Assembly: GCA_900315485.1 (NCBI GenBank)
Contig: OMZI01000003.1
Span: forward strand, 37,226-101,225
Direction: 5' to 3'
DNA: 64,000 nucleotides
Source: an uncultured Eubacteriales bacterium
GTDB taxonomy: Bacteria > Bacillota > Clostridia > Peptostreptococcales > Anaerovoracaceae
The translations under genes were made by a program, and so were the position numbers. Below the pieces are notes generated by a model that was not told the origin of the DNA, ran no database searches, and saw only the letters and a list, made by a program, of their open reading frames with translations. This document shows positions 1 through 64,000 of this stretch, piece by piece (the first letter of the stretch is position 1; each line of letters starts with the position of its first letter).

Positions 1-475
1 GCCGCGAGAGATCTGCCATGCGTGAGAGCAGTATGGTAAGGCTGATCATAAGAAGGATCCCGTGCCAGATAAATCCGTGCAGCGTGAGAGTAACATAGGA
101 GCGGAGATAATCCTCTGGAATGATGAGAGCGGCAGCGGCCCCGGTGAAAGTATAGACTGCCAGGAAAGTGAAGACAGGCCCGGCGGCAGAGGATCTCACA
201 CCATCTGCACCCCTGCAGAGGAATGGCAGCAGTATGCACAGATACACAGGCACTGAGCACAGCTGGAACGGGAAGTACCACCAGTCATAGGTGCCGCCGT
301 TCACAACGCAGTACAGGAACAGCTGCTTGTATACTTCCATGATGACGAGCACCCACCCGCACACCGCGAGAAAACGGATCCTGCCGGAGACGCTCAGCCG
401 TTTTGCATAGAACGCACCCGCAGCTGCGATGATCACGGCAATCAAAACCGCGGCGATATGAAAAGTCCCGAACAT
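1..475 (-). CDS. YwaF/TMEM164-like integral membrane protein, C-terminus outside window
   Basis: The frame stays open to the left edge, so only about 158 N-terminal residues are visible. I start at ATG 475 because GGAGG lies 8 nt upstream; the in-frame ATG at 490 overlaps that ribosome site. The visible part has about five hydrophobic segments. The stretches FQLCSVPVYLCILLPF and LHGFIWHGILL resemble the YwaF (TIGR02206) / TMEM164 family of multi-pass membrane proteins. The function of bacterial members is not established; a lipid acyltransferase-like role is known only for distant TMEM164 relatives. It is divergent from the transglutaminase-like gene to its right. Confidence 0.6.
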   Translation of the reverse strand, partial: MFGTFHIAAVLIAVIIAAAGAFYAKRLSVSGRIRFLAVCGWVLVIMEVYKQLFLYCVVNGGTYDWWYFPFQLCSVPVYLCILLPFLCRGADGVRSSAAGPVFTFLAVYTFTGAAAALIIPEDYLRSYVTLTLHGFIWHGILLMISLTILLSRMADLSR

Positions 476-666
476 TGAAGGGACCTCCATGCGCCATGCA
501 GTATATTCAGGAAAATGCTGCAGTGATCCGCTGAGAATAATCATAGAAGTCTAGGTGATGAAAAGGTTTTACTTACGGAAATTGTACTTCAAAAACCTGC
601 CGGTGAAAACAGCCGTATACAAAACTGTTTTTTACAGGTACAACAGCCGCTAAATGGTGAGACTGG

Positions 667-693
667 TTGACCCCGCAAGGATTCACCTATAAA
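667..693 (+). promoter_or_regulatory. Promoter-like pair upstream of the transglutaminase-like gene
   Basis: TTGACC at 667-672 and TATAAA at 688-693 are separated by 15 nt, shorter than the usual 17. If used, transcription starts near 700, which excludes the longest-frame TTG start at 667. Confidence 0.35.
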
Positions 694-717
694 ATAACTA
701 TAACTGTGCATAAGGGT

Positions 718-2829
718 ATGAAAACGGACAATAAACATATGGGAAGAAACAGAAACCATAAAAAAGAAATAAGAAAACGCATCGGCGTCATGCTTTTGTC
801 ACTTGTTGTGGCAGTGACCATGATGCCTGTTTTCGCGTTTGCTGATGAGACTCCGGTGCCGGATGATCAGGCTCCTGCAGAAGCTGCAGAGATGCAGGAA
901 GAACCTGCTGTTCAGGAGGATGAGCAAACAGAGAAAGTGATCACTGATATAGAGATCGTTGCAGATGCAGACAACGTGAACGGCTCTTCTGAAAGCGGAT
1001 TTGGGCAGACAGAGATGATCGTTCCTGAACCGGAGGCGGTAAGGATCACTGGCGGGGCAGATGATGAAAAACAGCTGCTCGGTGAGTTCGTTGAGAAGGA
1101 AACATCTGATCAGGTTGCACTCAATTCTGGTGAGCAGGTAAGAATAAAGTCAGTCCGCGGCGATAGGCTCAGAGGAAATACAAAGAAATATTATGAAGCA
1201 CTGGTCGCCGGAATCAGCCGGATTGCTGAGGGAAGTCAGACAGAGGCTGTAGTGACTGTAGATCTCAGGGACCTTATGGGAGGCAGACTATCTTTTTCTG
1301 CTGCAGATCTCGGAGTTAATTCTCTTTGGGTCGAAGGTAAATTTAGTCCTCTGGCACAGCAGGCGTTTGAAGAGAAATTCAGATGTGACATCAAGCCTCT
1401 TTACAATGCTCTTCTGTATGATCTGCCTTACAAGTTCTACTGGCATGACAAGACCGTAAACAGCGGGGCAATGTTGTTCAACGTCGTTTCCGCTAAGACC
1501 GGTGAACCGGTCGGCTACTATGCGAACAGCTCATCAGTCTACTTTAAGGAGGCTGATGATCCTGTAGTTAGGTTCTCTTTCTGTGTATCAGCGGATTACA
1601 GTCCGGATGGGCAGAAAGGTACTCAGAAGCTTAAAGCAGAGAGAATAGCCGATGCAAATGCTGCTGCGAAGAATGCGGCTGCCCTGATTACTGAAAACAA
1701 GGACATCACTTCCGACTACCAGAAACTGATCAATTATAAAGATTACATTTGCGATAATAATGTGTATAACTCTGCAGCTGCAAGTACTGTCGGCACTGCC
1801 GACTACGGTGATCCATGGCAGATGATATCTGTCTTCGATGGAAAGCCCGAGACAAATGTTGTATGTGAGGGATATTCAAAAGCTCTCCAGTTCCTATGCG
1901 ATCATACTGATTTCACGAGCAGCATAGTAGAGTGTTACTCAGTTTCAGGCAGGCTGGACACTAATGTATCTTATTCCGGTACAGTATCCGGGAAGATGGC
2001 TAATCATATGTGGAACATCATCAGAATGAATGACGGCAGATACTATATGGCCGATATTACAAACTGTGATGGATCGACAAGTTTTGCACCTGATAAGCTA
2101 TTCCTTAGGGGTAGCGCCACAGCAAGCACTCCGTCAGAGGGATACAGATTTAACGGCAATAACGGAAAATATCTGTACTACCGCTACGATACCGACACTG
2201 TGTCGATGTTTTCATATGAACTTGAACTGTCAGATTCGGATTATAGCACTGAAACGACTGCTGATGAGGGGCAAATTTCCGCAGGCATAAAGAAAGCGAT
2301 TGACCAGAGGTCAGTTGCTGATGATGCGCATGAGACAGAATTATATAATGCGCGAAGGGCTGCAGCAGCAGCGGCTGAAAGTGCAATCGTTGAGGCGGCA
2401 AGAAAAGCTGCTGAAGAAGCGGCAAGAAGACATGTGCATGCATATCATGCAACAAATTACCTCGATTATGTGACATACAGATGTACAGGCTGCGGCTCAT
2501 CGTACTCCGTATCGAAGGTCATAGTCGATCTGCCTAAAGTCTCGATCAAAAAACCGGGAAGGGCTAAGGCATCCTTCACAGCCAAGTGGAAGAAGCTCAG
2601 CAAGAAGAACCGCAATAAGGTCGGCGGTATCGAGATACAGTACAGTACGAGAAGAGATTTTGCTTCATCGTATACCGTAACAACTGCCAAGAAGACGGCG
2701 GCAAGTAAAAAGTTCAAAAAGCTCGCACGCAAGACCACATACTATGTGCGTGTTCGCTCCTACAGTTGGATCAGCGGTAAGAAGCACGTATCGGCATGGT
2801 CCGCGGTAAAGAGTGTAAAGACAAAATAG
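718..2829 (+). CDS. Secreted transglutaminase-like protein with C-terminal Fn3-like domain
   Basis: The longest frame opens with TTG 667, but a promoter-like sequence overlaps it, so I use ATG 718 (703 aa); the ribosome site AAGGG is weak and ATG 739 is also possible. A basic n-region and hydrophobic core ending VFAFA-DE form a signal peptide (about residues 20-45), followed by an acidic E/P/A-rich linker. The transglutaminase-like core shows Cys383 in NVVCEGYSKA, His430 in NHMWNI and Asp446 in YMADITN, the Cys-His-Asp triad of that superfamily. An Ala-rich helix (about 545-578), a CxxC segment (CTGCGS) and a Lys-rich Fn3-like domain close the protein. There is no LPxTG sorting signal. Family members act on extracellular protein or peptidoglycan; the substrate here is unknown. 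Confidence 0.8.
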   Translation: MKTDNKHMGRNRNHKKEIRKRIGVMLLSLVVAVTMMPVFAFADETPVPDDQAPAEAAEMQEEPAVQEDEQTEKVITDIEIVADADNVNGSSESGFGQTEMIVPEPEAVRITGGADDEKQLLGEFVEKETSDQVALNSGEQVRIKSVRGDRLRGNTKKYYEALVAGISRIAEGSQTEAVVTVDLRDLMGGRLSFSAADLGVNSLWVEGKFSPLAQQAFEEKFRCDIKPLYNALLYDLPYKFYWHDKTVNSGAMLFNVVSAKTGEPVGYYANSSSVYFKEADDPVVRFSFCVSADYSPDGQKGTQKLKAERIADANAAAKNAAALITENKDITSDYQKLINYKDYICDNNVYNSAAASTVGTADYGDPWQMISVFDGKPETNVVCEGYSKALQFLCDHTDFTSSIVECYSVSGRLDTNVSYSGTVSGKMANHMWNIIRMNDGRYYMADITNCDGSTSFAPDKLFLRGSATASTPSEGYRFNGNNGKYLYYRYDTDTVSMFSYELELSDSDYSTETTADEGQISAGIKKAIDQRSVADDAHETELYNARRAAAAAAESAIVEAARKAAEEAARRHVHAYHATNYLDYVTYRCTGCGSSYSVSKVIVDLPKVSIKKPGRAKASFTAKWKKLSKKNRNKVGGIEIQYSTRRDFASSYTVTTAKKTAASKKFKKLARKTTYYVRVRSYSWISGKKHVSAWSAVKSVKTK

Positions 2830-2875
2830 TCATAACAATATAAGGGGAACAAGGGACAGGAAAGAAGGAAGTAAA

Positions 2876-3979
2876 ATGCAACTGAAACTGAGAGACGAAC
2901 TCCTGAATATGGAGAAAGTAAGCTACGCGATGGATCACATCGAGCTGCCTGAGGGCGGTGTCGACTGCAGCGAGGGCTGTACACCGTACGGATTTCCGCC
3001 GGAAATGCTCAAGGCAGTAGAGGATTTTGACATGAACAGGCTGGGACCTTATCCGCACAGCACAGCGATTTTTGACGGCCTGCTCGAATACTGGAAGGGT
3101 CAGTTCTTCCTTGAACCGGAAAATCTCTTCCTGACCGACGGAAGTATTGCAGCCATCTACGTTGTCTGCAACATTTTCAACCGTCCGGGAGCCAAGGTCA
3201 TAGGCGTTGCACCTCAGTTTACGGATTTTGAGATGACAGTCCGTCTGCTCGGCATGGACTATCAGCCGGTGATGCTGAAAAAGGAGAACAATTACACCAT
3301 CGATCCTGATGAGATCATCGAGGCGATAGATGAAGAGACAAGTCTCGTATACATTGATAATCCGAACAACCCGACAGGTCAGGTCATAGACAGCTACGCT
3401 ATTGAGCAGATCCTCAAGAAGGCTGAGAAGTGCGGTGCGGCAGTAGTAGTCGATGAGGCATATGGTGACTTCATGCCTAACCAGAACTCGGCTGCAAAAT
3501 TCCTTGAGAAGTATGAGTGCATGATCATGATGCGTACGCTCTCCAAGGCGTTCGGTCTTGCCGGCCTCAGGATAGGCTACATCATCGCTCACAAGCCGGT
3601 CATCGCAGCTATGCGCAAGATCACGAACCCGTATCAGGTGAGTGAATTTGCCCGTGAGCTCGGCGGCGAGGCTCTGCGCCATTCATACCACATCTGGGAG
3701 AATGTCACTGACTTTGCAAAGATGAAGAGGGAGATCAAAGCGACGGTAGGTCATAAGCTCCACATCGCGCAGACCTATGACACCGTATCTATATTCCTGC
3801 TCTGGCACGATGACGAGAACGTAGATCTCAAACAGGAATTCTTCGACAGAGGAGTGCTCTGCGTATCCGGATCCGACTTCACCGGACTCGGAAAGAATTT
3901 TGCGAGAATAAGACTTCCGAAGATAGATGAGTTCCCTGTTCTGTTCAGGGCGATCAAAGCGATCGATCTCGGGGAGTAG
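2876..3979 (+). CDS. HisC-like PLP-dependent aminotransferase (class I/II)
   Basis: This 367-residue protein has normal length for the histidinol-phosphate aminotransferase / threonine-phosphate decarboxylase group. DNPNNPTG is the cofactor-phosphate region, VVVDEAYGDF carries the PLP-contacting Asp and Tyr, and TLSKAFGLAGLRIGY holds the Schiff-base lysine Lys224. FARIRLP near the end fits the substrate-carboxylate Arg. It follows the transglutaminase gene by 46 nt and ends at a bidirectional terminator. No his genes are nearby, so histidine synthesis is not implied; a general aromatic or amino-acid aminotransferase is equally possible. The start has AAGGAAG upstream. Confidence 0.85.
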   Translation: MQLKLRDELLNMEKVSYAMDHIELPEGGVDCSEGCTPYGFPPEMLKAVEDFDMNRLGPYPHSTAIFDGLLEYWKGQFFLEPENLFLTDGSIAAIYVVCNIFNRPGAKVIGVAPQFTDFEMTVRLLGMDYQPVMLKKENNYTIDPDEIIEAIDEETSLVYIDNPNNPTGQVIDSYAIEQILKKAEKCGAAVVVDEAYGDFMPNQNSAAKFLEKYECMIMMRTLSKAFGLAGLRIGYIIAHKPVIAAMRKITNPYQVSEFARELGGEALRHSYHIWENVTDFAKMKREIKATVGHKLHIAQTYDTVSIFLLWHDDENVDLKQEFFDRGVLCVSGSDFTGLGKNFARIRLPKIDEFPVLFRAIKAIDLGE

Positions 3980-4034
3980 TGATGCGGCGGCGCGCCGGAA
4001 AGTTGCGGCTGCAGAACTGAGAATAAAAAACAAT

Positions 4035-4071
4035 AAAAGCGCCTGACGGCTCGATGCTGTCAGGCGTTTTG
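4035..4071. terminator. Bidirectional terminator between convergent genes
   Basis: CGCCTGAC (4040-4047) pairs with GTCAGGCG (4059-4066). A T-run follows on the + strand, and the A-rich left flank gives T's on the - strand. Confidence 0.75.
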
Positions 4072-4115
4072 AATTCTGTGATATGTCTGTGCGTCTGTAT
4101 ATGCAGCCCCGGATA

Positions 4116-4697
4116 TCAGGAATCGAGGAGATTCTCAAAGCTGCTGACTATGCTGCCGCTGATGCGGCCTGTGTGGACATCACAGTAGTTTGCTATAAGT
4201 GTTCCGACGATCAGGAGAACCATGGCTTCGGCTTCCTTCTTGCCGACTTTGTTCCCGTATACCTTGATGAGAGCATCTTCCATGACTTTGCGCCAGTCTG
4301 CGAATTCCTCTTTGACAACAGCGGCGATCTCAGGGTTGTAACGGGTCAGAACATAGATCTGCGTAAGTGCACTAGGGCGCTTGTCACCGAAATTGTTTTC
4401 TGCTACATATGACATGAATGCGTTGAGATAGTTGATGTTCGACTTGTAGCGCTTGCGGCTGTGTGTCTCAAACCAGTCGATACAGATCTGCGAAACGAAG
4501 TCGCGGACGTACTTGATGTAGCTCAGTACGAGATCATCCTTGCTGTTGAAATAATTGAGAAGGTTGGCGTGTGACATGCCGGCTTCTCTTGCTATATCCC
4601 TGAGAGAGACGTTCATAATAGGAGTCTCTTTCATGCATTTCTCAAATGCCATCAGGATATCCATCCTTACCTTTTCTTTATCTACTATCAGTGGCAT
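4116..4697 (-). CDS. TetR family transcriptional regulator
   Basis: This is a 193-residue protein of usual TetR length. Residues about 28-52 (VSLRDIAREAGMSHANLLNYF) form the helix-turn-helix; the NYFNSKDDL ending is typical of TetR/AcrR DNA-binding domains. The C-terminal ligand domain is not recognisable, so the inducer is unknown. An extended -10 and a TGACC/GGTCA dyad lie directly upstream, which suggests autoregulation. The divergent neighbour is the cysteine desulfidase gene, a possible target. Confidence 0.85.
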   Translation of the reverse strand: MPLIVDKEKVRMDILMAFEKCMKETPIMNVSLRDIAREAGMSHANLLNYFNSKDDLVLSYIKYVRDFVSQICIDWFETHSRKRYKSNINYLNAFMSYVAENNFGDKRPSALTQIYVLTRYNPEIAAVVKEEFADWRKVMEDALIKVYGNKVGKKEAEAMVLLIVGTLIANYCDVHTGRISGSIVSSFENLLDS

Positions 4698-4744
4698 AAG
4701 CCTCTCCTTTTCCCGGCCCTTTTCTGACCAGCACGGAACAAACC

Positions 4745-4784
4745 TGACCGCATGGTCATTCGCTTACTATGCAGTATTGTATCA
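4745..4784 (-). promoter_or_regulatory. tetR promoter with operator-like dyad
   Basis: On the - strand, TGATACAAT (extended -10, 4776-4784) is followed by the perfect dyad TGACC-GCAT-GGTCA at 4745-4758, placed just after the expected start of transcription. This is the usual position for a TetR-type self-operator. Confidence 0.5.
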
Positions 4785-4895
4785 GAAAAAGCTTGAAAAA
4801 TGAATGGATCGAGACATTAATTCCACTCTGTATGAAAAAAATGCAATTCGCAGTTTCTGACCTCTAATCATTCTGTATCCATGGCATATGGAAAG

Positions 4896-4904
4896 TGATA
4901 TAAT
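4896..4904 (+). promoter_or_regulatory. Extended -10 upstream of cyuA
   Basis: TGATATAAT at 4896-4904, 59 nt before the cyuA start. No good -35 is visible, as is common with extended -10 promoters. Confidence 0.5.
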
Positions 4905-4962
4905 CTAAAAGATTTGATAAGGTGAGGGGCGGAGGAAGAAAATATATAAGAGGTGATCAGTC

Positions 4963-6273
4963 ATGAACGACAAGGACAGAGCTGCTGACATGCAGAGTGA
5001 AGACAAATACAGAAAGAGACATAAAATGTTCGCGCAGATCCTTAAGGAGGAACTGCTGCCGGCGATGGGATGTACTGAGCCTATCGCGATAGCGTATGCC
5101 GCAGCAGTAGCGGCAAAAACCCTCGGGAAGCGCCCTGATGAGATGATCATTGAGGTAAGCGGGAACATTATCAAGAATGTAAAGAGCGTAGTGGTGCCGC
5201 ATACCGGAGGCCTGAGAGGCATCCCGGCTGCAGCTGCTGCCGGCGCGGTGGCGGGCAATGCAGACGCAGAGCTCGAGGTCATATCCAATGTTACACCTGA
5301 GCAGATCGAAGAGATATCTAAGTACATGAAAAATGCTCATCTCGAGGTGCGCCACGTGGACAACGGACACATCTTCGACATCATCATAACGGCAAAGAAG
5401 GACGGCGACGAGTCATGCGTCAGGATAGTGGACTATCATACCAATATAGTTCTGATCAGAAAAAATGATGAGGTGCTGCTCGAGAAGGAAATCGTTGAGC
5501 AGACAGGCGGACTTACAGACAGGAGCGTTCTCTCCGTAAGACGTATCGTCAAGTATGCAAATATGGCAGATCTGGATGAAGTAAGGGAAACCCTTGAAAG
5601 GCAGATCAGCTACAACATGGCAATAGCTGAAGAGGGAATAAGAGGCAACTACGGGGCCAACATCGGTTCGGTTCTGCTCTCAGGTCACCCGGATGATATA
5701 ACATATAGGATGAGAGCCTATGCTGCAGCTGCCAGTGACGCGCGTATGAACGGGTGCGAGCTGCCGGTAGTCATAAACTCCGGAAGCGGCAACCAGGGAA
5801 TAACAGCGAGCGTTCCGGTCATCGTATTCGCAAGGTGCAACAACAAGACACATGAGGAGCTGCTGCGCGCACTTCTTGTTTCCAACCTTGTGACGATCCA
5901 TCTCAAGACCGGCATCGGAAGGCTCTCTGCTTACTGCGGAGCGGTCAGTGCCGGCTGCGGAGCAGGTGCGGGAATCGCATATCTTCAGGACGGAAGTGTT
6001 GACGCCGTTGCCCATACCGTAGTAAATGCCATCGCTATTGACTCGGGTATCGTGTGCGACGGAGCCAAGGCAAGCTGCGCTGCCAAGATCGCATCAGCTG
6101 TAGATGCAGGACTCATGGGCTTCAATATGTACAGACAGGGAGACCAGTTCTTCGGCGGTGACGGGATCATCAAAGAAGGTGTTGAGAAGACCATCGAGAC
6201 CGTCGGCAAGCTCGCAAGACGCGGCATGAAGGAGACCGACGAGGAGATTATCCGTCTCATGCTGGAAGACTAG
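4963..6273 (+). CDS. cyuA: L-cysteine desulfidase family protein (CyuA/YhaM type)
   Basis: This 436-residue protein belongs to the CyuA / UPF0597 family, related to the alpha chain of Fe-S serine dehydratases. Characterised members convert L-cysteine to pyruvate, ammonia and sulfide using an oxygen-labile iron-sulfur cluster. Candidate cluster cysteines lie in LPAMGCTEP near the N-terminus, and in AYCGAVSAGCGAG and IVCDGAKASC near the C-terminus. VVVPHTGG and INSGSGNQG are further family landmarks. The ATG is preceded by AGAGGTGAT. The gene has its own extended -10 promoter and ends before the first structured repeat. The convergent ABC importer may supply amino-acid substrate, but that is inference. 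Confidence 0.85.
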   Translation: MNDKDRAADMQSEDKYRKRHKMFAQILKEELLPAMGCTEPIAIAYAAAVAAKTLGKRPDEMIIEVSGNIIKNVKSVVVPHTGGLRGIPAAAAAGAVAGNADAELEVISNVTPEQIEEISKYMKNAHLEVRHVDNGHIFDIIITAKKDGDESCVRIVDYHTNIVLIRKNDEVLLEKEIVEQTGGLTDRSVLSVRRIVKYANMADLDEVRETLERQISYNMAIAEEGIRGNYGANIGSVLLSGHPDDITYRMRAYAAAASDARMNGCELPVVINSGSGNQGITASVPVIVFARCNNKTHEELLRALLVSNLVTIHLKTGIGRLSAYCGAVSAGCGAGAGIAYLQDGSVDAVAHTVVNAIAIDSGIVCDGAKASCAAKIASAVDAGLMGFNMYRQGDQFFGGDGIIKEGVEKTIETVGKLARRGMKETDEEIIRLMLED

Positions 6274-6297
6274 AGAACAGCGATCATTAATAAAAAA

Positions 6298-6394
6298 GCA
6301 GCTCCATTACACAGCACTGCGAGTATTCCGCAGAGATTGCATAAGAGCAAACCGGCAATCTCGAGGACGCGAGCAGGGTTGTATAATGGAGCTG
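6298..6394 (+). repeat. Structured palindromic element, copy 1
   Basis: The outer arms CAGCTCCATTA (6299-6309) and TAATGGAGCTG (6384-6394) pair perfectly. The inner stem is AGATTGC (6334-6340) with GCAATCT (6355-6361). Between them lie the family core strands GCGAGTATTCCGCAG (left, 6319-6333) and CGAGGACGCGAGC (right, 6362-6374). An A-run precedes and TTTT follows, so it may also terminate cyuA. Confidence 0.8.
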
Positions 6395-6408
6395 TTTTGC
6401 ATAATAAA

Positions 6409-6449
6409 CGCGCCCTGCAAGTCCTGCGGTGCAGAACCTGCAAGGGCGC
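6409..6449 (-). terminator. Possible terminator of the amino-acid ABC operon
   Basis: GCGCCCT/AGGGCGC plus TGCA/TGCA form a hairpin just beyond the ATPase stop. The T-tract on the - strand is short and mixed. Confidence 0.4.
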
Positions 6450-6470
6450 ATAAGCAAAGGTTGAAAGGTC

Positions 6471-7196
6471 TTATATCAGTACCTTGGAGAGGAAGTCCTG
6501 TGTTCTCTCCATCTGAGGATGGTTGAGAACCGCGTCAGGAGTTCCCTGCTCCACGATATATCCGCCATCCATGAAGATGACTTTGTTGGCCACTTCCTTG
6601 GCAAATCCCATCTCATGTGTTACAACGACCATTGTCATTCCTTCTTTGGCCAGAGCCTTCATTACATCAAGAACTTCTCCGACCATCTCAGGGTCGAGAG
6701 CTGATGTAGGCTCATCAAAAAGCATTACCTCAGGGTCCATTGCAAGAGCCCTTGCAATAGCTACACGCTGCTGCTGGCCGCCCGAGAGGTTTCTCGGATA
6801 CTGGTCAGCCTTGTCTGCAAGGCCGACGCGCTCAAGCAGCTTCATGGCTTTTGCCTCTGATGCCTTCCTGTCTTCCTTCTTTACGTTTACCGGTCCGCAT
6901 GTGAGATTGTCGAGTACGGACATGTGAGGGAAGAGGTTGAAGGACTGGAAAACCATGCCCATCTTGGTCCTTATACGGTCGAGATTCTGATCGGTGATCA
7001 GCTCGCCGTCTATGTATATCTCTCCGTCTGTCGGTTCCTCGAGCCTGTTGATGCAGCGAAGCATCGTTGACTTGCCGGATCCGGAAGGACCGACGATGCA
7101 CAGAACCTCGCCCTTGTCGATGTTCTGGTCGATTCCCTTGAGAACCTCAAGATCGCCGAAGCTCTTCTTAAGGCCTTTTACTTCTATCATGCTCAT
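6471..7196 (-). CDS. Polar amino-acid ABC importer, ATP-binding protein
   Basis: This 241-residue ATPase is of the GlnQ/HisP/ArtP type. Walker A is GPSGSGKST (about residues 33-41), the Q-loop is [14 protein letters not shown], the signature is NLSGGQQQR and Walker B is [14 protein letters not shown], then the H-loop VTHEMGF. It is the last gene of a three-gene operon; its ATG overlaps the permease stop by 4 nt (ATGA), indicating translational coupling. It energises uptake through the adjacent permease and lipoprotein. Confidence 0.95.
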
Positions 7197-7867
7197 GCTG
7201 CAGCCTCCTTTCTTGCCATCCTGCGCTCATATCCGTTGATGAGCTTGGAGAGAGGAATGGTCAGCACCATGTATGCGAGAGCAACGCCGATGTATGCCGG
7301 GAATGTCTCGAATGATGAGGAGTTCCACAGCTGACCGCGGCGCAGGATCTCGACGACTCCTACGTAACCGAGTACCGATGTTTCCTTGATGAGAGTTACG
7401 AACTCATTGCAGAATGCCGGCAGGATGATTCTGATGGCCTGCGGGATGATGACGAGTCTCATCGCCATTCCGTGGCTCATTCCGAGAGATCTTGCTGCCT
7501 CCATCTGTCCCTTGTCAATGGCCTGAATTCCGGATCTGATGACCTCGGACATGTATGCTGCGGAGTTGCATCCGCATACGATGATGGCCGGAAGGACCAT
7601 CTGCGGCCATGTGAAGTCTATTCCCCATGACTGGAGCAGCCATGGCACACCGTATGCCATGATAAGTGCCTGAGCCAGCATCGGTGTTCCTCTGATTATG
7701 TCTACATATACCTTTGCGATCACTTGCAGGATCTTGCTCTTGGTCTGCGAGCATAATGCAAGGAGCAGCCCTAGAGCTGCTCCTATTACAATTGCAATAA
7801 GACTTACGCATACCGTAGCAGGAATACCCTTGCAGGCGATCAGGAATCCTTTAAGATAAATACCCAT
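7193..7867 (-). CDS. Polar amino-acid ABC importer, permease
   Basis: This is a 224-residue membrane protein of the HisM/GlnP (HEAT) family. The N-terminal segment [20 protein letters not shown] is typical, and the EAA loop ([22 protein letters not shown]) contacts the ATPase. There are about five membrane spans. A single permease gene is present, so it probably acts as a homodimer. It lies between the lipoprotein and ATPase genes on the same strand. Confidence 0.95.
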
Positions 7868-7931
7868 CTATATTCCTTTCACTTGCCTGAATGTTCTGTA
7901 TTTGGTTGGATGTGATCCTTCTTACTTATGA

Positions 7932-8732
7932 TTAGGAGAACCACTTAGCTACGAGCTCTTCGTAAGTACCGTTTTCCTTGAGCTCTGCAAGACCTGCATT
8001 GAGCTTGTCGAGAAGCTCAGTGTTGCCCTTCTGAACTGCGAATGCGAACTCTTCGTGCTCACCGAAGCTGTCGCCGACGAACTTAGCGATGTCGCTGTGT
8101 GCGTTGAGGTAAGCTTCGCCTACCGGCTTGTCAACGATGACACCCTGAACGTCTCCGTTCTGGAGCTGGAGGTAGCAGTCTGTCCACTGGTTGAGAACTA
8201 CTCCGTCAGCGATCTTGCCTTCTTCCTTCATCTGCTGAACCATGTCTCCGCCTGTTGTTCCGATCTGGCTTGCGAGCTTCATGTCGGAAGTAACTGCGTC
8301 GATTCCTGTGAGGTCGCTGTCAGACTTGACGAGGAGCATGAGATCGCTTTCAAAATATGTATCGCCGAAGTCTACCTTCTCGGCACGGTCGCCTGCGAGC
8401 TTGTTCATGCCTGCGCAGATGATGTCGCCCTGGTTGGACTGAAGAGCAGGGATGAGGGAGTCAAACTCCATGTTTACCCACTCGATAGTGAGGCCCTGGC
8501 TCTCTGCGATAGCGTTCATCATGTCAACGTCGAATCCGATGATGTTTCCTTCTTCGTCTGTTGACTCGAACGGAGCGAATGTTGCTTCTGTAACGACCTT
8601 GAGTGTTCCGCCTTCGCCACCCTCAGCAGCTTCGCTGTCTCCGCTGTCTGAGCTGCCGCCGCATGCTGTCATTGCGAATACCATCATGATGCCGAGCATA
8701 AGTGCGAGCATTGTCTTTAATGTGTTCTTCAT
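7932..8732 (-). CDS. Amino-acid ABC importer, substrate-binding lipoprotein
   Basis: This 266-residue protein is the first gene of the operon. The N-terminus is a lipoprotein signal: a hydrophobic core then FAMTACGG, with the lipidated Cys in a TAC lipobox. A Gly/Ser/Glu linker leads to a family-3 periplasmic-type binding domain: LKVVTEATFAPFES, GFDVDMMNAIAE, FDSLIPALQSNQGDII and a final GTYEELVAKWF. The ligand is a polar amino acid; which one cannot be read from sequence. An ArgR-like box upstream hints at arginine or another basic residue, and the neighbouring cyuA hints at cystine. Neither is proven. Confidence 0.92.
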   Translation of the reverse strand: MKNTLKTMLALMLGIMMVFAMTACGGSSDSGDSEAAEGGEGGTLKVVTEATFAPFESTDEEGNIIGFDVDMMNAIAESQGLTIEWVNMEFDSLIPALQSNQGDIICAGMNKLAGDRAEKVDFGDTYFESDLMLLVKSDSDLTGIDAVTSDMKLASQIGTTGGDMVQQMKEEGKIADGVVLNQWTDCYLQLQNGDVQGVIVDKPVGEAYLNAHSDIAKFVGDSFGEHEEFAFAVQKGNTELLDKLNAGLAELKENGTYEELVAKWFS

Positions 8733-8803
8733 AGTGTATTACCTTTCTTCCTTTGCCTTTTGATTTATTACCTTTGCTGTAGCCCTGACCGAAAATGTAT
8801 TTT

Positions 8804-8868
8804 TATAAATAAAAATGCATAATCAGTAGTTACAATCGCAATTATACTAATAATTATGCATTAGTCAA
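8804..8868 (-). promoter_or_regulatory. Promoter and ArgR-like operator of the amino-acid ABC operon
   Basis: On the - strand, TTGACT (8863-8868) and TATAAT (8841-8846) are separated by 16 nt. Downstream, AATAAAAATGCA (8808-8819, + strand) resembles the AT-rich ARG box of Firmicutes. ATGCATAAT (8815-8823) and ATTATGCAT (8853-8861) also form a dyad that brackets the -10. The promoter is well supported; the ArgR assignment is tentative. Confidence 0.6.
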
Positions 8869-8960
8869 CATTTATATTCATTTTAGGCAAAACAATTCTG
8901 TATTTTCGTGAATACATTGCAAATAAAGGGCTGCAGGCGTCATCAGTCCCGGGCAAAAGG

Positions 8961-8996
8961 GCAAAAAAACTCCCGTTCCGCAGAGGAATGGGAGTT
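8961..8996 (-). terminator. Terminator of the LtrA-like gene
   Basis: AACTCCCGTTCC (8968-8979) pairs with GGAATGGGAGTT (8985-8996). On the - strand the stem is followed by seven T's. Confidence 0.8.
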
Positions 8997-9030
8997 TTGT
9001 ATTCAGTGATATTCATCAGGATATGTGATA

Positions 9031-10185
9031 TTACGCCTGCTCATCTTCTTCCTCAGGAAGAATTACCTCTTTCCAGTACTTGTACTCGAAGTACCATATG
9101 GCGAATGTCAGGACGACCGAAACGGCGATGTTGATAACAGGCTGCCTGTAGAAAACGGCCATCAGTACCACGAATGCTGCGAGAGTTATGCCGAACCACC
9201 TGAATGACAGAAGCTCGCCGCAGTAACCCTTCGAAAAAGGCGCAAGCAGGAAGATGAACACATAGTACACTACGAACGACGCAGTTATGTATATCGTTTT
9301 GGGTATGAGAGCGACCTCAGGCTCGGGCATGAACTCGAGCGCCATCGTGAGGTTGCTCAGTGCAAATATTATGAATATGTGTATGATCATGAATGCGTTG
9401 CCGCTGATGGACATCTCGCGGTCGAGGATATGGTCATACAGGAACCCGTAGCTCATGAACAGTCCGACTACTATGAGGAACGCACAGAGCGAGAGATACA
9501 GCCTCATTGGGCCGAAATCTCCCCTGAAATATGTCGATATCGATATGATCATCTCGCCGAAGGTGAATACCACATACAGCATCACGCGCTCGGTGAGGTG
9601 AGGGAAGTCGACTGCGACGAGGTCGAGCTTCTTGCGCTGTATGATGGTCGCTGCTATTCCGATGACCATGGCCGCAGGCGTGACCGGCAGACCGGTAAAA
9701 CGGTAGACGATCATTCCGGCGATTATTGTCACGACCATGGAGACCATGACCCGGATGAAGAGCATCATGTTGGACTTCTCCCACGGGGTGCTGTATTCGG
9801 GACGCTTCATCTTGAGAAGATACTGGACTATCAGGTTTACAAGTATAAGCATCCACGCTGTGTTGTACCGATAGAATGAGCTCTGCCACTGAAGGCTCGT
9901 ACCATCAGCCATGTAGTACAGAAGGTACATGTTGATGAAAAGCCCGATGTACTCTGAGAACTCGTTGCTCCCGTACCTGTTGATGAACAGGGTGGTCATG
10001 TACCATATCTGGATCGTGATCAGAGTGCACAGCACATAGGTAAGGTACAGGGAAGGGTCGATAAAACCTCCGCTCAGGTGACCAACAAGTGAATTGTTCC
10101 TTCCTATCATATATACGAAGACAAGATCGTATATGAGCTCTATGTATTCTACTTTCTTCTCTTTCTGTTTAAGAAAATCCAGCAT
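9031..10185 (-). CDS. LtrA-like (low temperature requirement A) membrane protein
   Basis: ATG 10185 (384 aa) is chosen because AGGGG lies 8 nt upstream; longer in-frame starts (GTG 10215, ATG 10200) have no ribosome site. The N-terminal VEYIELIYDLVFVYMIGR and the central HLTERVMLYVVFTFGEMIIS are the two hallmark motifs of the LtrA family. About ten to twelve membrane spans are predicted by eye. LtrA was named from a Listeria cold-growth phenotype; its biochemical role is unknown. The gene is monocistronic, with its own promoter and terminator. Confidence 0.75.
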   Translation of the reverse strand: MLDFLKQKEKKVEYIELIYDLVFVYMIGRNNSLVGHLSGGFIDPSLYLTYVLCTLITIQIWYMTTLFINRYGSNEFSEYIGLFINMYLLYYMADGTSLQWQSSFYRYNTAWMLILVNLIVQYLLKMKRPEYSTPWEKSNMMLFIRVMVSMVVTIIAGMIVYRFTGLPVTPAAMVIGIAATIIQRKKLDLVAVDFPHLTERVMLYVVFTFGEMIISISTYFRGDFGPMRLYLSLCAFLIVVGLFMSYGFLYDHILDREMSISGNAFMIIHIFIIFALSNLTMALEFMPEPEVALIPKTIYITASFVVYYVFIFLLAPFSKGYCGELLSFRWFGITLAAFVVLMAVFYRQPVINIAVSVVLTFAIWYFEYKYWKEVILPEEEDEQA

Positions 10186-10259
10186 TTCGGTTCCCCTCAT
10201 TTTCTGACTTACCACAGCTTCAGGTCTTTGCCCGGAAGCTGCCGACTATCAACGCTTGA

Positions 10260-10288
10260 ATTATACCGAAGGGAGACATACAAAACAA
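10260..10288 (-). promoter_or_regulatory. Promoter of the LtrA-like gene
   Basis: On the - strand, TTGTTT (10283-10288) and TATAAT (10260-10265) have a 17-nt spacer. Confidence 0.6.
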
Positions 10289-10316
10289 CGATTAATGCGC
10301 ACCTCCGTCCGTGATG

Positions 10317-10325
10317 TGGTACAAT
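10317..10325 (+). promoter_or_regulatory. Extended -10 of the flavodoxin gene
   Basis: TGGTACAAT, 44 nt upstream of the flavodoxin ATG. Confidence 0.45.
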
Positions 10326-10368
10326 CATATAGAACGCGGAACACCGCAGCCACAGGAAGGAGGAGAGG

Positions 10369-10887
10369 ATGAGCAGAAATCTCGTCATCTACTATTCTAG
10401 ACGCGGCCAGAACTATTTTGGCGGCAATATCGTGGAAATAGAAAAGGGCAATGCCGAGCAGCTCGCTGAATATATAAGTGAGGCGACCGGAGCAGATGTA
10501 TTCGAAGTCCGCACCGTGAAGGACTATCCTGAAGACTACACAGAGTGTACGGAAGTCGCGCAGAAGGAACTAAAGATGAATGCGCGCCCTCAGCTGGAGG
10601 AGTATCTCGACACTGTCGATAAGTACGACAATATATTCGTCGTCGGTCCCTGCTGGTGGGGGACATATCCGATGGCGGTGTTCAGTCTTCTTGAGGAGAT
10701 CGACTTTACAGGAAAGAAGGTCCTGCCGGTCATGACACACGAAGGCTCCGGCATGGGCTCGGCAGAGCGCGATCTTAAGAAGATGTGCAGAGGCGCCAAA
10801 GTCAGAAGAGGGCTTGCCGTTCAGGGCAGCCAGGTCCCTTCATCCCGCGACAAAGTAGCCGCATGGGCAGTCAAAAATGCTAAATGA
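10369..10887 (+). CDS. Flavodoxin family protein
   Basis: This 172-residue protein is a stand-alone flavodoxin-fold protein. IYYSRRGQN near the N-terminus is the FMN phosphate-binding loop (T/S-x-x-G type), and GPCWWGTYPMAV is the 60s-type aromatic flavin loop. THEGSGMGSAERDLKKM is typical of the Clostridial flavodoxin / NAD(P)H oxidoreductase-like group. It should carry electrons through bound FMN in the cytoplasm; partners are not evident. A strong GGAGGAGAGG ribosome site precedes the ATG. Confidence 0.85.
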   Translation: MSRNLVIYYSRRGQNYFGGNIVEIEKGNAEQLAEYISEATGADVFEVRTVKDYPEDYTECTEVAQKELKMNARPQLEEYLDTVDKYDNIFVVGPCWWGTYPMAVFSLLEEIDFTGKKVLPVMTHEGSGMGSAERDLKKMCRGAKVRRGLAVQGSQVPSSRDKVAAWAVKNAK

Positions 10888-10966
10888 TGACAATGGGGAC
10901 GGTTCTGACGGTCATATTCTGACACTTATACCGTATCCGGTACATATACTTAAGGAGGTATAAACA

Positions 10967-12010
10967 ATGGGTCATATTTTCACATTAGTCATAATCGCAG
11001 TTGTGCTGTATCTGCTTCTGTCCAATATCAGGATAGTTCCGCAGGAGCACGCGTATATAATTGAAAGACTTGGTAAGTTCAAGACTGTATGGTATGCAGG
11101 CCTTCACCTCAAGATCCCTTTCATCGACAGGATCGTGAACAAGATCTCCCTCAAGGAGCAGGTATTCGACTTCCCGCCGCAGCCTGTTATCACCAAGGAT
11201 AATGTTTCGGTCAAAGTCGATTCCGTCGTATTCTCCAAGGTCTTCGACCCGCAGAAGTACACATACGGCGTAGAGAATCCTATCGCAGGTCTTCAGAATC
11301 TGTCAGCTACTACACTGAGAAGCATCATCGGCGGCATGGAGCTCGATACCACGCTCTCAAGCCGTGAGACGATCAATGCACAGATGGAAGCCATCCTCGA
11401 CGAGGCTACTGATCCGTGGGGCATCAAGGTCAACAGGGTAGAGCTCAAGAACATCGATCCGCCGCGCGAGATCGAGGAAGTAATGACCAAGCAGATGAGA
11501 GCTGAGCGTGAAAGACGTCAGACAGTCCTCGAGGCTCAGGCTCATCAGGAATCCGTAGTATCCAGGGCAGAGGGTGACAAGAAGGCCAAAGTCCTCGCAG
11601 CTGAAGCGGAGAGAGAAGCCAAGATCGCTCTTGCACAGGGTGAAGCTGAGTCCATCAGACTCGTCTACGAGGCTCAGGCAGACGGTCTCGAAAAGCTGAG
11701 AGAGGCTCACATCGATGAGAGCGTTCTGAGACTCAAGGGACTCGAAGCTCTGAGAGATGTTGCAGACGGAAGAGCTACCAAGATCTACATGCCTACAGAT
11801 ATAAGCAAAGTCGTTTCGACACTCGGCGTCGTATCCGAGTCGCTCGGCATCGGTGATTCCACACCTGTAGACAGGACCGAAAAGCCTAAGGCAGCACCTG
11901 CAGAAGACCCTTGCCTTCATGATGAGACAAGCAAAGAGGGTAAAGCGGCAGTTGCAACAGGCGACGACATCCGCAAAGATATCGAGAGCCGTCGCAAAGA
12001 CACGATATAA
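10967..12010 (+). CDS. SPFH/Band 7 membrane protein (paraslipin/QmcA type)
   Basis: This 347-residue protein has one N-terminal membrane segment (about residues 3-20), the stomatin-family sequence VPQEHAYIIERLGKFK, an SPFH domain to about residue 190, and a long Ala/Glu coiled coil (about 165-245). VKNIDPP-type and EAERQA-like repeats follow the paraslipin pattern. Such proteins form membrane-associated oligomeric scaffolds. Usual partners (NfeD proteins) are not adjacent. The C-terminal 60 residues are polar and probably disordered. The start follows AAGGAGG. Confidence 0.88.
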   Translation: MGHIFTLVIIAVVLYLLLSNIRIVPQEHAYIIERLGKFKTVWYAGLHLKIPFIDRIVNKISLKEQVFDFPPQPVITKDNVSVKVDSVVFSKVFDPQKYTYGVENPIAGLQNLSATTLRSIIGGMELDTTLSSRETINAQMEAILDEATDPWGIKVNRVELKNIDPPREIEEVMTKQMRAERERRQTVLEAQAHQESVVSRAEGDKKAKVLAAEAEREAKIALAQGEAESIRLVYEAQADGLEKLREAHIDESVLRLKGLEALRDVADGRATKIYMPTDISKVVSTLGVVSESLGIGDSTPVDRTEKPKAAPAEDPCLHDETSKEGKAAVATGDDIRKDIESRRKDTI

Positions 12011-12024
12011 TAAACATACAAAAA

Positions 12025-12122
12025 GCAGCCCTTATATATCGTAATGCGAGTATTCCGCAGAAATTGCCTTCAAAGTATTCTGCAATTTCGAGGACGCGAG
12101 CAGTGCGATATATAAGGGCTGC
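12025..12122 (+). repeat. Structured palindromic element, copy 2
   Basis: A perfect 17-bp outer stem (12025-12041 with 12106-12122) encloses left core GCGAGTATTCCGCAG (12046-12060), inner stem AAATTGC/GCAATTT (12061-12067, 12082-12088) and right core CGAGGACGCGAGC (12089-12101). It sits between convergent genes, preceded by AAAA and followed by TTCTT, so it could terminate the SPFH transcript. Confidence 0.85.
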
Positions 12123-12162
12123 TTCTTGATTTAAATAAGTTAGAAACTGCGATTCAAATTAG

Positions 12163-13128
12163 TTACATGCTGAGCACCTTGATGCTCTCGAGCAGGTCTT
12201 CTCTCGGTGTGCGCTTTGCCTCGAGTGCCTTGGCAAGATCGAAGTGTGCGACCTTTCCTGCATACTCGCCGATCGCTCTGAATGAGAATCCGTCTCTCAG
12301 AAGTTCTACAGCCTTTTCTCCTGCTTCTGTAGCTAACAGTCTGTCGCGTACGGAAGGGGAGCCGCCTCTCTGCAGATAGGAGAGGACTACCAGCTTGATA
12401 TCCTGTCCGGTCGATTCCTTTACGGCCTTGATTATTTCCTGTGAACTGATAGGGAAGCCTTCAGCTCTGATGATGATGCTGTGCAGCTTGCCGTTGACCA
12501 TGCCTTCCCTGATCTTATCAACTACCTCTTCAAGAGTCGTCTCAATCTCAGGGAGGAGAACTACCTCAGCACCGCCCGTGATGCCGGAGTAGAGTGCGAT
12601 GTCACCGCAGTTGCGGCCCATTACCTCGATAACGCAGCTTCTCTCATGGGAAGAGCTGGTGTCACGGACCTTGGATATAGCTTCGAGGACTGTGTTTACA
12701 GCTGTGTCGAATCCGATGGTGTAGTCTGTGTATGCGAGGTCGTTATCGATGGTTCCCGGAATACCGATGACTTTCATGCCGGTCTCTTCTTCGAGGAGCT
12801 TTGCTCCTGTGAGAGAACCGTTACCTCCGATGACAACAAGGCCTTCGATTCCGAGCTTCTTAAGATTCTCGTAAGCCTTCTGTCTGTTTTCCGGCTCCAT
12901 GAATCTGACACTTCTGGATGTCTGGATGATGGTACCGCCGCGGTGCAGGATGTCTGCTACCGAGCGTCTGCTCATCTTTTCGAATTCATTGTCAATAAGA
13001 CCTTCGTAGCCGCGGTGTACGGCAAAGACTTCCATGTCGTTGTAGATTCCGTATCTTACGACGGCTCTGATAGCCGCATTCATTCCCGGGGAGTCCCCGC
13101 CGCTTGTGAGTACTGCGATTCTTTTCAT
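12163..13128 (-). CDS. pfkA: 6-phosphofructokinase
   Basis: This 321-residue enzyme phosphorylates fructose 6-phosphate to the 1,6-bisphosphate in glycolysis. TSGGDSPGMNAAIR begins the ATP site, PGTIDNDLAYTDYTIGFDTA holds the catalytic Asp, and VEVMGRNCGDIAL binds the sugar phosphate. Gly at the E. coli 104 and 124 positions indicates ATP rather than pyrophosphate use. Oddly, the usual GGDGS motif is GGNGS, so the Mg-coordinating Asp103 equivalent is Asn (codon AAC). The gene has a good GGAGGG ribosome site and stands alone on the - strand, downstream of the flavodoxin-fold gene. Confidence 0.93.
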   Translation of the reverse strand: MKRIAVLTSGGDSPGMNAAIRAVVRYGIYNDMEVFAVHRGYEGLIDNEFEKMSRRSVADILHRGGTIIQTSRSVRFMEPENRQKAYENLKKLGIEGLVVIGGNGSLTGAKLLEEETGMKVIGIPGTIDNDLAYTDYTIGFDTAVNTVLEAISKVRDTSSSHERSCVIEVMGRNCGDIALYSGITGGAEVVLLPEIETTLEEVVDKIREGMVNGKLHSIIIRAEGFPISSQEIIKAVKESTGQDIKLVVLSYLQRGGSPSVRDRLLATEAGEKAVELLRDGFSFRAIGEYAGKVAHFDLAKALEAKRTPREDLLESIKVLSM

Positions 13129-13190
13129 TTCAGTCCCTCCTGGTATGCGGCATGCATTTAAGCATGCACTTTGTTGTGGTTTATAAGTGT

Positions 13191-13212
13191 GGCTGTTTTA
13201 GGCAAAACAGCC
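13191..13212. repeat. Perfect short hairpin upstream of pfkA
   Basis: GGCTGTTTT pairs with AAAACAGCC around a 4-nt loop. There is no T-tract beyond the stem in either direction, so it is not a standard terminator; it may lie in the pfkA leader. Confidence 0.4.
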
Positions 13213-13220
13213 GGTGTGTA

Positions 13221-13811
13221 TCAGTATCTTGTTGCAAGTATTTCCTGGATGACAGGCTCAAGAGCTCTTGCATCTACGCCGTTATAGTTATCCGCCGCTC
13301 TCTCATTGACCAGCAGATGAGTCTCTTCTCCGTATATCCTCTTTGAGTCTATGAGGAACTTGTCGAACTGCGGTCTGTCTATGAGCCTGAGCCTGCTCTG
13401 GTCGATCCTTCCGGGAAGGATATAGCGCGAGCAGAATTCAGGACCGCACCCGCTCCTTGCCATGACCTTGTTGAAATAGTCAGGGTTCTCAGGATCGCCG
13501 ATGCCGACTCCGCATATTATGATCTTCTTGCCGTCGAGGCCAAAATTGTGGTGGTTCTGCCACAGCATGTGAACATTGCTGATGACTGCATCCCTTATGG
13601 CGCCAACCCATATTATGTTGCGGTAAAGCGAGGTGTAGCCCAGCTGCTGCTTGTTGTAGGACATCGCATCAGCACCGAGCCTGTCGATGAGCCACTGAGT
13701 ATACTGATTTGAGCTGCCGTATCTGCTGTTTGCAACGATCAGTGTGTCCGGCCTTACATTCTCTTCGTTTTCCGCGCGCCTCTTATTCGCTGTCCTGTTC
13801 GGATTTCTCAT
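13221..13811 (-). CDS. Flavodoxin-fold domain protein
   Basis: This 196-residue protein has, after a basic N-terminal tail of about 20 residues, TLIVANSRYGSSNQYTQWL, a flavodoxin-type phosphate loop resembling the flavodoxin_5 / HemG group. NIIWVGAIRDAVISN and KKIIICGVGIGDPEN fit the later strands of the fold. Such proteins bind FMN; a protoporphyrinogen-oxidase role is known only for HemG and is not implied here because no haem genes are nearby. It is 14 nt downstream of the YcxB-like membrane gene and probably co-transcribed with it. Confidence 0.65.
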   Translation of the reverse strand: MRNPNRTANKRRAENEENVRPDTLIVANSRYGSSNQYTQWLIDRLGADAMSYNKQQLGYTSLYRNIIWVGAIRDAVISNVHMLWQNHHNFGLDGKKIIICGVGIGDPENPDYFNKVMARSGCGPEFCSRYILPGRIDQSRLRLIDRPQFDKFLIDSKRIYGEETHLLVNERAADNYNGVDARALEPVIQEILATRY

Positions 13812-13825
13812 TTACTCCCTCCGGA

Positions 13826-14443
13826 CTATTTCCTTAAATGCTCGGCTGTGAACTTCTCGCGAAGCTTGCCGTCACATTTTCTTACGTGCTTCTTATATGG
13901 CTGGAGCAGGTCGTCAAGATCATACTTATCGAAAGGTACGAGAGCATAGAACTCGGAAACCTTCTCCTCGGTCTCGTCCTTACGGGTCTGGATATTGATC
14001 GTCGCATCGCCCTCTATGAGGATGACGCCCGCTTCATCGTCTCTGTAGATCTTCTTTATGTCCTTATCGTGTATGTAATAAGTCCTGAGGGACATTCCCT
14101 TCTGATATATATAGTACACGGTATCGTCATCGGCCTCGAATCTGGCCATGTGAAAACCGTAGAAAGGCTGCTGTGAAGTCTTCTTGCCCTGCCTTGCGGT
14201 CAGATATCCGGCAAGTGCAGTGATCCAGATGCTCAGATGGAGGGGAAGCTGGCTCAGCTTAGTTGTGCCCTCCCTTACCTGAAGCATCACGAATACTATT
14301 ACGCAGAAGCCGACGGCAAGAACTATCCATGCGGCATTCCTGTACTTGATTGATGTCTTGTCTGCGTTGGACCATGCCTGCTTTCTTATGTTAAGGGTAC
14401 TGAGGTCACCCTGGTAAACGTCATTGTCAGGATTGAGTTTCAT
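13826..14443 (-). CDS. Two-span membrane protein with YcxB-like C-terminal domain
   Basis: This is a 205-residue protein. Two hydrophobic segments (about residues 38-56 and 69-84) are followed by a cytoplasmic domain with DDDTVYYIYQKG, IHDKDIKKIYRDDEAGVIL and a FYALVPFDKYDLDDL ending. This layout matches YcxB-like proteins and resembles the 19.0-19.8 kb gene of this window. No function is known. AAGGAG lies 9 nt before the ATG. It is the first gene of a probable two-gene unit with the flavodoxin-fold gene. Confidence 0.6.
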   Translation of the reverse strand: MKLNPDNDVYQGDLSTLNIRKQAWSNADKTSIKYRNAAWIVLAVGFCVIVFVMLQVREGTTKLSQLPLHLSIWITALAGYLTARQGKKTSQQPFYGFHMARFEADDDTVYYIYQKGMSLRTYYIHDKDIKKIYRDDEAGVILIEGDATINIQTRKDETEEKVSEFYALVPFDKYDLDDLLQPYKKHVRKCDGKLREKFTAEHLRK

Positions 14444-14714
14444 TTAAGTGAGCTCCTTATATAGATAAAACTGATTGAATGGACACATCCGGAAGATGCT
14501 CCCGCATGCATGCCATACAAAATGGATTTTACCATAAAAGAGATAATAAATCTCTCCTTTTGTGCAGATATATGTACAAAATACCGGCTGACGGAACGGT
14601 GTTGGTTTATGTCGAAAAGATGAGTACAGGTTGTTGCTGCTGCACAAATCCAGCTTTAAAGAATTGTGCTGATAAATAATTCACGCAATTTCGTCACAAA
14701 GCCTTCACATTATA
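14444..14714. other. Gene-poor divergent region between YcxB-like and TauE genes
   Basis: This AT-rich stretch holds a small hairpin (GAGAT/ATCTC near 14540-14555) and a possible Cys-rich peptide at 14620-14679. I found no terminator and no convincing promoter here other than the one at 14715. Confidence 0.4.
14620..14679 (+). CDS. Possible Cys-rich short peptide upstream of TauE permease
   Basis: A 19-codon frame reads MSTGCCCCTNPALKNCADK, with four consecutive Cys codons (TGT TGC TGC TGC) and a fifth further on. It precedes a sulfur-type permease, recalling the cysK leader peptide. Against it: the ribosome site is poor, the best promoter lies downstream at 14715, and no terminator follows. 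It could be chance. Confidence 0.3.
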   Translation: MSTGCCCCTNPALKNCADK

Positions 14715-14742
14715 TTGACTTTGTATTCAGAAATGCTATAAT
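14715..14742 (+). promoter_or_regulatory. Promoter of the TauE/SafE permease gene
   Basis: TTGACT and TATAAT are separated by 16 nt; the predicted 5' UTR is about 80 nt. Confidence 0.7.
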
Positions 14743-14831
14743 CAGGTATAACGTATTGTAAAGTCTAGTGTTATATAAGACTGTGCAGCACTTATCTCAT
14801 TATTAAGATTTGTTTTATGGGAGGTTTATTT

Positions 14832-15767
14832 ATGGGAATGTGGATTCTTAAAGGCATTTCACTTTTCGGTGTTATATTCATCGTAGTGCTCATGCTCAGA
14901 AAGCAGAAACAGATGGCAGGCAGCACAGAGAAAGACTCTGTTACAGGTCTGACTTTCAAGGAAACCTGGGATAAGGGTATGCAGCCGAAGAACCTTATTG
15001 CGACAATCATCATCGGTATTGTAGCTAACTTCTTCGACACACTCGGTATCGGATCATTCGCTCCGTCAACAACAATGTTCAAGCTGACCAAGTCCGTAGA
15101 CGACGTACTGATCCCTGGTACACTGAACGTAGGAGACACCGTACCTGTATGTATCGAGGCTTTCCTGTTCTTCGACTTCGTTCCGGACATGGATCTTCTC
15201 ACACTTGTATCCATGATCGTAGCTTCCATCGTTGGTGCCTACGTAATGGCTGGCATTGTATCCAAGTTCAACAGAAGAAAAGTTAGATACGCAATGTTCG
15301 TAGCTATGTTCATCCTCGCAACAGTAATGCTGATGAAATGGCTCGGAGTTGGCCCGTTCGGTGAGATCGGAACAGCTACAGGTCTGAGAGGCATCAAGCT
15401 GATCATCGCTATCGTTGTTAACTTCATCCTCGGCGGACTCATGTCCATCGGCGTTGGACTCTATGCACCGTGCATGGCTCTGTGCGTAATCCTCGGACTC
15501 GACACAGGCTGCGCATTCCCTGCTATGATGGGTTCCTGCGCATACCTGATGGCATTTGGTAACTCTCCAAAGTTCATCCAGGAAGGACGTTATGACCCTG
15601 TTGCTTGCTGGACACAGGCAATCGGCGGAGCTATAGGCGTATTCTGCGCATTCTTCATCGTAAAGAGTTTGGATCTGAGAACACTGACTCTCGTAGTAGT
15701 AATCGTCTGCTACCTCACATCACTTCTCTTCCTCCACGATGCTATCAAGAAGGGCGAGGCTGTTTAA
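14832..15767 (+). CDS. TauE/SafE family permease (first copy)
   Basis: I use ATG 14832 (311 aa): GGGAGG lies 7 nt upstream, whereas the in-frame ATG at 14817 overlaps that site. About eight membrane spans are visible in two halves. FFDTLGIGSFAPSTTMFKL and GIGLYAPCMAL-like VGLYAPCMALCVILGLD are typical of the TauE/SafE (sulfite, sulfonate or related anion export) superfamily. The substrate is unknown. A close paralogue lies at 32847-33752. The transcript ends at a strong terminator; the LysR gene downstream could regulate it. Confidence 0.85.
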   Translation: MGMWILKGISLFGVIFIVVLMLRKQKQMAGSTEKDSVTGLTFKETWDKGMQPKNLIATIIIGIVANFFDTLGIGSFAPSTTMFKLTKSVDDVLIPGTLNVGDTVPVCIEAFLFFDFVPDMDLLTLVSMIVASIVGAYVMAGIVSKFNRRKVRYAMFVAMFILATVMLMKWLGVGPFGEIGTATGLRGIKLIIAIVVNFILGGLMSIGVGLYAPCMALCVILGLDTGCAFPAMMGSCAYLMAFGNSPKFIQEGRYDPVACWTQAIGGAIGVFCAFFIVKSLDLRTLTLVVVIVCYLTSLLFLHDAIKKGEAV

Positions 15768-15809
15768 TCGGATGCACGTATGCATTGGATAACAGAATCT
15801 AATTAAAAG

Positions 15810-15846
15810 AATACTGGCGGGGCTATTACCCGCCGGTATTTTTTTC
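15810..15846 (+). terminator. Terminator of the TauE/SafE gene
   Basis: AATACTGGCGGG (15810-15821) pairs with CCCGCCGGTATT (15829-15840), followed by a T-run. Confidence 0.9.
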
Positions 15847-15853
15847 AAAAAGA

Positions 15854-15884
15854 TGTGTCAACAGGGACGGTCCTTTTTGACACA
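15854..15884 (+). repeat. REP-like short palindrome with GGGACGGTCC core
   Basis: TGTGTCAA (15854-15861) and TTGACACA (15877-15884) flank a loop containing GGGACGGTCC. The same sequence type (GACACA...GGACGGT) is dispersed in many Firmicutes genomes. Confidence 0.55.
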
Positions 15885-15920
15885 CTCGCTGACACATTAC
15901 ACAGAAAAAGAAGGTGCAAA

Positions 15921-16796
15921 ATGGATGTTCTCAAATGCAAAGCGTTCGTTTCTTCGGTAGATGAGGGAAGCTTCACCGCCGCAGGGAAGCTGATGGGCTA
16001 CACTCCGTCGGGCATCAGCCAGCTGGTATCCGCAATGGAGGCTGAGTTCGGTTTTTCACTGCTCACAAGAAAGAGCAACGGCGTTGTTCTCACGCGTGAG
16101 GGTGAGTCCATCTATCCTATCGCTGTGGAGTATATAGAGAAGGAAGCCGAGATATACAAGGCTGCCACTGAGCTCTCGGGCATGTACAAGGGCAATGTTA
16201 TGATCGCTACATTCGCCAGCATCGCCGCTCATACACTCCCGGGCATTATCAAGGCGTTCACCGACCTTCATCCGTCGATCAACATCCAGATCGAGGAGAC
16301 GACCAAGAACAGAATAGAGAAGATGGTCGCTTCAGGCAAAGCGGACCTCGCATTCTGCTCGAGACTTTCCAATCAGTCGTATGAGTGGATCCCGTTTGCA
16401 GAGGACCGTATGGTAGCTGTGCTGCCTAAGGATCATCCGCTGGCATCTGCAGATGCCTACCCTATAAAGAACTGCAAAAAGGAAGACATCATCATGCCGA
16501 GTGAAGGTGATGATGCAGATGTCAGGGAACTCTTCAAGAGGCACGGAATCGTTCCTAACATAAGGCTGACAACACTTGAGAATTATACAGCCATCAACAT
16601 GGTTGAGAAGGGTCTCGGCATTGCTGTCATGAACGACGGCATCACGAGATACTGGCAGACAGACACGGTCATGCTGCCGATAGATCCGCCTTCGAAGCTG
16701 GAACTCGGGATCACTCTTCCTGATCTTGAGAGCGCGGCACCTGCAGTCAAGGAGTTCGTGACATTCGCTGCAGAGCGCCTGCGTACACACATTTAG
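15921..16796 (+). CDS. LysR family transcriptional regulator
   Basis: ATG 15921 (291 aa) follows GAAGGTG; the longer frame from 15855 runs through the REP-like palindrome and is rejected. Residues about 1-60 form the LysR winged helix (CKAFVSSVDEGSFTAAGKLM, SGISQLVSAMEAEFG), and about 90-290 the effector-binding domain (LPGIIKAFTDLHPSINIQIEE, VEKGLGIAVMNDG). The effector is unknown. It lies directly after the TauE permease, on the same strand but behind a terminator; regulation of that permease is a guess. Confidence 0.9.
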   Translation: MDVLKCKAFVSSVDEGSFTAAGKLMGYTPSGISQLVSAMEAEFGFSLLTRKSNGVVLTREGESIYPIAVEYIEKEAEIYKAATELSGMYKGNVMIATFASIAAHTLPGIIKAFTDLHPSINIQIEETTKNRIEKMVASGKADLAFCSRLSNQSYEWIPFAEDRMVAVLPKDHPLASADAYPIKNCKKEDIIMPSEGDDADVRELFKRHGIVPNIRLTTLENYTAINMVEKGLGIAVMNDGITRYWQTDTVMLPIDPPSKLELGITLPDLESAAPAVKEFVTFAAERLRTHI

Positions 16797-16846
16797 AAAA
16801 CAAAGTGTCGCATGCGAAGCGACCTTCATAACCTCCGGTTTTGCTA

Positions 16847-16913
16847 TTCTGTGACTGTAAAGAAAAGCAGTCACGCAGGAGACTCGCTGAAGTCTCTTGC
16901 AGGGATAACAGAA
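16847..16913 (+). promoter_or_regulatory. Folded 5' UTR of the vWA gene (unassigned)
   Basis: GTGACTG/CAGTCAC (16851-16857, 16868-16874) and GAGACT/AGTCTC (16879-16884, 16891-16896) are hairpins enclosed by TTCTGT/ACAGAA (16847-16852, 16908-16913), immediately before the ribosome site. It matches no riboswitch class I know. Confidence 0.4.
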
Positions 16914-16928
16914 CAGGAGGTATTTATT

Positions 16929-17603
16929 ATGAAAAAGGGACTTACAGAACTCGTCATGATACTCGACAGAAGCGGATCGATGGCAGGGCTCGAGAGCGAT
17001 ACCATCGGCGGATTCAACAGCATGATCGAAAAGCAGAAGAAGGAAGACGGTGAGGCATACGTCTCGGTAGTTCTCTTCGATGACCGCAGTGATGTCATCT
17101 ATGACAGGGTGCCGGTCGAAAAGGTGGAACCGATGACCGACAGACAGTACTACGTCAGAGGATGCACGGCCCTCCTCGATGCAGTGGGCGGCGCTATCCA
17201 TCACATCGGAAATGTCCACAAATATGCAAGGGAAGAGGACGTGCCTGAGAAGACCATCTTCGTCATAACGACCGACGGAATGGAGAACGCGAGCCGCATG
17301 TATGACTACGACAGGGTGCGCCGTATGATCGAGAGGCAGAAGGAAGTATACAACTGGGAGTTCATCTTCCTCGGAGCCAACATCGACGCAGCGGCAGAGG
17401 CGGCAAAGATCGGCATCCATTCATCCCGCGCAGCAAGGTACAATAGCGACGGTGTGGGCACGGCGCTGAACTACTCGGTAGTATCCGAGACTGTGTCTGC
17501 TCTCAGGATGTGCGATACCATGGAAATGGATGCGGTGTTTGAGGAGAAGGACGCACTCGGAGCGATCAGGAAGGACTATAAAAAAAGAGGCAGACGCAGA
17601 TAA
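16929..17603 (+). CDS. vWA domain protein (TerY-like)
   Basis: ATG 16929 (224 aa) follows a perfect GGAGG; the longer frame from 16812 has no ribosome site. Nearly the whole protein is a von Willebrand A domain. The metal-dependent adhesion site is intact: D13-x-S15-x-S17 in LDRSGSM, Thr in RGCTALLDAV and Asp in ITTDGMENAS. There is no signal peptide, so it is cytoplasmic. Similar vWA proteins (TerY type) occur with macro-domain, kinase/phosphatase and stress genes; here the next gene is a macro-domain protein. A structured 5' UTR and a terminator-like hairpin delimit it. Confidence 0.85.
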   Translation: MKKGLTELVMILDRSGSMAGLESDTIGGFNSMIEKQKKEDGEAYVSVVLFDDRSDVIYDRVPVEKVEPMTDRQYYVRGCTALLDAVGGAIHHIGNVHKYAREEDVPEKTIFVITTDGMENASRMYDYDRVRRMIERQKEVYNWEFIFLGANIDAAAEAAKIGIHSSRAARYNSDGVGTALNYSVVSETVSALRMCDTMEMDAVFEEKDALGAIRKDYKKRGRRR

Positions 17604-17664
17604 CCCGGCGGCAGGATCTGCAGGATGTGCAGATAACGGGTGCCGGATCCGGACTGTCATAAAT

Positions 17665-17697
17665 GCACCGGATCGAAAAGCGGTCCGGTGCTTATAT
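17665..17697 (+). terminator. Hairpin between vWA and macro-domain genes
   Basis: GCACCGGA (17665-17672) pairs with TCCGGTGC (17684-17691), followed by a weak T/A tract. Confidence 0.5.
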
Positions 17698-17709
17698 ACT
17701 GCGGACCCG

Positions 17710-17718
17710 TGGTATACT
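17710..17718 (+). promoter_or_regulatory. Extended -10 of the macro-domain gene
   Basis: TGGTATACT, 30 nt before the ATG. Confidence 0.4.
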
Positions 17719-17747
17719 AATAAAGAAGACAGAAAGGAGGGCAGAGC

Positions 17748-18938
17748 ATGCCGCTTTCAATAATAAGAAATGACATTACGAGAGTTAAAGCTGATGCGAT
17801 CGTCAACACGGCGAATCCTGATGTGGCTGTCGGTGACGGAACGGATTACGCCGTATACAAGGCGGCAGGTCTCGATAAGCTGCTCGATGAGAGGGCTAAG
17901 ATCGGAACGATGAAGCCCGGACAGGCGGCAGTGACACCTGCTTTTGCCCTCGATGCAAAATACATAATCCATACAGTCGGTCCTGCATGGCAGGGCGGAA
18001 CATACGGAGAGCGCGAAACAGTCGCTGAATGCTACAGAAACTGCCTTGAAAAAGCAGCATATCTTGAATGCGGATCGGTTGCTTTTCCTCTCATATCCAC
18101 AGGCACATACGGATTTCCGAAGGACGAGGCGCTGGACATAGCCATAAGGGAGATATCCGGGTTCCTCGATGATCATGAGATGGATGTTACTCTTGTTGTA
18201 TATGACAGAGAGTCCTTCGCCCTGTCGTCGGAACTGTTTGAGGACATAAGGTCGTATATAAGCGATGCAGAGGCAGTAAGAAGCATGCCGTTTGAGACTT
18301 CATACAGCATGCGGGCACCGGGAGCACCGGCCGGCGATGATGAAGAGGATATTCTGCTTAACTCGGCTCCTGTTGGAAGAGGTGCAGCCGGACGACGCCG
18401 GAGAAGGGTCTTCGGCAGCTCACGCAGGATGCTGAAAAATGAAGCTGAAGAGTCTGCTGTGCTGTATGACGGCATGGCCGAAGAATCAGAAAAAAGCATC
18501 AGCCGCAGCACAGGAGCCCTGTATTCGGAGGATGAGCTGTCAGATGCATTTGATGGAGCGGCCGGAAACAAGACGCTGGAAGAACTCATAAGGAGCAAAG
18601 ACGAATCATTCCAGCAGAAGCTTCTGCATCTCATAGATGCGAGCGGGATGACCGATCCTGAAGTGTATAAGAAAGCCAATATAGACAGGAAACTGTTCTC
18701 CAAGATCCGGAGCAATGAACAGTACAAGCCGACCAAGAAGACTGCGGTAGCTTTCGCCTTTGCGCTCGGCCTCAACCTTGATCAGACGGCGGATCTTCTC
18801 AGGAGCGCAGGGATGTCTCTTTCGCAGAGCAGCACTTTTGACATTATCATCCAGTACTGCCTTGAGCGCGGCATAACCAATATCCACGAAGTCAACTGCA
18901 TACTGTTCGAATTCGATCAGATGCTGCTGGGAGCATAA
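17748..18938 (+). CDS. Macro domain protein with C-terminal helix-turn-helix-like domain
   Basis: This 396-residue protein has two parts. Residues about 1-165 are a macro domain: IIRNDITRVKADAIVNTANP, a Gly/Asp loop VGDGTDYAVYKAAG, YIIHTVGPAW and FPLISTGTYGFPKDEAL, the ADP-ribose-binding elements. Macro domains bind or remove ADP-ribose. A charged linker (about 180-275, with RRRRR) follows. Residues about 280-396 are an all-helical domain (LLHLIDASGMTDPEVYKKAN, LFSKIRSNEQYKPTKKTA, AFALGLNLDQTADLLRSAG) that resembles an XRE-like helix-turn-helix domain common in Firmicutes. Its role is not established. The preceding gene is the vWA protein. Confidence 0.8.
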   Translation: MPLSIIRNDITRVKADAIVNTANPDVAVGDGTDYAVYKAAGLDKLLDERAKIGTMKPGQAAVTPAFALDAKYIIHTVGPAWQGGTYGERETVAECYRNCLEKAAYLECGSVAFPLISTGTYGFPKDEALDIAIREISGFLDDHEMDVTLVVYDRESFALSSELFEDIRSYISDAEAVRSMPFETSYSMRAPGAPAGDDEEDILLNSAPVGRGAAGRRRRRVFGSSRRMLKNEAEESAVLYDGMAEESEKSISRSTGALYSEDELSDAFDGAAGNKTLEELIRSKDESFQQKLLHLIDASGMTDPEVYKKANIDRKLFSKIRSNEQYKPTKKTAVAFAFALGLNLDQTADLLRSAGMSLSQSSTFDIIIQYCLERGITNIHEVNCILFEFDQMLLGA

Positions 18939-18942
18939 GAAA

Positions 18943-18990
18943 ACCCCTTTTGCCTGACTTATCAAAGCCCGGTGAAAGGGGTCATTTTCA
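18943..18990. terminator. Bidirectional terminator
   Basis: ACCCCTTT (18943-18950) pairs with AAAGGGGT (18975-18982); T-rich tracts follow on both strands between convergent genes. Confidence 0.6.
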
Positions 18991-19007
18991 TATAGGATAG
19001 CTGAAGA

Positions 19008-19751
19008 TCACTTTGAGGAAAGCTTCTTAGCCTTAGTCTTCTTCTCTTCTTCTTCGTACTGAAGTGTCTTGTATGCTCTTCTGAGCTTCATGCGGTCGCT
19101 GAACTTGTCAGGTATCCACTTGCAGGTGCGGCGGCTTTTCTTATAGATGAAATCTTCGAATTCAGAAGCATCGCCGATGGTGAAGCGTGACTTCGGCAGG
19201 ACCAGGAGGTCCTTGTTCCTTATTCCCATATAGTAGAAGTTGTCGTCATAGAAGAACGAGGTGATGTCCTTGTACTTGGTGATAGCGTTGAATACCTTGC
19301 CATCCATGTAGAAGGTTGCGTCTGACTGGGTGAAGTCATAGGTGAACTCGGTTCCTCTCTTGTATGCCTCGTCCTTGCTCTTGGTCATTGCCAGTGAGAT
19401 GTACTGACGGAAGAGACCGAGCAGTATGAGCAGAGCACCCACAACAAGGCATGCTATTTTGAGCCACATAGCTTTGGCGATGATTGCCGGCGCAGCGACA
19501 AGTACACCGAAGAATATGAGCCTTCCTGTGACTCCCGGGTGCAGCACGCGGTAAGTGAAAGTGATGTATGCCTTGATGACATCGGAATCACGTTTTGTCT
19601 TCACCTGATAGAGAACTTCCTTCTGCTTGCCCTCCTGAACAGGCTGCTGCTCCATGGCAGCGCGCTTACTTATTTCCTTGTTGGTCCTGGCCTCCTGCTG
19701 GGCTTTTTTCTTTGCCTCGGCATTGGCTCGTCTTCCGGCGTTTTTTGCCAT
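19008..19751 (-). CDS. Two-span membrane protein with YcxB-like domain
   Basis: This is a 247-residue protein. A very basic, Ala/Lys/Gln-rich N-terminus (about residues 1-45) is followed by two hydrophobic segments (about 79-90 and 95-112) and a cytoplasmic domain with GTEFTYDFTQSDATFY, FNAITKYKDITSFFYDD and LVLPKSRFTIGDASEFEDF. The last part is characteristic of YcxB-like proteins (PPK..F..G). The C-terminus is Lys/Glu-rich. Function is unknown; it resembles the 13.8-14.4 kb gene in layout. Confidence 0.6.
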   Translation of the reverse strand: MAKNAGRRANAEAKKKAQQEARTNKEISKRAAMEQQPVQEGKQKEVLYQVKTKRDSDVIKAYITFTYRVLHPGVTGRLIFFGVLVAAPAIIAKAMWLKIACLVVGALLILLGLFRQYISLAMTKSKDEAYKRGTEFTYDFTQSDATFYMDGKVFNAITKYKDITSFFYDDNFYYMGIRNKDLLVLPKSRFTIGDASEFEDFIYKKSRRTCKWIPDKFSDRMKLRRAYKTLQYEEEEKKTKAKKLSSK

Positions 19752-19860
19752 TATCAGTACCTCTGTTTCCTTTGCTTATCTACACCTGAAAGTATAATAG
19801 CTGGCCGTGAATTTGTAAATATTTCCCTTTATGCCGCTCTTATGAAATCCCCTGAAACCG

Positions 19861-19934
19861 TTGACTAAAACGATTTAGGAGAATATAATGGCGTAAAGTT
19901 AAATAAATCTAACTTAATTAACATAAGTTAACTT
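19861..19934 (+). promoter_or_regulatory. Promoter with two palindromic operators before the first MacB-like ABC pair
   Basis: TTGACT (19861-19866) and TATAAT (19884-19889) are spaced by 17 nt. Just downstream lie AAGTTA-N8-TAACTT (19896-19915) and the perfect palindrome AAGTTAACTT (19925-19934). Their position suggests repression by a dimeric regulator that I cannot identify. Confidence 0.7.
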
Positions 19935-19997
19935 GCTGGGTAGAATTGTCAAATCCCGGATCTGCCGGCGGACAGGATAATTATAACGGAGAGAAAC

Positions 19998-20711
19998 ATG
20001 AGTAATGACAAAGAATTTCTGATCATAAGCGATCTGAAGAAGGGATTTGGAGAGGGTGAAACAAGGCAGGAAGTCCTGCAGGGAATCAACTTTAAGGCGG
20101 CAAAGGGAGAGATGTGCGTCCTGCTCGGACCTTCTGGGTCGGGCAAATCGACGCTTCTGAACATCATCGGCGGCATCGACAGCTGCGACAGCGGCACCAT
20201 ATCGATAGGCGGAGACACTCTTACCGCAATGAATGAAGAAGCTCTGACACAGTACAGGAGGAAGCACCTCGGATATGTCTTCCAGCTGTACAATCTGATA
20301 CCTAACCTCAACGTCAAGGAGAATATCGAAGTAGGGGCATTCCTTTCAGACAAGCCGCTGGACATAGACGAGCTTCTGAACGTGCTGGGACTGTATGAGC
20401 ACAGGCACAAGCTGCCTAATCAGCTGTCCGGAGGACAGCAGCAGAGGGTGTCCATCGGGCGTGCGATCATCAAGAATCCGGATATACTGCTCTGCGATGA
20501 GCCGACCGGAGCGCTGGATTACAGGACATCCAAGGAGATACTTGCTCTGATAGAGGACGTGAACAGGAAGTACGGAAGCACGGTCATCATGGTCACACAC
20601 AACGAGGCTATCAGGGGTATGTCCGATCATGTCATAAGGCTGAGAGACGGAGTCGTAAGGCACGATGACTACAACACTCATAAGATATCTGCCGCAGAGC
20701 TCGACTGGTAG
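19998..20711 (+). CDS. MacB/LolD-type ABC transporter ATPase (first copy)
   Basis: This 237-residue ATPase has Walker [10 protein letters not shown], the MacB-type RRKHLGYVFQLYNLIPNLN Q-loop, signature [14 protein letters not shown], Walker [13 protein letters not shown] and H-loop MVTHNEA. This group works with FtsX-like permeases in lipoprotein release, peptide export or antimicrobial-peptide resistance. It is 17 nt upstream of its permease. A paralogous pair lies at 50.0-54.1 kb. The promoter carries palindromic operators, so expression is probably inducible. Confidence 0.93.
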   Translation: MSNDKEFLIISDLKKGFGEGETRQEVLQGINFKAAKGEMCVLLGPSGSGKSTLLNIIGGIDSCDSGTISIGGDTLTAMNEEALTQYRRKHLGYVFQLYNLIPNLNVKENIEVGAFLSDKPLDIDELLNVLGLYEHRHKLPNQLSGGQQQRVSIGRAIIKNPDILLCDEPTGALDYRTSKEILALIEDVNRKYGSTVIMVTHNEAIRGMSDHVIRLRDGVVRHDDYNTHKISAAELDW

Positions 20712-20728
20712 GACCGGAGGCAGTACTT

Positions 20729-23242
20729 ATGGAAAAGAAAACACGCAATCCGCTTGGGATAAGAGTCCTGAGGGAACTGAGGGGTGAGTGGAAAAAATAC
20801 GCGGTCATATTCATCTTCCTGACGCTGATGATAGGATTCGTTTCGGGAATGTATGTAGCCAACAACTCCATGCTCATCGCGACTGAAAGGGTCAAGACCG
20901 AAGAGCTGCGCGAAGACGGGCATTTTGTGCTTAAGGAGAAAGCGGATAAGGACCTTATAGAAGACATAGAGACCGGCGATAAGGTCGATGTCAGAGCGTA
21001 CTATGTATGGGACGCATACGGAGACATAACCGAAGAGGAATACCGTGAAGCGTTCAGATCCGGGAACTACAGGGAGAGGCTGCAGGAACTGTATGACGAG
21101 GCCGACCGCAGGGCGGCAGAGGACTATGAAAATGCAGTAGGGGACTATGATCTTGATGATCCGTATTTCAGGCCTGTTCCCGTCAAAGTGTTCGAGAACT
21201 TCAACAAGGAGGCAGATGAGGACATAGATGGCGACGGGACCCGTGACTCGGGCATAAGGGTGTACATAAACCGCGACGATATCGACCTGTACTGCATCAT
21301 GGACGGAAGACCGGCAGAGACGGCTGACGAGATCATGATCGACCGCATGCACGCAGACAACAGGGGCATAAAGACAGGTGACAGGATCAGCGTGAACGGT
21401 GAGGAATTCACCGTATCCGGACTTGCGGCATTCTCCAACTACGCTACTCTGCATGAGAAGAATACGGACATGATGTTCGATGCTTTGACCTTTGACGTGG
21501 CCATGACCACTGAAGAGGGATGGGACCGTATCAATGCTGAGACAAGGTATGAATATGCGTGGCTGTATGAGAACAGGCCGGCTGATGTGAAGGAAGAGAA
21601 GAAGCAGTCGGACAACTTCCTCAAGGCTCTCATAACCCAGGCTGCTTTTGCAGACAATGAGATAGAAGATTACGTGCCGGAATATGCCAACCAGGCGATA
21701 CAGTTTGCGCCGGAGGACTTCGGCAGCGACAAGGCGATGGGCGGAGTGCTCCTGAACGTACTGATCATCGTGCTGGCGTTCATATTCGCGATCACGGAGA
21801 GCAACACTATTGCAAGAGAGGCTCCTGTGATCGGTACTCTGAGAGCTTCCGGCTACACGAGAAGGGAGCTCACTGTCAATTATATGATGGCACCTCTTAT
21901 TGTCACGATCGCAGGTTCGGTCATGGGCAACATCCTCGGATATTCGTACTTCAAGAAGGTAGTTGTCGCGATGTACTACAACAGCTACAGCCTGCCGGAG
22001 TATGAGACCGTGTGGACTCCGGATGCTTTCGTGAAGACTACGGTGATCCCGGTCATCCTGATGCTCGTGATCAACTTCATTATAATAAGAAGAAAAATGA
22101 GATTCTCACCGCTGAAGTTCCTCAGGGGCGATCTGAAGAACTCGCGGAGACGGAAGGCGGTCAGACTGCCGGATATAAGTTTTATCAGGAGGTTCAGGCT
22201 GCGGATATTCCTGCAGAACCTGCCGGGTTATCTGATGCTCTTCATCGGCATCGGGTTCGTTATGATCATGCTGGCGATGGCTGTAGGGATGCCGAACACA
22301 CTCAGCTATTATCAGGCGCACGCCAGTGAGATGATGCTGGCGGACCACCAGGTCATACTCACTTCAGATCATGATGAGGACGGAAATGCGGTCACTACAT
22401 CGAATCCGGATGCTGTGAAGTTCAGCATGGAGGAGCTGCTTCTGGTCATAGATGACAGCGAGGAGTCGGCAAATACCTACGGCATGGAGCCGGGCAACAG
22501 GTATGCGGGTATCCCTGCAGATCTTAAGGACGGCGAGGTGGTCATTTCATCCGCTCTCAGCGGGAAGTTCCACATAGACCCGGGCGATGAGATCCACATG
22601 AAGGACAAGTACGGATACGACTCATACGATTTCACGGTTGCGGACATCATAGACTTTGACGGCGGCATCGCAGTCTTCATGGACAATGACAGTTTCAACA
22701 GGATTTTCGACCGGGATGAGGGGAACTATGACGGATTCTTCTCTGACAGTGAGATCACAGACATCGATGAGGACTTCATCGCGGCCGAGGTGACAAGCGA
22801 AGACATACTCAAGATGGCGGCACAGCTCGATCACTCGATGGGGGCATACATGCTGTACTTCCAGTATCTGTGCATACTGCTGTCGGCAGTCCTCATATTC
22901 CTCCTGACCAAGGTCATCGTGGAGAGAAATGAGAAGTCCATATCAATGGTCAAGATCCTCGGATATACCAACAGCGAAGTTGCATCCCTGTATCTTGTGA
23001 CAACAACGATAGTGGTCATTATATCTGAGATAATAACAGCATTCCTGTCGAGGATCGCAATGGCAGAGATATGGAACAACATGCTCAAGAGGATGGACGG
23101 ATACTTCCCGTTCGTGCTCTCCGCTCAGGGACTGCTGAGGATGATAATACTCGTTTTCCTTGGATATATGATCGTCATGCTGATAGACTTCAGACGCATT
23201 CGCCGGATACCTATGGACGAAGCCCTCAAGAACATGGAATAG
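20729..23242 (+). CDS. FtsX/MacB-like ABC permease (first copy)
   Basis: This 837-residue protein has an N-terminal span (about 22-44), a large extracytoplasmic domain (about 50-330, MacB_PCD-like), three spans (about 335-445), a second soluble domain (about 520-690) and final spans (about 690-830). FITMIRRIRRI-like endings, NTIAREAPVIGTLRASGYTR and EKSISMVKILGYTNSEV are the two FtsX repeats. Unlike the second copy it has no long coiled-coil insert. It forms the membrane part of the exporter encoded with the upstream ATPase. Confidence 0.88.
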   Translation: MEKKTRNPLGIRVLRELRGEWKKYAVIFIFLTLMIGFVSGMYVANNSMLIATERVKTEELREDGHFVLKEKADKDLIEDIETGDKVDVRAYYVWDAYGDITEEEYREAFRSGNYRERLQELYDEADRRAAEDYENAVGDYDLDDPYFRPVPVKVFENFNKEADEDIDGDGTRDSGIRVYINRDDIDLYCIMDGRPAETADEIMIDRMHADNRGIKTGDRISVNGEEFTVSGLAAFSNYATLHEKNTDMMFDALTFDVAMTTEEGWDRINAETRYEYAWLYENRPADVKEEKKQSDNFLKALITQAAFADNEIEDYVPEYANQAIQFAPEDFGSDKAMGGVLLNVLIIVLAFIFAITESNTIAREAPVIGTLRASGYTRRELTVNYMMAPLIVTIAGSVMGNILGYSYFKKVVVAMYYNSYSLPEYETVWTPDAFVKTTVIPVILMLVINFIIIRRKMRFSPLKFLRGDLKNSRRRKAVRLPDISFIRRFRLRIFLQNLPGYLMLFIGIGFVMIMLAMAVGMPNTLSYYQAHASEMMLADHQVILTSDHDEDGNAVTTSNPDAVKFSMEELLLVIDDSEESANTYGMEPGNRYAGIPADLKDGEVVISSALSGKFHIDPGDEIHMKDKYGYDSYDFTVADIIDFDGGIAVFMDNDSFNRIFDRDEGNYDGFFSDSEITDIDEDFIAAEVTSEDILKMAAQLDHSMGAYMLYFQYLCILLSAVLIFLLTKVIVERNEKSISMVKILGYTNSEVASLYLVTTTIVVIISEIITAFLSRIAMAEIWNNMLKRMDGYFPFVLSAQGLLRMIILVFLGYMIVMLIDFRRIRRIPMDEALKNME

Positions 23243-23280
23243 GGCACGTTCATACGGAAGGAAAACCAATAAAATCAGGC

Positions 23281-23323
23281 AAAAAATGGCTTTTGTTCAG
23301 AAAATGAACAGAAGTCATTTTTT
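23281..23323 (+). terminator. Terminator of the first ABC pair
   Basis: A 19-bp stem with two mismatches (23281-23299 with 23305-23323) and a GAAAA loop; the right arm ends in six T's. Confidence 0.8.
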
Positions 23324-23327
23324 ACGC

Positions 23328-23355
23328 TTGAAAACGATTTCTGTAGTGCTATAAT
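23328..23355 (+). promoter_or_regulatory. Promoter of the ATP synthase operon
   Basis: TTGAAA and TATAAT are separated by 16 nt, about 85 nt before atpB. Confidence 0.75.
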
Positions 23356-23440
23356 AAGAAAGGTTTAGAAGAAAACAACAATAAATTGGACAACTGTGTC
23401 CGTTTGATCAATAGTAATCTGTTTGAAGGGAGTACTGCTT

Positions 23441-24322
23441 ATGACAAAGCAGGAGAGGCGCAAAACAGCCCTCATATTCGCTGTGATAGCAGCGGTCTTC
23501 ATGATCGGGGCGATCCTGACCGGCGGCGGTGCCGGTGAGGAAGAGTCTATCCAGCAGGTGATGCGCGATGCTGTGCTGCATGATCTCAACAAGGTGAGCC
23601 TGTTCGGACTCATCGATGTGAATCCGGGACTCATGGCAGGGTTCATAGTATCAGGCATACTGATAGTCTTCGCACTTATCTGCAGGATATTCGTTATACC
23701 AAAATTCAAAATGGTGCCGGGAAAGTTCCAGCTGGTGCTTGAGACAGCCGTCGGGCTGTTCGACAACATGTCAAAAGGAAACTCAAAGATCCACGGATTC
23801 CTCGGAGCATATATATTTGCAGCCGGTGCCTACATATTTACGGGAACGCTGTTCGAGCTCTTCGGTGTTCAGGCGGTAACGACCGGAGGTGTGTCGATAT
23901 CGCTGCCTGCTCCGCTTTCGGACATCAACGGTGCCATCATGATGGGCTGCCTGTCATATCTGGTCATCATGTCCGGAGGAATCGCAGGCAACGGCATAAA
24001 GGGAATAGGAAAGACTCTGAAGGAGTACTCGCTGCCTATATCCCTCAGCTTCCGTCTTTTCGGAGCGCTGCTCTCCGGAGCCCTCGTAACAGAGCTCGTT
24101 TACTACTATCCAAAACTGAGCTACGTGCTGCCGGTGCTTGTCGGAGTTCTCTTCACACTTCTGCACGCACTGATCCAGGCATACGTACTCACGATGCTGA
24201 CATCGCTCTTCTACGGACAGGTATCGGACAATACGCCGAAGCCGCCTAAGGAAAAGAAGCGCAGGAAGGGCAGAAAGGCTGAAGCAGAGAGTGCCGCAGC
24301 AGGCGAAGCTGCAGCAGCATAA
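23441..24322 (+). CDS. atpB: ATP synthase F0 subunit a
   Basis: ATG 23441 (293 aa) follows AAGGGAG; the TTG at 23423 overlaps that site. Subunit a forms the two ion half-channels of F0. The essential Arg205 lies in LPISLSFRLFGALLSG; the usual following Asn is Ala here. MVPGKFQLVLETAVGLFDNM is the conserved start of the channel region. Five or six spans are visible. The C-terminal 35 residues are Lys/Ala-rich and unusual. No atpI precedes it. It is the first gene of a seven-gene operon. Confidence 0.92.
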   Translation: MTKQERRKTALIFAVIAAVFMIGAILTGGGAGEEESIQQVMRDAVLHDLNKVSLFGLIDVNPGLMAGFIVSGILIVFALICRIFVIPKFKMVPGKFQLVLETAVGLFDNMSKGNSKIHGFLGAYIFAAGAYIFTGTLFELFGVQAVTTGGVSISLPAPLSDINGAIMMGCLSYLVIMSGGIAGNGIKGIGKTLKEYSLPISLSFRLFGALLSGALVTELVYYYPKLSYVLPVLVGVLFTLLHALIQAYVLTMLTSLFYGQVSDNTPKPPKEKKRRKGRKAEAESAAAGEAAAA

Positions 24323-24388
24323 ATATATAAACAACAGATACTGACGGCCGGATATACGGCCTGCTCATAACAAATGGAGGAAACTAAA

Positions 24389-24766
24389 ATGGCTAATTCA
24401 AGGAAACTGGCAAAGATAGCACTCGTTCTCGGACTGGTGATCGCTATCATGGCAACAATCGCTACCATTGGCGTTTTTGCTGCTTCACCGGATACTTCGG
24501 CAGCTGCAGAGACTACTCAGGTAACTGCATCAGCTGACAACACAACAGGACTCAAGGCTATCGCATCCGGTATCGCTATCGGTCTTGCTGCATGCGGCGG
24601 CGGAATCGGCATGGGTATTTCCGGCGGCAAGGCAGCTGAAGGTATTTCGCGTCAGCCTGAAGCAGACGGCAAGATCAGAACGAACTTCATGCTGGGGCTT
24701 GTATTTATCGAGACGGCGATCATTTACGCCCTGCTCGTAGTAATACTCATAATATTCGTCTTGTAG
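24389..24766 (+). CDS. atpE: ATP synthase F0 subunit c with extra N-terminal segment
   Basis: ATG 24389 (125 aa) follows GGAGG; ATG 24374 overlaps that site. Residues about 54-125 are a normal c hairpin: Gly-rich helix GGGIGMGISGGKAAEG, polar loop RQPEA (88-92) and carboxylate Glu108 in LGLVFIETAIIY. Compared with Na+-type c rings, the Gln of helix 1 is Met75 and the Ser-Thr after Glu are Thr-Ala, so H+ coupling is more likely. Residues 1-32 form a further hydrophobic segment ending VFAAS, followed by a Ser/Thr/Ala linker: a signal-peptide-like extension. Usual c subunits have 70-90 residues. Confidence 0.92.
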   Translation: MANSRKLAKIALVLGLVIAIMATIATIGVFAASPDTSAAAETTQVTASADNTTGLKAIASGIAIGLAACGGGIGMGISGGKAAEGISRQPEADGKIRTNFMLGLVFIETAIIYALLVVILIIFVL

Positions 24767-24826
24767 CCGGGTGCTCAGCACTTGTAATACAGACGGAGAA
24801 TGATTATTGATTTTGGAGTGTAAAAG

Positions 24827-25315
24827 ATGACAGGAGTACCACTTAATATAGACTGGCAGCAGATACTGCTTCACCTGTTCAACTTTACTATCCTCTTCGG
24901 AGCTCTCTACATCCTGCTCTACAAGCCGGTAAGAGACTTCATGGCGAAGAGGACGGCTTACTATGCAGACATGGACACCAGGGCAGAGGATGCTCTGAAG
25001 GCCGCTGAAGAAAGCCGCGAGTCCTATGACGAGAAGGTCAGAAACTTCGATGAAGAGGTAAGGACTGAGAGAAGCAGGCTGAACAAGGAGATCGCTGAGT
25101 CGAGAGACCGCCAGATGGCAGCGGCCAAGGCTGACGCGGAGAAGATAGTAAGCGATGCCAGAACAGAAGCAGAAAGAGAAAAGGAAGAGATCATCTCTTC
25201 TGCTCAGAAGGAGATCACAGACATGGTCACAGGCGCAATGGAGAAGCTCACACTCGAGCAGTCCGCTTCGGATGCCTTCGACCAGTTCCTTGATGCTGCT
25301 GAAAAAGAGAAGTAA
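24827..25315 (+). CDS. atpF: ATP synthase F0 subunit b
   Basis: This 162-residue protein of normal length has one membrane span (about 12-32, LHLFNFTILFGALYILLY) followed by KPVRDFMAKR, the canonical b-subunit junction, and a long charged coiled coil (about 45-150). It is the peripheral stalk tethering F1 to subunit a. Its C-terminus normally binds subunit delta; here the only delta-like domain is on the alpha protein encoded next. Confidence 0.93.
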   Translation: MTGVPLNIDWQQILLHLFNFTILFGALYILLYKPVRDFMAKRTAYYADMDTRAEDALKAAEESRESYDEKVRNFDEEVRTERSRLNKEIAESRDRQMAAAKADAEKIVSDARTEAEREKEEIISSAQKEITDMVTGAMEKLTLEQSASDAFDQFLDAAEKEK

Positions 25316-25357
25316 TACCTTCTTAAGGTTAATCAAATAAGTATTAAGAGGCTTATT

Positions 25358-27096
25358 ATGGATTCAAATGTAACAAAACTCACTGCTATGCTGTACTCGA
25401 AGGTGAGACCGGATGAGAAGCAGCAGGCGAGATTCGATAAATTCCTTAAAAATAAATACGGTGAAGATATCGTCATGGAGTGGACCGAGTCGGATGCTTT
25501 CCCGGGCGGATTCAGGCTCGAGGTAGGAAGCGACATCTATGACTGGTCCGTAGGCGGAAGGTTCCGCCAGCTGCGCGACACCCTTGTCAAGGTTCCGACG
25601 ACCAACGGAAACATCATCCCGCTCCTTAAGGAGACGATCAACACATGGACACCTGAAGCTCTGGCTGAGCAGGTCGGAGAGGTCAAGACCGTAGGGGATG
25701 GTATCGCGACTGTAAGCGGCCTTGATTTTGCCACATACGGCGAGATCCTGCTCTTTGCTGACGGAGTAAGGGGCATGGTCCAGGATATCCGTGCCGATGA
25801 GATCGGATGCGTACTCTTCAATGATGATGAGAGCGTAACTGAAGGCTCGAGTGTAAAGCGTACGGGCAAAACCGCAGGCGTTCCTGTAGGCGAAGGATTC
25901 CTCGGAAGAGTCGTTGATGCGCTCGGAGTACCTGTTGACGGGCTCGGAGAAGTTCAGGCATCAGGCTACATGCCTATCGAGACACCGGCTCCTTCGATCA
26001 TCGACCGTCAGCCGGTAGATACACCGCTTGAGACAGGCATCTTCTCGATCGACTCGATGTTCCCTATAGGCAGGGGACAGAGAGAGCTGATCATCGGAGA
26101 CAGACAGACCGGTAAGACGGCTATCGCAGTCGATGCGATGATCAACCAGAACGGCAAGAACTGCATCTGCATATATGTTGCAATAGGACAGAAGACATCT
26201 ACTGTGGTTCAGGTCCAGCAGACACTGAAGAAGCACGGCGCGATGGATCATTCGATCATCGTTACCGCTTCGGCAAGTGATCCGGCTCCGCTGCAGTACA
26301 TCGCTCCTTATGCAGGCTGCGCTATGGCCGAGTATTTCATGAACAAGGGCAAGGATGTCCTCATCGTATACGATGATCTGTCCAAGCACGCTGTCGCATA
26401 CCGTGCGCTGTCGCTGCTGCTCGACAGGTCGCCTGGACGTGAGGCTTATCCTGGAGACGTTTTCTATCTGCATTCAAGACTCCTCGAGAGAGCTGCAAGA
26501 CTGTCAGACAGGATCGGCGGAGGCTCGATCACAGCTCTCCCTATAGTCGAGACACAGGCAGGAGACGTATCCGCATACATACCGACTAATATCATTTCCA
26601 TCACAGACGGACAGATCTTCCTTGAGTCCGACCTCTTCTTCGAGGGACAGAGACCGGCTGTTAACGTCGGACTGTCAGTATCCCGTGTAGGAGGAGCGGC
26701 CCAGACCAAGGCTATGAAGAAGGCCACTGGTACACTGAGGATCGACCTCGCACAGTACCGTGAGATGGAAGTGTTCACACAGTTCGCATCTGACCTCGAT
26801 GACCAGACGAGAGAACAGCTCGAGTACGGACAGGGTCTGATGAGGATGCTGAGACAGAAACAGTACCATCCGAAGAGCCAGCATGAGCAGGTAATCACTC
26901 TGGTTATGGCACTTGCTCATACAATGAAGGGCATCCCGGTCGACAAGGTCGATGAGTTCATCGAAGGTCTTATCGGAATGTTCGAGACCGAGCATCAGGA
27001 GATCTGCACGACCATCGACACCACAGGTCAGCTGGATGATGAACTGAAGCAGCAGATCATAGACATATCTGCGAAGTACAGAGAAAAGTTTAATTA

Positions 27097-27097
<1 letters not shown>
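25358..27097 (+). CDS. atpA: ATP synthase F1 subunit alpha with N-terminal delta-like domain
   Basis: At 579 residues this is about 75 longer than usual. Residues about 10-78 match the C-terminal domain of subunit delta/OSCP: a helix (KVRPDEKQQARFDKFLKNKY), then GGFRLEVGSDIYDWSVGGR and FRQLRDTL, equivalent to GGVxIRxGDxVIDGSVRGRL of AtpH. From about 83 it is ordinary alpha (IIPLLKETINTWTPEALAEQ, then VGDGIATVSGL). The P-loop GDRQTGKT has Lys253; VSRVGGAAQTKAMKK carries the Arg region. There is no separate atpH between atpF and atpA, so this fusion probably replaces it, lacking the N-terminal helical bundle of delta that normally caps alpha. Its stop overlaps the atpG start. Confidence 0.95.
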
Positions 27098-29411
<2,314 letters not shown>

Positions 29412-29413
<2 letters not shown>

Positions 29414-29500
29414 CAGATTTAAGTACGTCTGCTCACGTCCTCGAAGCAGCATGTCCTGTCAGGCTTCTGCGGAATATTCGCAGAAGTACTTAAATCTGCT
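29412..29500 (-). repeat. Structured palindromic element, copy 3, inside the atp operon
   Basis: A perfect 15-bp outer stem (29412-29426 with 29486-29500). Read on the - strand, the cores are GCGAATATTCCGCAG (29467-29481) and CGAGGACGTGAGC (29431-29443), with inner AAGC/GCTT. It starts in the atpD stop codon. This copy is inverted relative to the other four and is antisense to the operon. Confidence 0.8.
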
Positions 29501-29531
29501 GACATGAGGCAAACAGACGGGAGAAAGGTAG

Positions 29532-29948
29532 ATGAGTGGTAAGGATTTTAAACTGCAGATAATGGCGAGCGACCACATGGTATTTGACGGGGATGCTCAG
29601 TCAGTCTCTCTGCCGACGACAGAAGGCAGTATCGGTATTCTGGCTGACCATTCAAATGTTATCATGGCTGTGATCCCGGGGATGCTCGAATATACGGCTG
29701 AAGGCGGGAAGCATCAGGTGGTCGTATCTGACGGACTTCTCAAGGTGGAGAACGGGGAGTGCATGATCCTCGTTGATGCTGCCGAGAAGCCTGAGGATAT
29801 AGATGAGGCCCGCGCGAGACGGGCTGAGGAGAAGGCCAGACAGGCTCTTAAGAGGGCCAACAGCAACAGAGACCATGCGATGGTCGAGGCAGAGCTGTCA
29901 AGAGCGCTGAGCCGTATCAAGGCTTCAAAGTCGAGGCACACACTCTGA
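29532..29948 (+). CDS. atpC: ATP synthase F1 subunit epsilon
   Basis: This 138-residue protein has the N-terminal beta-sandwich (KLQIMASDHMVFDGDAQSVS, TTEGSIGILADHSNVIMAV) and the C-terminal helical hairpin (ARRAEEKARQALKRAN). Epsilon couples the central stalk to the c ring and can inhibit ATP hydrolysis. It is the last gene of the operon, separated from atpD by the structured element and followed by a terminator. Confidence 0.93.
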   Translation: MSGKDFKLQIMASDHMVFDGDAQSVSLPTTEGSIGILADHSNVIMAVIPGMLEYTAEGGKHQVVVSDGLLKVENGECMILVDAAEKPEDIDEARARRAEEKARQALKRANSNRDHAMVEAELSRALSRIKASKSRHTL

Positions 29949-29962
29949 CCTCAGATTACTGG

Positions 29963-29998
29963 ATCCGGTTTTGCATAATACGGCAGGACCGGATTTTT
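29963..29998 (+). terminator. Terminator of the ATP synthase operon
   Basis: ATCCGG (29963-29968) pairs with CCGGAT (29989-29994), then TTTT. The 20-nt loop contains GTTTTGCATAAT. Confidence 0.6.
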
Positions 29999-30033
29999 CA
30001 GTGGCCCTTTTGTCTGCAGGTGTACCGGGATTA

Positions 30034-30062
30034 TTGCAGGACAGAGGCAAAAACAATATAAT
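30034..30062 (+). promoter_or_regulatory. Promoter of the EFR1/tagD/mscS unit
   Basis: TTGCAG (30034-30039) and TATAAT (30057-30062) with a 17-nt spacer, about 90 nt before the EFR1 ATG. Confidence 0.65.
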
Positions 30063-30153
30063 AGTTGTCAACAGCGATAATAAGCCGCGGGTGATGCTGG
30101 GTCATACTTGGCTGACCGGGCGGTAAGAGGAATAGTAAGAGGAGAAAGATATA

Positions 30154-30933
30154 ATGAAAGAGAACGTTATTTTCTGTTATTCGGGTACAGGAAACTGCCT
30201 GGATATGGCAAAGAACATAGCTAAGGCACTCGGCGATACAGATATCATCATGATGAGAAAGTATCCGGCCGTTACTGACGTAAGGGAAGCGAAGAGAGTA
30301 GGCTTCGTGGTTCCTTGCTACGGCGGCGGACTCCCGGGTCACGTTGAGAGATATATCCACGATATCAAGGTAAGTCCTGATGCATATACTTTTGCCATCG
30401 GACAGTGCGCTGCTTATCTGGGTGAGGGACTCAGCAAGATCAATGAGATCATCCCGCTGAAGTACTGGGCCAAGGTAAGCCATCAGTGCACCTGCATCTG
30501 GCTCTTCCCGCACGACCTGATGATGCCTAAGATGGGAGCTAAGGAAGCTCAGGCAAGATCAGAATATCTGACAGGCAAGATAGTACAGGATATCAAGGCA
30601 GGCAAGGTCACCGCTAAGAAGCTGTCCAAGGCGGTTCTCAATAAGGCAGAGCATGCTGCATGGCCGCAGATCGCCAGAATGAAAGGTCAGACACTCAGGG
30701 CGAATGACAACTGCATCAAGTGCGGGACATGTGCAAAGGTATGCCCGATGGGCAATATCAAATATACCGGTGATGCGGTAGTATTCGGCGACAAGTGCAT
30801 TTCATGCTGCGCATGCGTACAGTACTGCCCTAAGGAAGCTATCAACTTCGGTAACATCACGAAGAAGAGAGAACGTTATCACAATCCAAACGTTACTGTT
30901 GAAGAACTGACGAAGGATATCATTTCCTTCTAG
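30154..30933 (+). CDS. EFR1 family flavodoxin-ferredoxin protein
   Basis: This 259-residue protein joins an N-terminal flavodoxin-like domain ([20 protein letters not shown] phosphate loop, about residues 7-26) to a C-terminal two-cluster ferredoxin (about 185-235): [16 protein letters not shown] and [16 protein letters not shown], both CxxCxxCxxxCP sets for [4Fe-4S]. This architecture is the EFR1 ferredoxin family of anaerobic Firmicutes. It should transfer electrons between flavin and low-potential carriers; partners are unknown. It heads a four-gene unit, 10 nt before tagD. Confidence 0.9.
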
Positions 30934-30943
30934 GGGGAAAAGA

Positions 30944-31408
30944 ATGAAGAGAGTAATTACGTACGGAACATATGACCTGCTCCACTACGGACACATCAAT
31001 CTGCTCAAGAGAGCCAAGGCTCTCGGAGACTATCTCATCGTTGCTATTTCGACTGATGAGTTCAACTGGGATGAAAAGCGTAAGAAGTGCTATTTCTCAT
31101 ATGAGCAGCGCAAGGCTCTTGTAGAATCCATCAGATATGTGGATCTGGTCATTCCGGAAGAGAGCTGGGATCAGAAGAGGACTGACATGCACGAATATCA
31201 CATCGATACCTTTGTTATCGGTGACGACTGGGAAGGCAAATTTGACTTCCTGAAGGATGAGGGTGTTGAAGTCGTATATCTGCCGAGGACACCTGAGATC
31301 AGCAGCAGTCAGATCAAGAAGGATCTCTATGATGCCAATGCGGTGGACGGGGAGTCAAAGACATCCCATGACGAGATCAACACAGATCCGGGAAAGGGAA
31401 AGAGGTAA
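30944..31408 (+). CDS. tagD: Glycerol-3-phosphate cytidylyltransferase
   Basis: This 154-residue enzyme makes CDP-glycerol from CTP and glycerol 3-phosphate, a precursor for teichoic acid or glycerol-phosphate polymers. [19 protein letters not shown] contains the HxGH nucleotidyl-transfer motif, and [14 protein letters not shown] is the RTxGISTT-type motif. The C-terminal 25 residues are polar and longer than the B. subtilis enzyme. No tag/tar polymerase genes are in the window. GGGGG precedes the ATG. Confidence 0.92.
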
Positions 31409-31413
31409 ATTAA

Positions 31414-32241
31414 ATGAATAATGAATTAGCTGCCCAGGTGAGCAGAATGGATGCATTCCTCGACAAGCTCGTCGAGCTGTGCACGACGGCAGGGGTCAAG
31501 ATCCTTATAGCGATCCTGATTTACATAGTAGGAAAGTTCATCATCGGCAAGCTCATGAAGATGGTCGACAAGATGCATTCTGTAAGCAGGCTGGATGATA
31601 CTGCCAAAAGCTATATAAGAAACATCATCAAGGCTGTGCTGTATGTGGTGCTGGTCGTAGCTATCATCAGTGAGCTCGGCATTCCGATGGCATCGGTCAT
31701 CACGGTTCTGGCATCAGCAGGTGTTGCTGTGGGCATGGCTCTGCAGGGTTCACTTTCCAATCTGGCAGGCGGCATCATGCTCCTTGTCTTCAGACCTTTC
31801 AACGTAGGCGACTATATCATCGCAGGCGGCGAAGAAGGCACGGTCAAGAGCATCTCCACCTTCTATACAGTGATCAATACTGTGGACAACAAGCTCGTAT
31901 CCATTCCTAACGGCACTCTGATGAACTCGAACATCTCAAACTGCAGTGCGGAGGAACTGAGAAGAGTAGACCTCTCCTTCAATATTGCAGGTTCTGAGCC
32001 GATCAAGAAGGTACAGGCAACCATCATGAAGGTCATCGTCGCTACTGACAAGGCTATGGCTGACCCTGCACCGGAGGTGCAGCCTGTAGCAGGCATCCCG
32101 GGCGGACTTGAGTACACCGTAAGAGTATGGTGCAAAACGGCTGACTACTGGGATGTATACTTCGAACTCATGAGAGAGATCCCGACGGCACTCGGCGCTG
32201 CAGAGATCTCCGGTCCGTCGACACCTGTCAAAGTCGGTTAG
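31414..32241 (+). CDS. MscS family mechanosensitive channel
   Basis: This 275-residue protein has the MscS size. Three spans (about 20-40, 60-82, 88-108) are followed by the pore helix SAGVAVGMALQGSLSNLAGGIMLL, FRPFNVGDYI, the beta-domain and IPNGTLMNSNISNCS. The family opens under membrane tension to release solutes. It is 6 nt after tagD in the same unit. Confidence 0.93.
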   Translation: MNNELAAQVSRMDAFLDKLVELCTTAGVKILIAILIYIVGKFIIGKLMKMVDKMHSVSRLDDTAKSYIRNIIKAVLYVVLVVAIISELGIPMASVITVLASAGVAVGMALQGSLSNLAGGIMLLVFRPFNVGDYIIAGGEEGTVKSISTFYTVINTVDNKLVSIPNGTLMNSNISNCSAEELRRVDLSFNIAGSEPIKKVQATIMKVIVATDKAMADPAPEVQPVAGIPGGLEYTVRVWCKTADYWDVYFELMREIPTALGAAEISGPSTPVKVG

Positions 32242-32250
32242 TGTAAGTCG

Positions 32251-32772
32251 ATGGTGGACAAGAGAAAGCTGAAAAAATCACTGTATACAGCAGCGCAGTG
32301 GACGTGGGGACTTCCGCAGACACTTGCCGGAGCCGGACTCTATCTCAGACACAGGAAGGACCCACACTTCGACTACAACGGAGCGAAGGTCACTGCCTGG
32401 GACGGGGACAGCGGAGTGTCGCTCGGCAAATTCATTTTCGTGCCTGCTGAGAAGCGCCGTCAAGGCGGATCCGGTGACAGTAAGAACGGAGCATCAGAGA
32501 AAGACAGTGAAAAACCTGTAAAGGTGAACAGCTTCCTTCTTGAGCACGAATACGGACATACTATACAGTCGCTTCTGCTCGGACCTGCGTATCTGTTCCT
32601 TGTCGGGATACCGTCATTCGCATGGAACAGACTTCCGTATTTTGACAGGAAGAGGAAAAAGACAGGAAAGTCATATTACTCTGCGGTCTTCGAGAGGACT
32701 GCGAGCGAGTTCGGAAGCAGGGCTGCGAAGAGAAGCAGTAAAGTGCGGAAGAAAAAGGAAAAGAAGAACTGA
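32251..32772 (+). CDS. Uncharacterised HEYGH-motif protein
   Basis: I do not recognise a named family for this 173-residue protein. The central LLEHEYGHTIQSLLLGPAYL fits the HExxH zinc-peptidase signature, followed by a hydrophobic segment (YLFLVGIPSFAWN) and an Asn/Tyr-rich part with YYSAVFERTASEFG, where Glu could be a third ligand. The C-terminus is basic. The ribosome site is weak, but it lies 9 nt after mscS, so coupling is likely. Metallopeptidase function is inference from the motif only. Confidence 0.6.
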   Translation: MVDKRKLKKSLYTAAQWTWGLPQTLAGAGLYLRHRKDPHFDYNGAKVTAWDGDSGVSLGKFIFVPAEKRRQGGSGDSKNGASEKDSEKPVKVNSFLLEHEYGHTIQSLLLGPAYLFLVGIPSFAWNRLPYFDRKRKKTGKSYYSAVFERTASEFGSRAAKRSSKVRKKKEKKN

Positions 32773-32786
32773 GATCAAATGAATAA

Positions 32787-32825
32787 GGCAGCGGCTGTAA
32801 GATACAGCTGCTGCCTGCTTTTTAT
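32787..32825 (+). terminator. Terminator of the EFR1-tagD-mscS unit
   Basis: GGCAGCGGCTGT (32787-32798) pairs with ACAGCTGCTGCC (32804-32815), then a T-rich tract. Confidence 0.8.
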
Positions 32826-32846
32826 TGCCTGGATCGATGGCTGGAC

Positions 32847-33752
32847 CTATGCTCTGCGCTTTGGCTTGCCGTTGCTGTAGTCTCTGAAGAACATGAAGCC
32901 TGTCACGAGAACTACTGCTGCGATGACCATGGTGATGTATTTTACATCAAGAGTCTTCACGAAGAAGTATGCGATCAGAACACCGACAGCTCCGCCAATG
33001 ATCTGTGTGATGACTGCGAGCGGATCGAACTTGCCTGCTCTTATGAACTGAGGGCCGTTGCCGAAAGCCATGAGAAGTGCGGAAGCTCCCATTACTACCG
33101 GAAGTGTTGCAGTAACACTCATTCCGAGTCCGCAGCAGAGAGCCATGCACGGAGCATAGAGGCCGACACCTATGTTCATGAGTATGCCGAGGAAGAACAT
33201 CACAACTGCTGCGATGATGAGCCTGCCGCCTGAAAGAGCTGTGCCGTCACCGGTGAGTCCGAACGGACCTACAGCGAAAACTCTCAGAGCCATCATGATG
33301 CCGAGGATGATCATTCCTACGCCGAGCATCAGTCTCATTCCCTGGATGTTGAGCTTGGTGATGAGAGATGATCCGATCAGTGAGCCGGCAACTGCTGCGA
33401 CGATGAGTACGCCGAGTGTGAGGCCGTCAACACCTGCGAGTTTTGCGAAGAGGAAAGCCTCGAGGCACATCGGGACAGTATCACCTGCGATCATCGTTCC
33501 TGCGATATCTCCGTCCCTGACGGATTTGCCCAGCTTGAAAGCCGATGATGTCGTCGCGAACGAACCGATGCCGAATACGTCGAGGAAGTTGGCGACAACG
33601 CCGACGATGGTGTTGTACGGAGCATATTTCTTACTCTCATTCCACTTCTCAGCGCCGTCTTCATCTGCGCGCATCTGCGGGATCTTTCTGATCAGCAGGA
33701 ACAGATTGAGGACTGCGCCTAATGCTGCAAGTACTTTAAGAACTGTTGCCAT
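32847..33752 (-). CDS. TauE/SafE family permease (second copy)
   Basis: ATG 33752 (301 aa) follows GGAGG; ATG 33767 overlaps it. Eight spans, with FLDVFGIGSFATTSSAFKLG and VGLYAPCMALCCGLGMS, mark it as a close paralogue of the 14.8 kb permease. TauE/SafE proteins move sulfite, sulfonate or other organic anions across the membrane. It lies convergent to the HEYGH gene. Unlike the first copy it has no adjacent LysR gene. Confidence 0.85.
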   Translation of the reverse strand: MATVLKVLAALGAVLNLFLLIRKIPQMRADEDGAEKWNESKKYAPYNTIVGVVANFLDVFGIGSFATTSSAFKLGKSVRDGDIAGTMIAGDTVPMCLEAFLFAKLAGVDGLTLGVLIVAAVAGSLIGSSLITKLNIQGMRLMLGVGMIILGIMMALRVFAVGPFGLTGDGTALSGGRLIIAAVVMFFLGILMNIGVGLYAPCMALCCGLGMSVTATLPVVMGASALLMAFGNGPQFIRAGKFDPLAVITQIIGGAVGVLIAYFFVKTLDVKYITMVIAAVVLVTGFMFFRDYSNGKPKRRA

Positions 33753-33874
33753 ATAGTTAACCTCCATGTATCAGATGTTTTCTGATATGAATCCTTTATT
33801 TACTGTATTATACCGCGGGAAATCAGCGGATACCCGCGACTGAATTATTATAGCACAGATATCAGGCGCTGTTG

Positions 33875-33883
33875 TGGTATAAT
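33875..33883 (+). promoter_or_regulatory. Extended -10 of the 33.9 kb membrane protein gene
   Basis: TGGTATAAT, 44 nt before the ATG. On the opposite strand TATAAT at 33807-33812 may serve the TauE gene. Confidence 0.5.
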
Positions 33884-33926
33884 TTTAATGTACGGCGTGG
33901 GGACGTTGAGGTAAGGAGGAAAGAGA

Positions 33927-34670
33927 ATGGCACACAAACATCCTCGTGTAACCAGGGGATCAATGGATGATCATTCTGTTGATACCGGAAAGAAGGTGCG
34001 CAAAACGGCACTGAAGGGCCTTACTACTGCTGCTGTTCTGGCGTCTCTTCTCGTAGGAAGCGCTTTCTCGGGTCCGGCGGACATCATAGAAGATCAGGAG
34101 GCGGCTAATTACAGGCCGGCCCCTATAGTCCTGGATGCGGACGAATTCGTCAATGCGCCTGTAGAGGATGATGACGACGGGGATGCGGATGAGCAGAAAA
34201 GCGTCAAAACCGGAGCTGTTGCGAGGTTCCGTCAGGCTGTCATGCAGCTGCCGCAGTCTGTAAGGATTCTGATCATAACACCTCTGTGGGCTCTCGGGAC
34301 GGCGATAATGACTGTGATTTCCTTCCTGTGGAATACACTGTTCGCTTCGCCGCTGGCAGCATTCATCGCTTCATTCGCATTCGGTTTTGCGATCCTCACA
34401 GGACTGTTTGCAGTGACTGCAAAGATGCTGTTCCCGGATATTCCGCTCAGAAAGATTCTGAGCGGCAAGAACGTCCTCATACTCGGATGCCTGGCGCTGT
34501 TGCTTTCGGTCATAGATGCAGTGGCTCCGGTGTACTGGCATCAGTATCCGCTTGCGGCGGCACTCGTCAAGCTGGTGCTGGGCGGAACAGTCATAGGGGT
34601 CCTGACAAAGCGTACATCAAAGCTGCTGGATAAGCTCAATATAAAAGGCCTGCCGCCTGCAGCGGCATAA
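33927..34670 (+). CDS. Uncharacterised multi-span membrane protein
   Basis: I recognise no family for this 247-residue protein. A basic N-terminus and hydrophobic stretch (about 30-48, ending SAFSG) could be a signal or anchor. A very acidic linker (about 75-92, EDDDDGDADE) follows, then about four spans between 112 and 235. The C-terminus ends LLDKLNIKGLPPAAA. AAGGAGG precedes the ATG. It is followed by a small terminator and the AIM24 gene. Confidence 0.6.
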   Translation: MAHKHPRVTRGSMDDHSVDTGKKVRKTALKGLTTAAVLASLLVGSAFSGPADIIEDQEAANYRPAPIVLDADEFVNAPVEDDDDGDADEQKSVKTGAVARFRQAVMQLPQSVRILIITPLWALGTAIMTVISFLWNTLFASPLAAFIASFAFGFAILTGLFAVTAKMLFPDIPLRKILSGKNVLILGCLALLLSVIDAVAPVYWHQYPLAAALVKLVLGGTVIGVLTKRTSKLLDKLNIKGLPPAAA

Positions 34671-34695
34671 GTGCCGGTATAAACTCAGACGCGAC

Positions 34696-34714
34696 CGGCT
34701 GAAAAAGCCGTTTT
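34696..34714 (+). terminator. Short terminator
   Basis: CGGCT-GAAAA-AGCCG at 34696-34710 followed by TTTT. Confidence 0.5.
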
Positions 34715-34742
34715 GCATATAGATAAGAAGGAGGGAAATAGA

Positions 34743-35417
34743 ATGAAATACGAAATCAAGAATCAGCCGTATACTGTTCTTACTCTCAGAATGGAGCAGG
34801 GTGAAGCCATCAAGTGCCAGAGCGGTGCGATGGCATGGATGACACCGGGGATCCGCATGGAGACAAAGACCGGCGGACTCGGAGGAATGTTCAAGAAGGC
34901 TATCATCGGAGAGTCTCTTGCGCTCAACCATTATCATGCTGAGAGCGCAGGGGAGCTGACCCTTGCCAAGCACTGCCCGGGAGACATTCTGTGCTTCAAC
35001 ATAAGCGAGACTCCGATCATCGCTCAGAAGACATCATTCCTTGCGGCTACTGAAGGCGTGAATATGGATATCTATCTCCAGCGTAAGGCAGCAGCGGGAT
35101 TCTTCGGAGGCGAGGGATTCCTGATGCAGCAGTACTCCGGCAGCGGATATGCATGGCTCGAGATCGACGGCGCCGTACAGGAGAGAGTTCTGGGAGAGGG
35201 TGAGCAGCTGATAGTCGACAGCGGATTCGTTGCTGCAATGGAGCCGTCCTGCACCATGGACATCCAGACTGTAAAGGGATTCACCAATGTTGTACTCGGC
35301 GGGGAAGGACTGTTCAATACAGTCGTTACCGGACCGGGAAAAGTATGGCTGCAGACGATGCCGATCAATGCACTGGCAATGAACCTGTATGCTTACATGC
35401 CGCATCCGAGCAACTAG
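34743..35417 (+). CDS. AIM24 / TIGR00266 family protein
   Basis: ATG 34743 (224 aa) follows GGAGGG; the longer frame from 34713 has no ribosome site. The protein is the single-domain beta-rich AIM24 fold: QGEAIKCQSGAMAWM at the start, SLALNHYHAESAGELTLA, and a C-terminal TGPGKVWLQTMPI, which are the typical family blocks. Bacterial members are soluble and uncharacterised; the name comes from a yeast mitochondrial protein. It is monocistronic, ending at a terminator. Confidence 0.85.
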   Translation: MKYEIKNQPYTVLTLRMEQGEAIKCQSGAMAWMTPGIRMETKTGGLGGMFKKAIIGESLALNHYHAESAGELTLAKHCPGDILCFNISETPIIAQKTSFLAATEGVNMDIYLQRKAAAGFFGGEGFLMQQYSGSGYAWLEIDGAVQERVLGEGEQLIVDSGFVAAMEPSCTMDIQTVKGFTNVVLGGEGLFNTVVTGPGKVWLQTMPINALAMNLYAYMPHPSN

Positions 35418-35493
35418 TATAGCAGGGTCCTGTTCAGCGGAAAGGCAATGATATGTCAATCTGCTGCAGAACAAGGAAAGATACTATATTAAT

Positions 35494-35529
35494 AAGGGCG
35501 AGACGGGAAAAACCTGTCTCGCCCTTTTG
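35494..35529 (+). terminator. Terminator of the AIM24 gene
   Basis: AAGGGCGAGAC (35494-35504) pairs with GTCTCGCCCTT (35516-35526), then T's. Confidence 0.85.
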
Positions 35530-35679
35530 TCGCATTGAAAAAACTGATAATAAACAATGGGTAAATAGTTCCTTCGTATTTGTTTTACCGGCAGAACAGG
35601 AGTTTAATCAAAGGGAGGTGTTTTGTTGCATGACAACAAATACAACATATGGAAAAGGTTAATTTTTGGAGGTATCAAA

Positions 35680-36768
35680 ATGGAAAAGAAAAATGATAAG
35701 CTGATGATCATCATCGCCGGCCTTATTATCGGCGTGATCGCAGCAGGTCTTGCGTTCCTCGGAAATCCGAAGAACATGGGATTCTGTATCGCTTGCTTCC
35801 TTCGTGACACAGCAGGCGGCCTCGGTCTTCACAGAGCAGCTCCTGTTCAGTACATCAGACCTGAGATCATCGGAATCGTGATCGGCGCATTCTGTGCTGC
35901 ATTTGCCAAGAAGGAGTTCAGCTCCAAGGGCGGCAGCGCTCCTATGACAAGATTCGTACTCGGATTCTTCGCAATGGTAGGATGTCTTATGTTCCTCGGC
36001 TGCCCGTTCAGAATGATCCTGAGACTGGCCGGCGGAGACTGGAATGCTATCTTCGGTCTCGTAGGATTCGCTATCGGAATCCTCTGCGGAATCTTCTTCC
36101 TGAAGAACGGCTACTCACTCAAGAGAACATACAGCCTCACCAAGGCTGAGGGATACATCCTTCCGATCATGGAAGTCGTTATCTTTGTACTGCTTCTCGT
36201 TAAGCCTGCATTCATCTTCTTCTCCGAAGAAGGAGCCGGCCCTGGAGCTATGCACGCAGCTATCGGTGCTTCCCTGGCAGCAGGCCTCGTAGTAGGTGTT
36301 CTCGCTCAGAGAACAAGACTGTGCATGGTAGGCGGAATGAGAGACATGATCCTGTTCAGGGAATCAAGACTTCTCCTCGGATTCCTCGCTATCCTCGTAG
36401 CAGCATTCGTTACCAACCTTGTACTCGGCGGATTCCACGCTGGTTTTGCAGAACAGCCGGTAGCTCACACTGACGGACTCTGGAACTGCCTCGGAATGCT
36501 CCTCGTTGGTTTTGCCTGCGTACTGCTCGGCGGATGCCCGCTCAGACAGCTCGTTATGTCCGGCGAAGGAAATGCTGACAGTGCTGTAACAGTACTCGGC
36601 CTCATGGTAGGCGCAGCATTCTGCCACAACTTCGGACTTGCTTCAAGCGGCGAAGGTCCTACACCTGCAGGAAAGATCGCAGTTATCATCGGAATCGTAG
36701 TAGTTGCTCTGATCGGCGTAGTAAACACTTACGTTAAGGAAGAGAAGACTGCAGCTGATGCAGCATAG
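35680..36768 (+). CDS. yedE: YedE family (selenium/sulfur) membrane transporter
   Basis: ATG 35680 (362 aa) follows TGGAGG. A longer frame from TTG 35623 also has a GGGAGG site, so a 19-residue extension is possible. About ten spans in two YeeE/YedE halves: GFCIACFLRDTAGG, LGCPFRMILRLAGGDWN, RLCMVGGMRDMI and GCPLRQLVMSGEGNADS, with conserved Cys residues in each half. YedE proteins adjacent to TusA-like and DUF3343 genes are associated with selenium metabolism, and are otherwise thiosulfate/sulfur importers. Here both partners follow directly. Confidence 0.88.
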   Translation: MEKKNDKLMIIIAGLIIGVIAAGLAFLGNPKNMGFCIACFLRDTAGGLGLHRAAPVQYIRPEIIGIVIGAFCAAFAKKEFSSKGGSAPMTRFVLGFFAMVGCLMFLGCPFRMILRLAGGDWNAIFGLVGFAIGILCGIFFLKNGYSLKRTYSLTKAEGYILPIMEVVIFVLLLVKPAFIFFSEEGAGPGAMHAAIGASLAAGLVVGVLAQRTRLCMVGGMRDMILFRESRLLLGFLAILVAAFVTNLVLGGFHAGFAEQPVAHTDGLWNCLGMLLVGFACVLLGGCPLRQLVMSGEGNADSAVTVLGLMVGAAFCHNFGLASSGEGPTPAGKIAVIIGIVVVALIGVVNTYVKEEKTAADAA

Positions 36769-36824
36769 CTGATCGTTTTGCACAGACTGCCGCGACGCGG
36801 CAATGCATTGAACGGAGGTGCATT

Positions 36825-37025
36825 ATGGTAGATGCAAGAGGGCTTTCGTGCCCTATGCCTGTAATGATGACTCAGAAGGCAATGAAGAGCAAAGAGGATT
36901 ATTATGAAGTCCTCGTAGACAACAAGACACCTTGTGAAAATGTCACACGCTATGCCCAGAGTCAGGGTTACAACGTTGAAGTAGAGGAGAAGGGCGGAGA
37001 TTATCTGCTCAAGATCTCGAAATAG
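36825..37025 (+). CDS. TusA family sulfurtransferase-like protein
   Basis: This 66-residue protein is a minimal TusA/SirA/YedF domain. DARGLSCPMPVMMT holds the conserved CPxP with Cys9, the persulfide (or selenide) carrier; a second Cys lies in NKTPCENV. It is 56 nt after yedE and preceded by GGAGG, so co-transcribed with it. It likely accepts sulfur or selenium brought in by YedE. A terminator follows. Confidence 0.9.
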   Translation: MVDARGLSCPMPVMMTQKAMKSKEDYYEVLVDNKTPCENVTRYAQSQGYNVEVEEKGGDYLLKISK

Positions 37026-37032
37026 TTTTTTG

Positions 37033-37072
37033 AGGCCTCCGGAACATGAGATAGTGCCGGGGGCCTTCTTCT
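37033..37072 (+). terminator. Terminator of the yedE-tusA unit
   Basis: AGGCCTCCGG (37033-37042) pairs with CCGGGGGCCT (37057-37066), one G-T pair, then TCTTC. Confidence 0.65.
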
Positions 37073-37109
37073 GTCCTGAAACATTTGCGAACAGCTTCGT
37101 TTCGAAGTG

Positions 37110-37118
37110 TGATATAAT
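37110..37118 (+). promoter_or_regulatory. Extended -10 immediately upstream of the DUF3343 gene
   Basis: TGATATAAT ends 7 nt before the ATG at 37126, so the transcript would start at or one base before the start codon (leaderless). Confidence 0.55.
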
Positions 37119-37125
37119 ACCGCTC

Positions 37126-37374
37126 ATGAACACATACATAGCAACATTCTTCATGCATTTCGGATCAATAAGGTATGAGAGGCTCTGCAAGAGCAAGGGG
37201 TATCAGGCGAGAACTATGCCTGTCCCGCGCAATCTCAGCTCAAGCTGCGGCACCTGTGTCAAGTACACGGCGCCGGAGCCGCTTTACGACCCTGCGCATG
37301 ATGAGATGGAGACGATGGTCATCTGCAACGATGACGGGTCGTACACCACGATCTACCGGGCGGAAGGGCTGTGA
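37126..37374 (+). CDS. DUF3343 (putative Se/S carrier-like) protein
   Basis: ATG 37126 gives 82 residues; the longer frame from 37030 runs through the terminator. TYIATFFMHFGSIRYERLCK is the typical start of DUF3343, followed by ARTMPVPRNLSSSCGTC with a conserved C-x2-C. Family members accompany YedE and selenium genes and are proposed Se/S carriers. No ribosome site is visible; a promoter at 37110-37118 suggests leaderless translation. It ends before a bidirectional terminator. Confidence 0.75.
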   Translation: MNTYIATFFMHFGSIRYERLCKSKGYQARTMPVPRNLSSSCGTCVKYTAPEPLYDPAHDEMETMVICNDDGSYTTIYRAEGL

Positions 37375-37397
37375 TACAGTTCTGAATAATGCAAAAC

Positions 37398-37433
37398 AAA
37401 AATGCGAAAGCGCTGTGACGCTTTCGCATTTTT
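37398..37433. terminator. Bidirectional terminator
   Basis: AAAAATGCGAAAGCG (37398-37412) and CGCTTTCGCATTTTT (37419-37433) pair perfectly around a 6-nt loop, serving both convergent genes. Confidence 0.92.
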
Positions 37434-37450
37434 CTTGCTGTGATGCAGGC

Positions 37451-40372
37451 CTATATGCTGAGGATCTCAAGTCCGTCGCACTTGTCTAGCGCGGACTTAG
37501 GTCCGGTGACGCATACGCTTCCGTCTTCCGCGAGAGCTCTGAAGGCTTCGCGCCACTCAAGAAGCTGTGCCGGTGTGGTCTCGAGTATCTCGCGTCTGAT
37601 CCTGATGCGGTCTTCATCCGTGAAGCCTGAGAACCAGAAGTCGTCTGCCGAGCGGCCCTTGGTCGCAGGTGAGACGAGAGGCTCGGTCTGCGCGATGGTC
37701 GAGATGATGAATCCGTCAATACTTCCTTCAGGAGCATCGCCGAATGAATCAAGGAATCCCGGCATCGTTTTGTATGTATTGAGCGATTTTTCCGGGCTCG
37801 GGTCTCTGTATGAGTAGCAGAGATAGCTGCCTGTCCTGCTCGCATTCACGGATGTGCCGTATGCACCGCCCTTGACCCTGATCTCGTTCCAGAGGTATGC
37901 GAGCGAGAGTATGTTGGCAGCTACGGACATGCTGCCTGCCGGTTTCATATCTGTCTTCGACAGGTCATATGCGCGCACTGCGTGGGATACCGATGCAGGT
38001 ACCTGCAGTCCGAGCTTTGCCGGAAGCGGCGATATGTAGCTGACTGATGCAGGGCGGGCCTTGCCTTCGGAAAGAAGTGCGGTGAAGCCCGAGATATCTG
38101 CAGGCTCCGATGCAGTGATGCTGACATAAGCGCCTGCCTTTACTACCGTGCGTGCAATGAGGTCGCGGGCGAACTCGTTGAAGCCGTTGATCCTTGCATC
38201 GAACTCGTGGTAGAGACCATGCATGTAGTTTATGAATGTGCATCCGTTGAGAGCTTCGGCAGCTGCATCTCTTGATGAGTAGTGGGACCTTGCTGCATAT
38301 ACTGCGAGCCTGTGGCCGGAGGATACAGCATAGCGTCTGCCTTCATCGTCTATCTGCGCAACGAGCTCCTTCATGAGAGCCTTGTCATCGAATTTTGTGC
38401 GTGTGAGGATCTCAACGATCAGCTCTTCTGCGTGGCTGAGATTCTCTTTCAGTACTGATGCTCTCGCCCTGAGGCAAGGTGTGCATGCAGAAGTGTCGCC
38501 ATCCTTCGCAAGTACATCGATGCCGAAGGTCATCGAGCCTACATACATCTTGATCTCGTTCTGAAGCTCCGTTACGCTGTAGTTCTCTGTAGGGAGGTCC
38601 TTGTAGAACTCCGTGATGAGTGCCGCAGGCGCCAGATCTTCATACGGAAGGTCTGTCAGAGGGAAGTATGCGTTGATATATACGATGCCCTTGGTCGGCA
38701 CAGGGTGATAGAGCAAAGTGACTCCGTCTGTCTCACTGACCTCGGTGCCTATAAGCTCAGGTGTGCGCTTTATATCCTTAAGATCGAGCTGCGGTATCGT
38801 CGCGAGGGATTCCTCACTGTCAGGCGTCGCCTGCCATGTGTTGAGTCCTGCGTTGAGGTCTTCAAGTGCCTTGCGGCCGGCATCATCCAGTGCGGATACT
38901 TCGCTGCGGACGCGTTCTGCCTCTGCTGCTGCATTCTCATCTCCGAGCTCTGCTGAAGGTATTAGGGTCAGCCTTGTCAGGGAATCTGTATCCAGCAGAT
39001 ATTCCTCTGCCAGTGATCTTATGTATTCAGGTGTCAGATCCTTGCGGAGCAGGGATATAGCCTCATTGCTCTTAAGGTACAGAGCAGGGTCGCCGTCATA
39101 CAGCCATGCGCCGTATACCGCGTTGGCTCTGTAGATACCCTGCGGTTCAGGATACTGCCTGAATCTGAAATCGGTCTGGTTGACGATGGCGATGAGATCT
39201 CTTTCAGGGATCCCGGCTTCAAGCTCTTTGCTGACCGCATCTTTTATGATCTCAAGCAGGCGGTCTCCGGCTGCTCGGACTCTTGATTCGTAATCAGCCG
39301 AAGTATCGTCATCGGAAAGTGCTGAAGGATCAACTCCTCTGAATGTCATCATGAGGTAAGGCTGTGCTATGCCGTCCGAGATGTACAGCTCCATGTCCTC
39401 GGCGAGTCCTGATGACAGGACCGCTCTTTTGAGCGGCGACTCGTTCGAGTCGGCAAGCTGCTCATTCAGGACGCTGAGAGCGAGCAGCTTGTCCCTGTCC
39501 GCCCATGTGCCTGCTATCCTGCCGAACACGATCATGGCTTTGCCTTCGTCATCACTTACTTCGTATCTGCATACTTCATCCTTTACACAAGGAGTCTGCA
39601 TCTCTATCTGAGGCAGGTCTTCAAGCCTGTCATAATCCGCGAGATAGGACTCGATCATTGTGAGAGTCTTCTCCAGCGGAATGTCCCCGTCAAGATAGAA
39701 ATACGCATTGGAAGGGTGATAGAACCTCTTATATCTTGCGATGAAATCATCGTATGTGAGATCAGGGATCGCATCAGGATCCCCGCCTGAATTGTATCCG
39801 TAGCATGTATCAGGGAAGAGGAGCTTGCCGAGAGTGCGCTCTGCGACTTCATCGACATTGGACATCGCACCCTTCATCTCGTTGAATACGACACCCTTGT
39901 ATACCGGCTCATCTCCGTCTGTATCTATATGCCAGCCCTCTTGGTAGAAAATATTAGGGTTGGTGAGGATGCTCGGTCGGAATACCGCATCGAGATATAC
40001 TTCCATAAGGTTGAGATAATCCTGCTCCATGCGGCTCGAGACCGGATAGAGAGTCTTATCCGAATATGTCATAGCGTTGAGGAATGTGTTCATCGACGTC
40101 TTGAGAAGCTCGACGAAAGGCTCCTTGACCGGATATTTGTCCGAGCCGCAGAGCACCGAGTGCTCAAGTATGTGGAAGACACCAGTATTGTCCTCAGGCA
40201 GAGTCCTGAATCCTACCGAGAAGAGCTTGTTCTCCTCGCTGCTCTGTGCCCATATGAGGCGGGCGCCTGTCCTGTCGTGTTCCATCTCGATGAGACGGCC
40301 TTCGAATTCCTCGATATCGCGGATCCTCGTAACAGTGAATCCGTGCATTTTGTCATTAACATTTAAATTCAT
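37451..40372 (-). CDS. M16C family insulinase-like zinc peptidase
   Basis: TTG 40378 and ATGs 40375 and 40372 are in frame; ATG 40372 lies 7 nt from GAGG (973 aa). Zn-binding HILEH is in TGVFHILEHSVLCGS (about residue 70), and the third ligand Glu in VVFNEMKGAMSN. The length and two-half structure match the presequence-protease / PreP-like M16C group, which encloses and degrades peptides up to about 70 residues. There is no signal peptide, so it is cytoplasmic. It is monocistronic. Confidence 0.93.
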   Translation of the reverse strand: MNLNVNDKMHGFTVTRIRDIEEFEGRLIEMEHDRTGARLIWAQSSEENKLFSVGFRTLPEDNTGVFHILEHSVLCGSDKYPVKEPFVELLKTSMNTFLNAMTYSDKTLYPVSSRMEQDYLNLMEVYLDAVFRPSILTNPNIFYQEGWHIDTDGDEPVYKGVVFNEMKGAMSNVDEVAERTLGKLLFPDTCYGYNSGGDPDAIPDLTYDDFIARYKRFYHPSNAYFYLDGDIPLEKTLTMIESYLADYDRLEDLPQIEMQTPCVKDEVCRYEVSDDEGKAMIVFGRIAGTWADRDKLLALSVLNEQLADSNESPLKRAVLSSGLAEDMELYISDGIAQPYLMMTFRGVDPSALSDDDTSADYESRVRAAGDRLLEIIKDAVSKELEAGIPERDLIAIVNQTDFRFRQYPEPQGIYRANAVYGAWLYDGDPALYLKSNEAISLLRKDLTPEYIRSLAEEYLLDTDSLTRLTLIPSAELGDENAAAEAERVRSEVSALDDAGRKALEDLNAGLNTWQATPDSEESLATIPQLDLKDIKRTPELIGTEVSETDGVTLLYHPVPTKGIVYINAYFPLTDLPYEDLAPAALITEFYKDLPTENYSVTELQNEIKMYVGSMTFGIDVLAKDGDTSACTPCLRARASVLKENLSHAEELIVEILTRTKFDDKALMKELVAQIDDEGRRYAVSSGHRLAVYAARSHYSSRDAAAEALNGCTFINYMHGLYHEFDARINGFNEFARDLIARTVVKAGAYVSITASEPADISGFTALLSEGKARPASVSYISPLPAKLGLQVPASVSHAVRAYDLSKTDMKPAGSMSVAANILSLAYLWNEIRVKGGAYGTSVNASRTGSYLCYSYRDPSPEKSLNTYKTMPGFLDSFGDAPEGSIDGFIISTIAQTEPLVSPATKGRSADDFWFSGFTDEDRIRIRREILETTPAQLLEWREAFRALAEDGSVCVTGPKSALDKCDGLEILSI

Positions 40373-40465
40373 CATCAAACCTCAATAAAAAATAGCTACG
40401 GCTGCCGCCGTTAAAACCAACGAACTAATTATAACACCATCCCTGCAAATAATATGTCTGCTTTG

Positions 40466-40474
40466 TGATATAAT
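40466..40474 (+). promoter_or_regulatory. Extended -10 of the HerA-like gene
   Basis: TGATATAAT, 46 nt before ATG 40520. Confidence 0.5.
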
Positions 40475-40519
40475 ATCCCCAATAGCGTAAGAATAATCAC
40501 CTGAACGTCGGAAAGGAGG

Positions 40520-42364
40520 ATGCGCATCCGCGGGACGGGATGTGCAAAACCTATGACAGATAACGGACTTATATATTTTGCAAGAAACGGAAAAGAAGCC
40601 GGATCGAGTGAGAAGATCTGCATGCGCCCTGACAAGGCCAACAGACACGGATTCATCTGCGGTGCTACCGGTACGGGAAAGTCAGTGACTCTCAAGGTGC
40701 TCGCGGAGAGCTTCTCTCAGATCGGCGTGCCGGTATTCATGTCGGACGTCAAGGGTGACATGGCGGGCATAGCTGTTGCCGGTGATGACAATGAAGGCAT
40801 GCAGAAGAGGCTCGACAGGTTCGGCATTCGTGACATTTTCGAGTATCAGGGATACCCGGTATCCATTTTCGACATTTACTGCGACAAGGGAACTCCGCTC
40901 CGCACGACGGTATCGGAGATGGGGCCGCAGCTGTTCTCGCAGGTCCTCGACCTGAATGATACACAGACTGAGCTGATGCAGGTCATCTTCAAGATAGCAG
41001 ACGACCTCGGACTCATTCTCGTCGACACCAAGGACATGAAGGCGATGCTGCAGTATGCCGCTGACCATAACGCAGATTTCAAGATGGACTACGGCAACAT
41101 CCCGCAGCAGTCGGCTTCGGCTATCATCCGTGCGATCGTAGCGCTGGAGTCAGAGGGAGCTGACAGGTTCTTCGGCGAGCCTGCGATCGACATCCGGGAC
41201 TTCTTCCTGACAGCACCGGACGGACGCGGCATCATCAACATCCTCGATGCCGAGACGCTTATAAACAAGCCGAGACTCTACTCGGCATTCATGCTGTACC
41301 TGCTGTCCGAGCTCTTCGAGGTGCTGCCTGAGGTAGGCGATCCTGAAAAGCCTAAGATGGTATTCTTCTTCGACGAAGCGCATCTTCTTTTCAAGAACGC
41401 GAGCAAGAGCCTCCTCGAGAAGATCGAGCAGGTCGTCAAGCTCATAAGATCCAAGGGCGTATCCATTTTCTTCGTTACGCAGAGCCCGGGAGACATTCCT
41501 AATGCAGTAATGGCACAGCTCGGAAACAAGATCGAGCACGGCCTGCACGCATACACTCCTGCAGAGCAGAAGGTGGTCAAGGCTGCAGCCGAGTCATTCA
41601 GGGTCAATCCTGAATTCGACACAGAGGAGCTCCTCCTGAACCTCGCAACAGGTGAGGCTGTTGTCTCTGTCCTCGACGAGAACGGAGCACCTTCGATGGC
41701 ACAGCACGCTTACGTTTTGCCTCCTGAGAGCCGCATGGGACCTCTCGAGGACGCAGAGAGAGCAGAGCTCGTTCAGAACTCGATCCTGAACAGCAAGTAT
41801 GAGACGATGATCGACTCCGTATCTGCCTATGAAGTCATTACGGGCAGAACGCCTCAGGCTCCGGCGGGAGCATCTGCAGGCGGCGGATACACATACAGTG
41901 CGGATTTCAACACTCCTGTTCAGCCGGTTCCGCAGACTGAGGATGCTGCATATGCTGCAGAGGAAGATCAGAGCGCAGATGTAAGTGCAGAGGCTGCACC
42001 TGCAGCTGACGGTGAGATCTCATTCGACGTCGAGATGGAAGTGGCAAAACAGCATGAGGAGCTGAACTCCAGATTCCCGCAGGAAGAGGCAGAGAGCAAA
42101 ACATCTCAGAAGAGTTCCTCAAAGGCGGCCAAGGCAGACGCAGAGGAAGAGGAGGGCGGACGCTCGCTCGGAGACATGGCTGACAGCTTCCTCGGAAAGA
42201 GCGGGACCAGACAGGTCATGAGATCGACCGGAGGATCGATCGGAAGAGAGATCGGCAAGACCATCGGAGAGGCTGTCCTCGGTAAGAAGGGCAGAACGAT
42301 CGGAGGCAACATCGGATCCGCGATCGGAAGGAACCTCTTCGGAACACTGACTAAGAGAAAATAG
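40520..42364 (+). CDS. HerA-like ATPase (DUF853 / helicase HerA-like)
   Basis: This 614-residue protein is numbered from ATG 40520, where GGAGG abuts the ATG directly; ATG 40553 is an alternative without a clear ribosome site, so the start is uncertain. Walker A is GATGTGKS (48-55), followed by VPVFMSDVKGDMAG; Walker B is MVFFFDEAHLLF; VSIFFVTQSPGDIPNAVMAQ is the family block. Residues about 440-560 are low-complexity acidic and Ala/Gly-rich; the last 60 are Gly/Arg-rich (GGSIGREIGKTIGEAVLG). DUF853 members are widespread and their exact role is unknown. No NurA nuclease is nearby. It is 10 nt before the editing-protein gene. Confidence 0.85.
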   Translation: MRIRGTGCAKPMTDNGLIYFARNGKEAGSSEKICMRPDKANRHGFICGATGTGKSVTLKVLAESFSQIGVPVFMSDVKGDMAGIAVAGDDNEGMQKRLDRFGIRDIFEYQGYPVSIFDIYCDKGTPLRTTVSEMGPQLFSQVLDLNDTQTELMQVIFKIADDLGLILVDTKDMKAMLQYAADHNADFKMDYGNIPQQSASAIIRAIVALESEGADRFFGEPAIDIRDFFLTAPDGRGIINILDAETLINKPRLYSAFMLYLLSELFEVLPEVGDPEKPKMVFFFDEAHLLFKNASKSLLEKIEQVVKLIRSKGVSIFFVTQSPGDIPNAVMAQLGNKIEHGLHAYTPAEQKVVKAAAESFRVNPEFDTEELLLNLATGEAVVSVLDENGAPSMAQHAYVLPPESRMGPLEDAERAELVQNSILNSKYETMIDSVSAYEVITGRTPQAPAGASAGGGYTYSADFNTPVQPVPQTEDAAYAAEEDQSADVSAEAAPAADGEISFDVEMEVAKQHEELNSRFPQEEAESKTSQKSSSKAAKADAEEEEGGRSLGDMADSFLGKSGTRQVMRSTGGSIGREIGKTIGEAVLGKKGRTIGGNIGSAIGRNLFGTLTKRK

Positions 42365-42374
42365 GAGGGAAGAC

Positions 42375-42863
42375 ATGCCGCTGACCAGGAAGGACATTAC
42401 AGATCTTCTGGATTCGAAAAAGATAAAGTATGAGATCGTTGAACATCAGCCTGTATACACGATAGACGAGATGCTCGAATGCGAGATCCCTCATCTGGAT
42501 CAGATAGCCAAGAACCTATTCATCAGAGATGACAAGAAGAGGAAATACTATCTGATCACATGCCTTGAGGATAAGAAGATCAACCTCAAGGAGTTCAGAA
42601 AAGAGCACGACACGCGCCCGCTGACTTTCGCATCAGAGGATGACCTGATGGCCAAGCTTGGACTCTACCGCGGCGCTGTTACACCTTTCGGCATACTCAA
42701 TAATGAAGAAAAGGATGTCATCGTCTTCCTCGACAAGGACTACGAGAACAAGATCATGGGCATCCATCCGTGCGACAACACAGCGACCGTATTCGTCAAT
42801 ACAAGAGACGTTGTAAAACTGCTGAAGGAGCACGGCAACGAGATCCACTTCATCAAGATGTAA
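42375..42863 (+). CDS. YbaK/ProX-type prolyl-tRNA editing protein
   Basis: This 162-residue protein has the trans-editing domain fold: KYEIVEHQPVYTIDEM at the start, IAKNLFIRDDKKRKYYLITC, and TPFGILNNEEKDVIVFLD. Such proteins hydrolyse mischarged Ala- or Cys-tRNA(Pro). The Lys-bearing AKNLF block is intact. It is co-transcribed with the HerA-like gene and ends at a terminator. Confidence 0.9.
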   Translation: MPLTRKDITDLLDSKKIKYEIVEHQPVYTIDEMLECEIPHLDQIAKNLFIRDDKKRKYYLITCLEDKKINLKEFRKEHDTRPLTFASEDDLMAKLGLYRGAVTPFGILNNEEKDVIVFLDKDYENKIMGIHPCDNTATVFVNTRDVVKLLKEHGNEIHFIKM

Positions 42864-42936
42864 GTGAGCTGCATCAGTTCTGTGATGCCGGTGCAGGCTT
42901 CAGGATCACATCAGAATAACATGCAAAACAATATGA

Positions 42937-42971
42937 GATGCACTCCCGGGCTGCGGGGTGCATCTTTTTTC
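42937..42971 (+). terminator. Terminator after the editing-protein gene
   Basis: GATGCAC...CCC (42937-42947) pairs with GGGGTGCATC (42955-42964), then six T's. Confidence 0.8.
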
Positions 42972-43008
42972 TGAACAGCTGTCAACTTATGTATCGCCAT
43001 AAAAACAT

Positions 43009-43066
43009 AATTCCTATTGACGAAGTAGGAATTAAGGAGTATATTCCTATCTAACAGGTAGGAAAT
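43009..43066 (+). promoter_or_regulatory. cysK promoter with two CymR-like operators
   Basis: TTGACG (43017-43022) and TATATT (43040-43045) are spaced by 17 nt. AATTCCTA...TAGGAATT (43009-43033) covers the -35, and ATTCCTA...TAGGAAAT (43043-43066) covers the -10. The TTCCTA/TAGGAA dyad resembles the box of CymR, the Rrf2-family cysteine repressor of Firmicutes. Confidence 0.75.
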
Positions 43067-43113
43067 AATATTTACAAAAGTTACAGACTGAACGACGGAA
43101 AGGAGGAGCGCAG

Positions 43114-43227
43114 ATGACCAGAACATTCACCGTAACAAACGATCGCTGTTGTTGTATGGGCATGTGTCCGGGTGTCTGTTCGTATGCGGCAGCTGCGGTG
43201 CTTCGATGTCGTCATACAGCAATTTAA
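43114..43227 (+). CDS. Cys-rich leader peptide of cysK
   Basis: A 37-residue peptide with an excellent ribosome site (AAGGAGG, 7 nt spacing). The central part reads DRCCCMGMCPGVC, with Cys at 12, 13, 14, 18 and 22, and a sixth at 32. The first three are consecutive TGT codons. It lies between the cysK promoter and a strong terminator, in the place of a classic attenuator leader. A slow ribosome at the Cys codons when Cys-tRNA is scarce would leave the downstream hairpin region free. It is probably regulatory rather than a functional product. Confidence 0.75.
   Translation: MTRTFTVTNDRCCCMGMCPGVCSYAAAAVLRCRHTAI
43182..43217 (+). promoter_or_regulatory. Candidate antiterminator hairpin in the cysK leader
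   Basis: GTATGCGGCA (43182-43191) pairs with TGTCG-T-CATAC (43207-43217). Its loop contains CGGTGCTTC (43196-43204), which can pair over all nine positions (one G-U) with GAGGCACCG (43307-43315), the 5' arm of the downstream terminator. Confidence 0.6.
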
Positions 43228-43306
43228 GCAGAAGGTCATAACAAGGCACATTTGACCTGATGCAGCAGACAAACACGATACTTTTATACAATCTCCCTTT
43301 ACTACA

Positions 43307-43336
43307 GAGGCACCGGAAAGGTGCCTCACTTTTTTT
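43307..43336 (+). terminator. Leader terminator (attenuator) before cysK
   Basis: GAGGCACC (43307-43314) and GGTGCCTC (43320-43327) with loop GGAAA, then seven T's at 43330-43336. It lies 90 nt before cysK in the same direction, so it must be bypassed for cysK expression. Confidence 0.9.
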
Positions 43337-43425
43337 AGTCAATTACCGGACAACACTGAAACCGGCAAACAATATAACAATTTTCACTATAACCACGGGG
43401 ACAAGAGAAATGGAGGAATGAAACA

Positions 43426-44361
43426 ATGGCAAATATCAGACAGAGCATGACAGAACTTATCGGCGGAACACCAATTCTCCAGCTGAACAGATACAGCGAA
43501 GAAGCAGGGATCACGGGTGCAAACATTCTCGCAAAGCTCGAGTATCTAAATCCTGCAGGATCGGTCAAGGACAGGATCGCACTCAGAATGATCGAAGATG
43601 CAGAGGAAAAGGGCATCATCGGACCGGGAGCTACCATCATCGAGCCGACAAGTGGCAATACGGGTATCGGTCTGGCTGCAGTTGCAACTGCAAGAGGCTA
43701 CAGAGCTATTCTTACACTCCCGGATACCATGAGTGTAGAGCGCAGAACCATGCTGAAGGCATACGGCGCTGAGCTCGTGCTGACCGAAGGGGCAAAGGGA
43801 ATGAAGGGAGCTATAGCCAAGGCTGAGGAGCTGAAAAACGAGATCGAGGGGGCTGTGATCCTCGGACAGTTCGTCAATCCTGCAAACCCTGAAGCTCACT
43901 ACCTGACAACAGGTCCTGAGATCTGGGATCAGACAGACGGAAATGTAGACATCTTCGTTGCAGGCGTAGGAACAGGCGGAACTCTTACAGGCGTAGGCAA
44001 GTTCCTCAAGGAGCAGAACCCGGAAGTCAAGGTGGTCGCAGTAGAGCCGTCGACCAGCCCGGTCCTGTCAAAGGGTGAAGCCGGATCCCATAAGATCCAG
44101 GGCATAGGTGCAGGATTCGTACCTGATACACTCGACACATCTGTATACGATGAAGTTCTTACTATAGATAACGAAGATGCTTTTGCAGAGGGGAAGAGAT
44201 TTGCCGGAGCTGAGGGCATACTCGTAGGTATTTCTTCAGGCGCTGCTCTCAAGGCGGCATCGATACTTGCGGCAAGACCTGAGAACGCAGGAAAGAACAT
44301 CGTAGTCCTGCTGCCTGATTCAGGCGACAGATACCTCTCGACACCGCTGTTTGCAGACTAG
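43426..44361 (+). CDS. cysK: Cysteine synthase A (O-acetylserine sulfhydrylase)
   Basis: This 311-residue PLP enzyme makes cysteine from O-acetylserine and sulfide. [16 protein letters not shown] carries the Schiff-base Lys; [12 protein letters not shown] is the substrate loop; [16 protein letters not shown] binds the PLP phosphate; VGISSGAA is near the ring nitrogen. Length and motifs are normal. Expression appears controlled twice: by CymR-like boxes on the promoter and by a leader-peptide attenuator. GGAGG lies 9 nt before the ATG. No cysE is adjacent. Confidence 0.96.
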
Positions 44362-44460
44362 TCTGACGCAATGTTCAGCGCGGAAAATGGGAAGTAAACG
44401 GACAGTAGATTGTTAAAATGTATACATTTATACAAATTTCGCTGTCTTTATAGACAAATT

Positions 44461-44502
44461 GCCTCGTGATTTGTTAATATAGTTAACAACACGGGGCTTT
44501 TT
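44461..44502 (+). terminator. Terminator of cysK
   Basis: GCCTCGTG...TTGTTAA pairs with TTAACAA...CACGGGGC, then TTTTT. Confidence 0.75.
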
Positions 44503-44580
44503 GTGCGCTTTTATTGAGCACACCGAAAGCCTGTATGGGTTAAAGGTATTAATAATAAGGTTATTATAAGGAGAAGCATT

Positions 44581-46008
44581 ATGAGTTCATTTGTTGGTTT
44601 CATGAACAACATTCTGTATCAGCCGTACATCGTACCGCTGTTCCTGATCGCTGTAGGTATCTACTTCACGATCAGAACCAAGGGCGTACAGATCCGCATG
44701 TTCGGCGAGATGTGCAGAGTCGTTACTGAAAAGCCTTCGGATGACAAGTCGATCTCGTCATTCGGAGCCCTGATGGTTTCCACCGCTTCAAGAGTAGGTA
44801 CAGGAAACATCATCGGTGTATGTACCGCCATCATCCTCGGCGGCCCGGGAGCGATCTTCTGGATGTGGATCACAGCTATCTTCGGCGGAGCAAACGCTTT
44901 CATCGAGTCCACACTGGCTCAGATCTACAAGAAGAAAGCTGATGACGGAACATTCTACGGCGGACCTTCCTACTACATGCAGAATGCTCTTGGAGCAAGA
45001 TGGCTCGGAATCATCTTCTCCGTACTGATCATCTTCACATACGCAGTAGGATACAACATGCTCGCTGCATTCAACCTGCAGTCGACATTCGCTACATTCA
45101 GCTTCTATCATGAGAAGACCACTCCGATGATCATCGGAATCATCCTCGCAGTGCTCTTCGCTGTTATCATCCTCGGCGGTGCCAAGAAGCTGACCAACGT
45201 TACCGGAGTTCTTGTTCCTGTAATGGGCGTTGCATACGTACTGATCTCGATCGTAGTACTTGTGATGAACGCAAAGAATCTCGGAACAATGTTCGGAATG
45301 ATCTTCGGAAGCGCATTCGACTTCCAGGCTATCTTCGGCGGTTTCACAGGATCATGCATCATGTGGGGTCTCAAGAGAGGTCTCTACTCCAACGAAGCTG
45401 GTATGGGTTCTGCTCCTAACGCAGCTGCAAAGGCTGAAGTAGCACACCCGGTCAAGCAGGGTCTCGTACAGACACTGTCCGTATTCATCGATACACTGCT
45501 GATCTGCTCAGCTACAGCATTCATGTGCCTGTCCACTACAGGCATTTCTCCTGCAAACTTCGTACTCGAGGACGGCGGAGCTGACGCAGCAGGATATGTA
45601 CAGAGCTGCCTGCACACAACACTTGGCGGATTCGGACCTATCTTCATCGCTGTATCGATGTCACTGTTCGCATTCACCACACTAATCGGAAACTACTCAT
45701 ACTGCGAAGGCTGTTTTGCATTCATCCTCAAGAGAGACATGAACAAGACAGAGCTGATCATCTTCAGAATTATCGCTATCGTCCTCGTATTCCTCGGAGC
45801 TATCTCCTCCGCAGGTCTCGTATGGGATACAGCTGACATGTTCCAGGGCCTGATGGTAGTATGCAACATTCCTACTATCGCTATCCTCGGCGGAACAGCT
45901 ATCAAGGCACTCAATGATTACACAGCTCAGAAGAAGGAAGGCAAAGCACCTCACTTCCACGCTGCAGACATCGGCCTTACAGACGACAATGTAGATTGCT
46001 GGAAATAA
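44581..46008 (+). CDS. Alanine/glycine:cation symporter (AGCS family)
   Basis: This 475-residue membrane protein has about eleven spans. SRVGTGNIIGVCTAIILGGPGAIFW is in the family's first signature region (STASRVGTGN), and NEAGMGSAPNAAAKAEVAHP is the second. AGCS proteins take up alanine or glycine with Na+ (or H+). It is monocistronic, with AAGGAG before the ATG and a terminator after. Confidence 0.95.
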   Translation: MSSFVGFMNNILYQPYIVPLFLIAVGIYFTIRTKGVQIRMFGEMCRVVTEKPSDDKSISSFGALMVSTASRVGTGNIIGVCTAIILGGPGAIFWMWITAIFGGANAFIESTLAQIYKKKADDGTFYGGPSYYMQNALGARWLGIIFSVLIIFTYAVGYNMLAAFNLQSTFATFSFYHEKTTPMIIGIILAVLFAVIILGGAKKLTNVTGVLVPVMGVAYVLISIVVLVMNAKNLGTMFGMIFGSAFDFQAIFGGFTGSCIMWGLKRGLYSNEAGMGSAPNAAAKAEVAHPVKQGLVQTLSVFIDTLLICSATAFMCLSTTGISPANFVLEDGGADAAGYVQSCLHTTLGGFGPIFIAVSMSLFAFTTLIGNYSYCEGCFAFILKRDMNKTELIIFRIIAIVLVFLGAISSAGLVWDTADMFQGLMVVCNIPTIAILGGTAIKALNDYTAQKKEGKAPHFHAADIGLTDDNVDCWK

Positions 46009-46072
46009 TTTTCAGAGAAGCTGCGCACGAGCCGTTAAGATAATTTTACTTACGGCAGAATACAGTAACACG

Positions 46073-46101
46073 GGAGGCGTTCGAAAGAGCGCCTCCTTTA
46101 T
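46073..46101 (+). terminator. Terminator of the AGCS gene
   Basis: GGAGGCG (46073-46079) pairs with CGCCTCC (46090-46096), then TTTATT. Confidence 0.7.
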
Positions 46102-46194
46102 TGTGCCTGAGCATTAATAAAAGTGACGCGCGAAAACTCCGCATCACAGTATGCGCATACCGGCGCAAGCAACTTTTTCAGGTATGTCAACTTA

Positions 46195-46203
46195 TGCTAC
46201 AAT
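46195..46203 (+). promoter_or_regulatory. Extended -10 directly before the YgjP-like gene
   Basis: TGCTACAAT ends 9 nt before ATG 46212; a TTTTCA at 46175-46180 could be the -35. The 5' UTR would be only about 2 nt. Confidence 0.5.
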
Positions 46204-46211
46204 AATTATGT

Positions 46212-46760
46212 ATGACTAAAACCATCTATATCGACGGCCTCCCGGTGGAGGTCACTAAGAAACGCATCAAAAGAATGACAATGCGCATCAAGGAGCCGGA
46301 CGCCCGGATCGTGGTCAGCGCGCCGTATCTGACTCCTGACAGGGAGATCATAGCTTTCGTGCGGGCAAAACGCGGGTGGATCGACAATACCGTCCGCAGG
46401 GTACTGCGCAAGGCTGAAGAGCATCCGGAACCTGCCAGTGCGGCAGAGAAGGAGGCGAGGCGCGCGGACCTCAAGAGGAGGATCGCTGTGAGGCTCCCTG
46501 AGATAGAGAGGCGCACGGGCCTGAGATGCAATGGCTGGACGGTAAGGGACATGCATACAAGATGGGGAAGCTGCAACACCAGGACCCACCATGTCAACTT
46601 CAGCCTGATGCTGGCTACGAGATCTGATACGGAACTTGACTATGTAATACTCCATGAACTGGTGCACACAGTGGTGCCGGGCCATGGTAAGGATTTCTAT
46701 GCGCTGATGGACCGCTTCATGCCGGGCTGGAAAGCAATACGGAGAGGCATGAGAGCGTAG
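46212..46760 (+). CDS. YgjP/SprT-like metallopeptidase (DUF45)
   Basis: This 182-residue protein has the YgjP pattern: a basic N-terminal half with RMTMRIKEPDARIVVSAP, then MHTRWGSCNTRTHHVNFSL, the zinc motif LHELVH and a distal His in VPGHGKDFYALMDRFMPGW. Members are putative zinc peptidases; substrates are unknown. There is no ribosome site, and the promoter is adjacent, so translation may be leaderless. It is 16 nt before the antiporter gene and probably co-transcribed. Confidence 0.88.
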   Translation: MTKTIYIDGLPVEVTKKRIKRMTMRIKEPDARIVVSAPYLTPDREIIAFVRAKRGWIDNTVRRVLRKAEEHPEPASAAEKEARRADLKRRIAVRLPEIERRTGLRCNGWTVRDMHTRWGSCNTRTHHVNFSLMLATRSDTELDYVILHELVHTVVPGHGKDFYALMDRFMPGWKAIRRGMRA

Positions 46761-46775
46761 AGAAGGATATACTGA

Positions 46776-49100
46776 ATGGAAGTACCTCAGCTTATAATTG
46801 ACCTTGCAATAATGCTGTCCACGGCTGCCGTGGTCACGATAGTCTTCAGGAAACTCAGGATACCTACTATCCTGGGGTATATTCTTGCGGGTTTTCTTAT
46901 AGGGCCTAATTTTCCTCTGTTCCTGGACATAGGGAGCAAGGCTTCCATCGAGACGTGGAGTGAGATAGGAGTTGTCATCATACTGTTCCACATCGGGCTC
47001 GAGTTCGACTTCCACAAGATAGCGGACATAGGCAGTACTGCAATAGTATCCGCGCTGGTCAAAATGGCGGGCGTACTGTTCGTGGGCTACGGCTTCGGCA
47101 TGGCGCTGGGGATGTCGGTCATGAACTCGGTGTTCCTCGGAGTGATGCTGTCCATAAGCTCGACTGTAGTAATACAGAAGTGCCTTGAAGAGATGGATCT
47201 TGCGAAGGAAAAATTCGCGGGCCTGGTCATGGGCTCGCTTGTAATGGAGGATGTCATCGCCGTATTCATGATGGTCATCCTTACGACCATGTCGGTCAGC
47301 CGCGGAGGAAACGGCGGCAGTATAGCGCTTCATCTCTTCCTGATGCTGACATACCTTATCATCTGGCTCGTCCTCGGCATCTACTTCGTACCGACCTTCC
47401 TTGACCGGGTGATGGGGCTCATGAGCGATGAGATGCTGACTCTTCTCAGCCTGGGGTTCTGCTTCGTGATGGCTCTGCTGGCGCAGGCGATCGGCTTCTC
47501 GATGGAGCTTGGAGCGTTCCTGGCGGGCTCGTTCTTCGCGGGCACCAAGTATGTAGGGAGAGTCGAGCATGTGACCGCCGGGATCAAGGACATGTTCGGA
47601 GCCATATTCTTCCTGTCGGTAGGGATGCTGGTCGACCCTGCCATAATCGCAGAGAGGTGGACATCCATAGTACCGATCGCTCTTATAGCAGTTGTGGCAA
47701 AACTCATATTCGCTACTATCGGCATGACCTTGTCCGGACAGGATATCGAGACATCTGTACGCGGCGGCATCTCGCTTGCGCCTATCGGAGAATTCTCATT
47801 CATAATTGCCGCCCTCGGCATCTCGCTCGGAGTGATGGAGGAGTATCTGTATCCTGTGATCGTCGCATCATCGATACTGACCATCATATTTACTCCTGTC
47901 ATGATCAGAAACTCAGACAGGATAGTGGCAGCTGTGACCAGCCTCATACCTGCGAGGCTGAGGCGCAAGATAGATGACTATACATCCGATGACCAGGATG
48001 CAGAGGAACATACTTCGGAATGGAAGATAGTGCTTAAGGATCTGTTCCTTAAGATAGTAATATACGGAAGCATCATGCTCGTGACCGTGGTCGCGGGGTG
48101 CAGACTGGTGCAGCCTCTCCTTGCGGAAGTGGCTGGTGACAGGGCTTCGAAGATCATAGTGACTGTTGTGATCTATGCTGTCATGATCATTTTCGCACGC
48201 CCTTATCTCGGGGTGCGCAGCGTGGCTTTCACACAGCTGTGGATGGACAGGCTCAGCAACCGTCCGCCTCTCGTGGTACTTGTAATGCTCAAGTTTGCCA
48301 TCATGATGGCGATAGCGGTCACGCCGCTGATCCTGCTGTTCAACATAAGAGGCCTTCTCCTGCTGCTTGCACCGGCGGCAATATTCCTGCTCACACGGTC
48401 GGACTTCATTGCCACATACTATCTGCAGCTCGAGACCAGGTTCCTTGCCAACCTGAATCAGAAGACTATGGAAGAGCGCGGCGGCAGCAGGGACACGAGC
48501 CACTGGCTCGAAGAGGACTACAGCATATTCAGCTGGATCATTCCTGAAAAGGCATCTTATGCCGGCAAGTCTATACAGGACCTCGCGTGGGGCAGGAACG
48601 AAGCTGTCTATGTCGTCAAGGTGAGGCGCGGTGACAAGCGCCTGACTATGCCGCCTGCCAGGACTGTCCTTCAGAGCGGCGACAAAGTGTATGTAATAGG
48701 CGACAGACAGTCGCTTGAGACCTTCAGCAAGACGATAGAAACTAATGAGATGACTGCTATCAGGACTCTCAAGGATTTCCTCGACGGGTCATATCCGGAT
48801 GAGGAGCACGCACTTGCCTGTGCAGCGATCAGAGTCAGAGGTACCGAGCCGTATGTCGGCAAGCCTATCAGGAAGAGCGGCATCAACGCTAAGACCAGGT
48901 GTATGATCCTCGGACTGGAGCGCGGCGGCTATGCCACCACGATGCCTGATGCCAATATGCTTATAGAGGAGGGGGACATCCTGTGGATAGTCGGAGCCAA
49001 TTCGGATGTAAGCCGTATCGCTTCCCACTCAGTCGGAAAAGCAGGTACGCACAGAGACACGATGGTTCTCAAGGCTGCAGAGATCAGAGACAGGATGTAG
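46776..49100 (+). CDS. Kef/CPA2-type cation:proton antiporter with RCK_C domains
   Basis: This 774-residue protein starts with a 12-13-span CPA2 exchanger domain (about 1-390: ILGYILAGFLIGPN, ELGAFLAGSFFAG, SLAPIGEFSFIIA). A linker and two or three further spans (about 410-540) follow, then two TrkA-C/RCK_C modules (about 600-680 and 690-765: VYVVKVRRGDKRLTMPPART, ILWIVGANSDV). It exchanges K+ or Na+ for H+ under ligand control. There is no full RCK_N NAD-binding domain. Confidence 0.9.
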   Translation: MEVPQLIIDLAIMLSTAAVVTIVFRKLRIPTILGYILAGFLIGPNFPLFLDIGSKASIETWSEIGVVIILFHIGLEFDFHKIADIGSTAIVSALVKMAGVLFVGYGFGMALGMSVMNSVFLGVMLSISSTVVIQKCLEEMDLAKEKFAGLVMGSLVMEDVIAVFMMVILTTMSVSRGGNGGSIALHLFLMLTYLIIWLVLGIYFVPTFLDRVMGLMSDEMLTLLSLGFCFVMALLAQAIGFSMELGAFLAGSFFAGTKYVGRVEHVTAGIKDMFGAIFFLSVGMLVDPAIIAERWTSIVPIALIAVVAKLIFATIGMTLSGQDIETSVRGGISLAPIGEFSFIIAALGISLGVMEEYLYPVIVASSILTIIFTPVMIRNSDRIVAAVTSLIPARLRRKIDDYTSDDQDAEEHTSEWKIVLKDLFLKIVIYGSIMLVTVVAGCRLVQPLLAEVAGDRASKIIVTVVIYAVMIIFARPYLGVRSVAFTQLWMDRLSNRPPLVVLVMLKFAIMMAIAVTPLILLFNIRGLLLLLAPAAIFLLTRSDFIATYYLQLETRFLANLNQKTMEERGGSRDTSHWLEEDYSIFSWIIPEKASYAGKSIQDLAWGRNEAVYVVKVRRGDKRLTMPPARTVLQSGDKVYVIGDRQSLETFSKTIETNEMTAIRTLKDFLDGSYPDEEHALACAAIRVRGTEPYVGKPIRKSGINAKTRCMILGLERGGYATTMPDANMLIEEGDILWIVGANSDVSRIASHSVGKAGTHRDTMVLKAAEIRDRM

Positions 49101-49109
49101 AGGAAAGAG

Positions 49110-50006
49110 ATGAACTGGGAACTTATATCACATTATGCCGTTCCGCCTCTTGTCGGAGCGGTCATAGGGTATTTTACGAATATGATAGCGGTCAAAATGC
49201 TCTTCTTCCCGCATGAGGAGAAGAGGATATTCGGCTGGCGCGTGCCTTTTACTCCGGGAGCGATACCTAAGGGAAAGGCCAGGCTGGCAAAATCCGCGGG
49301 CAGGATCGTTCAGAATGAGCTGTTCACGCGAGAGGATATCTCGGGAAAGCTCCTGACCGAAGAGGTGGAGAAGCCGCTTATAGACAGGGTGATGGCGATA
49401 CTCGGCCAGAACATAAACGAGATCGGTTCGACGCTTGCCGGAAGCAGGAAGAAATACGACAGGCTTGAGAAGAATTTCATAGAACTGCTCGAGACCAAGA
49501 TAACCGAGGCGATCCATAAGATGGATATCCCGGGCGTCGTCAAGGACGAAGGCAGCAGAATGATCAAAGAGCAGGCGCAGGGTTCGAGGATCCTGAGACT
49601 CCTTGTCAGCGACAGCCTGGTCGATACGGTCATGGGCAGCGTCGGGGAAAAGATGGAGGAGTTCATCGATACGAGAGGGCCTGCGATGGTCAATGAGATA
49701 ACCGAGAGCAGGATACATGACCTCGGGAACAGGACCCCGCTTCATGTCCTTGAGCTCGCAGGATATAACGAGGAGTATGTGAGGAAGAAGATCACTGAGG
49801 CGTACAGGGAGTCTGTTGTCAATGCAGTCAACTCCGCTCTGAAACGCATCGATGTCGCCTCGATAGTGGAGGATAAGATCAACTCGATGTCAGTCGCTGA
49901 GCTCGAGAAGGGCGTCATGATGGTCATGAAGAACGAGCTCAACATGATCGTCAGCCTGGGCGGACTGATCGGGCTGGTGATCGGCTGCATCAACATATTC
50001 ATCTGA
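49110..50006 (+). CDS. DUF445 family membrane protein
   Basis: This 298-residue protein has an N-terminal span with GAVIGYFTNMIAVKMLFFP and GWRVPFTPGAIPKGKARLAKSAG, the DUF445/YheB hallmark, a long amphipathic helical middle and a C-terminal span (GGLIGLVIGCINIFI). The function of the family is unknown. It is 9 nt after the antiporter gene. Confidence 0.9.
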   Translation: MNWELISHYAVPPLVGAVIGYFTNMIAVKMLFFPHEEKRIFGWRVPFTPGAIPKGKARLAKSAGRIVQNELFTREDISGKLLTEEVEKPLIDRVMAILGQNINEIGSTLAGSRKKYDRLEKNFIELLETKITEAIHKMDIPGVVKDEGSRMIKEQAQGSRILRLLVSDSLVDTVMGSVGEKMEEFIDTRGPAMVNEITESRIHDLGNRTPLHVLELAGYNEEYVRKKITEAYRESVVNAVNSALKRIDVASIVEDKINSMSVAELEKGVMMVMKNELNMIVSLGGLIGLVIGCINIFI

Positions 50007-50023
50007 CCTTAAGCCTATAGATA

Positions 50024-50824
50024 ATGGTGAGCAAAATGCAGGAACACAATGAAGATGTAATAAAGAAGATTAAGGCTGCAGCTGATGCCGGAGTGCTTGA
50101 AGAGCTGGCAGGGAAGGCATCTGCAGACTATGTGGTATTTGAGAATGTCCGCAAGGTGTATCACGTCGGCGAGGTCGACATAGAAGCGCTTGCGGATGCT
50201 TCTTTCAGTGTCGGAAAAGGCGAGCTTGCGGTAGTTGTCGGCGAATCGGGAGCGGGCAAAACAACGCTTCTCAATATCCTCGGCGGAATGGATACCCTGA
50301 CAAGCGGCAGGGTCATTCTCGACGGACAAGAGATAAGCGGGATGAGCCTGAGAGAACTGACGAACTACAGAAGATACGACATCGGGTTCGTCTTCCAGTT
50401 CTACAATCTGGTCCAGAACCTGACGGCTCTTGAGAATGTCTCTCTCGCGACACAGATATGCAAGGATCCGCTCGACCCGGCAGAGACTCTTAAGGCGGTC
50501 GGACTCGGAGACAGGATGAACAACTTCCCGGGGCAGCTGTCAGGAGGCGAGCAGCAGAGAGTGGCGATAGCCAGGGCCCTGGCCAAGAACCCGAAGCTGC
50601 TTCTCTGCGATGAGCCTACGGGAGCACTCGACTACAACACGGGCAAGCAGATACTTCAGCTCCTTCAGGACCAGGCAAGGAACTCGGGCACGACTGTAAT
50701 AATCATCACGCACAACAAGGCGATAACGCCGATGGCGGACCGCGTCATCAGCGTCAGAAGCGGAAGGGTGCAGGACATAGAGATCAATCCGGATCCTGTA
50801 CCGGTATCCGAGATAGAGTGGTAG
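50024..50824 (+). CDS. MacB/LolD-type ABC transporter ATPase (second copy)
   Basis: This 266-residue ATPase has a 40-residue polar N-terminal extension. Walker A is GESGAGKTT, the Q-loop [20 protein letters not shown], signature [19 protein letters not shown], Walker [17 protein letters not shown] and H-loop IITHNKA. It is a paralogue of the 20.0 kb ATPase and pairs with the permease 40 nt downstream. It continues the antiporter-DUF445 unit with only an 18-nt gap. Confidence 0.93.
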
Positions 50825-50863
50825 ATACAGACTGAGCCGCGTAACGGGGGGGCATTATCGACC

Positions 50864-53800
50864 ATGCTTAAGAAGTCTACTTTGAGAGAAATAAAGACAT
50901 CTCTGGCGAGATATCTTGCGATCTTTGCGATCGTTGCTCTTGGAGTGGGCTTTTTCTCAGGCCTCAGAGACTGCAAGGCTTCGATGGTAAGCACTGCGAC
51001 GAGATACATCAATGAGCATAACATGTTTGATTACCAGCTGATCTCGACCTACGGCATCGATGATGAAAGCGTCGAGATGGCAAAACAGGCCGAAGGCGTT
51101 TCCGGCGCGGAGGGCTCCGTGCAGGTAGATGTTCTCGCAGAATCTGGAGGCGGCGATGAGGCGGCTCTTAAGGCGATATCCCTGCCTGAAAACATAAACA
51201 CTTTGCGCGTCGTAACCGGAAGACTGCCGGAGGCAGCGGACGAGTGCGTGGCGGATGACTACCACATAGACAGTGAAGGATACAGGACAGGGGATACTAT
51301 CGTACTGACTGACTCAAATGATGAAGATACGCTCGAGCAGTTCAGGAGCAGGGAGTATAAGATAGTCGGAACGGTCAACACGCCTGTATATCTCGACTAC
51401 CAGCGCGGCTCGACAGACATAGGCAACGGGAGCCTTGAGACCTTCTTCTTCATTGACAGGGACTCCTTCGACACTGACTACTACACCCAGCTGTATCTGA
51501 CTCTCGAAGGCGATGAGCAGCCTTTCACTCAGGAGAAGGAGGACAGGCTGGAGGCTGCAGAGGACAGCATGAAGGCTCTGGCTGAAAAGATAACGGCGGC
51601 AAGGCGGCAGACTGCCATGGCGGACGCCCAGGAAGAGCTGGATGAAAAGAAGCAGGAATACGAAGAGAATCTGGCAAAGTATGAAGATGAGAAGGCCAAG
51701 GCTGAACGGGAAATGGACAAGGCTGAGGCTAAGCTGAATAAAGGCCAGAAACAGATAAACAGCGCCAGAAAGAAGGCAAAGTCCACTCAAGCTGAACTTG
51801 AAAAGACTGAGGTTGACCTTAACGGACAACTGGAAAAAGCAAAAGCAGGTATAGAGGCTATTAACAGTGAGAAAGCAAAGGCCGAAGCGGGTCTTGCGAA
51901 GGCAAACGCCGGAAGGGCGCAGCTGACAGAAGCGAAGGCCGGGCTCGAGCAGCAGCTTGCTCAGGCTGAAAGTGCTGATGAACCTGATCAGCAGTTAATA
52001 GCAGAGATCAAGGGGAAGATCGCTGGCATTGATACTCAGATCGCCGGAATCGATCAGGATATCAGCAACATCAATAAAGGAATCAGCGAAGCTGATTCAA
52101 AGCTTGCCGAAATTGAGGCCGGAAAGAAACAGCTCGAAGACGGTATCTCGCAGGTAGAGGGCGGTCTTGAGCAGACTCAGGACGGGCTCAGGGAGATCAG
52201 CCGTCAGCAGAAGAAGATCGATCAGGGGCGCAGGACTCTTAACAGTGAGAGGAGCAGGGCTGAGACCGAATTTGAGAAGGCTGAAAGAGAGCTTGATGAC
52301 GCGAAGGACAAGCTCGATGATGCTCAGGAGAAGATCGATGACATGGAGCTCGGGAATTCATATGCTCTGTCGCGTCTTGACAATGCGGGATATTCGTCAT
52401 TCGACAGCAACTCCAGCATAGTCAGCAACATCGCCAAGATATTCCCTGTTTTCTTCTTCCTGATCGCGGCGCTTGTATGCATGACTACCATGACAAGGAT
52501 GATAGATGAGCAGAGGACGCAGATAGGCATCCTCAAGGCTCTCGGATACAGCAATGCGCAGATAGTGGGCAAGTACATGTTCTACTCGGGCAGCGCTGCA
52601 TTCCTTGGAGCGGTCACGGGGTTCTTCATAGGCTGCAAGGTATTCCCGGCGGTCATATGGGATGCATACACGATGATGTATGATTTCAGCGATGATGTTG
52701 ATTATATAATCGACCCGAAGCTCGGACTTATCTCGCTTACAGCGGCACTCCTGTGCTCGATGGGAGCGACCTGGGTATCTATATCCCGTGACTTCAAAGT
52801 GGCGCCTTCCGAACTCATCAGGCCGAAGACCCCGCCTGCAGGCAAGAGGATACTGCTCGAGAGGATAGAGCCTCTGTGGTCAAAGATAAGTTTCCTCTAC
52901 AAGGTGTCGATCAGGAATATTTTCAGGGACAAGAAGCGTTTCCTCATGATGGTCATAGGAGTCAGCGGATGCACGGCGCTGCTGATCGCGGGTATCGGGA
53001 TAAGGACTACTGTCGGACTTGTAGCTGAGCACCAGTTCAATGAGATATCCCTGTACGACTTCAACGTTGTGTTCAGCAAGAACATGACAGCTGCAAGACA
53101 GGCGGATTTCCTGGACTATATGAAAGAAGAAGCGGATGTCAGCCCTGATGAGGTGTTCTTCATGCACCAGGCTGAGGTCAGCGTTGAAAGCGGAAGTACG
53201 TCGTTTGACGTAAGCTGCACCGCTGCCGATCCGGGAGAGTTCGGCAGGTTCATAGACCTGCATGCGGGCAGCGAACCTGTACAGTTCCCGGGCGACGGGG
53301 AAGTAGTCATCGTAAGGAAGATTAACCATGATTACGGCATAAAAGAAGGCGACAGGATAAAGATTAGGGACGGTTTCAGGGAAGCGGAGTTTACCGTATC
53401 CGGCATAAGCGACAATTACGTCTATGACTCTGTCTACATGAGCATGGATACGTATGAAAAAGCTTTCGGCAAAAAGGCGGAAATAAAAACGGCGCTCGTC
53501 CAGCTTAAGGGCGGACAGGCTGCAGCGGTATCCGGACAGGCGGATGATAAAGCGCTTCTGACTGATGAAGAGATCAGGGCGAAGTCAACAGAGGCTGCCA
53601 ATTACGAGCATACCGCCGCTGTTTCGGTCACGATGGATGTAAAGGACAGCGTTGCCAAAATGATGGAGAGCCTGGATCTGGTCGTGTACGTGGTCATACT
53701 CTCCGCTGCGCTGCTTGCTTTCATCGTACTCTACAATCTTACCAACATAAACATTACTGAGAGGATCAGGGAGATCGCCACAATCAAGGTCCTGGGATTC

Positions 53801-54073
53801 AACCAGCTCGAAGTATCCCAGTATGTCTTCCGCGAGAACCTGTTCCTGACGGCTATAGCGGCTGTAGTCGGGATACCGCTCGGGAAGTGGCTTCTCGCCT
53901 TTGTTATCGACAACATAGTGGTCAAAATGATATACTTCGAGCCGAGAGTCACTAATATGAACATTCTGACAGCAGTGGCGCTGACATTCGCCTTTGCGGC
54001 ATTTGTCAATCTGGCGATGCAGAGGAGACTCCGCAACGTATCCATGACAGAGTCTCTTAAGTCAGTAGAGTAG
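50864..54073 (+). CDS. FtsX-like ABC permease with long coiled-coil insert (second copy)
   Basis: This 1069-residue protein has one N-terminal span (about 15-32), a MacB-like soluble domain (to about 215), then about 265 residues of charged heptad coiled coil (225-490; many KAEAxL and QLAQAE repeats), a span, FtsX spans, a second soluble domain and final spans. MTTMTRMIDEQRTQIGILKA and IREIATIKVLGFNQLEV are the two FtsX repeats. The long coil resembles that of membrane-spanning YhgE/PIP-like or AcrA-like proteins and would project outside the cell. Bases near 51750-52200 are more A-rich than the flanks. Confidence 0.9.
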   Translation: MLKKSTLREIKTSLARYLAIFAIVALGVGFFSGLRDCKASMVSTATRYINEHNMFDYQLISTYGIDDESVEMAKQAEGVSGAEGSVQVDVLAESGGGDEAALKAISLPENINTLRVVTGRLPEAADECVADDYHIDSEGYRTGDTIVLTDSNDEDTLEQFRSREYKIVGTVNTPVYLDYQRGSTDIGNGSLETFFFIDRDSFDTDYYTQLYLTLEGDEQPFTQEKEDRLEAAEDSMKALAEKITAARRQTAMADAQEELDEKKQEYEENLAKYEDEKAKAEREMDKAEAKLNKGQKQINSARKKAKSTQAELEKTEVDLNGQLEKAKAGIEAINSEKAKAEAGLAKANAGRAQLTEAKAGLEQQLAQAESADEPDQQLIAEIKGKIAGIDTQIAGIDQDISNINKGISEADSKLAEIEAGKKQLEDGISQVEGGLEQTQDGLREISRQQKKIDQGRRTLNSERSRAETEFEKAERELDDAKDKLDDAQEKIDDMELGNSYALSRLDNAGYSSFDSNSSIVSNIAKIFPVFFFLIAALVCMTTMTRMIDEQRTQIGILKALGYSNAQIVGKYMFYSGSAAFLGAVTGFFIGCKVFPAVIWDAYTMMYDFSDDVDYIIDPKLGLISLTAALLCSMGATWVSISRDFKVAPSELIRPKTPPAGKRILLERIEPLWSKISFLYKVSIRNIFRDKKRFLMMVIGVSGCTALLIAGIGIRTTVGLVAEHQFNEISLYDFNVVFSKNMTAARQADFLDYMKEEADVSPDEVFFMHQAEVSVESGSTSFDVSCTAADPGEFGRFIDLHAGSEPVQFPGDGEVVIVRKINHDYGIKEGDRIKIRDGFREAEFTVSGISDNYVYDSVYMSMDTYEKAFGKKAEIKTALVQLKGGQAAAVSGQADDKALLTDEEIRAKSTEAANYEHTAAVSVTMDVKDSVAKMMESLDLVVYVVILSAALLAFIVLYNLTNINITERIREIATIKVLGFNQLEVSQYVFRENLFLTAIAAVVGIPLGKWLLAFVIDNIVVKMIYFEPRVTNMNILTAVALTFAFAAFVNLAMQRRLRNVSMTESLKSVE

Positions 54074-54084
54074 CTGATCATACG

Positions 54085-54189
54085 GAAGCGCGTGCAGACA
54101 GTCCCTGACGGGAGTATTCCGCAGGGAGCACCTGTGAAGAATGCTGTGCTTCCGAGGACGCGAGCGGCAGGGATCTGACTGCGCGCTTC
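54085..54189 (+). repeat. Structured palindromic element, copy 4
   Basis: The outer stem GAAGCGC/GCGCTTC is extended by GCAG/CTGC and CCCTG/CAGGG. Core strands are GGGAGTATTCCGCAG (54110-54124) and CGAGGACGCGAGC (54153-54165), with inner stem GGAGCAC/GTGCTTC. It lies between the permease and cyclophilin genes, both on the + strand. Confidence 0.8.
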
Positions 54190-54230
54190 ATAAATAAATG
54201 CTAATAACACACCAATGGAGGATAAAGAAC

Positions 54231-54710
54231 ATGAAGAAGTTTACTATCGAGATGGAAGACGGCGGCATCATGAAGGGCGAACTCTATGAAGATATCGCAC
54301 CTAAGACTGTTGAGAATTTTGAGAAACTCGCCAACAGCGGATTCTATGACGGCCTTATCTTCCACAGAGTCATTCCGGGATTCATGATCCAGGGCGGATG
54401 TCCTGAGGGAACAGGCATGGGCGGCCCGGGATATACTATTCCGGGAGAGTTCACAGCTAACGGATTCAAAAATGATCTGAAGCACGAGAGAGGAGTTCTC
54501 TCGATGGCAAGAGCAATGAACCCGAACTCAGGCGGATCACAGTTCTTCATCATGACAACTACATCACCTCATCTGGACGGACAGTATGCTTCGTTCGGCA
54601 GAGTTACTGAGGGAATGGAAGTTGCTGACAAGATCGTAATGAGTAAGAGAAACAGAATGGACAAGCCTCTGGTAGACCAGAGGATGAAGAGCATCAGAGT
54701 CGAGGACTAG
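54231..54710 (+). CDS. Cyclophilin-type peptidyl-prolyl isomerase
   Basis: ATG 54231 (159 aa) follows GGAGG; the longer frame from 54198 is rejected. [22 protein letters not shown] contains the catalytic Arg, and [10 protein letters not shown] and ASFGRV are the substrate pocket. It is the short single-domain bacterial form with no signal peptide, acting in the cytoplasm. It is separated from the ABC permease by structured element copy 4. Confidence 0.95.
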
Positions 54711-54754
54711 TTTCTTTCCCCGGTCTGTGATCACCCGGATCATATAAATGCGCA

Positions 54755-54807
54755 AAAAGTGTGTCTTCAGCGGCTGCCTCTGCGGAAGCCTGCGGGGACA
54801 CACTTTT
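54755..54807. terminator. Bidirectional terminator
   Basis: AAAAGTGTGTC (54755-54765) pairs with GACACACTTTT (54797-54807); a 31-nt interior may hold a further stem. It serves cyclophilin and the convergent XRE gene. Confidence 0.7.
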
Positions 54808-54810
54808 CAG

Positions 54811-55503
54811 TTACAGTTCAGGAACACTGTCAGATGAGCTCTTCACGTTCCGGACGATAGCGATAACCTTGCCCTTGAATATGACAGGGAGGAGATCAAG
54901 CTCTTCCTGCCTGAATACAGTGGCATTCCGGTGCATGCTGAATGGCTGCAGGATGATGTCATTTCCTTTCCTCACGAGTTTGCGGCACATGGTCCCGAGT
55001 TCAGGCGTATATACTACGACGATGTCTTCCGAGGCCGGCTCATCATCGGCTCTGATAATGACAACATCACCGGGTTCTATGTACGGTGACATGCCTGAAT
55101 CTGTGATAGTTACACCACAGCATTTATCCGCATCAGGGGTGTTGTCCGGAAGGACAGCGAGATGTGTTACTATATCCGCCGGATCAGGATCCTGTGCCAC
55201 GGAGTCCGGAGACCTGTATACAGGAATATACCTGAGTGCGGAGTCTCTGACAACATCCGGAGCGTCAGACCAGTTGTCCGGTACGGGTCTGCTGCCGTAA
55301 ATATCTGCAACGTCAGGGCCGACAAGATCCTCGATTGGCATCTGCATATAGTCTGCGATGAGCTGAAGCGAATCGAATCTTGGCTTTGTGCCGCGGAACC
55401 ATCTGGAGAGCATACCACTGGACAGGCCGGCCTCTCTCTCAACCTGCCTCCGCGATTTGTTGTGCTGATGACAAAAATCATCGATTTTATCAAGAAAACT
55501 CAA
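54811..55503 (-). CDS. XRE family regulator with S24-like C-terminal domain
   Basis: The start TTG 55503 (230 aa) is preceded by GGAGG at 8 nt; ATG 55518 overlaps that site. Residues about 1-60 form an XRE helix-turn-helix (SRRQVEREAGLSSGMLSRWF), and about 115-220 a LexA/CI-like S24 domain: ITDSGMSPYIEPGDVVII and GTMCRKLVRKGNDIILQP. The usual nucleophile Ser of GDSM is Gly here (DSGM), and no Ala-Gly cleavage site is clear, so autocleavage is doubtful. Phage or element regulators look like this, but no other phage genes are nearby. Confidence 0.85.
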   Translation of the reverse strand: MSFLDKIDDFCHQHNKSRRQVEREAGLSSGMLSRWFRGTKPRFDSLQLIADYMQMPIEDLVGPDVADIYGSRPVPDNWSDAPDVVRDSALRYIPVYRSPDSVAQDPDPADIVTHLAVLPDNTPDADKCCGVTITDSGMSPYIEPGDVVIIRADDEPASEDIVVVYTPELGTMCRKLVRKGNDIILQPFSMHRNATVFRQEELDLLPVIFKGKVIAIVRNVKSSSDSVPEL

Positions 55504-55554
55504 GAAAACCACCTCCATCAGAATAAAGTGATGAATATAATCAGCGTTTTCGTG

Positions 55555-55583
55555 TTGACTGCCCCAGTTTTCACTGATAAAAT
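55555..55583 (+). promoter_or_regulatory. Possible distal promoter in the XRE-transporter gap
   Basis: TTGACT and TAAAAT with a 17-nt spacer, on the + strand. The 356-base gap 55504-55859 also holds AT-rich repeats of GTGATGAA/AATCATCA type near 55527-55615, possible regulator sites, plus the proximal promoter and riboswitch. Confidence 0.4.
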
Positions 55584-55734
55584 CAATAATGTGATGAAAA
55601 TAATCATCATTTTTACGAAAAACCGCCGATAAATATTAATAATTGTTGTTTCGCAGCTCAATTTTGGCATATTTTAAGCGGTTTTTCAATTGCTATGATG
55701 AATTTGTTCAACTTTTTGGTCGCATAATGCTCCA

Positions 55735-55763
55735 TTGACTTTGGTCAGAAGCGAGTGTACAAT
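55735..55763 (+). promoter_or_regulatory. Promoter of the queuosine-precursor transporter
   Basis: TTGACT (55735-55740) and TACAAT (55758-55763) with a 17-nt spacer, giving an about 90-nt leader. Confidence 0.75.
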
Positions 55764-55800
55764 ATCTCAGTCAGCCGCTGAATTGCATATACGGCTGTCC

Positions 55801-55850
55801 AAGCAGTTCGGGTCCGATATCCTGCTTGTAAAATACTAAAACCAAAGGAG
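55801..55850 (+). promoter_or_regulatory. Candidate preQ1-I riboswitch
   Basis: P1 is AAGCAG/CTGCTT (55801-55806, 55822-55827), followed by a UUC at the loop start, a possible pseudoknot GGT/ACC (55811-55813, 55841-55843) and an A-rich tail GTAAAATACTAAAACC leading into the GGAG ribosome site. This is the preQ1 class I layout, and the gene is a queuosine-precursor-type transporter, so translational repression by preQ1 is likely. Confidence 0.7.
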
Positions 55851-55859
55851 AATCTTAAT

Positions 55860-56612
55860 ATGCAATTCATCAGAAAAGAGATGGACGATTACCGCGTTCT
55901 TCTGCGTAACGTCCCATCACTCGTCGTTACTTTGTTCGTCGTGAGTGTTATCATGATGAACCTTCTCGCCAACAAGGAACTTCTTTCCGTCAAATATTTC
56001 GCACTTGACTGCGGATTTGCCCTCAGCTGGATAAGTTTTCTGTGTATGGATATGATATGCAAGCGTTTTGGCGGCAAGGCGGCTGCCAAGATCTCTATTC
56101 TTGCGCTTGTGATCAATCTGTTTGCTACCCTCATCTTCAAGGTCATGTCTCTGACGCCGGGAATGTGGGGAGAATACTATTCAACAGGAATGATTGAGGT
56201 AAATGACGGTCTCAATGCTACGTTCGGCGGCAGCTGGTATGTCGTCCTCGGCAGCAGCACCGCAATGCTCGTTGCGGCGATCTGCAACTCCTTCATCAAT
56301 CAGACTATTGCAAAACATCTGAAGTACGGCGGTTACAGAGCGTTCGCTATGAGATCCTTCATTTCGACCGGTATCGCGCAGTTCGTTGATAATCTCACTT
56401 TTGCCCTGATCGTTTCATATCACTTCTTCGGGTGGAGCGCTGCCCAGGTACTGGTATGCTCACTGACCGGAGCTGTGGCTGAGCTTCTCTGCGAGGTCAT
56501 ATTCAGCCCTGTGGGCTACCGTGTAAGCCGTCAGTGGGAAGCTGAGCATGTCGGCCAGCAGTATCTTGACTATGCCGGAAAAACGGGACATGCTGCAGCT
56601 GCAGTAAGCTAA
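55860..56612 (+). CDS. Queuosine precursor transporter (VUT/YhhQ family)
   Basis: This 250-residue protein has about six spans. VSVIMMNLLANKELLSVKYF, ALSWISFLCMDMICKRFGGKAA and FVDNLTFALIVSYHFFGW are characteristic of the VUT/YhhQ family, which imports queuosine precursors (preQ0/preQ1). GGAG lies 9 nt before the ATG and is overlapped by the riboswitch tail. The SDR gene follows after 10 nt. Confidence 0.85.
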   Translation: MQFIRKEMDDYRVLLRNVPSLVVTLFVVSVIMMNLLANKELLSVKYFALDCGFALSWISFLCMDMICKRFGGKAAAKISILALVINLFATLIFKVMSLTPGMWGEYYSTGMIEVNDGLNATFGGSWYVVLGSSTAMLVAAICNSFINQTIAKHLKYGGYRAFAMRSFISTGIAQFVDNLTFALIVSYHFFGWSAAQVLVCSLTGAVAELLCEVIFSPVGYRVSRQWEAEHVGQQYLDYAGKTGHAAAAVS

Positions 56613-56622
56613 GGAGAAAGAG

Positions 56623-57321
56623 ATGAAAGTGCTTATCACCGGTGCTTCGGGAGGAATAGGAAGAGCTGCGGCTGAATACTTCCTTAAGAAGGGCCATGAG
56701 GTCCACGGACTTGACATCAGAGAAGCCGATGAAGACCTTCTGAAATTCTCTGAGAGTGCAGAGTGCTGCGGTGCTTATTATCATCATATTGCAGATGTCA
56801 CAGATAAGGATTCGATACGCAGCGGCCTGCCTGAAGGCTTCCTGCCCGAGGTGCTCATAAACTGTGCCGGTATACAGGAGGGCGAAAGGGACATAGACGT
56901 CAACCTCAAGGGCATGATCAATGTGACCGAGATGCTCGCTGTCAGCAACGAAGAGATAAAATCCGTTGTAAATATAGGATCGGCAAGCGGCCACACGGGA
57001 TCTGAGTTCCCTGAATATGCCGCAAGCAAGGGCGGAGTAATTGCGTATACGAAGAACGTTGCGCTGAGGATAGCTCCGCGCGCCATATGCAACAGCATCG
57101 ACCCGGGCGGGGTGACGACCGAACTCAACAGGGTCGTGATGGATGACCCTGTCCTGTGGAACAGGATAATGGAGCTGACGCCTCTTAAGAGATGGGCATC
57201 AGCCGAAGAGATCGCTGAGTGGATATATTTCGTAGGCGTCACCAACAGGTTCATGACCGGGCAGAACCTTCTGATCGACGGAGGGGAAGCCGGCAGGGCG
57301 GAATTCGTCTGGCCGGAGTAA
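56623..57321 (+). CDS. SDR family oxidoreductase
   Basis: This 232-residue short-chain dehydrogenase has LITGASGGIGRAAAEYF for NAD(P) binding, NCAG at the fourth strand, and the Ser-Tyr-Lys site in NIGSASGHTGSEFPEYAASKGG. IDPGGVTTEL and LIDGGEAGR close the fold. Substrate is unknown. It probably shares the transporter transcript and hence the riboswitch; whether it acts on a queuosine intermediate is unproven. Confidence 0.93.
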   Translation: MKVLITGASGGIGRAAAEYFLKKGHEVHGLDIREADEDLLKFSESAECCGAYYHHIADVTDKDSIRSGLPEGFLPEVLINCAGIQEGERDIDVNLKGMINVTEMLAVSNEEIKSVVNIGSASGHTGSEFPEYAASKGGVIAYTKNVALRIAPRAICNSIDPGGVTTELNRVVMDDPVLWNRIMELTPLKRWASAEEIAEWIYFVGVTNRFMTGQNLLIDGGEAGRAEFVWPE

Positions 57322-57383
57322 CTGTGCTGTCAGACGGGATGATGTGATTGACCGGCTGCATACGATAATCTATAATATTACTG

Positions 57384-57412
57384 AACTGTGATCGTCATAA
57401 TCACAGTTTTTT
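57384..57412 (+). terminator. Terminator after the SDR gene
   Basis: AACTGTGAT (57384-57392) pairs with ATCACAGTT (57400-57408), then T's. Confidence 0.85.
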
Positions 57413-57456
57413 ATTGATCTGAAGAACACAGACGTAAGATGAAACGGGGGACGCGA

Positions 57457-58884
57457 ATGTATTCTGTGGAATTTGACAGCGGCTCATCCAGGAGCCTGTA
57501 TGTACAGATATATGATTACCTGAAAAAGGAGCTCGCTGACGGGCGGATCGTACAGGGAGAGAGACTGCCTTCGATCCGCAATATGGCAAAAATGCTTGGG
57601 GTCAGCGTCACGACTGTCAGGATGGCATATGATCAGCTGATCGTGGAAGGTTATCTTGAGAGCAGACCTCAGTCCGGCTATTATGCCATTCAGGGTTCGT
57701 GGGACGGCACGGGTCATGGAATCAGGGAAGACAGTGCCTATACTCATCCTGTCACGGTCGCTCAGGCCGAGGAACATCAGAATGATATGATGTACGACCC
57801 TGAGTCCTTTGATTTTGTCAAATGGAAGAAATGCATGGCCAGCGTCCTTAACGATACTCCGGAGCTGCTGCTGTCAGAGGGGGACCGGCAGGGGGAACCC
57901 GCTCTGAGAACTGAGATAGCAGCATATCTGTATAAGTCAAGAGGAGTCGTCTGCGGCCCGGAGCAGGTCGTAATAAGCGCCGGCACCCAGCAGCTGGTGA
58001 CGCATATTGCCAGGATCCTCAAGGTGATGGGCATCACTCTCGTGTGCAAGGAGGATCCGGGATACGAGCCGGCCAGCAGGATATTCGGCGACAGAGGATT
58101 TGCGATCAGCAGCATACCGGTCAGAAGCGACGGAATAGAGATAGAAAAGCTGCCGGCAAATATAAGGTCGGCAGTATATGTCAGCCCGCAGAACCAGTTT
58201 CCGACAGGCGCTCTGATGCCGATAGGGAGGAGGCACAGACTCCTTGAGTGGGCGGACGACAATGACAGCATCATTATCGAAGACGACTACGACAGCGAAC
58301 TGAGGTACTTCGGGATGCCTGTGCCGGCTCTTCAGGGGCTCGACGGAGGAAAGAGGGTCATATACATAGGCTCCTTCACATCAACGCTCTTCCCTGCAGT
58401 CAGGATCAGCTATATGGTGCTGCCGCGTGACATGATATCCATATACGAAACGATGAAAATGGACTATGACCAGACCTGCTCGAAGACGGAGCAGCTCACT
58501 CTGGCGCTGTTCATGCAGAGGGGCTTCTACGGGGCCAATCTCCGGAAGATACGGAACCTGTACTCACACAAGCTGCGTGAGGCTATGGACGCGATCGGGG
58601 AATACGGCGGAAAGGATGGTTTTGCCTCCGCGGAAAACACCCGGTCGGGAATAAACATCATACTCAGGATCGATGCCGGAGGCGGCGGTGATGAGAAGGA
58701 AACTTCCGCAAGGCTTACAGACGATGCTGCCGGACTCGGGATCAAGGTGAGGAGCATCCCGCAGCTCTCGCGTGACGGGATGATATACCTGATATTCTAT
58801 TACAATCAGATACCTGCCGGTGAGATCAGGGCGTCAGTGCAGAAGATGCTGTCGGCTTTCAGGGAGACAGTGAGGGGAAACTGA
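57457..58884 (+). CDS. MocR/PdxR-type GntR-aminotransferase regulator lacking the PLP lysine
   Basis: ATG 57457 (475 aa) follows GGGGG; ATG 57439 is possible. Residues about 10-75 are a GntR winged helix (LYVQIYDYLKKELADGRI, RLPSIRNMAKMLGVS). From about 100 it is a class I aminotransferase-like domain: QNQFPTGALMPIGRRHRLLEWA, and IIEDDYDSELRY with the PLP-binding Asp. In the usual SF-S-K-T motif, this protein reads GSFTSTLFPAVRISY: the Schiff-base Lys is Ser309 (codon TCA). It may bind another ligand, or PLP non-covalently. It is 1 nt before the Nudix gene. Confidence 0.88.
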   Translation: MYSVEFDSGSSRSLYVQIYDYLKKELADGRIVQGERLPSIRNMAKMLGVSVTTVRMAYDQLIVEGYLESRPQSGYYAIQGSWDGTGHGIREDSAYTHPVTVAQAEEHQNDMMYDPESFDFVKWKKCMASVLNDTPELLLSEGDRQGEPALRTEIAAYLYKSRGVVCGPEQVVISAGTQQLVTHIARILKVMGITLVCKEDPGYEPASRIFGDRGFAISSIPVRSDGIEIEKLPANIRSAVYVSPQNQFPTGALMPIGRRHRLLEWADDNDSIIIEDDYDSELRYFGMPVPALQGLDGGKRVIYIGSFTSTLFPAVRISYMVLPRDMISIYETMKMDYDQTCSKTEQLTLALFMQRGFYGANLRKIRNLYSHKLREAMDAIGEYGGKDGFASAENTRSGINIILRIDAGGGGDEKETSARLTDDAAGLGIKVRSIPQLSRDGMIYLIFYYNQIPAGEIRASVQKMLSAFRETVRGN

Positions 58885-58885
58885 G

Positions 58886-59377
58886 ATGAAGAGAACAACG
58901 CTTTGCTACATAGAGGACAGAGGAAAATGGCTGATGCTGTACAGAAACCGCAAGCCTGAGGATCCCAATGAGGGGAAATGGCTCGGCATAGGCGGTAAGA
59001 TAGAGCCGGGTGAGACTCCGGATGAGTGCAATGCGCGCGAAGTCATGGAGGAGACGGGTCTCAGGCTGGGATCGGCACATTTCTGCGGTATCATACAATT
59101 CCGTGCGGACATGTACGAGGATGAGGATATGTATCTGTACTACTCGGACGACTTTGCGCCGGAGGATCCCGCTGCAGCGGAAAGATACCGTGCGGATGGA
59201 GTCTGCCCGCTGCCTGACTGCGATGAGGGCGAGCTGAAATGGATAGATGCATCTGAGATCATGGACCTCCCGATGTGGGAGGGGGACCGTGTGTTCCTGA
59301 AAAGGCTTCTTGACGGCGAGCGTGAGATATCCCTGACTCTGAGCTACACCGGAGAGAAGTGTACGGTAATCGGATAG
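58886..59377 (+). CDS. Nudix hydrolase (MutT/8-oxo-dGTP type)
   Basis: This 163-residue protein contains a complete Nudix box, GGKIEPGETPDECNAREVME followed by ETGL, matching Gx5Ex7REUxEExGU. KWLGIGGKIEPGET and CYIEDRGKWLMLYRN fit the 8-oxo-dGTPase-like group. It is immediately downstream of the MocR gene and probably in the same transcript. The real substrate is not known. Confidence 0.9.
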   Translation: MKRTTLCYIEDRGKWLMLYRNRKPEDPNEGKWLGIGGKIEPGETPDECNAREVMEETGLRLGSAHFCGIIQFRADMYEDEDMYLYYSDDFAPEDPAAAERYRADGVCPLPDCDEGELKWIDASEIMDLPMWEGDRVFLKRLLDGEREISLTLSYTGEKCTVIG

Positions 59378-59445
59378 TAGAAAAAAATAATACAATTCTT
59401 GATGTTTGGGTAGAGCTATCTAACGTCATATGTGGTATGATTAAA

Positions 59446-59483
59446 GAAGCCTGAGGGGCACATATAGTGCCTGCAGGCTTCTT
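59446..59483 (+). terminator. Hairpin after the Nudix gene
   Basis: GAAGCCTG/CAGGCTTC (59446-59453, 59474-59481) and GGCAC/GTGCC form a long stem, but the T-tract is poor. An extended -10 (TGGTATGAT, 59432-59440) directly upstream means it could instead be the 5' end of the next transcript. Confidence 0.45.
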
Positions 59484-59551
59484 GCTGTATAAGGACATAT
59501 GGCAGGGATCATTACGGATACAGCTCAGAAGGAGTTTTCACATATACCGGA

Positions 59552-60262
59552 ATGGAAGAAAACAGACAGGATAAAGACCTGAAGCAGACAGAACTGAATA
59601 CGGAGGCTGACGGTACTGTTTCCAGAGTCACAAGGCACACCTGGATCGGAGACAAGGACGAGGTCAGGCCTGACGGCGCTGACAGACCGGTGACACGTGC
59701 GACTTTTGCAGATACTGATGTACGCAGCACCAGAATGGCCACTACCAGACTGGTCGAGAGGGAAAAGCGCCCGTACAGGGGTTTTATTACTGACGAGGAA
59801 ATCAGTCATGCAGAGGCGGCTGCCGAGATCGACCGCAGGGCTATTGCCGAGAGCAGAGCTGCGAGAGAAGCTGCAATGGAGAATATGACTCAGACCAGAG
59901 TCTACAGCAATATTGACATGCCTGAAGAGGAAAAGGCAGCGCCTGAGGAAGAGGTGCAGAAGAAAAAGCCCCGCAAAAAGAGATCTGTGAGCATCAACGT
60001 TACGGACGGCAAAAAGTTCAGACGGCTCGTATTGCTGCTCGCAGTATTTGTTGTTTTGCTTGCATTTGAGATAAGTTTTGCAGTCATGAAGGCCAGGACG
60101 GCCACGCTGCCGGGAAGCACGGCGAAGCTTCGCAGCAAGACTGCGACACTGCAGGCGGATAACACGGCGCTTCAGGAATCGATCGATGAGATCGGTGACT
60201 ATGATGAGGTAAAGGCTAACAGAGATTCATGGCAGAGGATAAAAGACAAGCTCGCGGAATAA
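59552..60262 (+). CDS. Single-pass membrane protein with FtsL/DivIC-like topology
   Basis: I recognise no family for this 236-residue protein. Residues 1-150 are hydrophilic and charged, with a KKKPRKKR stop-transfer signal, then one span (about 158-178) and a 55-residue extracytoplasmic coiled-coil tail (TAKLRSKTATLQADNTALQ). This order resembles FtsL/DivIC cell-division proteins, but it is not proof. The ribosome site AAGGAG is 17 nt from the ATG, which is far. The frame overlaps the deacetylase gene by 34 nt. Confidence 0.6.
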   Translation: MEENRQDKDLKQTELNTEADGTVSRVTRHTWIGDKDEVRPDGADRPVTRATFADTDVRSTRMATTRLVEREKRPYRGFITDEEISHAEAAAEIDRRAIAESRAAREAAMENMTQTRVYSNIDMPEEEKAAPEEEVQKKKPRKKRSVSINVTDGKKFRRLVLLLAVFVVLLAFEISFAVMKARTATLPGSTAKLRSKTATLQADNTALQESIDEIGDYDEVKANRDSWQRIKDKLAE

Positions 60263-61191
60263 GAATAAGTGACACGATGCTCAAGGTACTGGCTGCGCTT
60301 ATATGCATCACGCTTGTCGCAGCTGTATTCGTCGTGCCGAAATACGGCAGGGTATTCAAGGCATACACGGCTGCGAGGTCTGAGTATAATGCGGCGGATG
60401 CCGGATATGAAGCGGCGGAGCAGAAGAACGCTGACCTGACTCAGAAGCTCGAAGAGATGCAGGGCATGAAGACTGAGACTGAGGAGCTGACCGCCGAGGT
60501 GTTCAAACTGGCTGCTCAGACGGAGAAGGATATACAGGCCGGAAAGAGCAATAAGAAGATATGCTATATAACTCTTGATGACGGACCTTACAATAAGGGC
60601 AAGGATTTCCTGAAACTGTTCGATCAGTACGGCGTCAAGGCCACATTCTTCCTGACCACGGCAAACGGTGACAAGCTGCCTGACCAGGCGGACCTTTCGG
60701 CGAAGTCGATGTATCCTGAGTACCTCAAGTCCGGCCATACCATCGGCAACCATACATACTCGCATGACTACGGACAGGGCGGTATATACACAAGCGCCAA
60801 GGCATTCATGAAAGCTGTGAATAATCAGCAGAAATTCACTGAGGAGGCGACAGGCGGAACGTACACGCCTAAGATCGTAAGGTTCCCGGGCGGATCCAGC
60901 GAAGCAGGTGACAATGCGGAAGCGATCAAGGAGGCTCTGAAAAAAGAAGGCCTTGGATGGATAGACTGGACCGTTGACTCAGGCGACAGCTGGGGATCTG
61001 ACAGGGTCAGCACTGACCTGATCAAGAATAATATCAAGGACGCTGCCAAGGACCAGAAGATCATGGTCATCCTGTTCCATGAGTGGAGCAAGCCGTCACT
61101 TGAGGCGATGCCGTCGGTCATCAAATACCTCGACAAGCAGGGATACATATTCCTGCCGCTCTTCCCTGAGAGTGTGATGGTGCAGAAGTAG
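60229..61191 (+). CDS. Membrane-anchored polysaccharide deacetylase (NodB domain)
   Basis: This 320-residue protein has one N-terminal span (about 15-36), a coiled coil (about 40-100) and a NodB deacetylase domain (about 108-318). YITLDDGPYNKG holds the catalytic Asp and metal Asp, GHTIGNHTYSHD the metal His pair, RFPGGSS the third motif and ILFHEW the last. It likely removes acetyl groups from peptidoglycan or another wall glycan outside the cell. It overlaps the upstream gene by 34 nt and has the same span-coil layout at its N-terminus. Confidence 0.92.
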   Translation: MAEDKRQARGIRISDTMLKVLAALICITLVAAVFVVPKYGRVFKAYTAARSEYNAADAGYEAAEQKNADLTQKLEEMQGMKTETEELTAEVFKLAAQTEKDIQAGKSNKKICYITLDDGPYNKGKDFLKLFDQYGVKATFFLTTANGDKLPDQADLSAKSMYPEYLKSGHTIGNHTYSHDYGQGGIYTSAKAFMKAVNNQQKFTEEATGGTYTPKIVRFPGGSSEAGDNAEAIKEALKKEGLGWIDWTVDSGDSWGSDRVSTDLIKNNIKDAAKDQKIMVILFHEWSKPSLEAMPSVIKYLDKQGYIFLPLFPESVMVQK

Positions 61192-61286
61192 GGCAGCTGC
61201 ATTGCTTCACAGCGAACACTTTCTGGACCGGCAGCCTCACAGCGAGCACTGTACGGACAGCGGTATCTGATCGCATAAGATAATAG

Positions 61287-61387
61287 AAAAGGGCTGGAAT
61301 CAAACGTCCGGAGCGAGAACCCGCAGGAATCAGTAAAGATTACGATTCCGAGGACTCGAGCGGAGGACGATTGATTTCAGCCCTTTT
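61287..61387 (+). repeat. Structured palindromic element, copy 5
   Basis: Outer stem AAAAGGGCTG/CAGCCCTTTT (61287-61296, 61378-61387) with AATCAA/TTGATT and CGTCC/GGACG. The cores are GCGAGAACCCGCAG (61313-61326) and CGAGGACTCGAGC (61349-61361), with inner GAATC/GATTC. It is the most diverged copy. It lies between convergent genes and the T-run suggests a terminator role too. Confidence 0.75.
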
Positions 61388-61411
61388 GTTTCTTCTGATA
61401 CTGATGACGGA

Positions 61412-62518
61412 TTACAGTGTGAGGTCTCCGTCTTTGACCCATCCGAGCTTGCGGCAGCCCATGTTGATCAGCGGTGCAAGTATTGCAGGAAGCACGAAGC
61501 AGATGAGGATGAGTCCCAGCCAGTCCATGCCGGTGATCGCGGCCTTGGTGCCTGCAGCGACATCAGCTACCCATCCTGAATAAACACCTATCTGTCCGAC
61601 GAATCCGCATGTTCCCATGCCGCTCGATACAGGAGCTCCGTTCATCTCGAGGTGGAATATGCATGTAGCGATAGGACCGGTTATTGCGGATGCAAGAGTC
61701 GGTCCGATCCATATCCTCGGGTTCTTGACGATGTTGCCCATCTGGAGCATCGATGTACCGATGCCCTGCGAAACGAGGCCGCCCCATTTGTTCTCAGGGA
61801 ATGACATGACTGCGAATCCTATCATCTGAGCACAGCAGCCCGCTACTGCGGCGCCGCCTGCGAGTCCGGTAAGACCGAGTGCTGCGCAGATGGCTGCGGA
61901 TGAGATAGGAAGGGTAAGAGCTACTCCTACGATGACGGATACCAGGATACCCATCATGAAAGGTCTGAGCTCGGTAGCCCACATGATCAGTGTTCCGACC
62001 TTCATTGCTGCGGCGCCGAGAGCCGGAGCCCACCATGCCGAAAGGCCTACTCCCACTCCTATGGTTACGAGAGGGGTGACAAGGATGTCTATCTTGGTTT
62101 CGCCCTGAACTGCTTTGCCTATTTCAGCTGCGATGATCGCTATGAACAGAACAGCAAGAGGACCGCCTGCGCCTCCGAGCCCGTTGGCTGCAAATCCTAC
62201 TGTAGCAAGTGAGAAGAGAACCAGAGGCGGACACTTGAGAGCGTAGCCTATTGCTATCGCCATTGCAGGGCCTGTCATGGCCATGCACAGGCCGCCGACC
62301 GTGTAGTCAACTCCGCTGACGTTGCAGACAGGGTCGGTCAGAAAGCCGATGTGGAACTGAGTTCCGAGTGTGTTGATGATGGTTCCGATCAGCAGCGAGC
62401 AGAACAGACCCTGGGCCATTGCCGAAAGGGCATCTATTCCGTAGCGCTTTGCACTGATCTCGATGTTCTTGCGTTCAAGAAATGCCTTGAATGATGAATT
62501 ACCGGAATCCTTTGTCAT
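61412..62518 (-). CDS. PTS_EIIC_2-type membrane protein
   Basis: This 368-residue protein has about ten spans. AKRYGIDALSAMAQGLFCSL, NGAPVSSGMGTCGFVGQIGV and LTLPISSAAICAALGL match the PTS_EIIC_2 family (EIIC-like permeases without attached A or B domains). No IIA or IIB gene is nearby, so sugar phosphorylation is not implied; a sensory or different transport role is possible. It is monocistronic. Confidence 0.8.
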   Translation of the reverse strand: MTKDSGNSSFKAFLERKNIEISAKRYGIDALSAMAQGLFCSLLIGTIINTLGTQFHIGFLTDPVCNVSGVDYTVGGLCMAMTGPAMAIAIGYALKCPPLVLFSLATVGFAANGLGGAGGPLAVLFIAIIAAEIGKAVQGETKIDILVTPLVTIGVGVGLSAWWAPALGAAAMKVGTLIMWATELRPFMMGILVSVIVGVALTLPISSAAICAALGLTGLAGGAAVAGCCAQMIGFAVMSFPENKWGGLVSQGIGTSMLQMGNIVKNPRIWIGPTLASAITGPIATCIFHLEMNGAPVSSGMGTCGFVGQIGVYSGWVADVAAGTKAAITGMDWLGLILICFVLPAILAPLINMGCRKLGWVKDGDLTL

Positions 62519-62615
62519 TTTGCTGTTCTTCCTTTATAATGTTAATGCTTGTAATACTGGCATATACTGTGGTTTTGCTTGCCAATAACCCCATATATAT
62601 GGCATACTGACGAAG

Positions 62616-62624
62616 ATTATACCA
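62616..62624 (-). promoter_or_regulatory. Extended -10 of the EIIC-like gene
   Basis: TGGTATAAT on the - strand, about 98 nt before the ATG. Confidence 0.5.
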
Positions 62625-62731
62625 CAGAAATGCTGATAATTGAGGCAATAATTGTTCTAATTTGCCGACATTCTAATTAAATTAAACTCAACAGAAGGGA
62701 AAACCTGAAGAGGAACGACGGAGGTGAATCC

Positions 62732-63829
62732 ATGGGTCAGGCACCTGTAAGAAAGAAGAAGAAAGGCTGCGGCCCCGTACTGCTGGCAATCATCATTATT
62801 CTTGCCGTTCTTGTCGGTGCCGGCGGATGGTACACGATGGGACTGAGGGCGGTAGAGCCGGGCAGTGAAGAGGAGGTCGTGGTAGACATTCCTAACGGAT
62901 CCGGAGCATCCATGATAGTGGAGATACTGGACGAGGCCGGACTGGTAAGGAACAAGACCTGTGCCAAGATCAATGCCAAGATCGGCGGTTACAACAGCCT
63001 GCAGGCCAACACATACATTTTCAACAAGGGAATGTCATTCCAGCAGATCATGAAGGTCATAAATGAAGGAAACTTTGACTACCTGTCCAAGGAATCGGTA
63101 GAGGTCAAGGACGGTGCCAGACTGACTCAGGTCGCTGCGGCAATTTCCGAACAGCTTCCGTACTCGTCGGATGAGATACTCGCAAAGTGGAATGACAAGG
63201 AATACCTCAATCAGCTGATCGAAAAGTACTGGTTCCTGACAGACGACATTCTGGATAAGGACGTGATGAACCCTCTTGAAGGATATCTCTATGCGGATAC
63301 ATATTATGTAACATCCGGAAGTGACACTATCGAGGGCTTCACAGAGATGTGCCTTGACAGAATGGATACCGAGCTGACAGCGAGAAAAGACCAGATCGAA
63401 GCATCCGGATTCTCTGTACATGAGTTCCTGACGCTCACTTCGATCGTTACCAAGGAAGCAACGGCCGGTGATCAGGCTGCAGTTGCGGGCGTATTCATGA
63501 ACAGACTCGATCAGGGCATGTCGCTCGGAAGCGATGTAACTGTAGGATACATTTTCGACATCGACAGAGTAGAGCTCAAGCAGAGCCAGCTCGACAGCGA
63601 CAACCCGTACAACACACGTAAGTTCGCAGGGCTGCCTCCGGGGCCGATCTCCACGGTCATAGGAGATGCAATGGATGCAGTGCTGAACTATGAGAAGTCC
63701 GACGACCTGTTCTTCTTCGCGGATGAGAACGGAAAGGTGCACTTCTTCAAGACTCAGGATGACTTCAGCAAGGGCATCGAGGATATCGGGCTCCTGAAGG
63801 ATGACCCTGAAACGACAGAAGGGGAATAG
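62732..63829 (+). CDS. mltG: Endolytic transglycosylase MltG
   Basis: This 365-residue protein has a Lys-rich cytoplasmic start, one span (about 16-35), a LysM-like domain and the YceG/MltG catalytic domain: NPLEGYLYADTY, LTSIVTKEATAGDQAAVAGV with the catalytic Glu, LGSDVTVGYI and NPYNTRKFAGLPPGPI. It cuts nascent glycan strands outside the membrane. GGAGG precedes the ATG. A strong terminator follows, into which a group II intron appears to have inserted. Confidence 0.94.
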   Translation: MGQAPVRKKKKGCGPVLLAIIIILAVLVGAGGWYTMGLRAVEPGSEEEVVVDIPNGSGASMIVEILDEAGLVRNKTCAKINAKIGGYNSLQANTYIFNKGMSFQQIMKVINEGNFDYLSKESVEVKDGARLTQVAAAISEQLPYSSDEILAKWNDKEYLNQLIEKYWFLTDDILDKDVMNPLEGYLYADTYYVTSGSDTIEGFTEMCLDRMDTELTARKDQIEASGFSVHEFLTLTSIVTKEATAGDQAAVAGVFMNRLDQGMSLGSDVTVGYIFDIDRVELKQSQLDSDNPYNTRKFAGLPPGPISTVIGDAMDAVLNYEKSDDLFFFADENGKVHFFKTQDDFSKGIEDIGLLKDDPETTEGE

Positions 63830-63862
63830 CTCTCGCAGCCGTACCGGAATACTCAGACAATC

Positions 63863-63901
63863 AAAAAACTGTACAGGCCTGAAGGCATGTACAGTTTTTT
63901 T
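63863..63901 (+). terminator. Terminator of mltG
   Basis: AAAAAACTGTACA (63863-63875) pairs with TGTACAGTTTTTT (63888-63900), followed by one more T. Confidence 0.9.
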
Positions 63902-63904
63902 CTG

Positions 63905-64000
63905 GTATGACGGGCATGCCGTCAATCTGTGGTGAAAGTCCACAAGGCGCGTAGCCAACGACGAACCCCATAGCGACTCCCAAGGTTCAAATCGTGAGGT
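63905..64000 (+). mobile_element. 5' end of a probable group IIC intron, running off the window
   Basis: The stretch starts GTATGACGGGCATGCCGTC, close to the GUGYG-CCCGGCAUGGG start of class C introns, followed by GGTGAAAGTCC, then GTAGCCAACGACGAACCCC, TAGCGACTCCCAAGG and TCGTGAGG, all in the order seen in domain I. It begins 4 nt after a terminator T-run, the preferred site of group IIC introns. The reverse transcriptase gene would lie to the right. Confidence 0.75.

Follow-up and report, generated by a model that had tools for sequence, protein, structure and literature searches.

The 562 bases that separate cysK, the gene for cysteine synthase A, from its 5' neighbor in an uncultured Eubacteriales bacterium raise the question of how this gene is controlled. 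For cysteine genes in Firmicutes, the textbook controls are T-boxes, riboswitches, and CymR. An earlier note, made from the 64,000-nucleotide stretch of DNA analyzed here (the window), had proposed a leader peptide with a run of Cys codons, at which a stalled ribosome would free an RNA segment to block a terminator. From the parts of this region, their recurrence in relatives, and folding models, the best reading is that a ribosome-mediated transcription attenuator senses charged tRNA-Cys and controls cysK, to which we give a probability of about 0.85.

Organization of the cysK Upstream Region

Positions 43010-43426 contain, in order, a promoter with two palindromes, a Shine-Dalgarno sequence, a frame rich in Cys codons, a segment complementary to a terminator arm, and an intrinsic terminator, after which cysK begins (Table 1). 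The coordinates given previously proved exact when the sequence was re-read.

Table 1. Features of the cysK locus in window coordinates
Feature	Position	Strand	Basis or remark
YbaK-like protein gene	42375-42863		5' neighbor of cysK
Terminator (likely) of the YbaK-like protein gene	42935-42966
Palindrome ATTCCTATTGACGAAGTAGGAAT	43010-43032	.	Covers -35; putative Rrf2 (CymR/IscR-type) operator 1
Sigma-70-type promoter TTGACG-17 nt-TATATT	43017-43045	+	Overlapped by both palindromes
Palindrome TTCCTATCTAACAGGTAGGAA	43044-43064	.	Covers -10/start; putative operator 2
Shine-Dalgarno AGGAGG of the leader frame	43101-43106	+	7 nt, then ATG
Leader peptide frame MTRTFTVTNDRCCCMGMCPGVCSYAAAAVLRCRHTAI	43114-43227	+	37 codons, six Cys, all TGT
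TGT TGT TGT, proposed stall codons	43147-43155	+	Sequence
Cys-codon stretch UUGUUGUAUG	43149-43158	+	Can pair with CAUACAGCAA, 43213-43222 (proposed 1:2 pairing)
Hairpin GTATG 43182-43186 : CATAC 43213-43217	43182-43217	+	Loop holds the antiterminator segment
Antiterminator segment CGGUGCUUC	43196-43204	+	Pairing and duplex tests
AUACAAUCUCCCU	43286-43298	+	Directly 5' of the terminator; UCUCCCU or UUCCCU here in L005-L008
Intrinsic terminator	43307-43336	+	Stem 43307-43327, U tract to 43336
cysK, cysteine synthase A	43426-44361	+	TIGR01139 437.7 bits, cut-off 350.95; proposed regulated gene

The well initiated frame of 37 codons that had been described, with three consecutive TGT codons and six Cys in all, was found at 43114-43227 behind AGGAGG, with Cys at codons 12, 13, 14, 18, 22, and 32. 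As would be expected of an attenuator, it is a short frame with a predicted ribosome-binding site 5' of the gene, and it carries a codon run for the operon's own amino acid, TGT-TGT-TGT before cysteine synthase. Its start codon lies 69 nt downstream of the end of the -10 element and is led by the Shine-Dalgarno sequence, so the frame is predicted not to be leaderless; mycobacterial polycysteine frames are reportedly leaderless. The peptide had no match in NCBIfam or Pfam, and a search of the window's own genome (G000) returned only the peptide itself and no further copies. Six weak matches (E 0.007-0.05) were obtained from other genomes.

Every Cys codon of the leader is TGT, compared with 29 TGC and six TGT in eight genes of the window. 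Pooling of 23 leaders (including seven of the 19 in class B, described below) gave 91 TGT and 23 TGC, the background usage being that of the window genes alone; the L007 leader, with two TGT and three TGC, breaks the bias. The preference for TGT is consistent with rare codons at which ribosomes stall, and may alternatively come from pairing of UGUUGU.

A terminator between the leader and cysK had also been claimed and is seen as a stem at 43307-43327 followed by a U tract. The same holds for the hairpin at 43182-43217, the loop of which contains CGGTGCTTC (43196-43204), complementary to GAGGCACCG (43307-43315) in the terminator 5' arm over nine positions with one G-U. The energy of this duplex has a p value of 0.011 against 1000 dinucleotide shuffles, and CGGTGCTTC (two overlapping 9-mers) is the best-scoring place for pairing with the arm in 43050-43299. 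Seven nine-mers in 128 kb (the window, both strands) are fully pairable with the arm, from which 0.011 would be expected in the 193 nt upstream of the terminator. The leader as a whole is modestly more stable than its shuffles (z -1.53; six of 200 shuffles equal or better). The region thus has a predicted intrinsic terminator between leader and gene and an alternative pairing that would exclude it. Moreover, UUGUUGUAUG can pair with CAUACAGCAA (43213-43222) and would thereby compete with the hairpin at 43182-43217.

Leaders Upstream of cysK in Related Genomes

Regions upstream of cysK were collected from the genus of the window (45 regions from 43 of 47 genomes, window included), from other genera of the family (80 regions), and from named records (80 regions). 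The genus genomes G002, G026, G027, and G043 gave distant matches only and therefore no region, and G011 and G018 gave two regions each. We classify 28 of the 45 regions from the genus as carrying a poly-Cys leader, with seven in class A, 19 in class B, and two in class D. Class A is the type of the window (L001, the window's own locus, with L002, L003, L005, L006, L007, and L008); the frame is near-identical in L002 and L003 and related in L005-L008, with C-T-C in L005 where the others have CCC. Class B has cores such as MCCCLMQSSRARCMAGVLS, and class D (L027 and L119) has runs of the CC..CC type and a terminator unlike those of the other classes. Peptides of different classes have little in common except the Cys run.

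The expectation that relatives would keep the leader together with cysK was borne out in part. A Cys run, a terminator, and mostly a complementary segment co-occur in differing sequences, but 17 of the 45 genus regions are without a clear poly-Cys leader (L011 and L012 with a weak RCRC, L120 with a one-Cys frame, and 14 with none). Among loci of this kind is L004, where CysK is 88% identical to that of the window and yet no leader is present.

Frames that follow a Shine-Dalgarno sequence and contain CC or three Cys within six residues were sought by an automatic screen, which identified 22 of the 45 genus regions in the sense direction and three in the antisense direction, with a mean of 1.35 and a maximum of four in 20 rounds of shuffling. 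The count of 22 is low, as several class B starts escaped the filter and L024 had been taken in the wrong orientation. When the same rule was applied to each residue, Ser came next with 17 of 45, a count to which the SS of class B peptides contributes. Among the 80 regions from other genera of the family, four were identified in the sense and two in the antisense direction (shuffle mean 1.20), and leaders are claimed for L197 and L211 only, both with terminators. For the named records the counts among 79 regions were eight sense and two antisense (shuffle mean 1.85), and here six leaders are claimed (L037, L040, L043, L054, L058, and L063, the last without a clear terminator); L043 comes from a cultured species, [Clostridium] aerotolerans DSM 5434. 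The frames of L126 and L128 were excluded as having no Shine-Dalgarno site, and CC doublets in L034, L082, L100, L101, L198, and L213 were judged to be chance-like. L132-L136 are paralogues and were held separate, and L024 is absent from alignment A2. A terminator script found terminators in 24 of the 35 leaders on which it was tried, and the class B hairpin is visible by eye where the script missed it.

A pattern for the class B core, drawn from these same leaders, occurs exactly once in each of 17 of the 47 genus genomes, with no match for the control, and all 17 matches lie just 5' of cysK on the same contig. The core being single in each genome and always at cysK, there is no second copy for another gene. 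A CCC core taken from L037, L040, and L043 gave five matches in 397 genomes, in the family of [Clostridium] aerotolerans, and none for the control. Two of the five matches come from the source genomes of L040 and L043. The three others are L229, whose 3-kb region contains no cysK, and L230 and L231, in which the core lies 157 and 177 nt upstream of cysK. The comparative evidence for a candidate leader device at cysK is strong.

Complementarity between Leader and Terminator

Complementarity to the terminator was also largely retained in relatives: the best duplex between the leader and the terminator 5' arm plus loop was significant (p ≤ 0.05 against 1000 shuffles) for 26 of the 34 leaders compared, of which 19 belong to class B, and the other eight were not significant (L006 at 0.064; L027, L119, and L211 at 0.07-0.10; L037, L040, L043, and L058). 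These 34 leaders are not independent, since they include 19 of class B and the near-duplicates L001/L003 and L015/L018. L002 (near-identical to L001), L011, L012, L120, and L063 (no clear terminator), and L226-L231 were omitted. In the first form of the test, restricted to the 5' arm, p was ≤ 0.02 in 13 of 19 leaders and not significant in L027, L119, L037, L040, L043, and L058; the target was widened to arm plus loop after class D had been seen to pair with both, which moved L006 from 0.020 to 0.064.

Within class A the antiterminator segment varies in step with the terminator arm. In the window GGUGCUUC pairs with GAGGCACC with one G-U, in L006-L008 GGUGCCUC pairs with GAGGCACC, and in L005 GGUGCUUUU pairs with AGAAGCACC. 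The segment of L008 is in a different reading frame from that of the window, which indicates that the RNA rather than the peptide has been kept. In classes A and B the segment lies within the leader frame, and in class A it sits in a hairpin loop.

The RNAalifold consensus of class B is itself the antiterminator, in which GCUCCCGGGC (columns 48-57) pairs with GCCCGGGAGC (columns 143-152) and encloses a hairpin at the stop codon of the leader. GCUCCCGGGC starts ∼13 nt downstream of the position at which the final Cys codon of the run begins, close to the expected leading edge of a ribosome halted at that codon. The Cys codons (columns 32-39) can alternatively pair with a stretch past the stop codon (columns 85-92) in 99% of cells, the counterpart of the proposed pairing of UUGUUGUAUG with CAUACAGCAA in the window. 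Sliding the partner of the enclosed hairpin by 1-3 columns lowers its pairing from 90% to 26-53%. Base-pair covariation, which had been suggested as a check, turned out weak in class B, where the antiterminator pairs are near-invariant and the enclosed hairpin scores no better than shuffles. The case consequently rests on comparison between classes and on the duplex statistics. No RNA core common to the different leader classes was recognizable.

Folding with a Masked Ribosome

The effect of a stalled ribosome was modeled by masking a footprint that extends 18 nt 5' and 12 nt 3' of the first A-site base and computing pairing probabilities, an approach that is blind to kinetics and pseudoknots. 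As the class A segment sits in a hairpin loop, an antiterminator formed there would be a pseudoknot. At the stage before the terminator is made, a ribosome placed on the final codon of the Cys run left the segment more accessible in 15 of the 18 class B leaders (the exceptions being L016, L020, and L117) and in two of six class A leaders (L007 and L008).

Nascent antiterminator pairing was computed on RNA ending just past the terminator 5' arm. With the ribosome stalled at a Cys codon it peaked at 0.96 in L005, 0.81 in L006, and 0.80 in L007, compared with 0.00, 0.00, and 0.30, respectively, for the ribosome-free RNA and 0.00 for each when the ribosome stood at the stop codon. In L008, it dropped on stalling from 0.63 to ≤0.34 despite the rise in accessibility, and L003 gave no clear stall effect in masked folding.

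For class B, nascent antiterminator pairing was at least 0.84 in all states except with the ribosome on the segment, where it was 0, and in L020 when the ribosome occupied the stop codon. In the full-length RNA, the ribosome on the segment gave a terminator probability of 0.80-1.00 in all 18 leaders; from the free to the stalled state this probability fell in 13, stayed the same in three, and rose in two. In five of the 18 (L015, L017, L018, L028, and L130) the terminator was at ≤0.13 even when ribosome-free. With the ribosome-free antiterminator high, and the terminator low in these five, termination in cysteine plenty would rest on timing. A ribosome stalled at the fourth Cys codon of class B would cover the antiterminator segment.

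The window's own RNA gave no stall effect in these models, the accessibility of the segment being 0.24 free and 0.20 stalled. Its nascent antiterminator was at 0.01 free and 0.00 stalled, and reached 0.55 once the ribosome was moved to the stop codon, which is opposite to expectation; its terminator probability was 0.89 in every ribosome state. The models thus support a ribosome-driven switch for many class B leaders and for three class A relatives, but not for the leader of the window, in which stall-dependent switching is the weakest link in the predicted chain.

Promoter Palindromes and Rrf2-type Regulators

The two palindromes at the promoter are putative operators, and the CymR-like label they carry expresses a resemblance. 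CCTATTGAC...TAGG recurs across the -35 element of class B promoters, and among 24 class B and related loci listed, 23 had CCTATTGAC at -35 with a 17-nt spacer (no match in L119), the script permitting spacers of 15-17 nt and taking the longest first. In the class A relatives L005, L007, and L008, and in L004, CCTACTAAA...TAGG boxes stand right after the -10 element, at the position of operator 2. The box in L004 is immediately 5' of cysK, with no leader between. In the window's genome, a box scan with up to three mismatches found the cysK site (both strands) and two matches with three mismatches, which is not above the two obtained with the control pattern.

A gene for an Rrf2 protein is divergent to and adjoins cysK in L011 and L013, as judged by protein-model matches, and in L012, L021, and L022 by sequence likeness. 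The window's genome, which is 85.6% complete, encodes two Rrf2 proteins, scoring 108.4 and 83.3 bits against NF047409 (the CymR test; cut-off 195). All four Rrf2 proteins tested pass the superfamily cut-off and none of the four passes the equivalog cut-off for IscR or CymR. In a comparison of the L011 regulator with solved structures, Rrf2/IscR-type proteins came closest, and CymR was matched too. Control of the cysK promoter by an Rrf2-type regulator as well is probable, and both the identity of the repressor and its binding are what we infer from these resemblances.

Weighing Other Explanations

Could an Rrf2-type repressor on the two palindromes account for the control of cysK by itself, with the frame and terminator a relic or a constitutive attenuator? 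Boxes similar to those of the window at the leaderless loci L004, L013, L123, L127, and L129, together with the Rrf2 genes beside cysK and the two in the window's genome, are in keeping with this. However, Cys runs, segment, and terminator have been kept together in many diverged leaders, with the segment fitting the terminator in differing sequences, and such retention is not expected of a relic, which makes control by the promoter alone very improbable. We consider it likewise very improbable that the leader binds a metabolite or a tRNA, as a T-box or an unknown riboswitch to whose function the frame would be incidental. Clostridium perfringens does have a T-box at cysK (PMC2940859), and the leader here is long and ends in a terminator. 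Against this, Rfam searches of the window, of the leader alone, and of 60 cysK loci (including L001, the window's own) gave no T-box or known riboswitch 5' of cysK at the gathering score. The only matches at that score in the 60 loci, TwoAYGGAY in L038 and one tRNA in L041, both lie downstream of cysK. The T-box covariance model matched neither the whole window nor the leader alone, the leader gave weak matches at chance level only, and the classes share no recognizable RNA core.

The least probable of the explanations weighed is that the frame encodes a functional Cys-rich microprotein, perhaps binding metal or sulfide, and that the terminator just separates it from cysK. Six Cys in 37 residues behind a good Shine-Dalgarno site would suit such a protein, but it is hard to reconcile with peptides that are alike across classes in little but the Cys run and that match no Pfam or NCBIfam model, or with a complementary segment that is kept as RNA and lies in another frame in L008. 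The attenuator interpretation of the earlier note is supported overall, the comparative test having gone mostly in its favor.

Relation to Known Systems

Classical attenuators of the trp/his type combine a leader frame, stall codons, and an antiterminator that competes with a terminator, all of which the cysK leader is predicted to have in common with them. From its structure as read in the DNA, the device would work like such a leader-peptide attenuator. It differs in that the antiterminator segment of classes A and B is inside the leader frame and, in class A, in a hairpin loop.

A Cys leader peptide had been called unusual for Firmicutes, with which we agree, yet Cys leaders are known in Actinobacteria (PMC1262725) and Rhodobacterales (PMC8632094). 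Actinobacterial cys and cbs operons have polycysteine leader peptides, which resemble the cysK leader in being short frames with a run of Cys codons 5' of cysteine genes; for the mycobacterial ones, the passages on these leaders note no conserved terminator hairpin and suggest Rho (PMC1262725). The frame in the window, in a different phylum, is unlike these in being Shine-Dalgarno-led and in being followed by an intrinsic terminator to which an antiterminator segment is complementary. The uORFC-8-2 motif before cysS in Rhodobacterales is a predicted ribosome-mediated Cys attenuator, and it is similar to the cysK leader in its tandem Cys codons, usually at positions 14-15, and in a U run fitting an intrinsic terminator. 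It differs in belonging to Alphaproteobacteria, in preceding cysS rather than cysK, and in a first stem that contains the Cys codons, and the section on the motif mentions no promoter operator, in contrast to the putative operators at cysK in the window (PMC8632094).

Leader-peptide attenuation is described for other amino acids and genes in Firmicutes. His leaders substitute for a T-box upstream of hisS/hisZ in bacilli (PMC2965389), and a leucine-rich attenuator peptide is reported for Staphylococcus aureus (PMC5794164). The likeness to the CymR regulon (PMC3828012 and PMC2940859) lies in cysK promoter palindromes perhaps suited to an Rrf2 regulator and in the presence of Rrf2 genes; the Rrf2 proteins here fall below the CymR equivalog cut-off, and a putative attenuator follows the promoter. 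Our searches of the open-access literature brought up no account of a Cys leader peptide at clostridial cysK, and subscription papers may hold more.

Proposed Mechanism and Implications

In the mechanism we propose, RNA polymerase would initiate at the operator-covered promoter and a ribosome would load onto the 37-codon frame. When Cys-tRNA is ample, the ribosome would pass the Cys codons and cover or bypass the segment, and the terminator at 43307-43336 would form. When it is scarce, the ribosome would halt at TGT-TGT-TGT or at later Cys codons and keep the Cys-codon stretch from pairing with the region near the stop codon; the freed CGGUGCUUC could then pair with the emerging terminator 5' arm, and polymerase would continue into cysK. 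The parts of this device, their order, their recurrence before cysK, and the mutually exclusive complementarities can be read directly in the DNA. Translation of the frame, stalling, and a response to cysteine are what the arrangement predicts, and in the window the antiterminator would be pseudoknot-like, its exact form being presumed from the complementarity. The attenuator would probably act in series with promoter repression by an Rrf2-type (CymR/IscR-like) repressor.

A wider proposal, which we offer tentatively and with the odds somewhat against it, is that clostridial cysK is under a two-input gate, in which an Rrf2 repressor is followed in series by a Cys-tRNA attenuator that arose several times independently in replacement of a T-box, the class A antiterminator being a loop-arm pseudoknot. 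Seen through this two-input reading, classes A, B, and D, the [Clostridium] aerotolerans type, and the singletons are unrelated RNA sequences with a single logic.

As far as our searches of the open-access literature show, Cys leaders are new at this gene and in this lineage, and they come in several sequence classes. One genus holds enough of these classes to follow how an attenuator changes under a constant logic. If the proposal is true, ribosome-sensing and tRNA-sensing solutions would substitute for one another at cysK, and the cysteine status of the cell would be predicted to act on cysK via two separate signals.

Leader architecture and base pairing

In the class A leaders, the type found in the window, a pyrimidine-rich element with the sequence UCUCCCU or UUCCCU lies a short way 5' of the terminator, both in the window and in four relatives (L005-L008), and it is kept across the class despite differing flanking sequence. 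In two of these relatives (L006 and L007), an AAGGGAG motif within the leader can pair with this element. In L006, additional AT-rich sequence separates the leader and terminator from cysK, and their distance to the gene exceeds that in the remaining class A relatives by ∼200 nt or more.

The class D leaders, which in L027 and L119 carry CC..CC-type runs and a different terminator, have CAUUAUGnUACCUU in common 3' of the Cys run in three loci from two genera (L027, L119, and L211), where it is complementary to GGUA(n)CAUAAUG, the arm of the terminator together with its loop.

Upstream of cysK, L011 and L012 (...RTRCRCMTGNYQE) have weaker leader variants, as does L120, where the frame ends with a single Cys before the stop; no clear terminator was found in these three upstream regions.

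Features in and near the cysK loci
Feature	Location	Match
Aminoacyl-tRNA editing domain gene, cysK neighbor	window, 42375-42863	PF04073, E 4.7e-25
Pyrimidine-rich element	window, 43286-43298	
TwoAYGGAY RNA, 3' of cysK	L038 (Lachnospiraceae contig), 2989-3153	RF01731, 86.5 bits

Regulators and neighboring genes

The window's genome encodes two Rrf2 regulators (L115 and L116), the second of which resembles, on comparison by eye, the regulators divergent beside cysK in L011 and L013. The product of the editing domain gene adjoining cysK gave a weak match, below the cut-off, to the YbaK Cys-tRNA(Pro) deacylase model, and a functional link of this gene to Cys-tRNA is possible.
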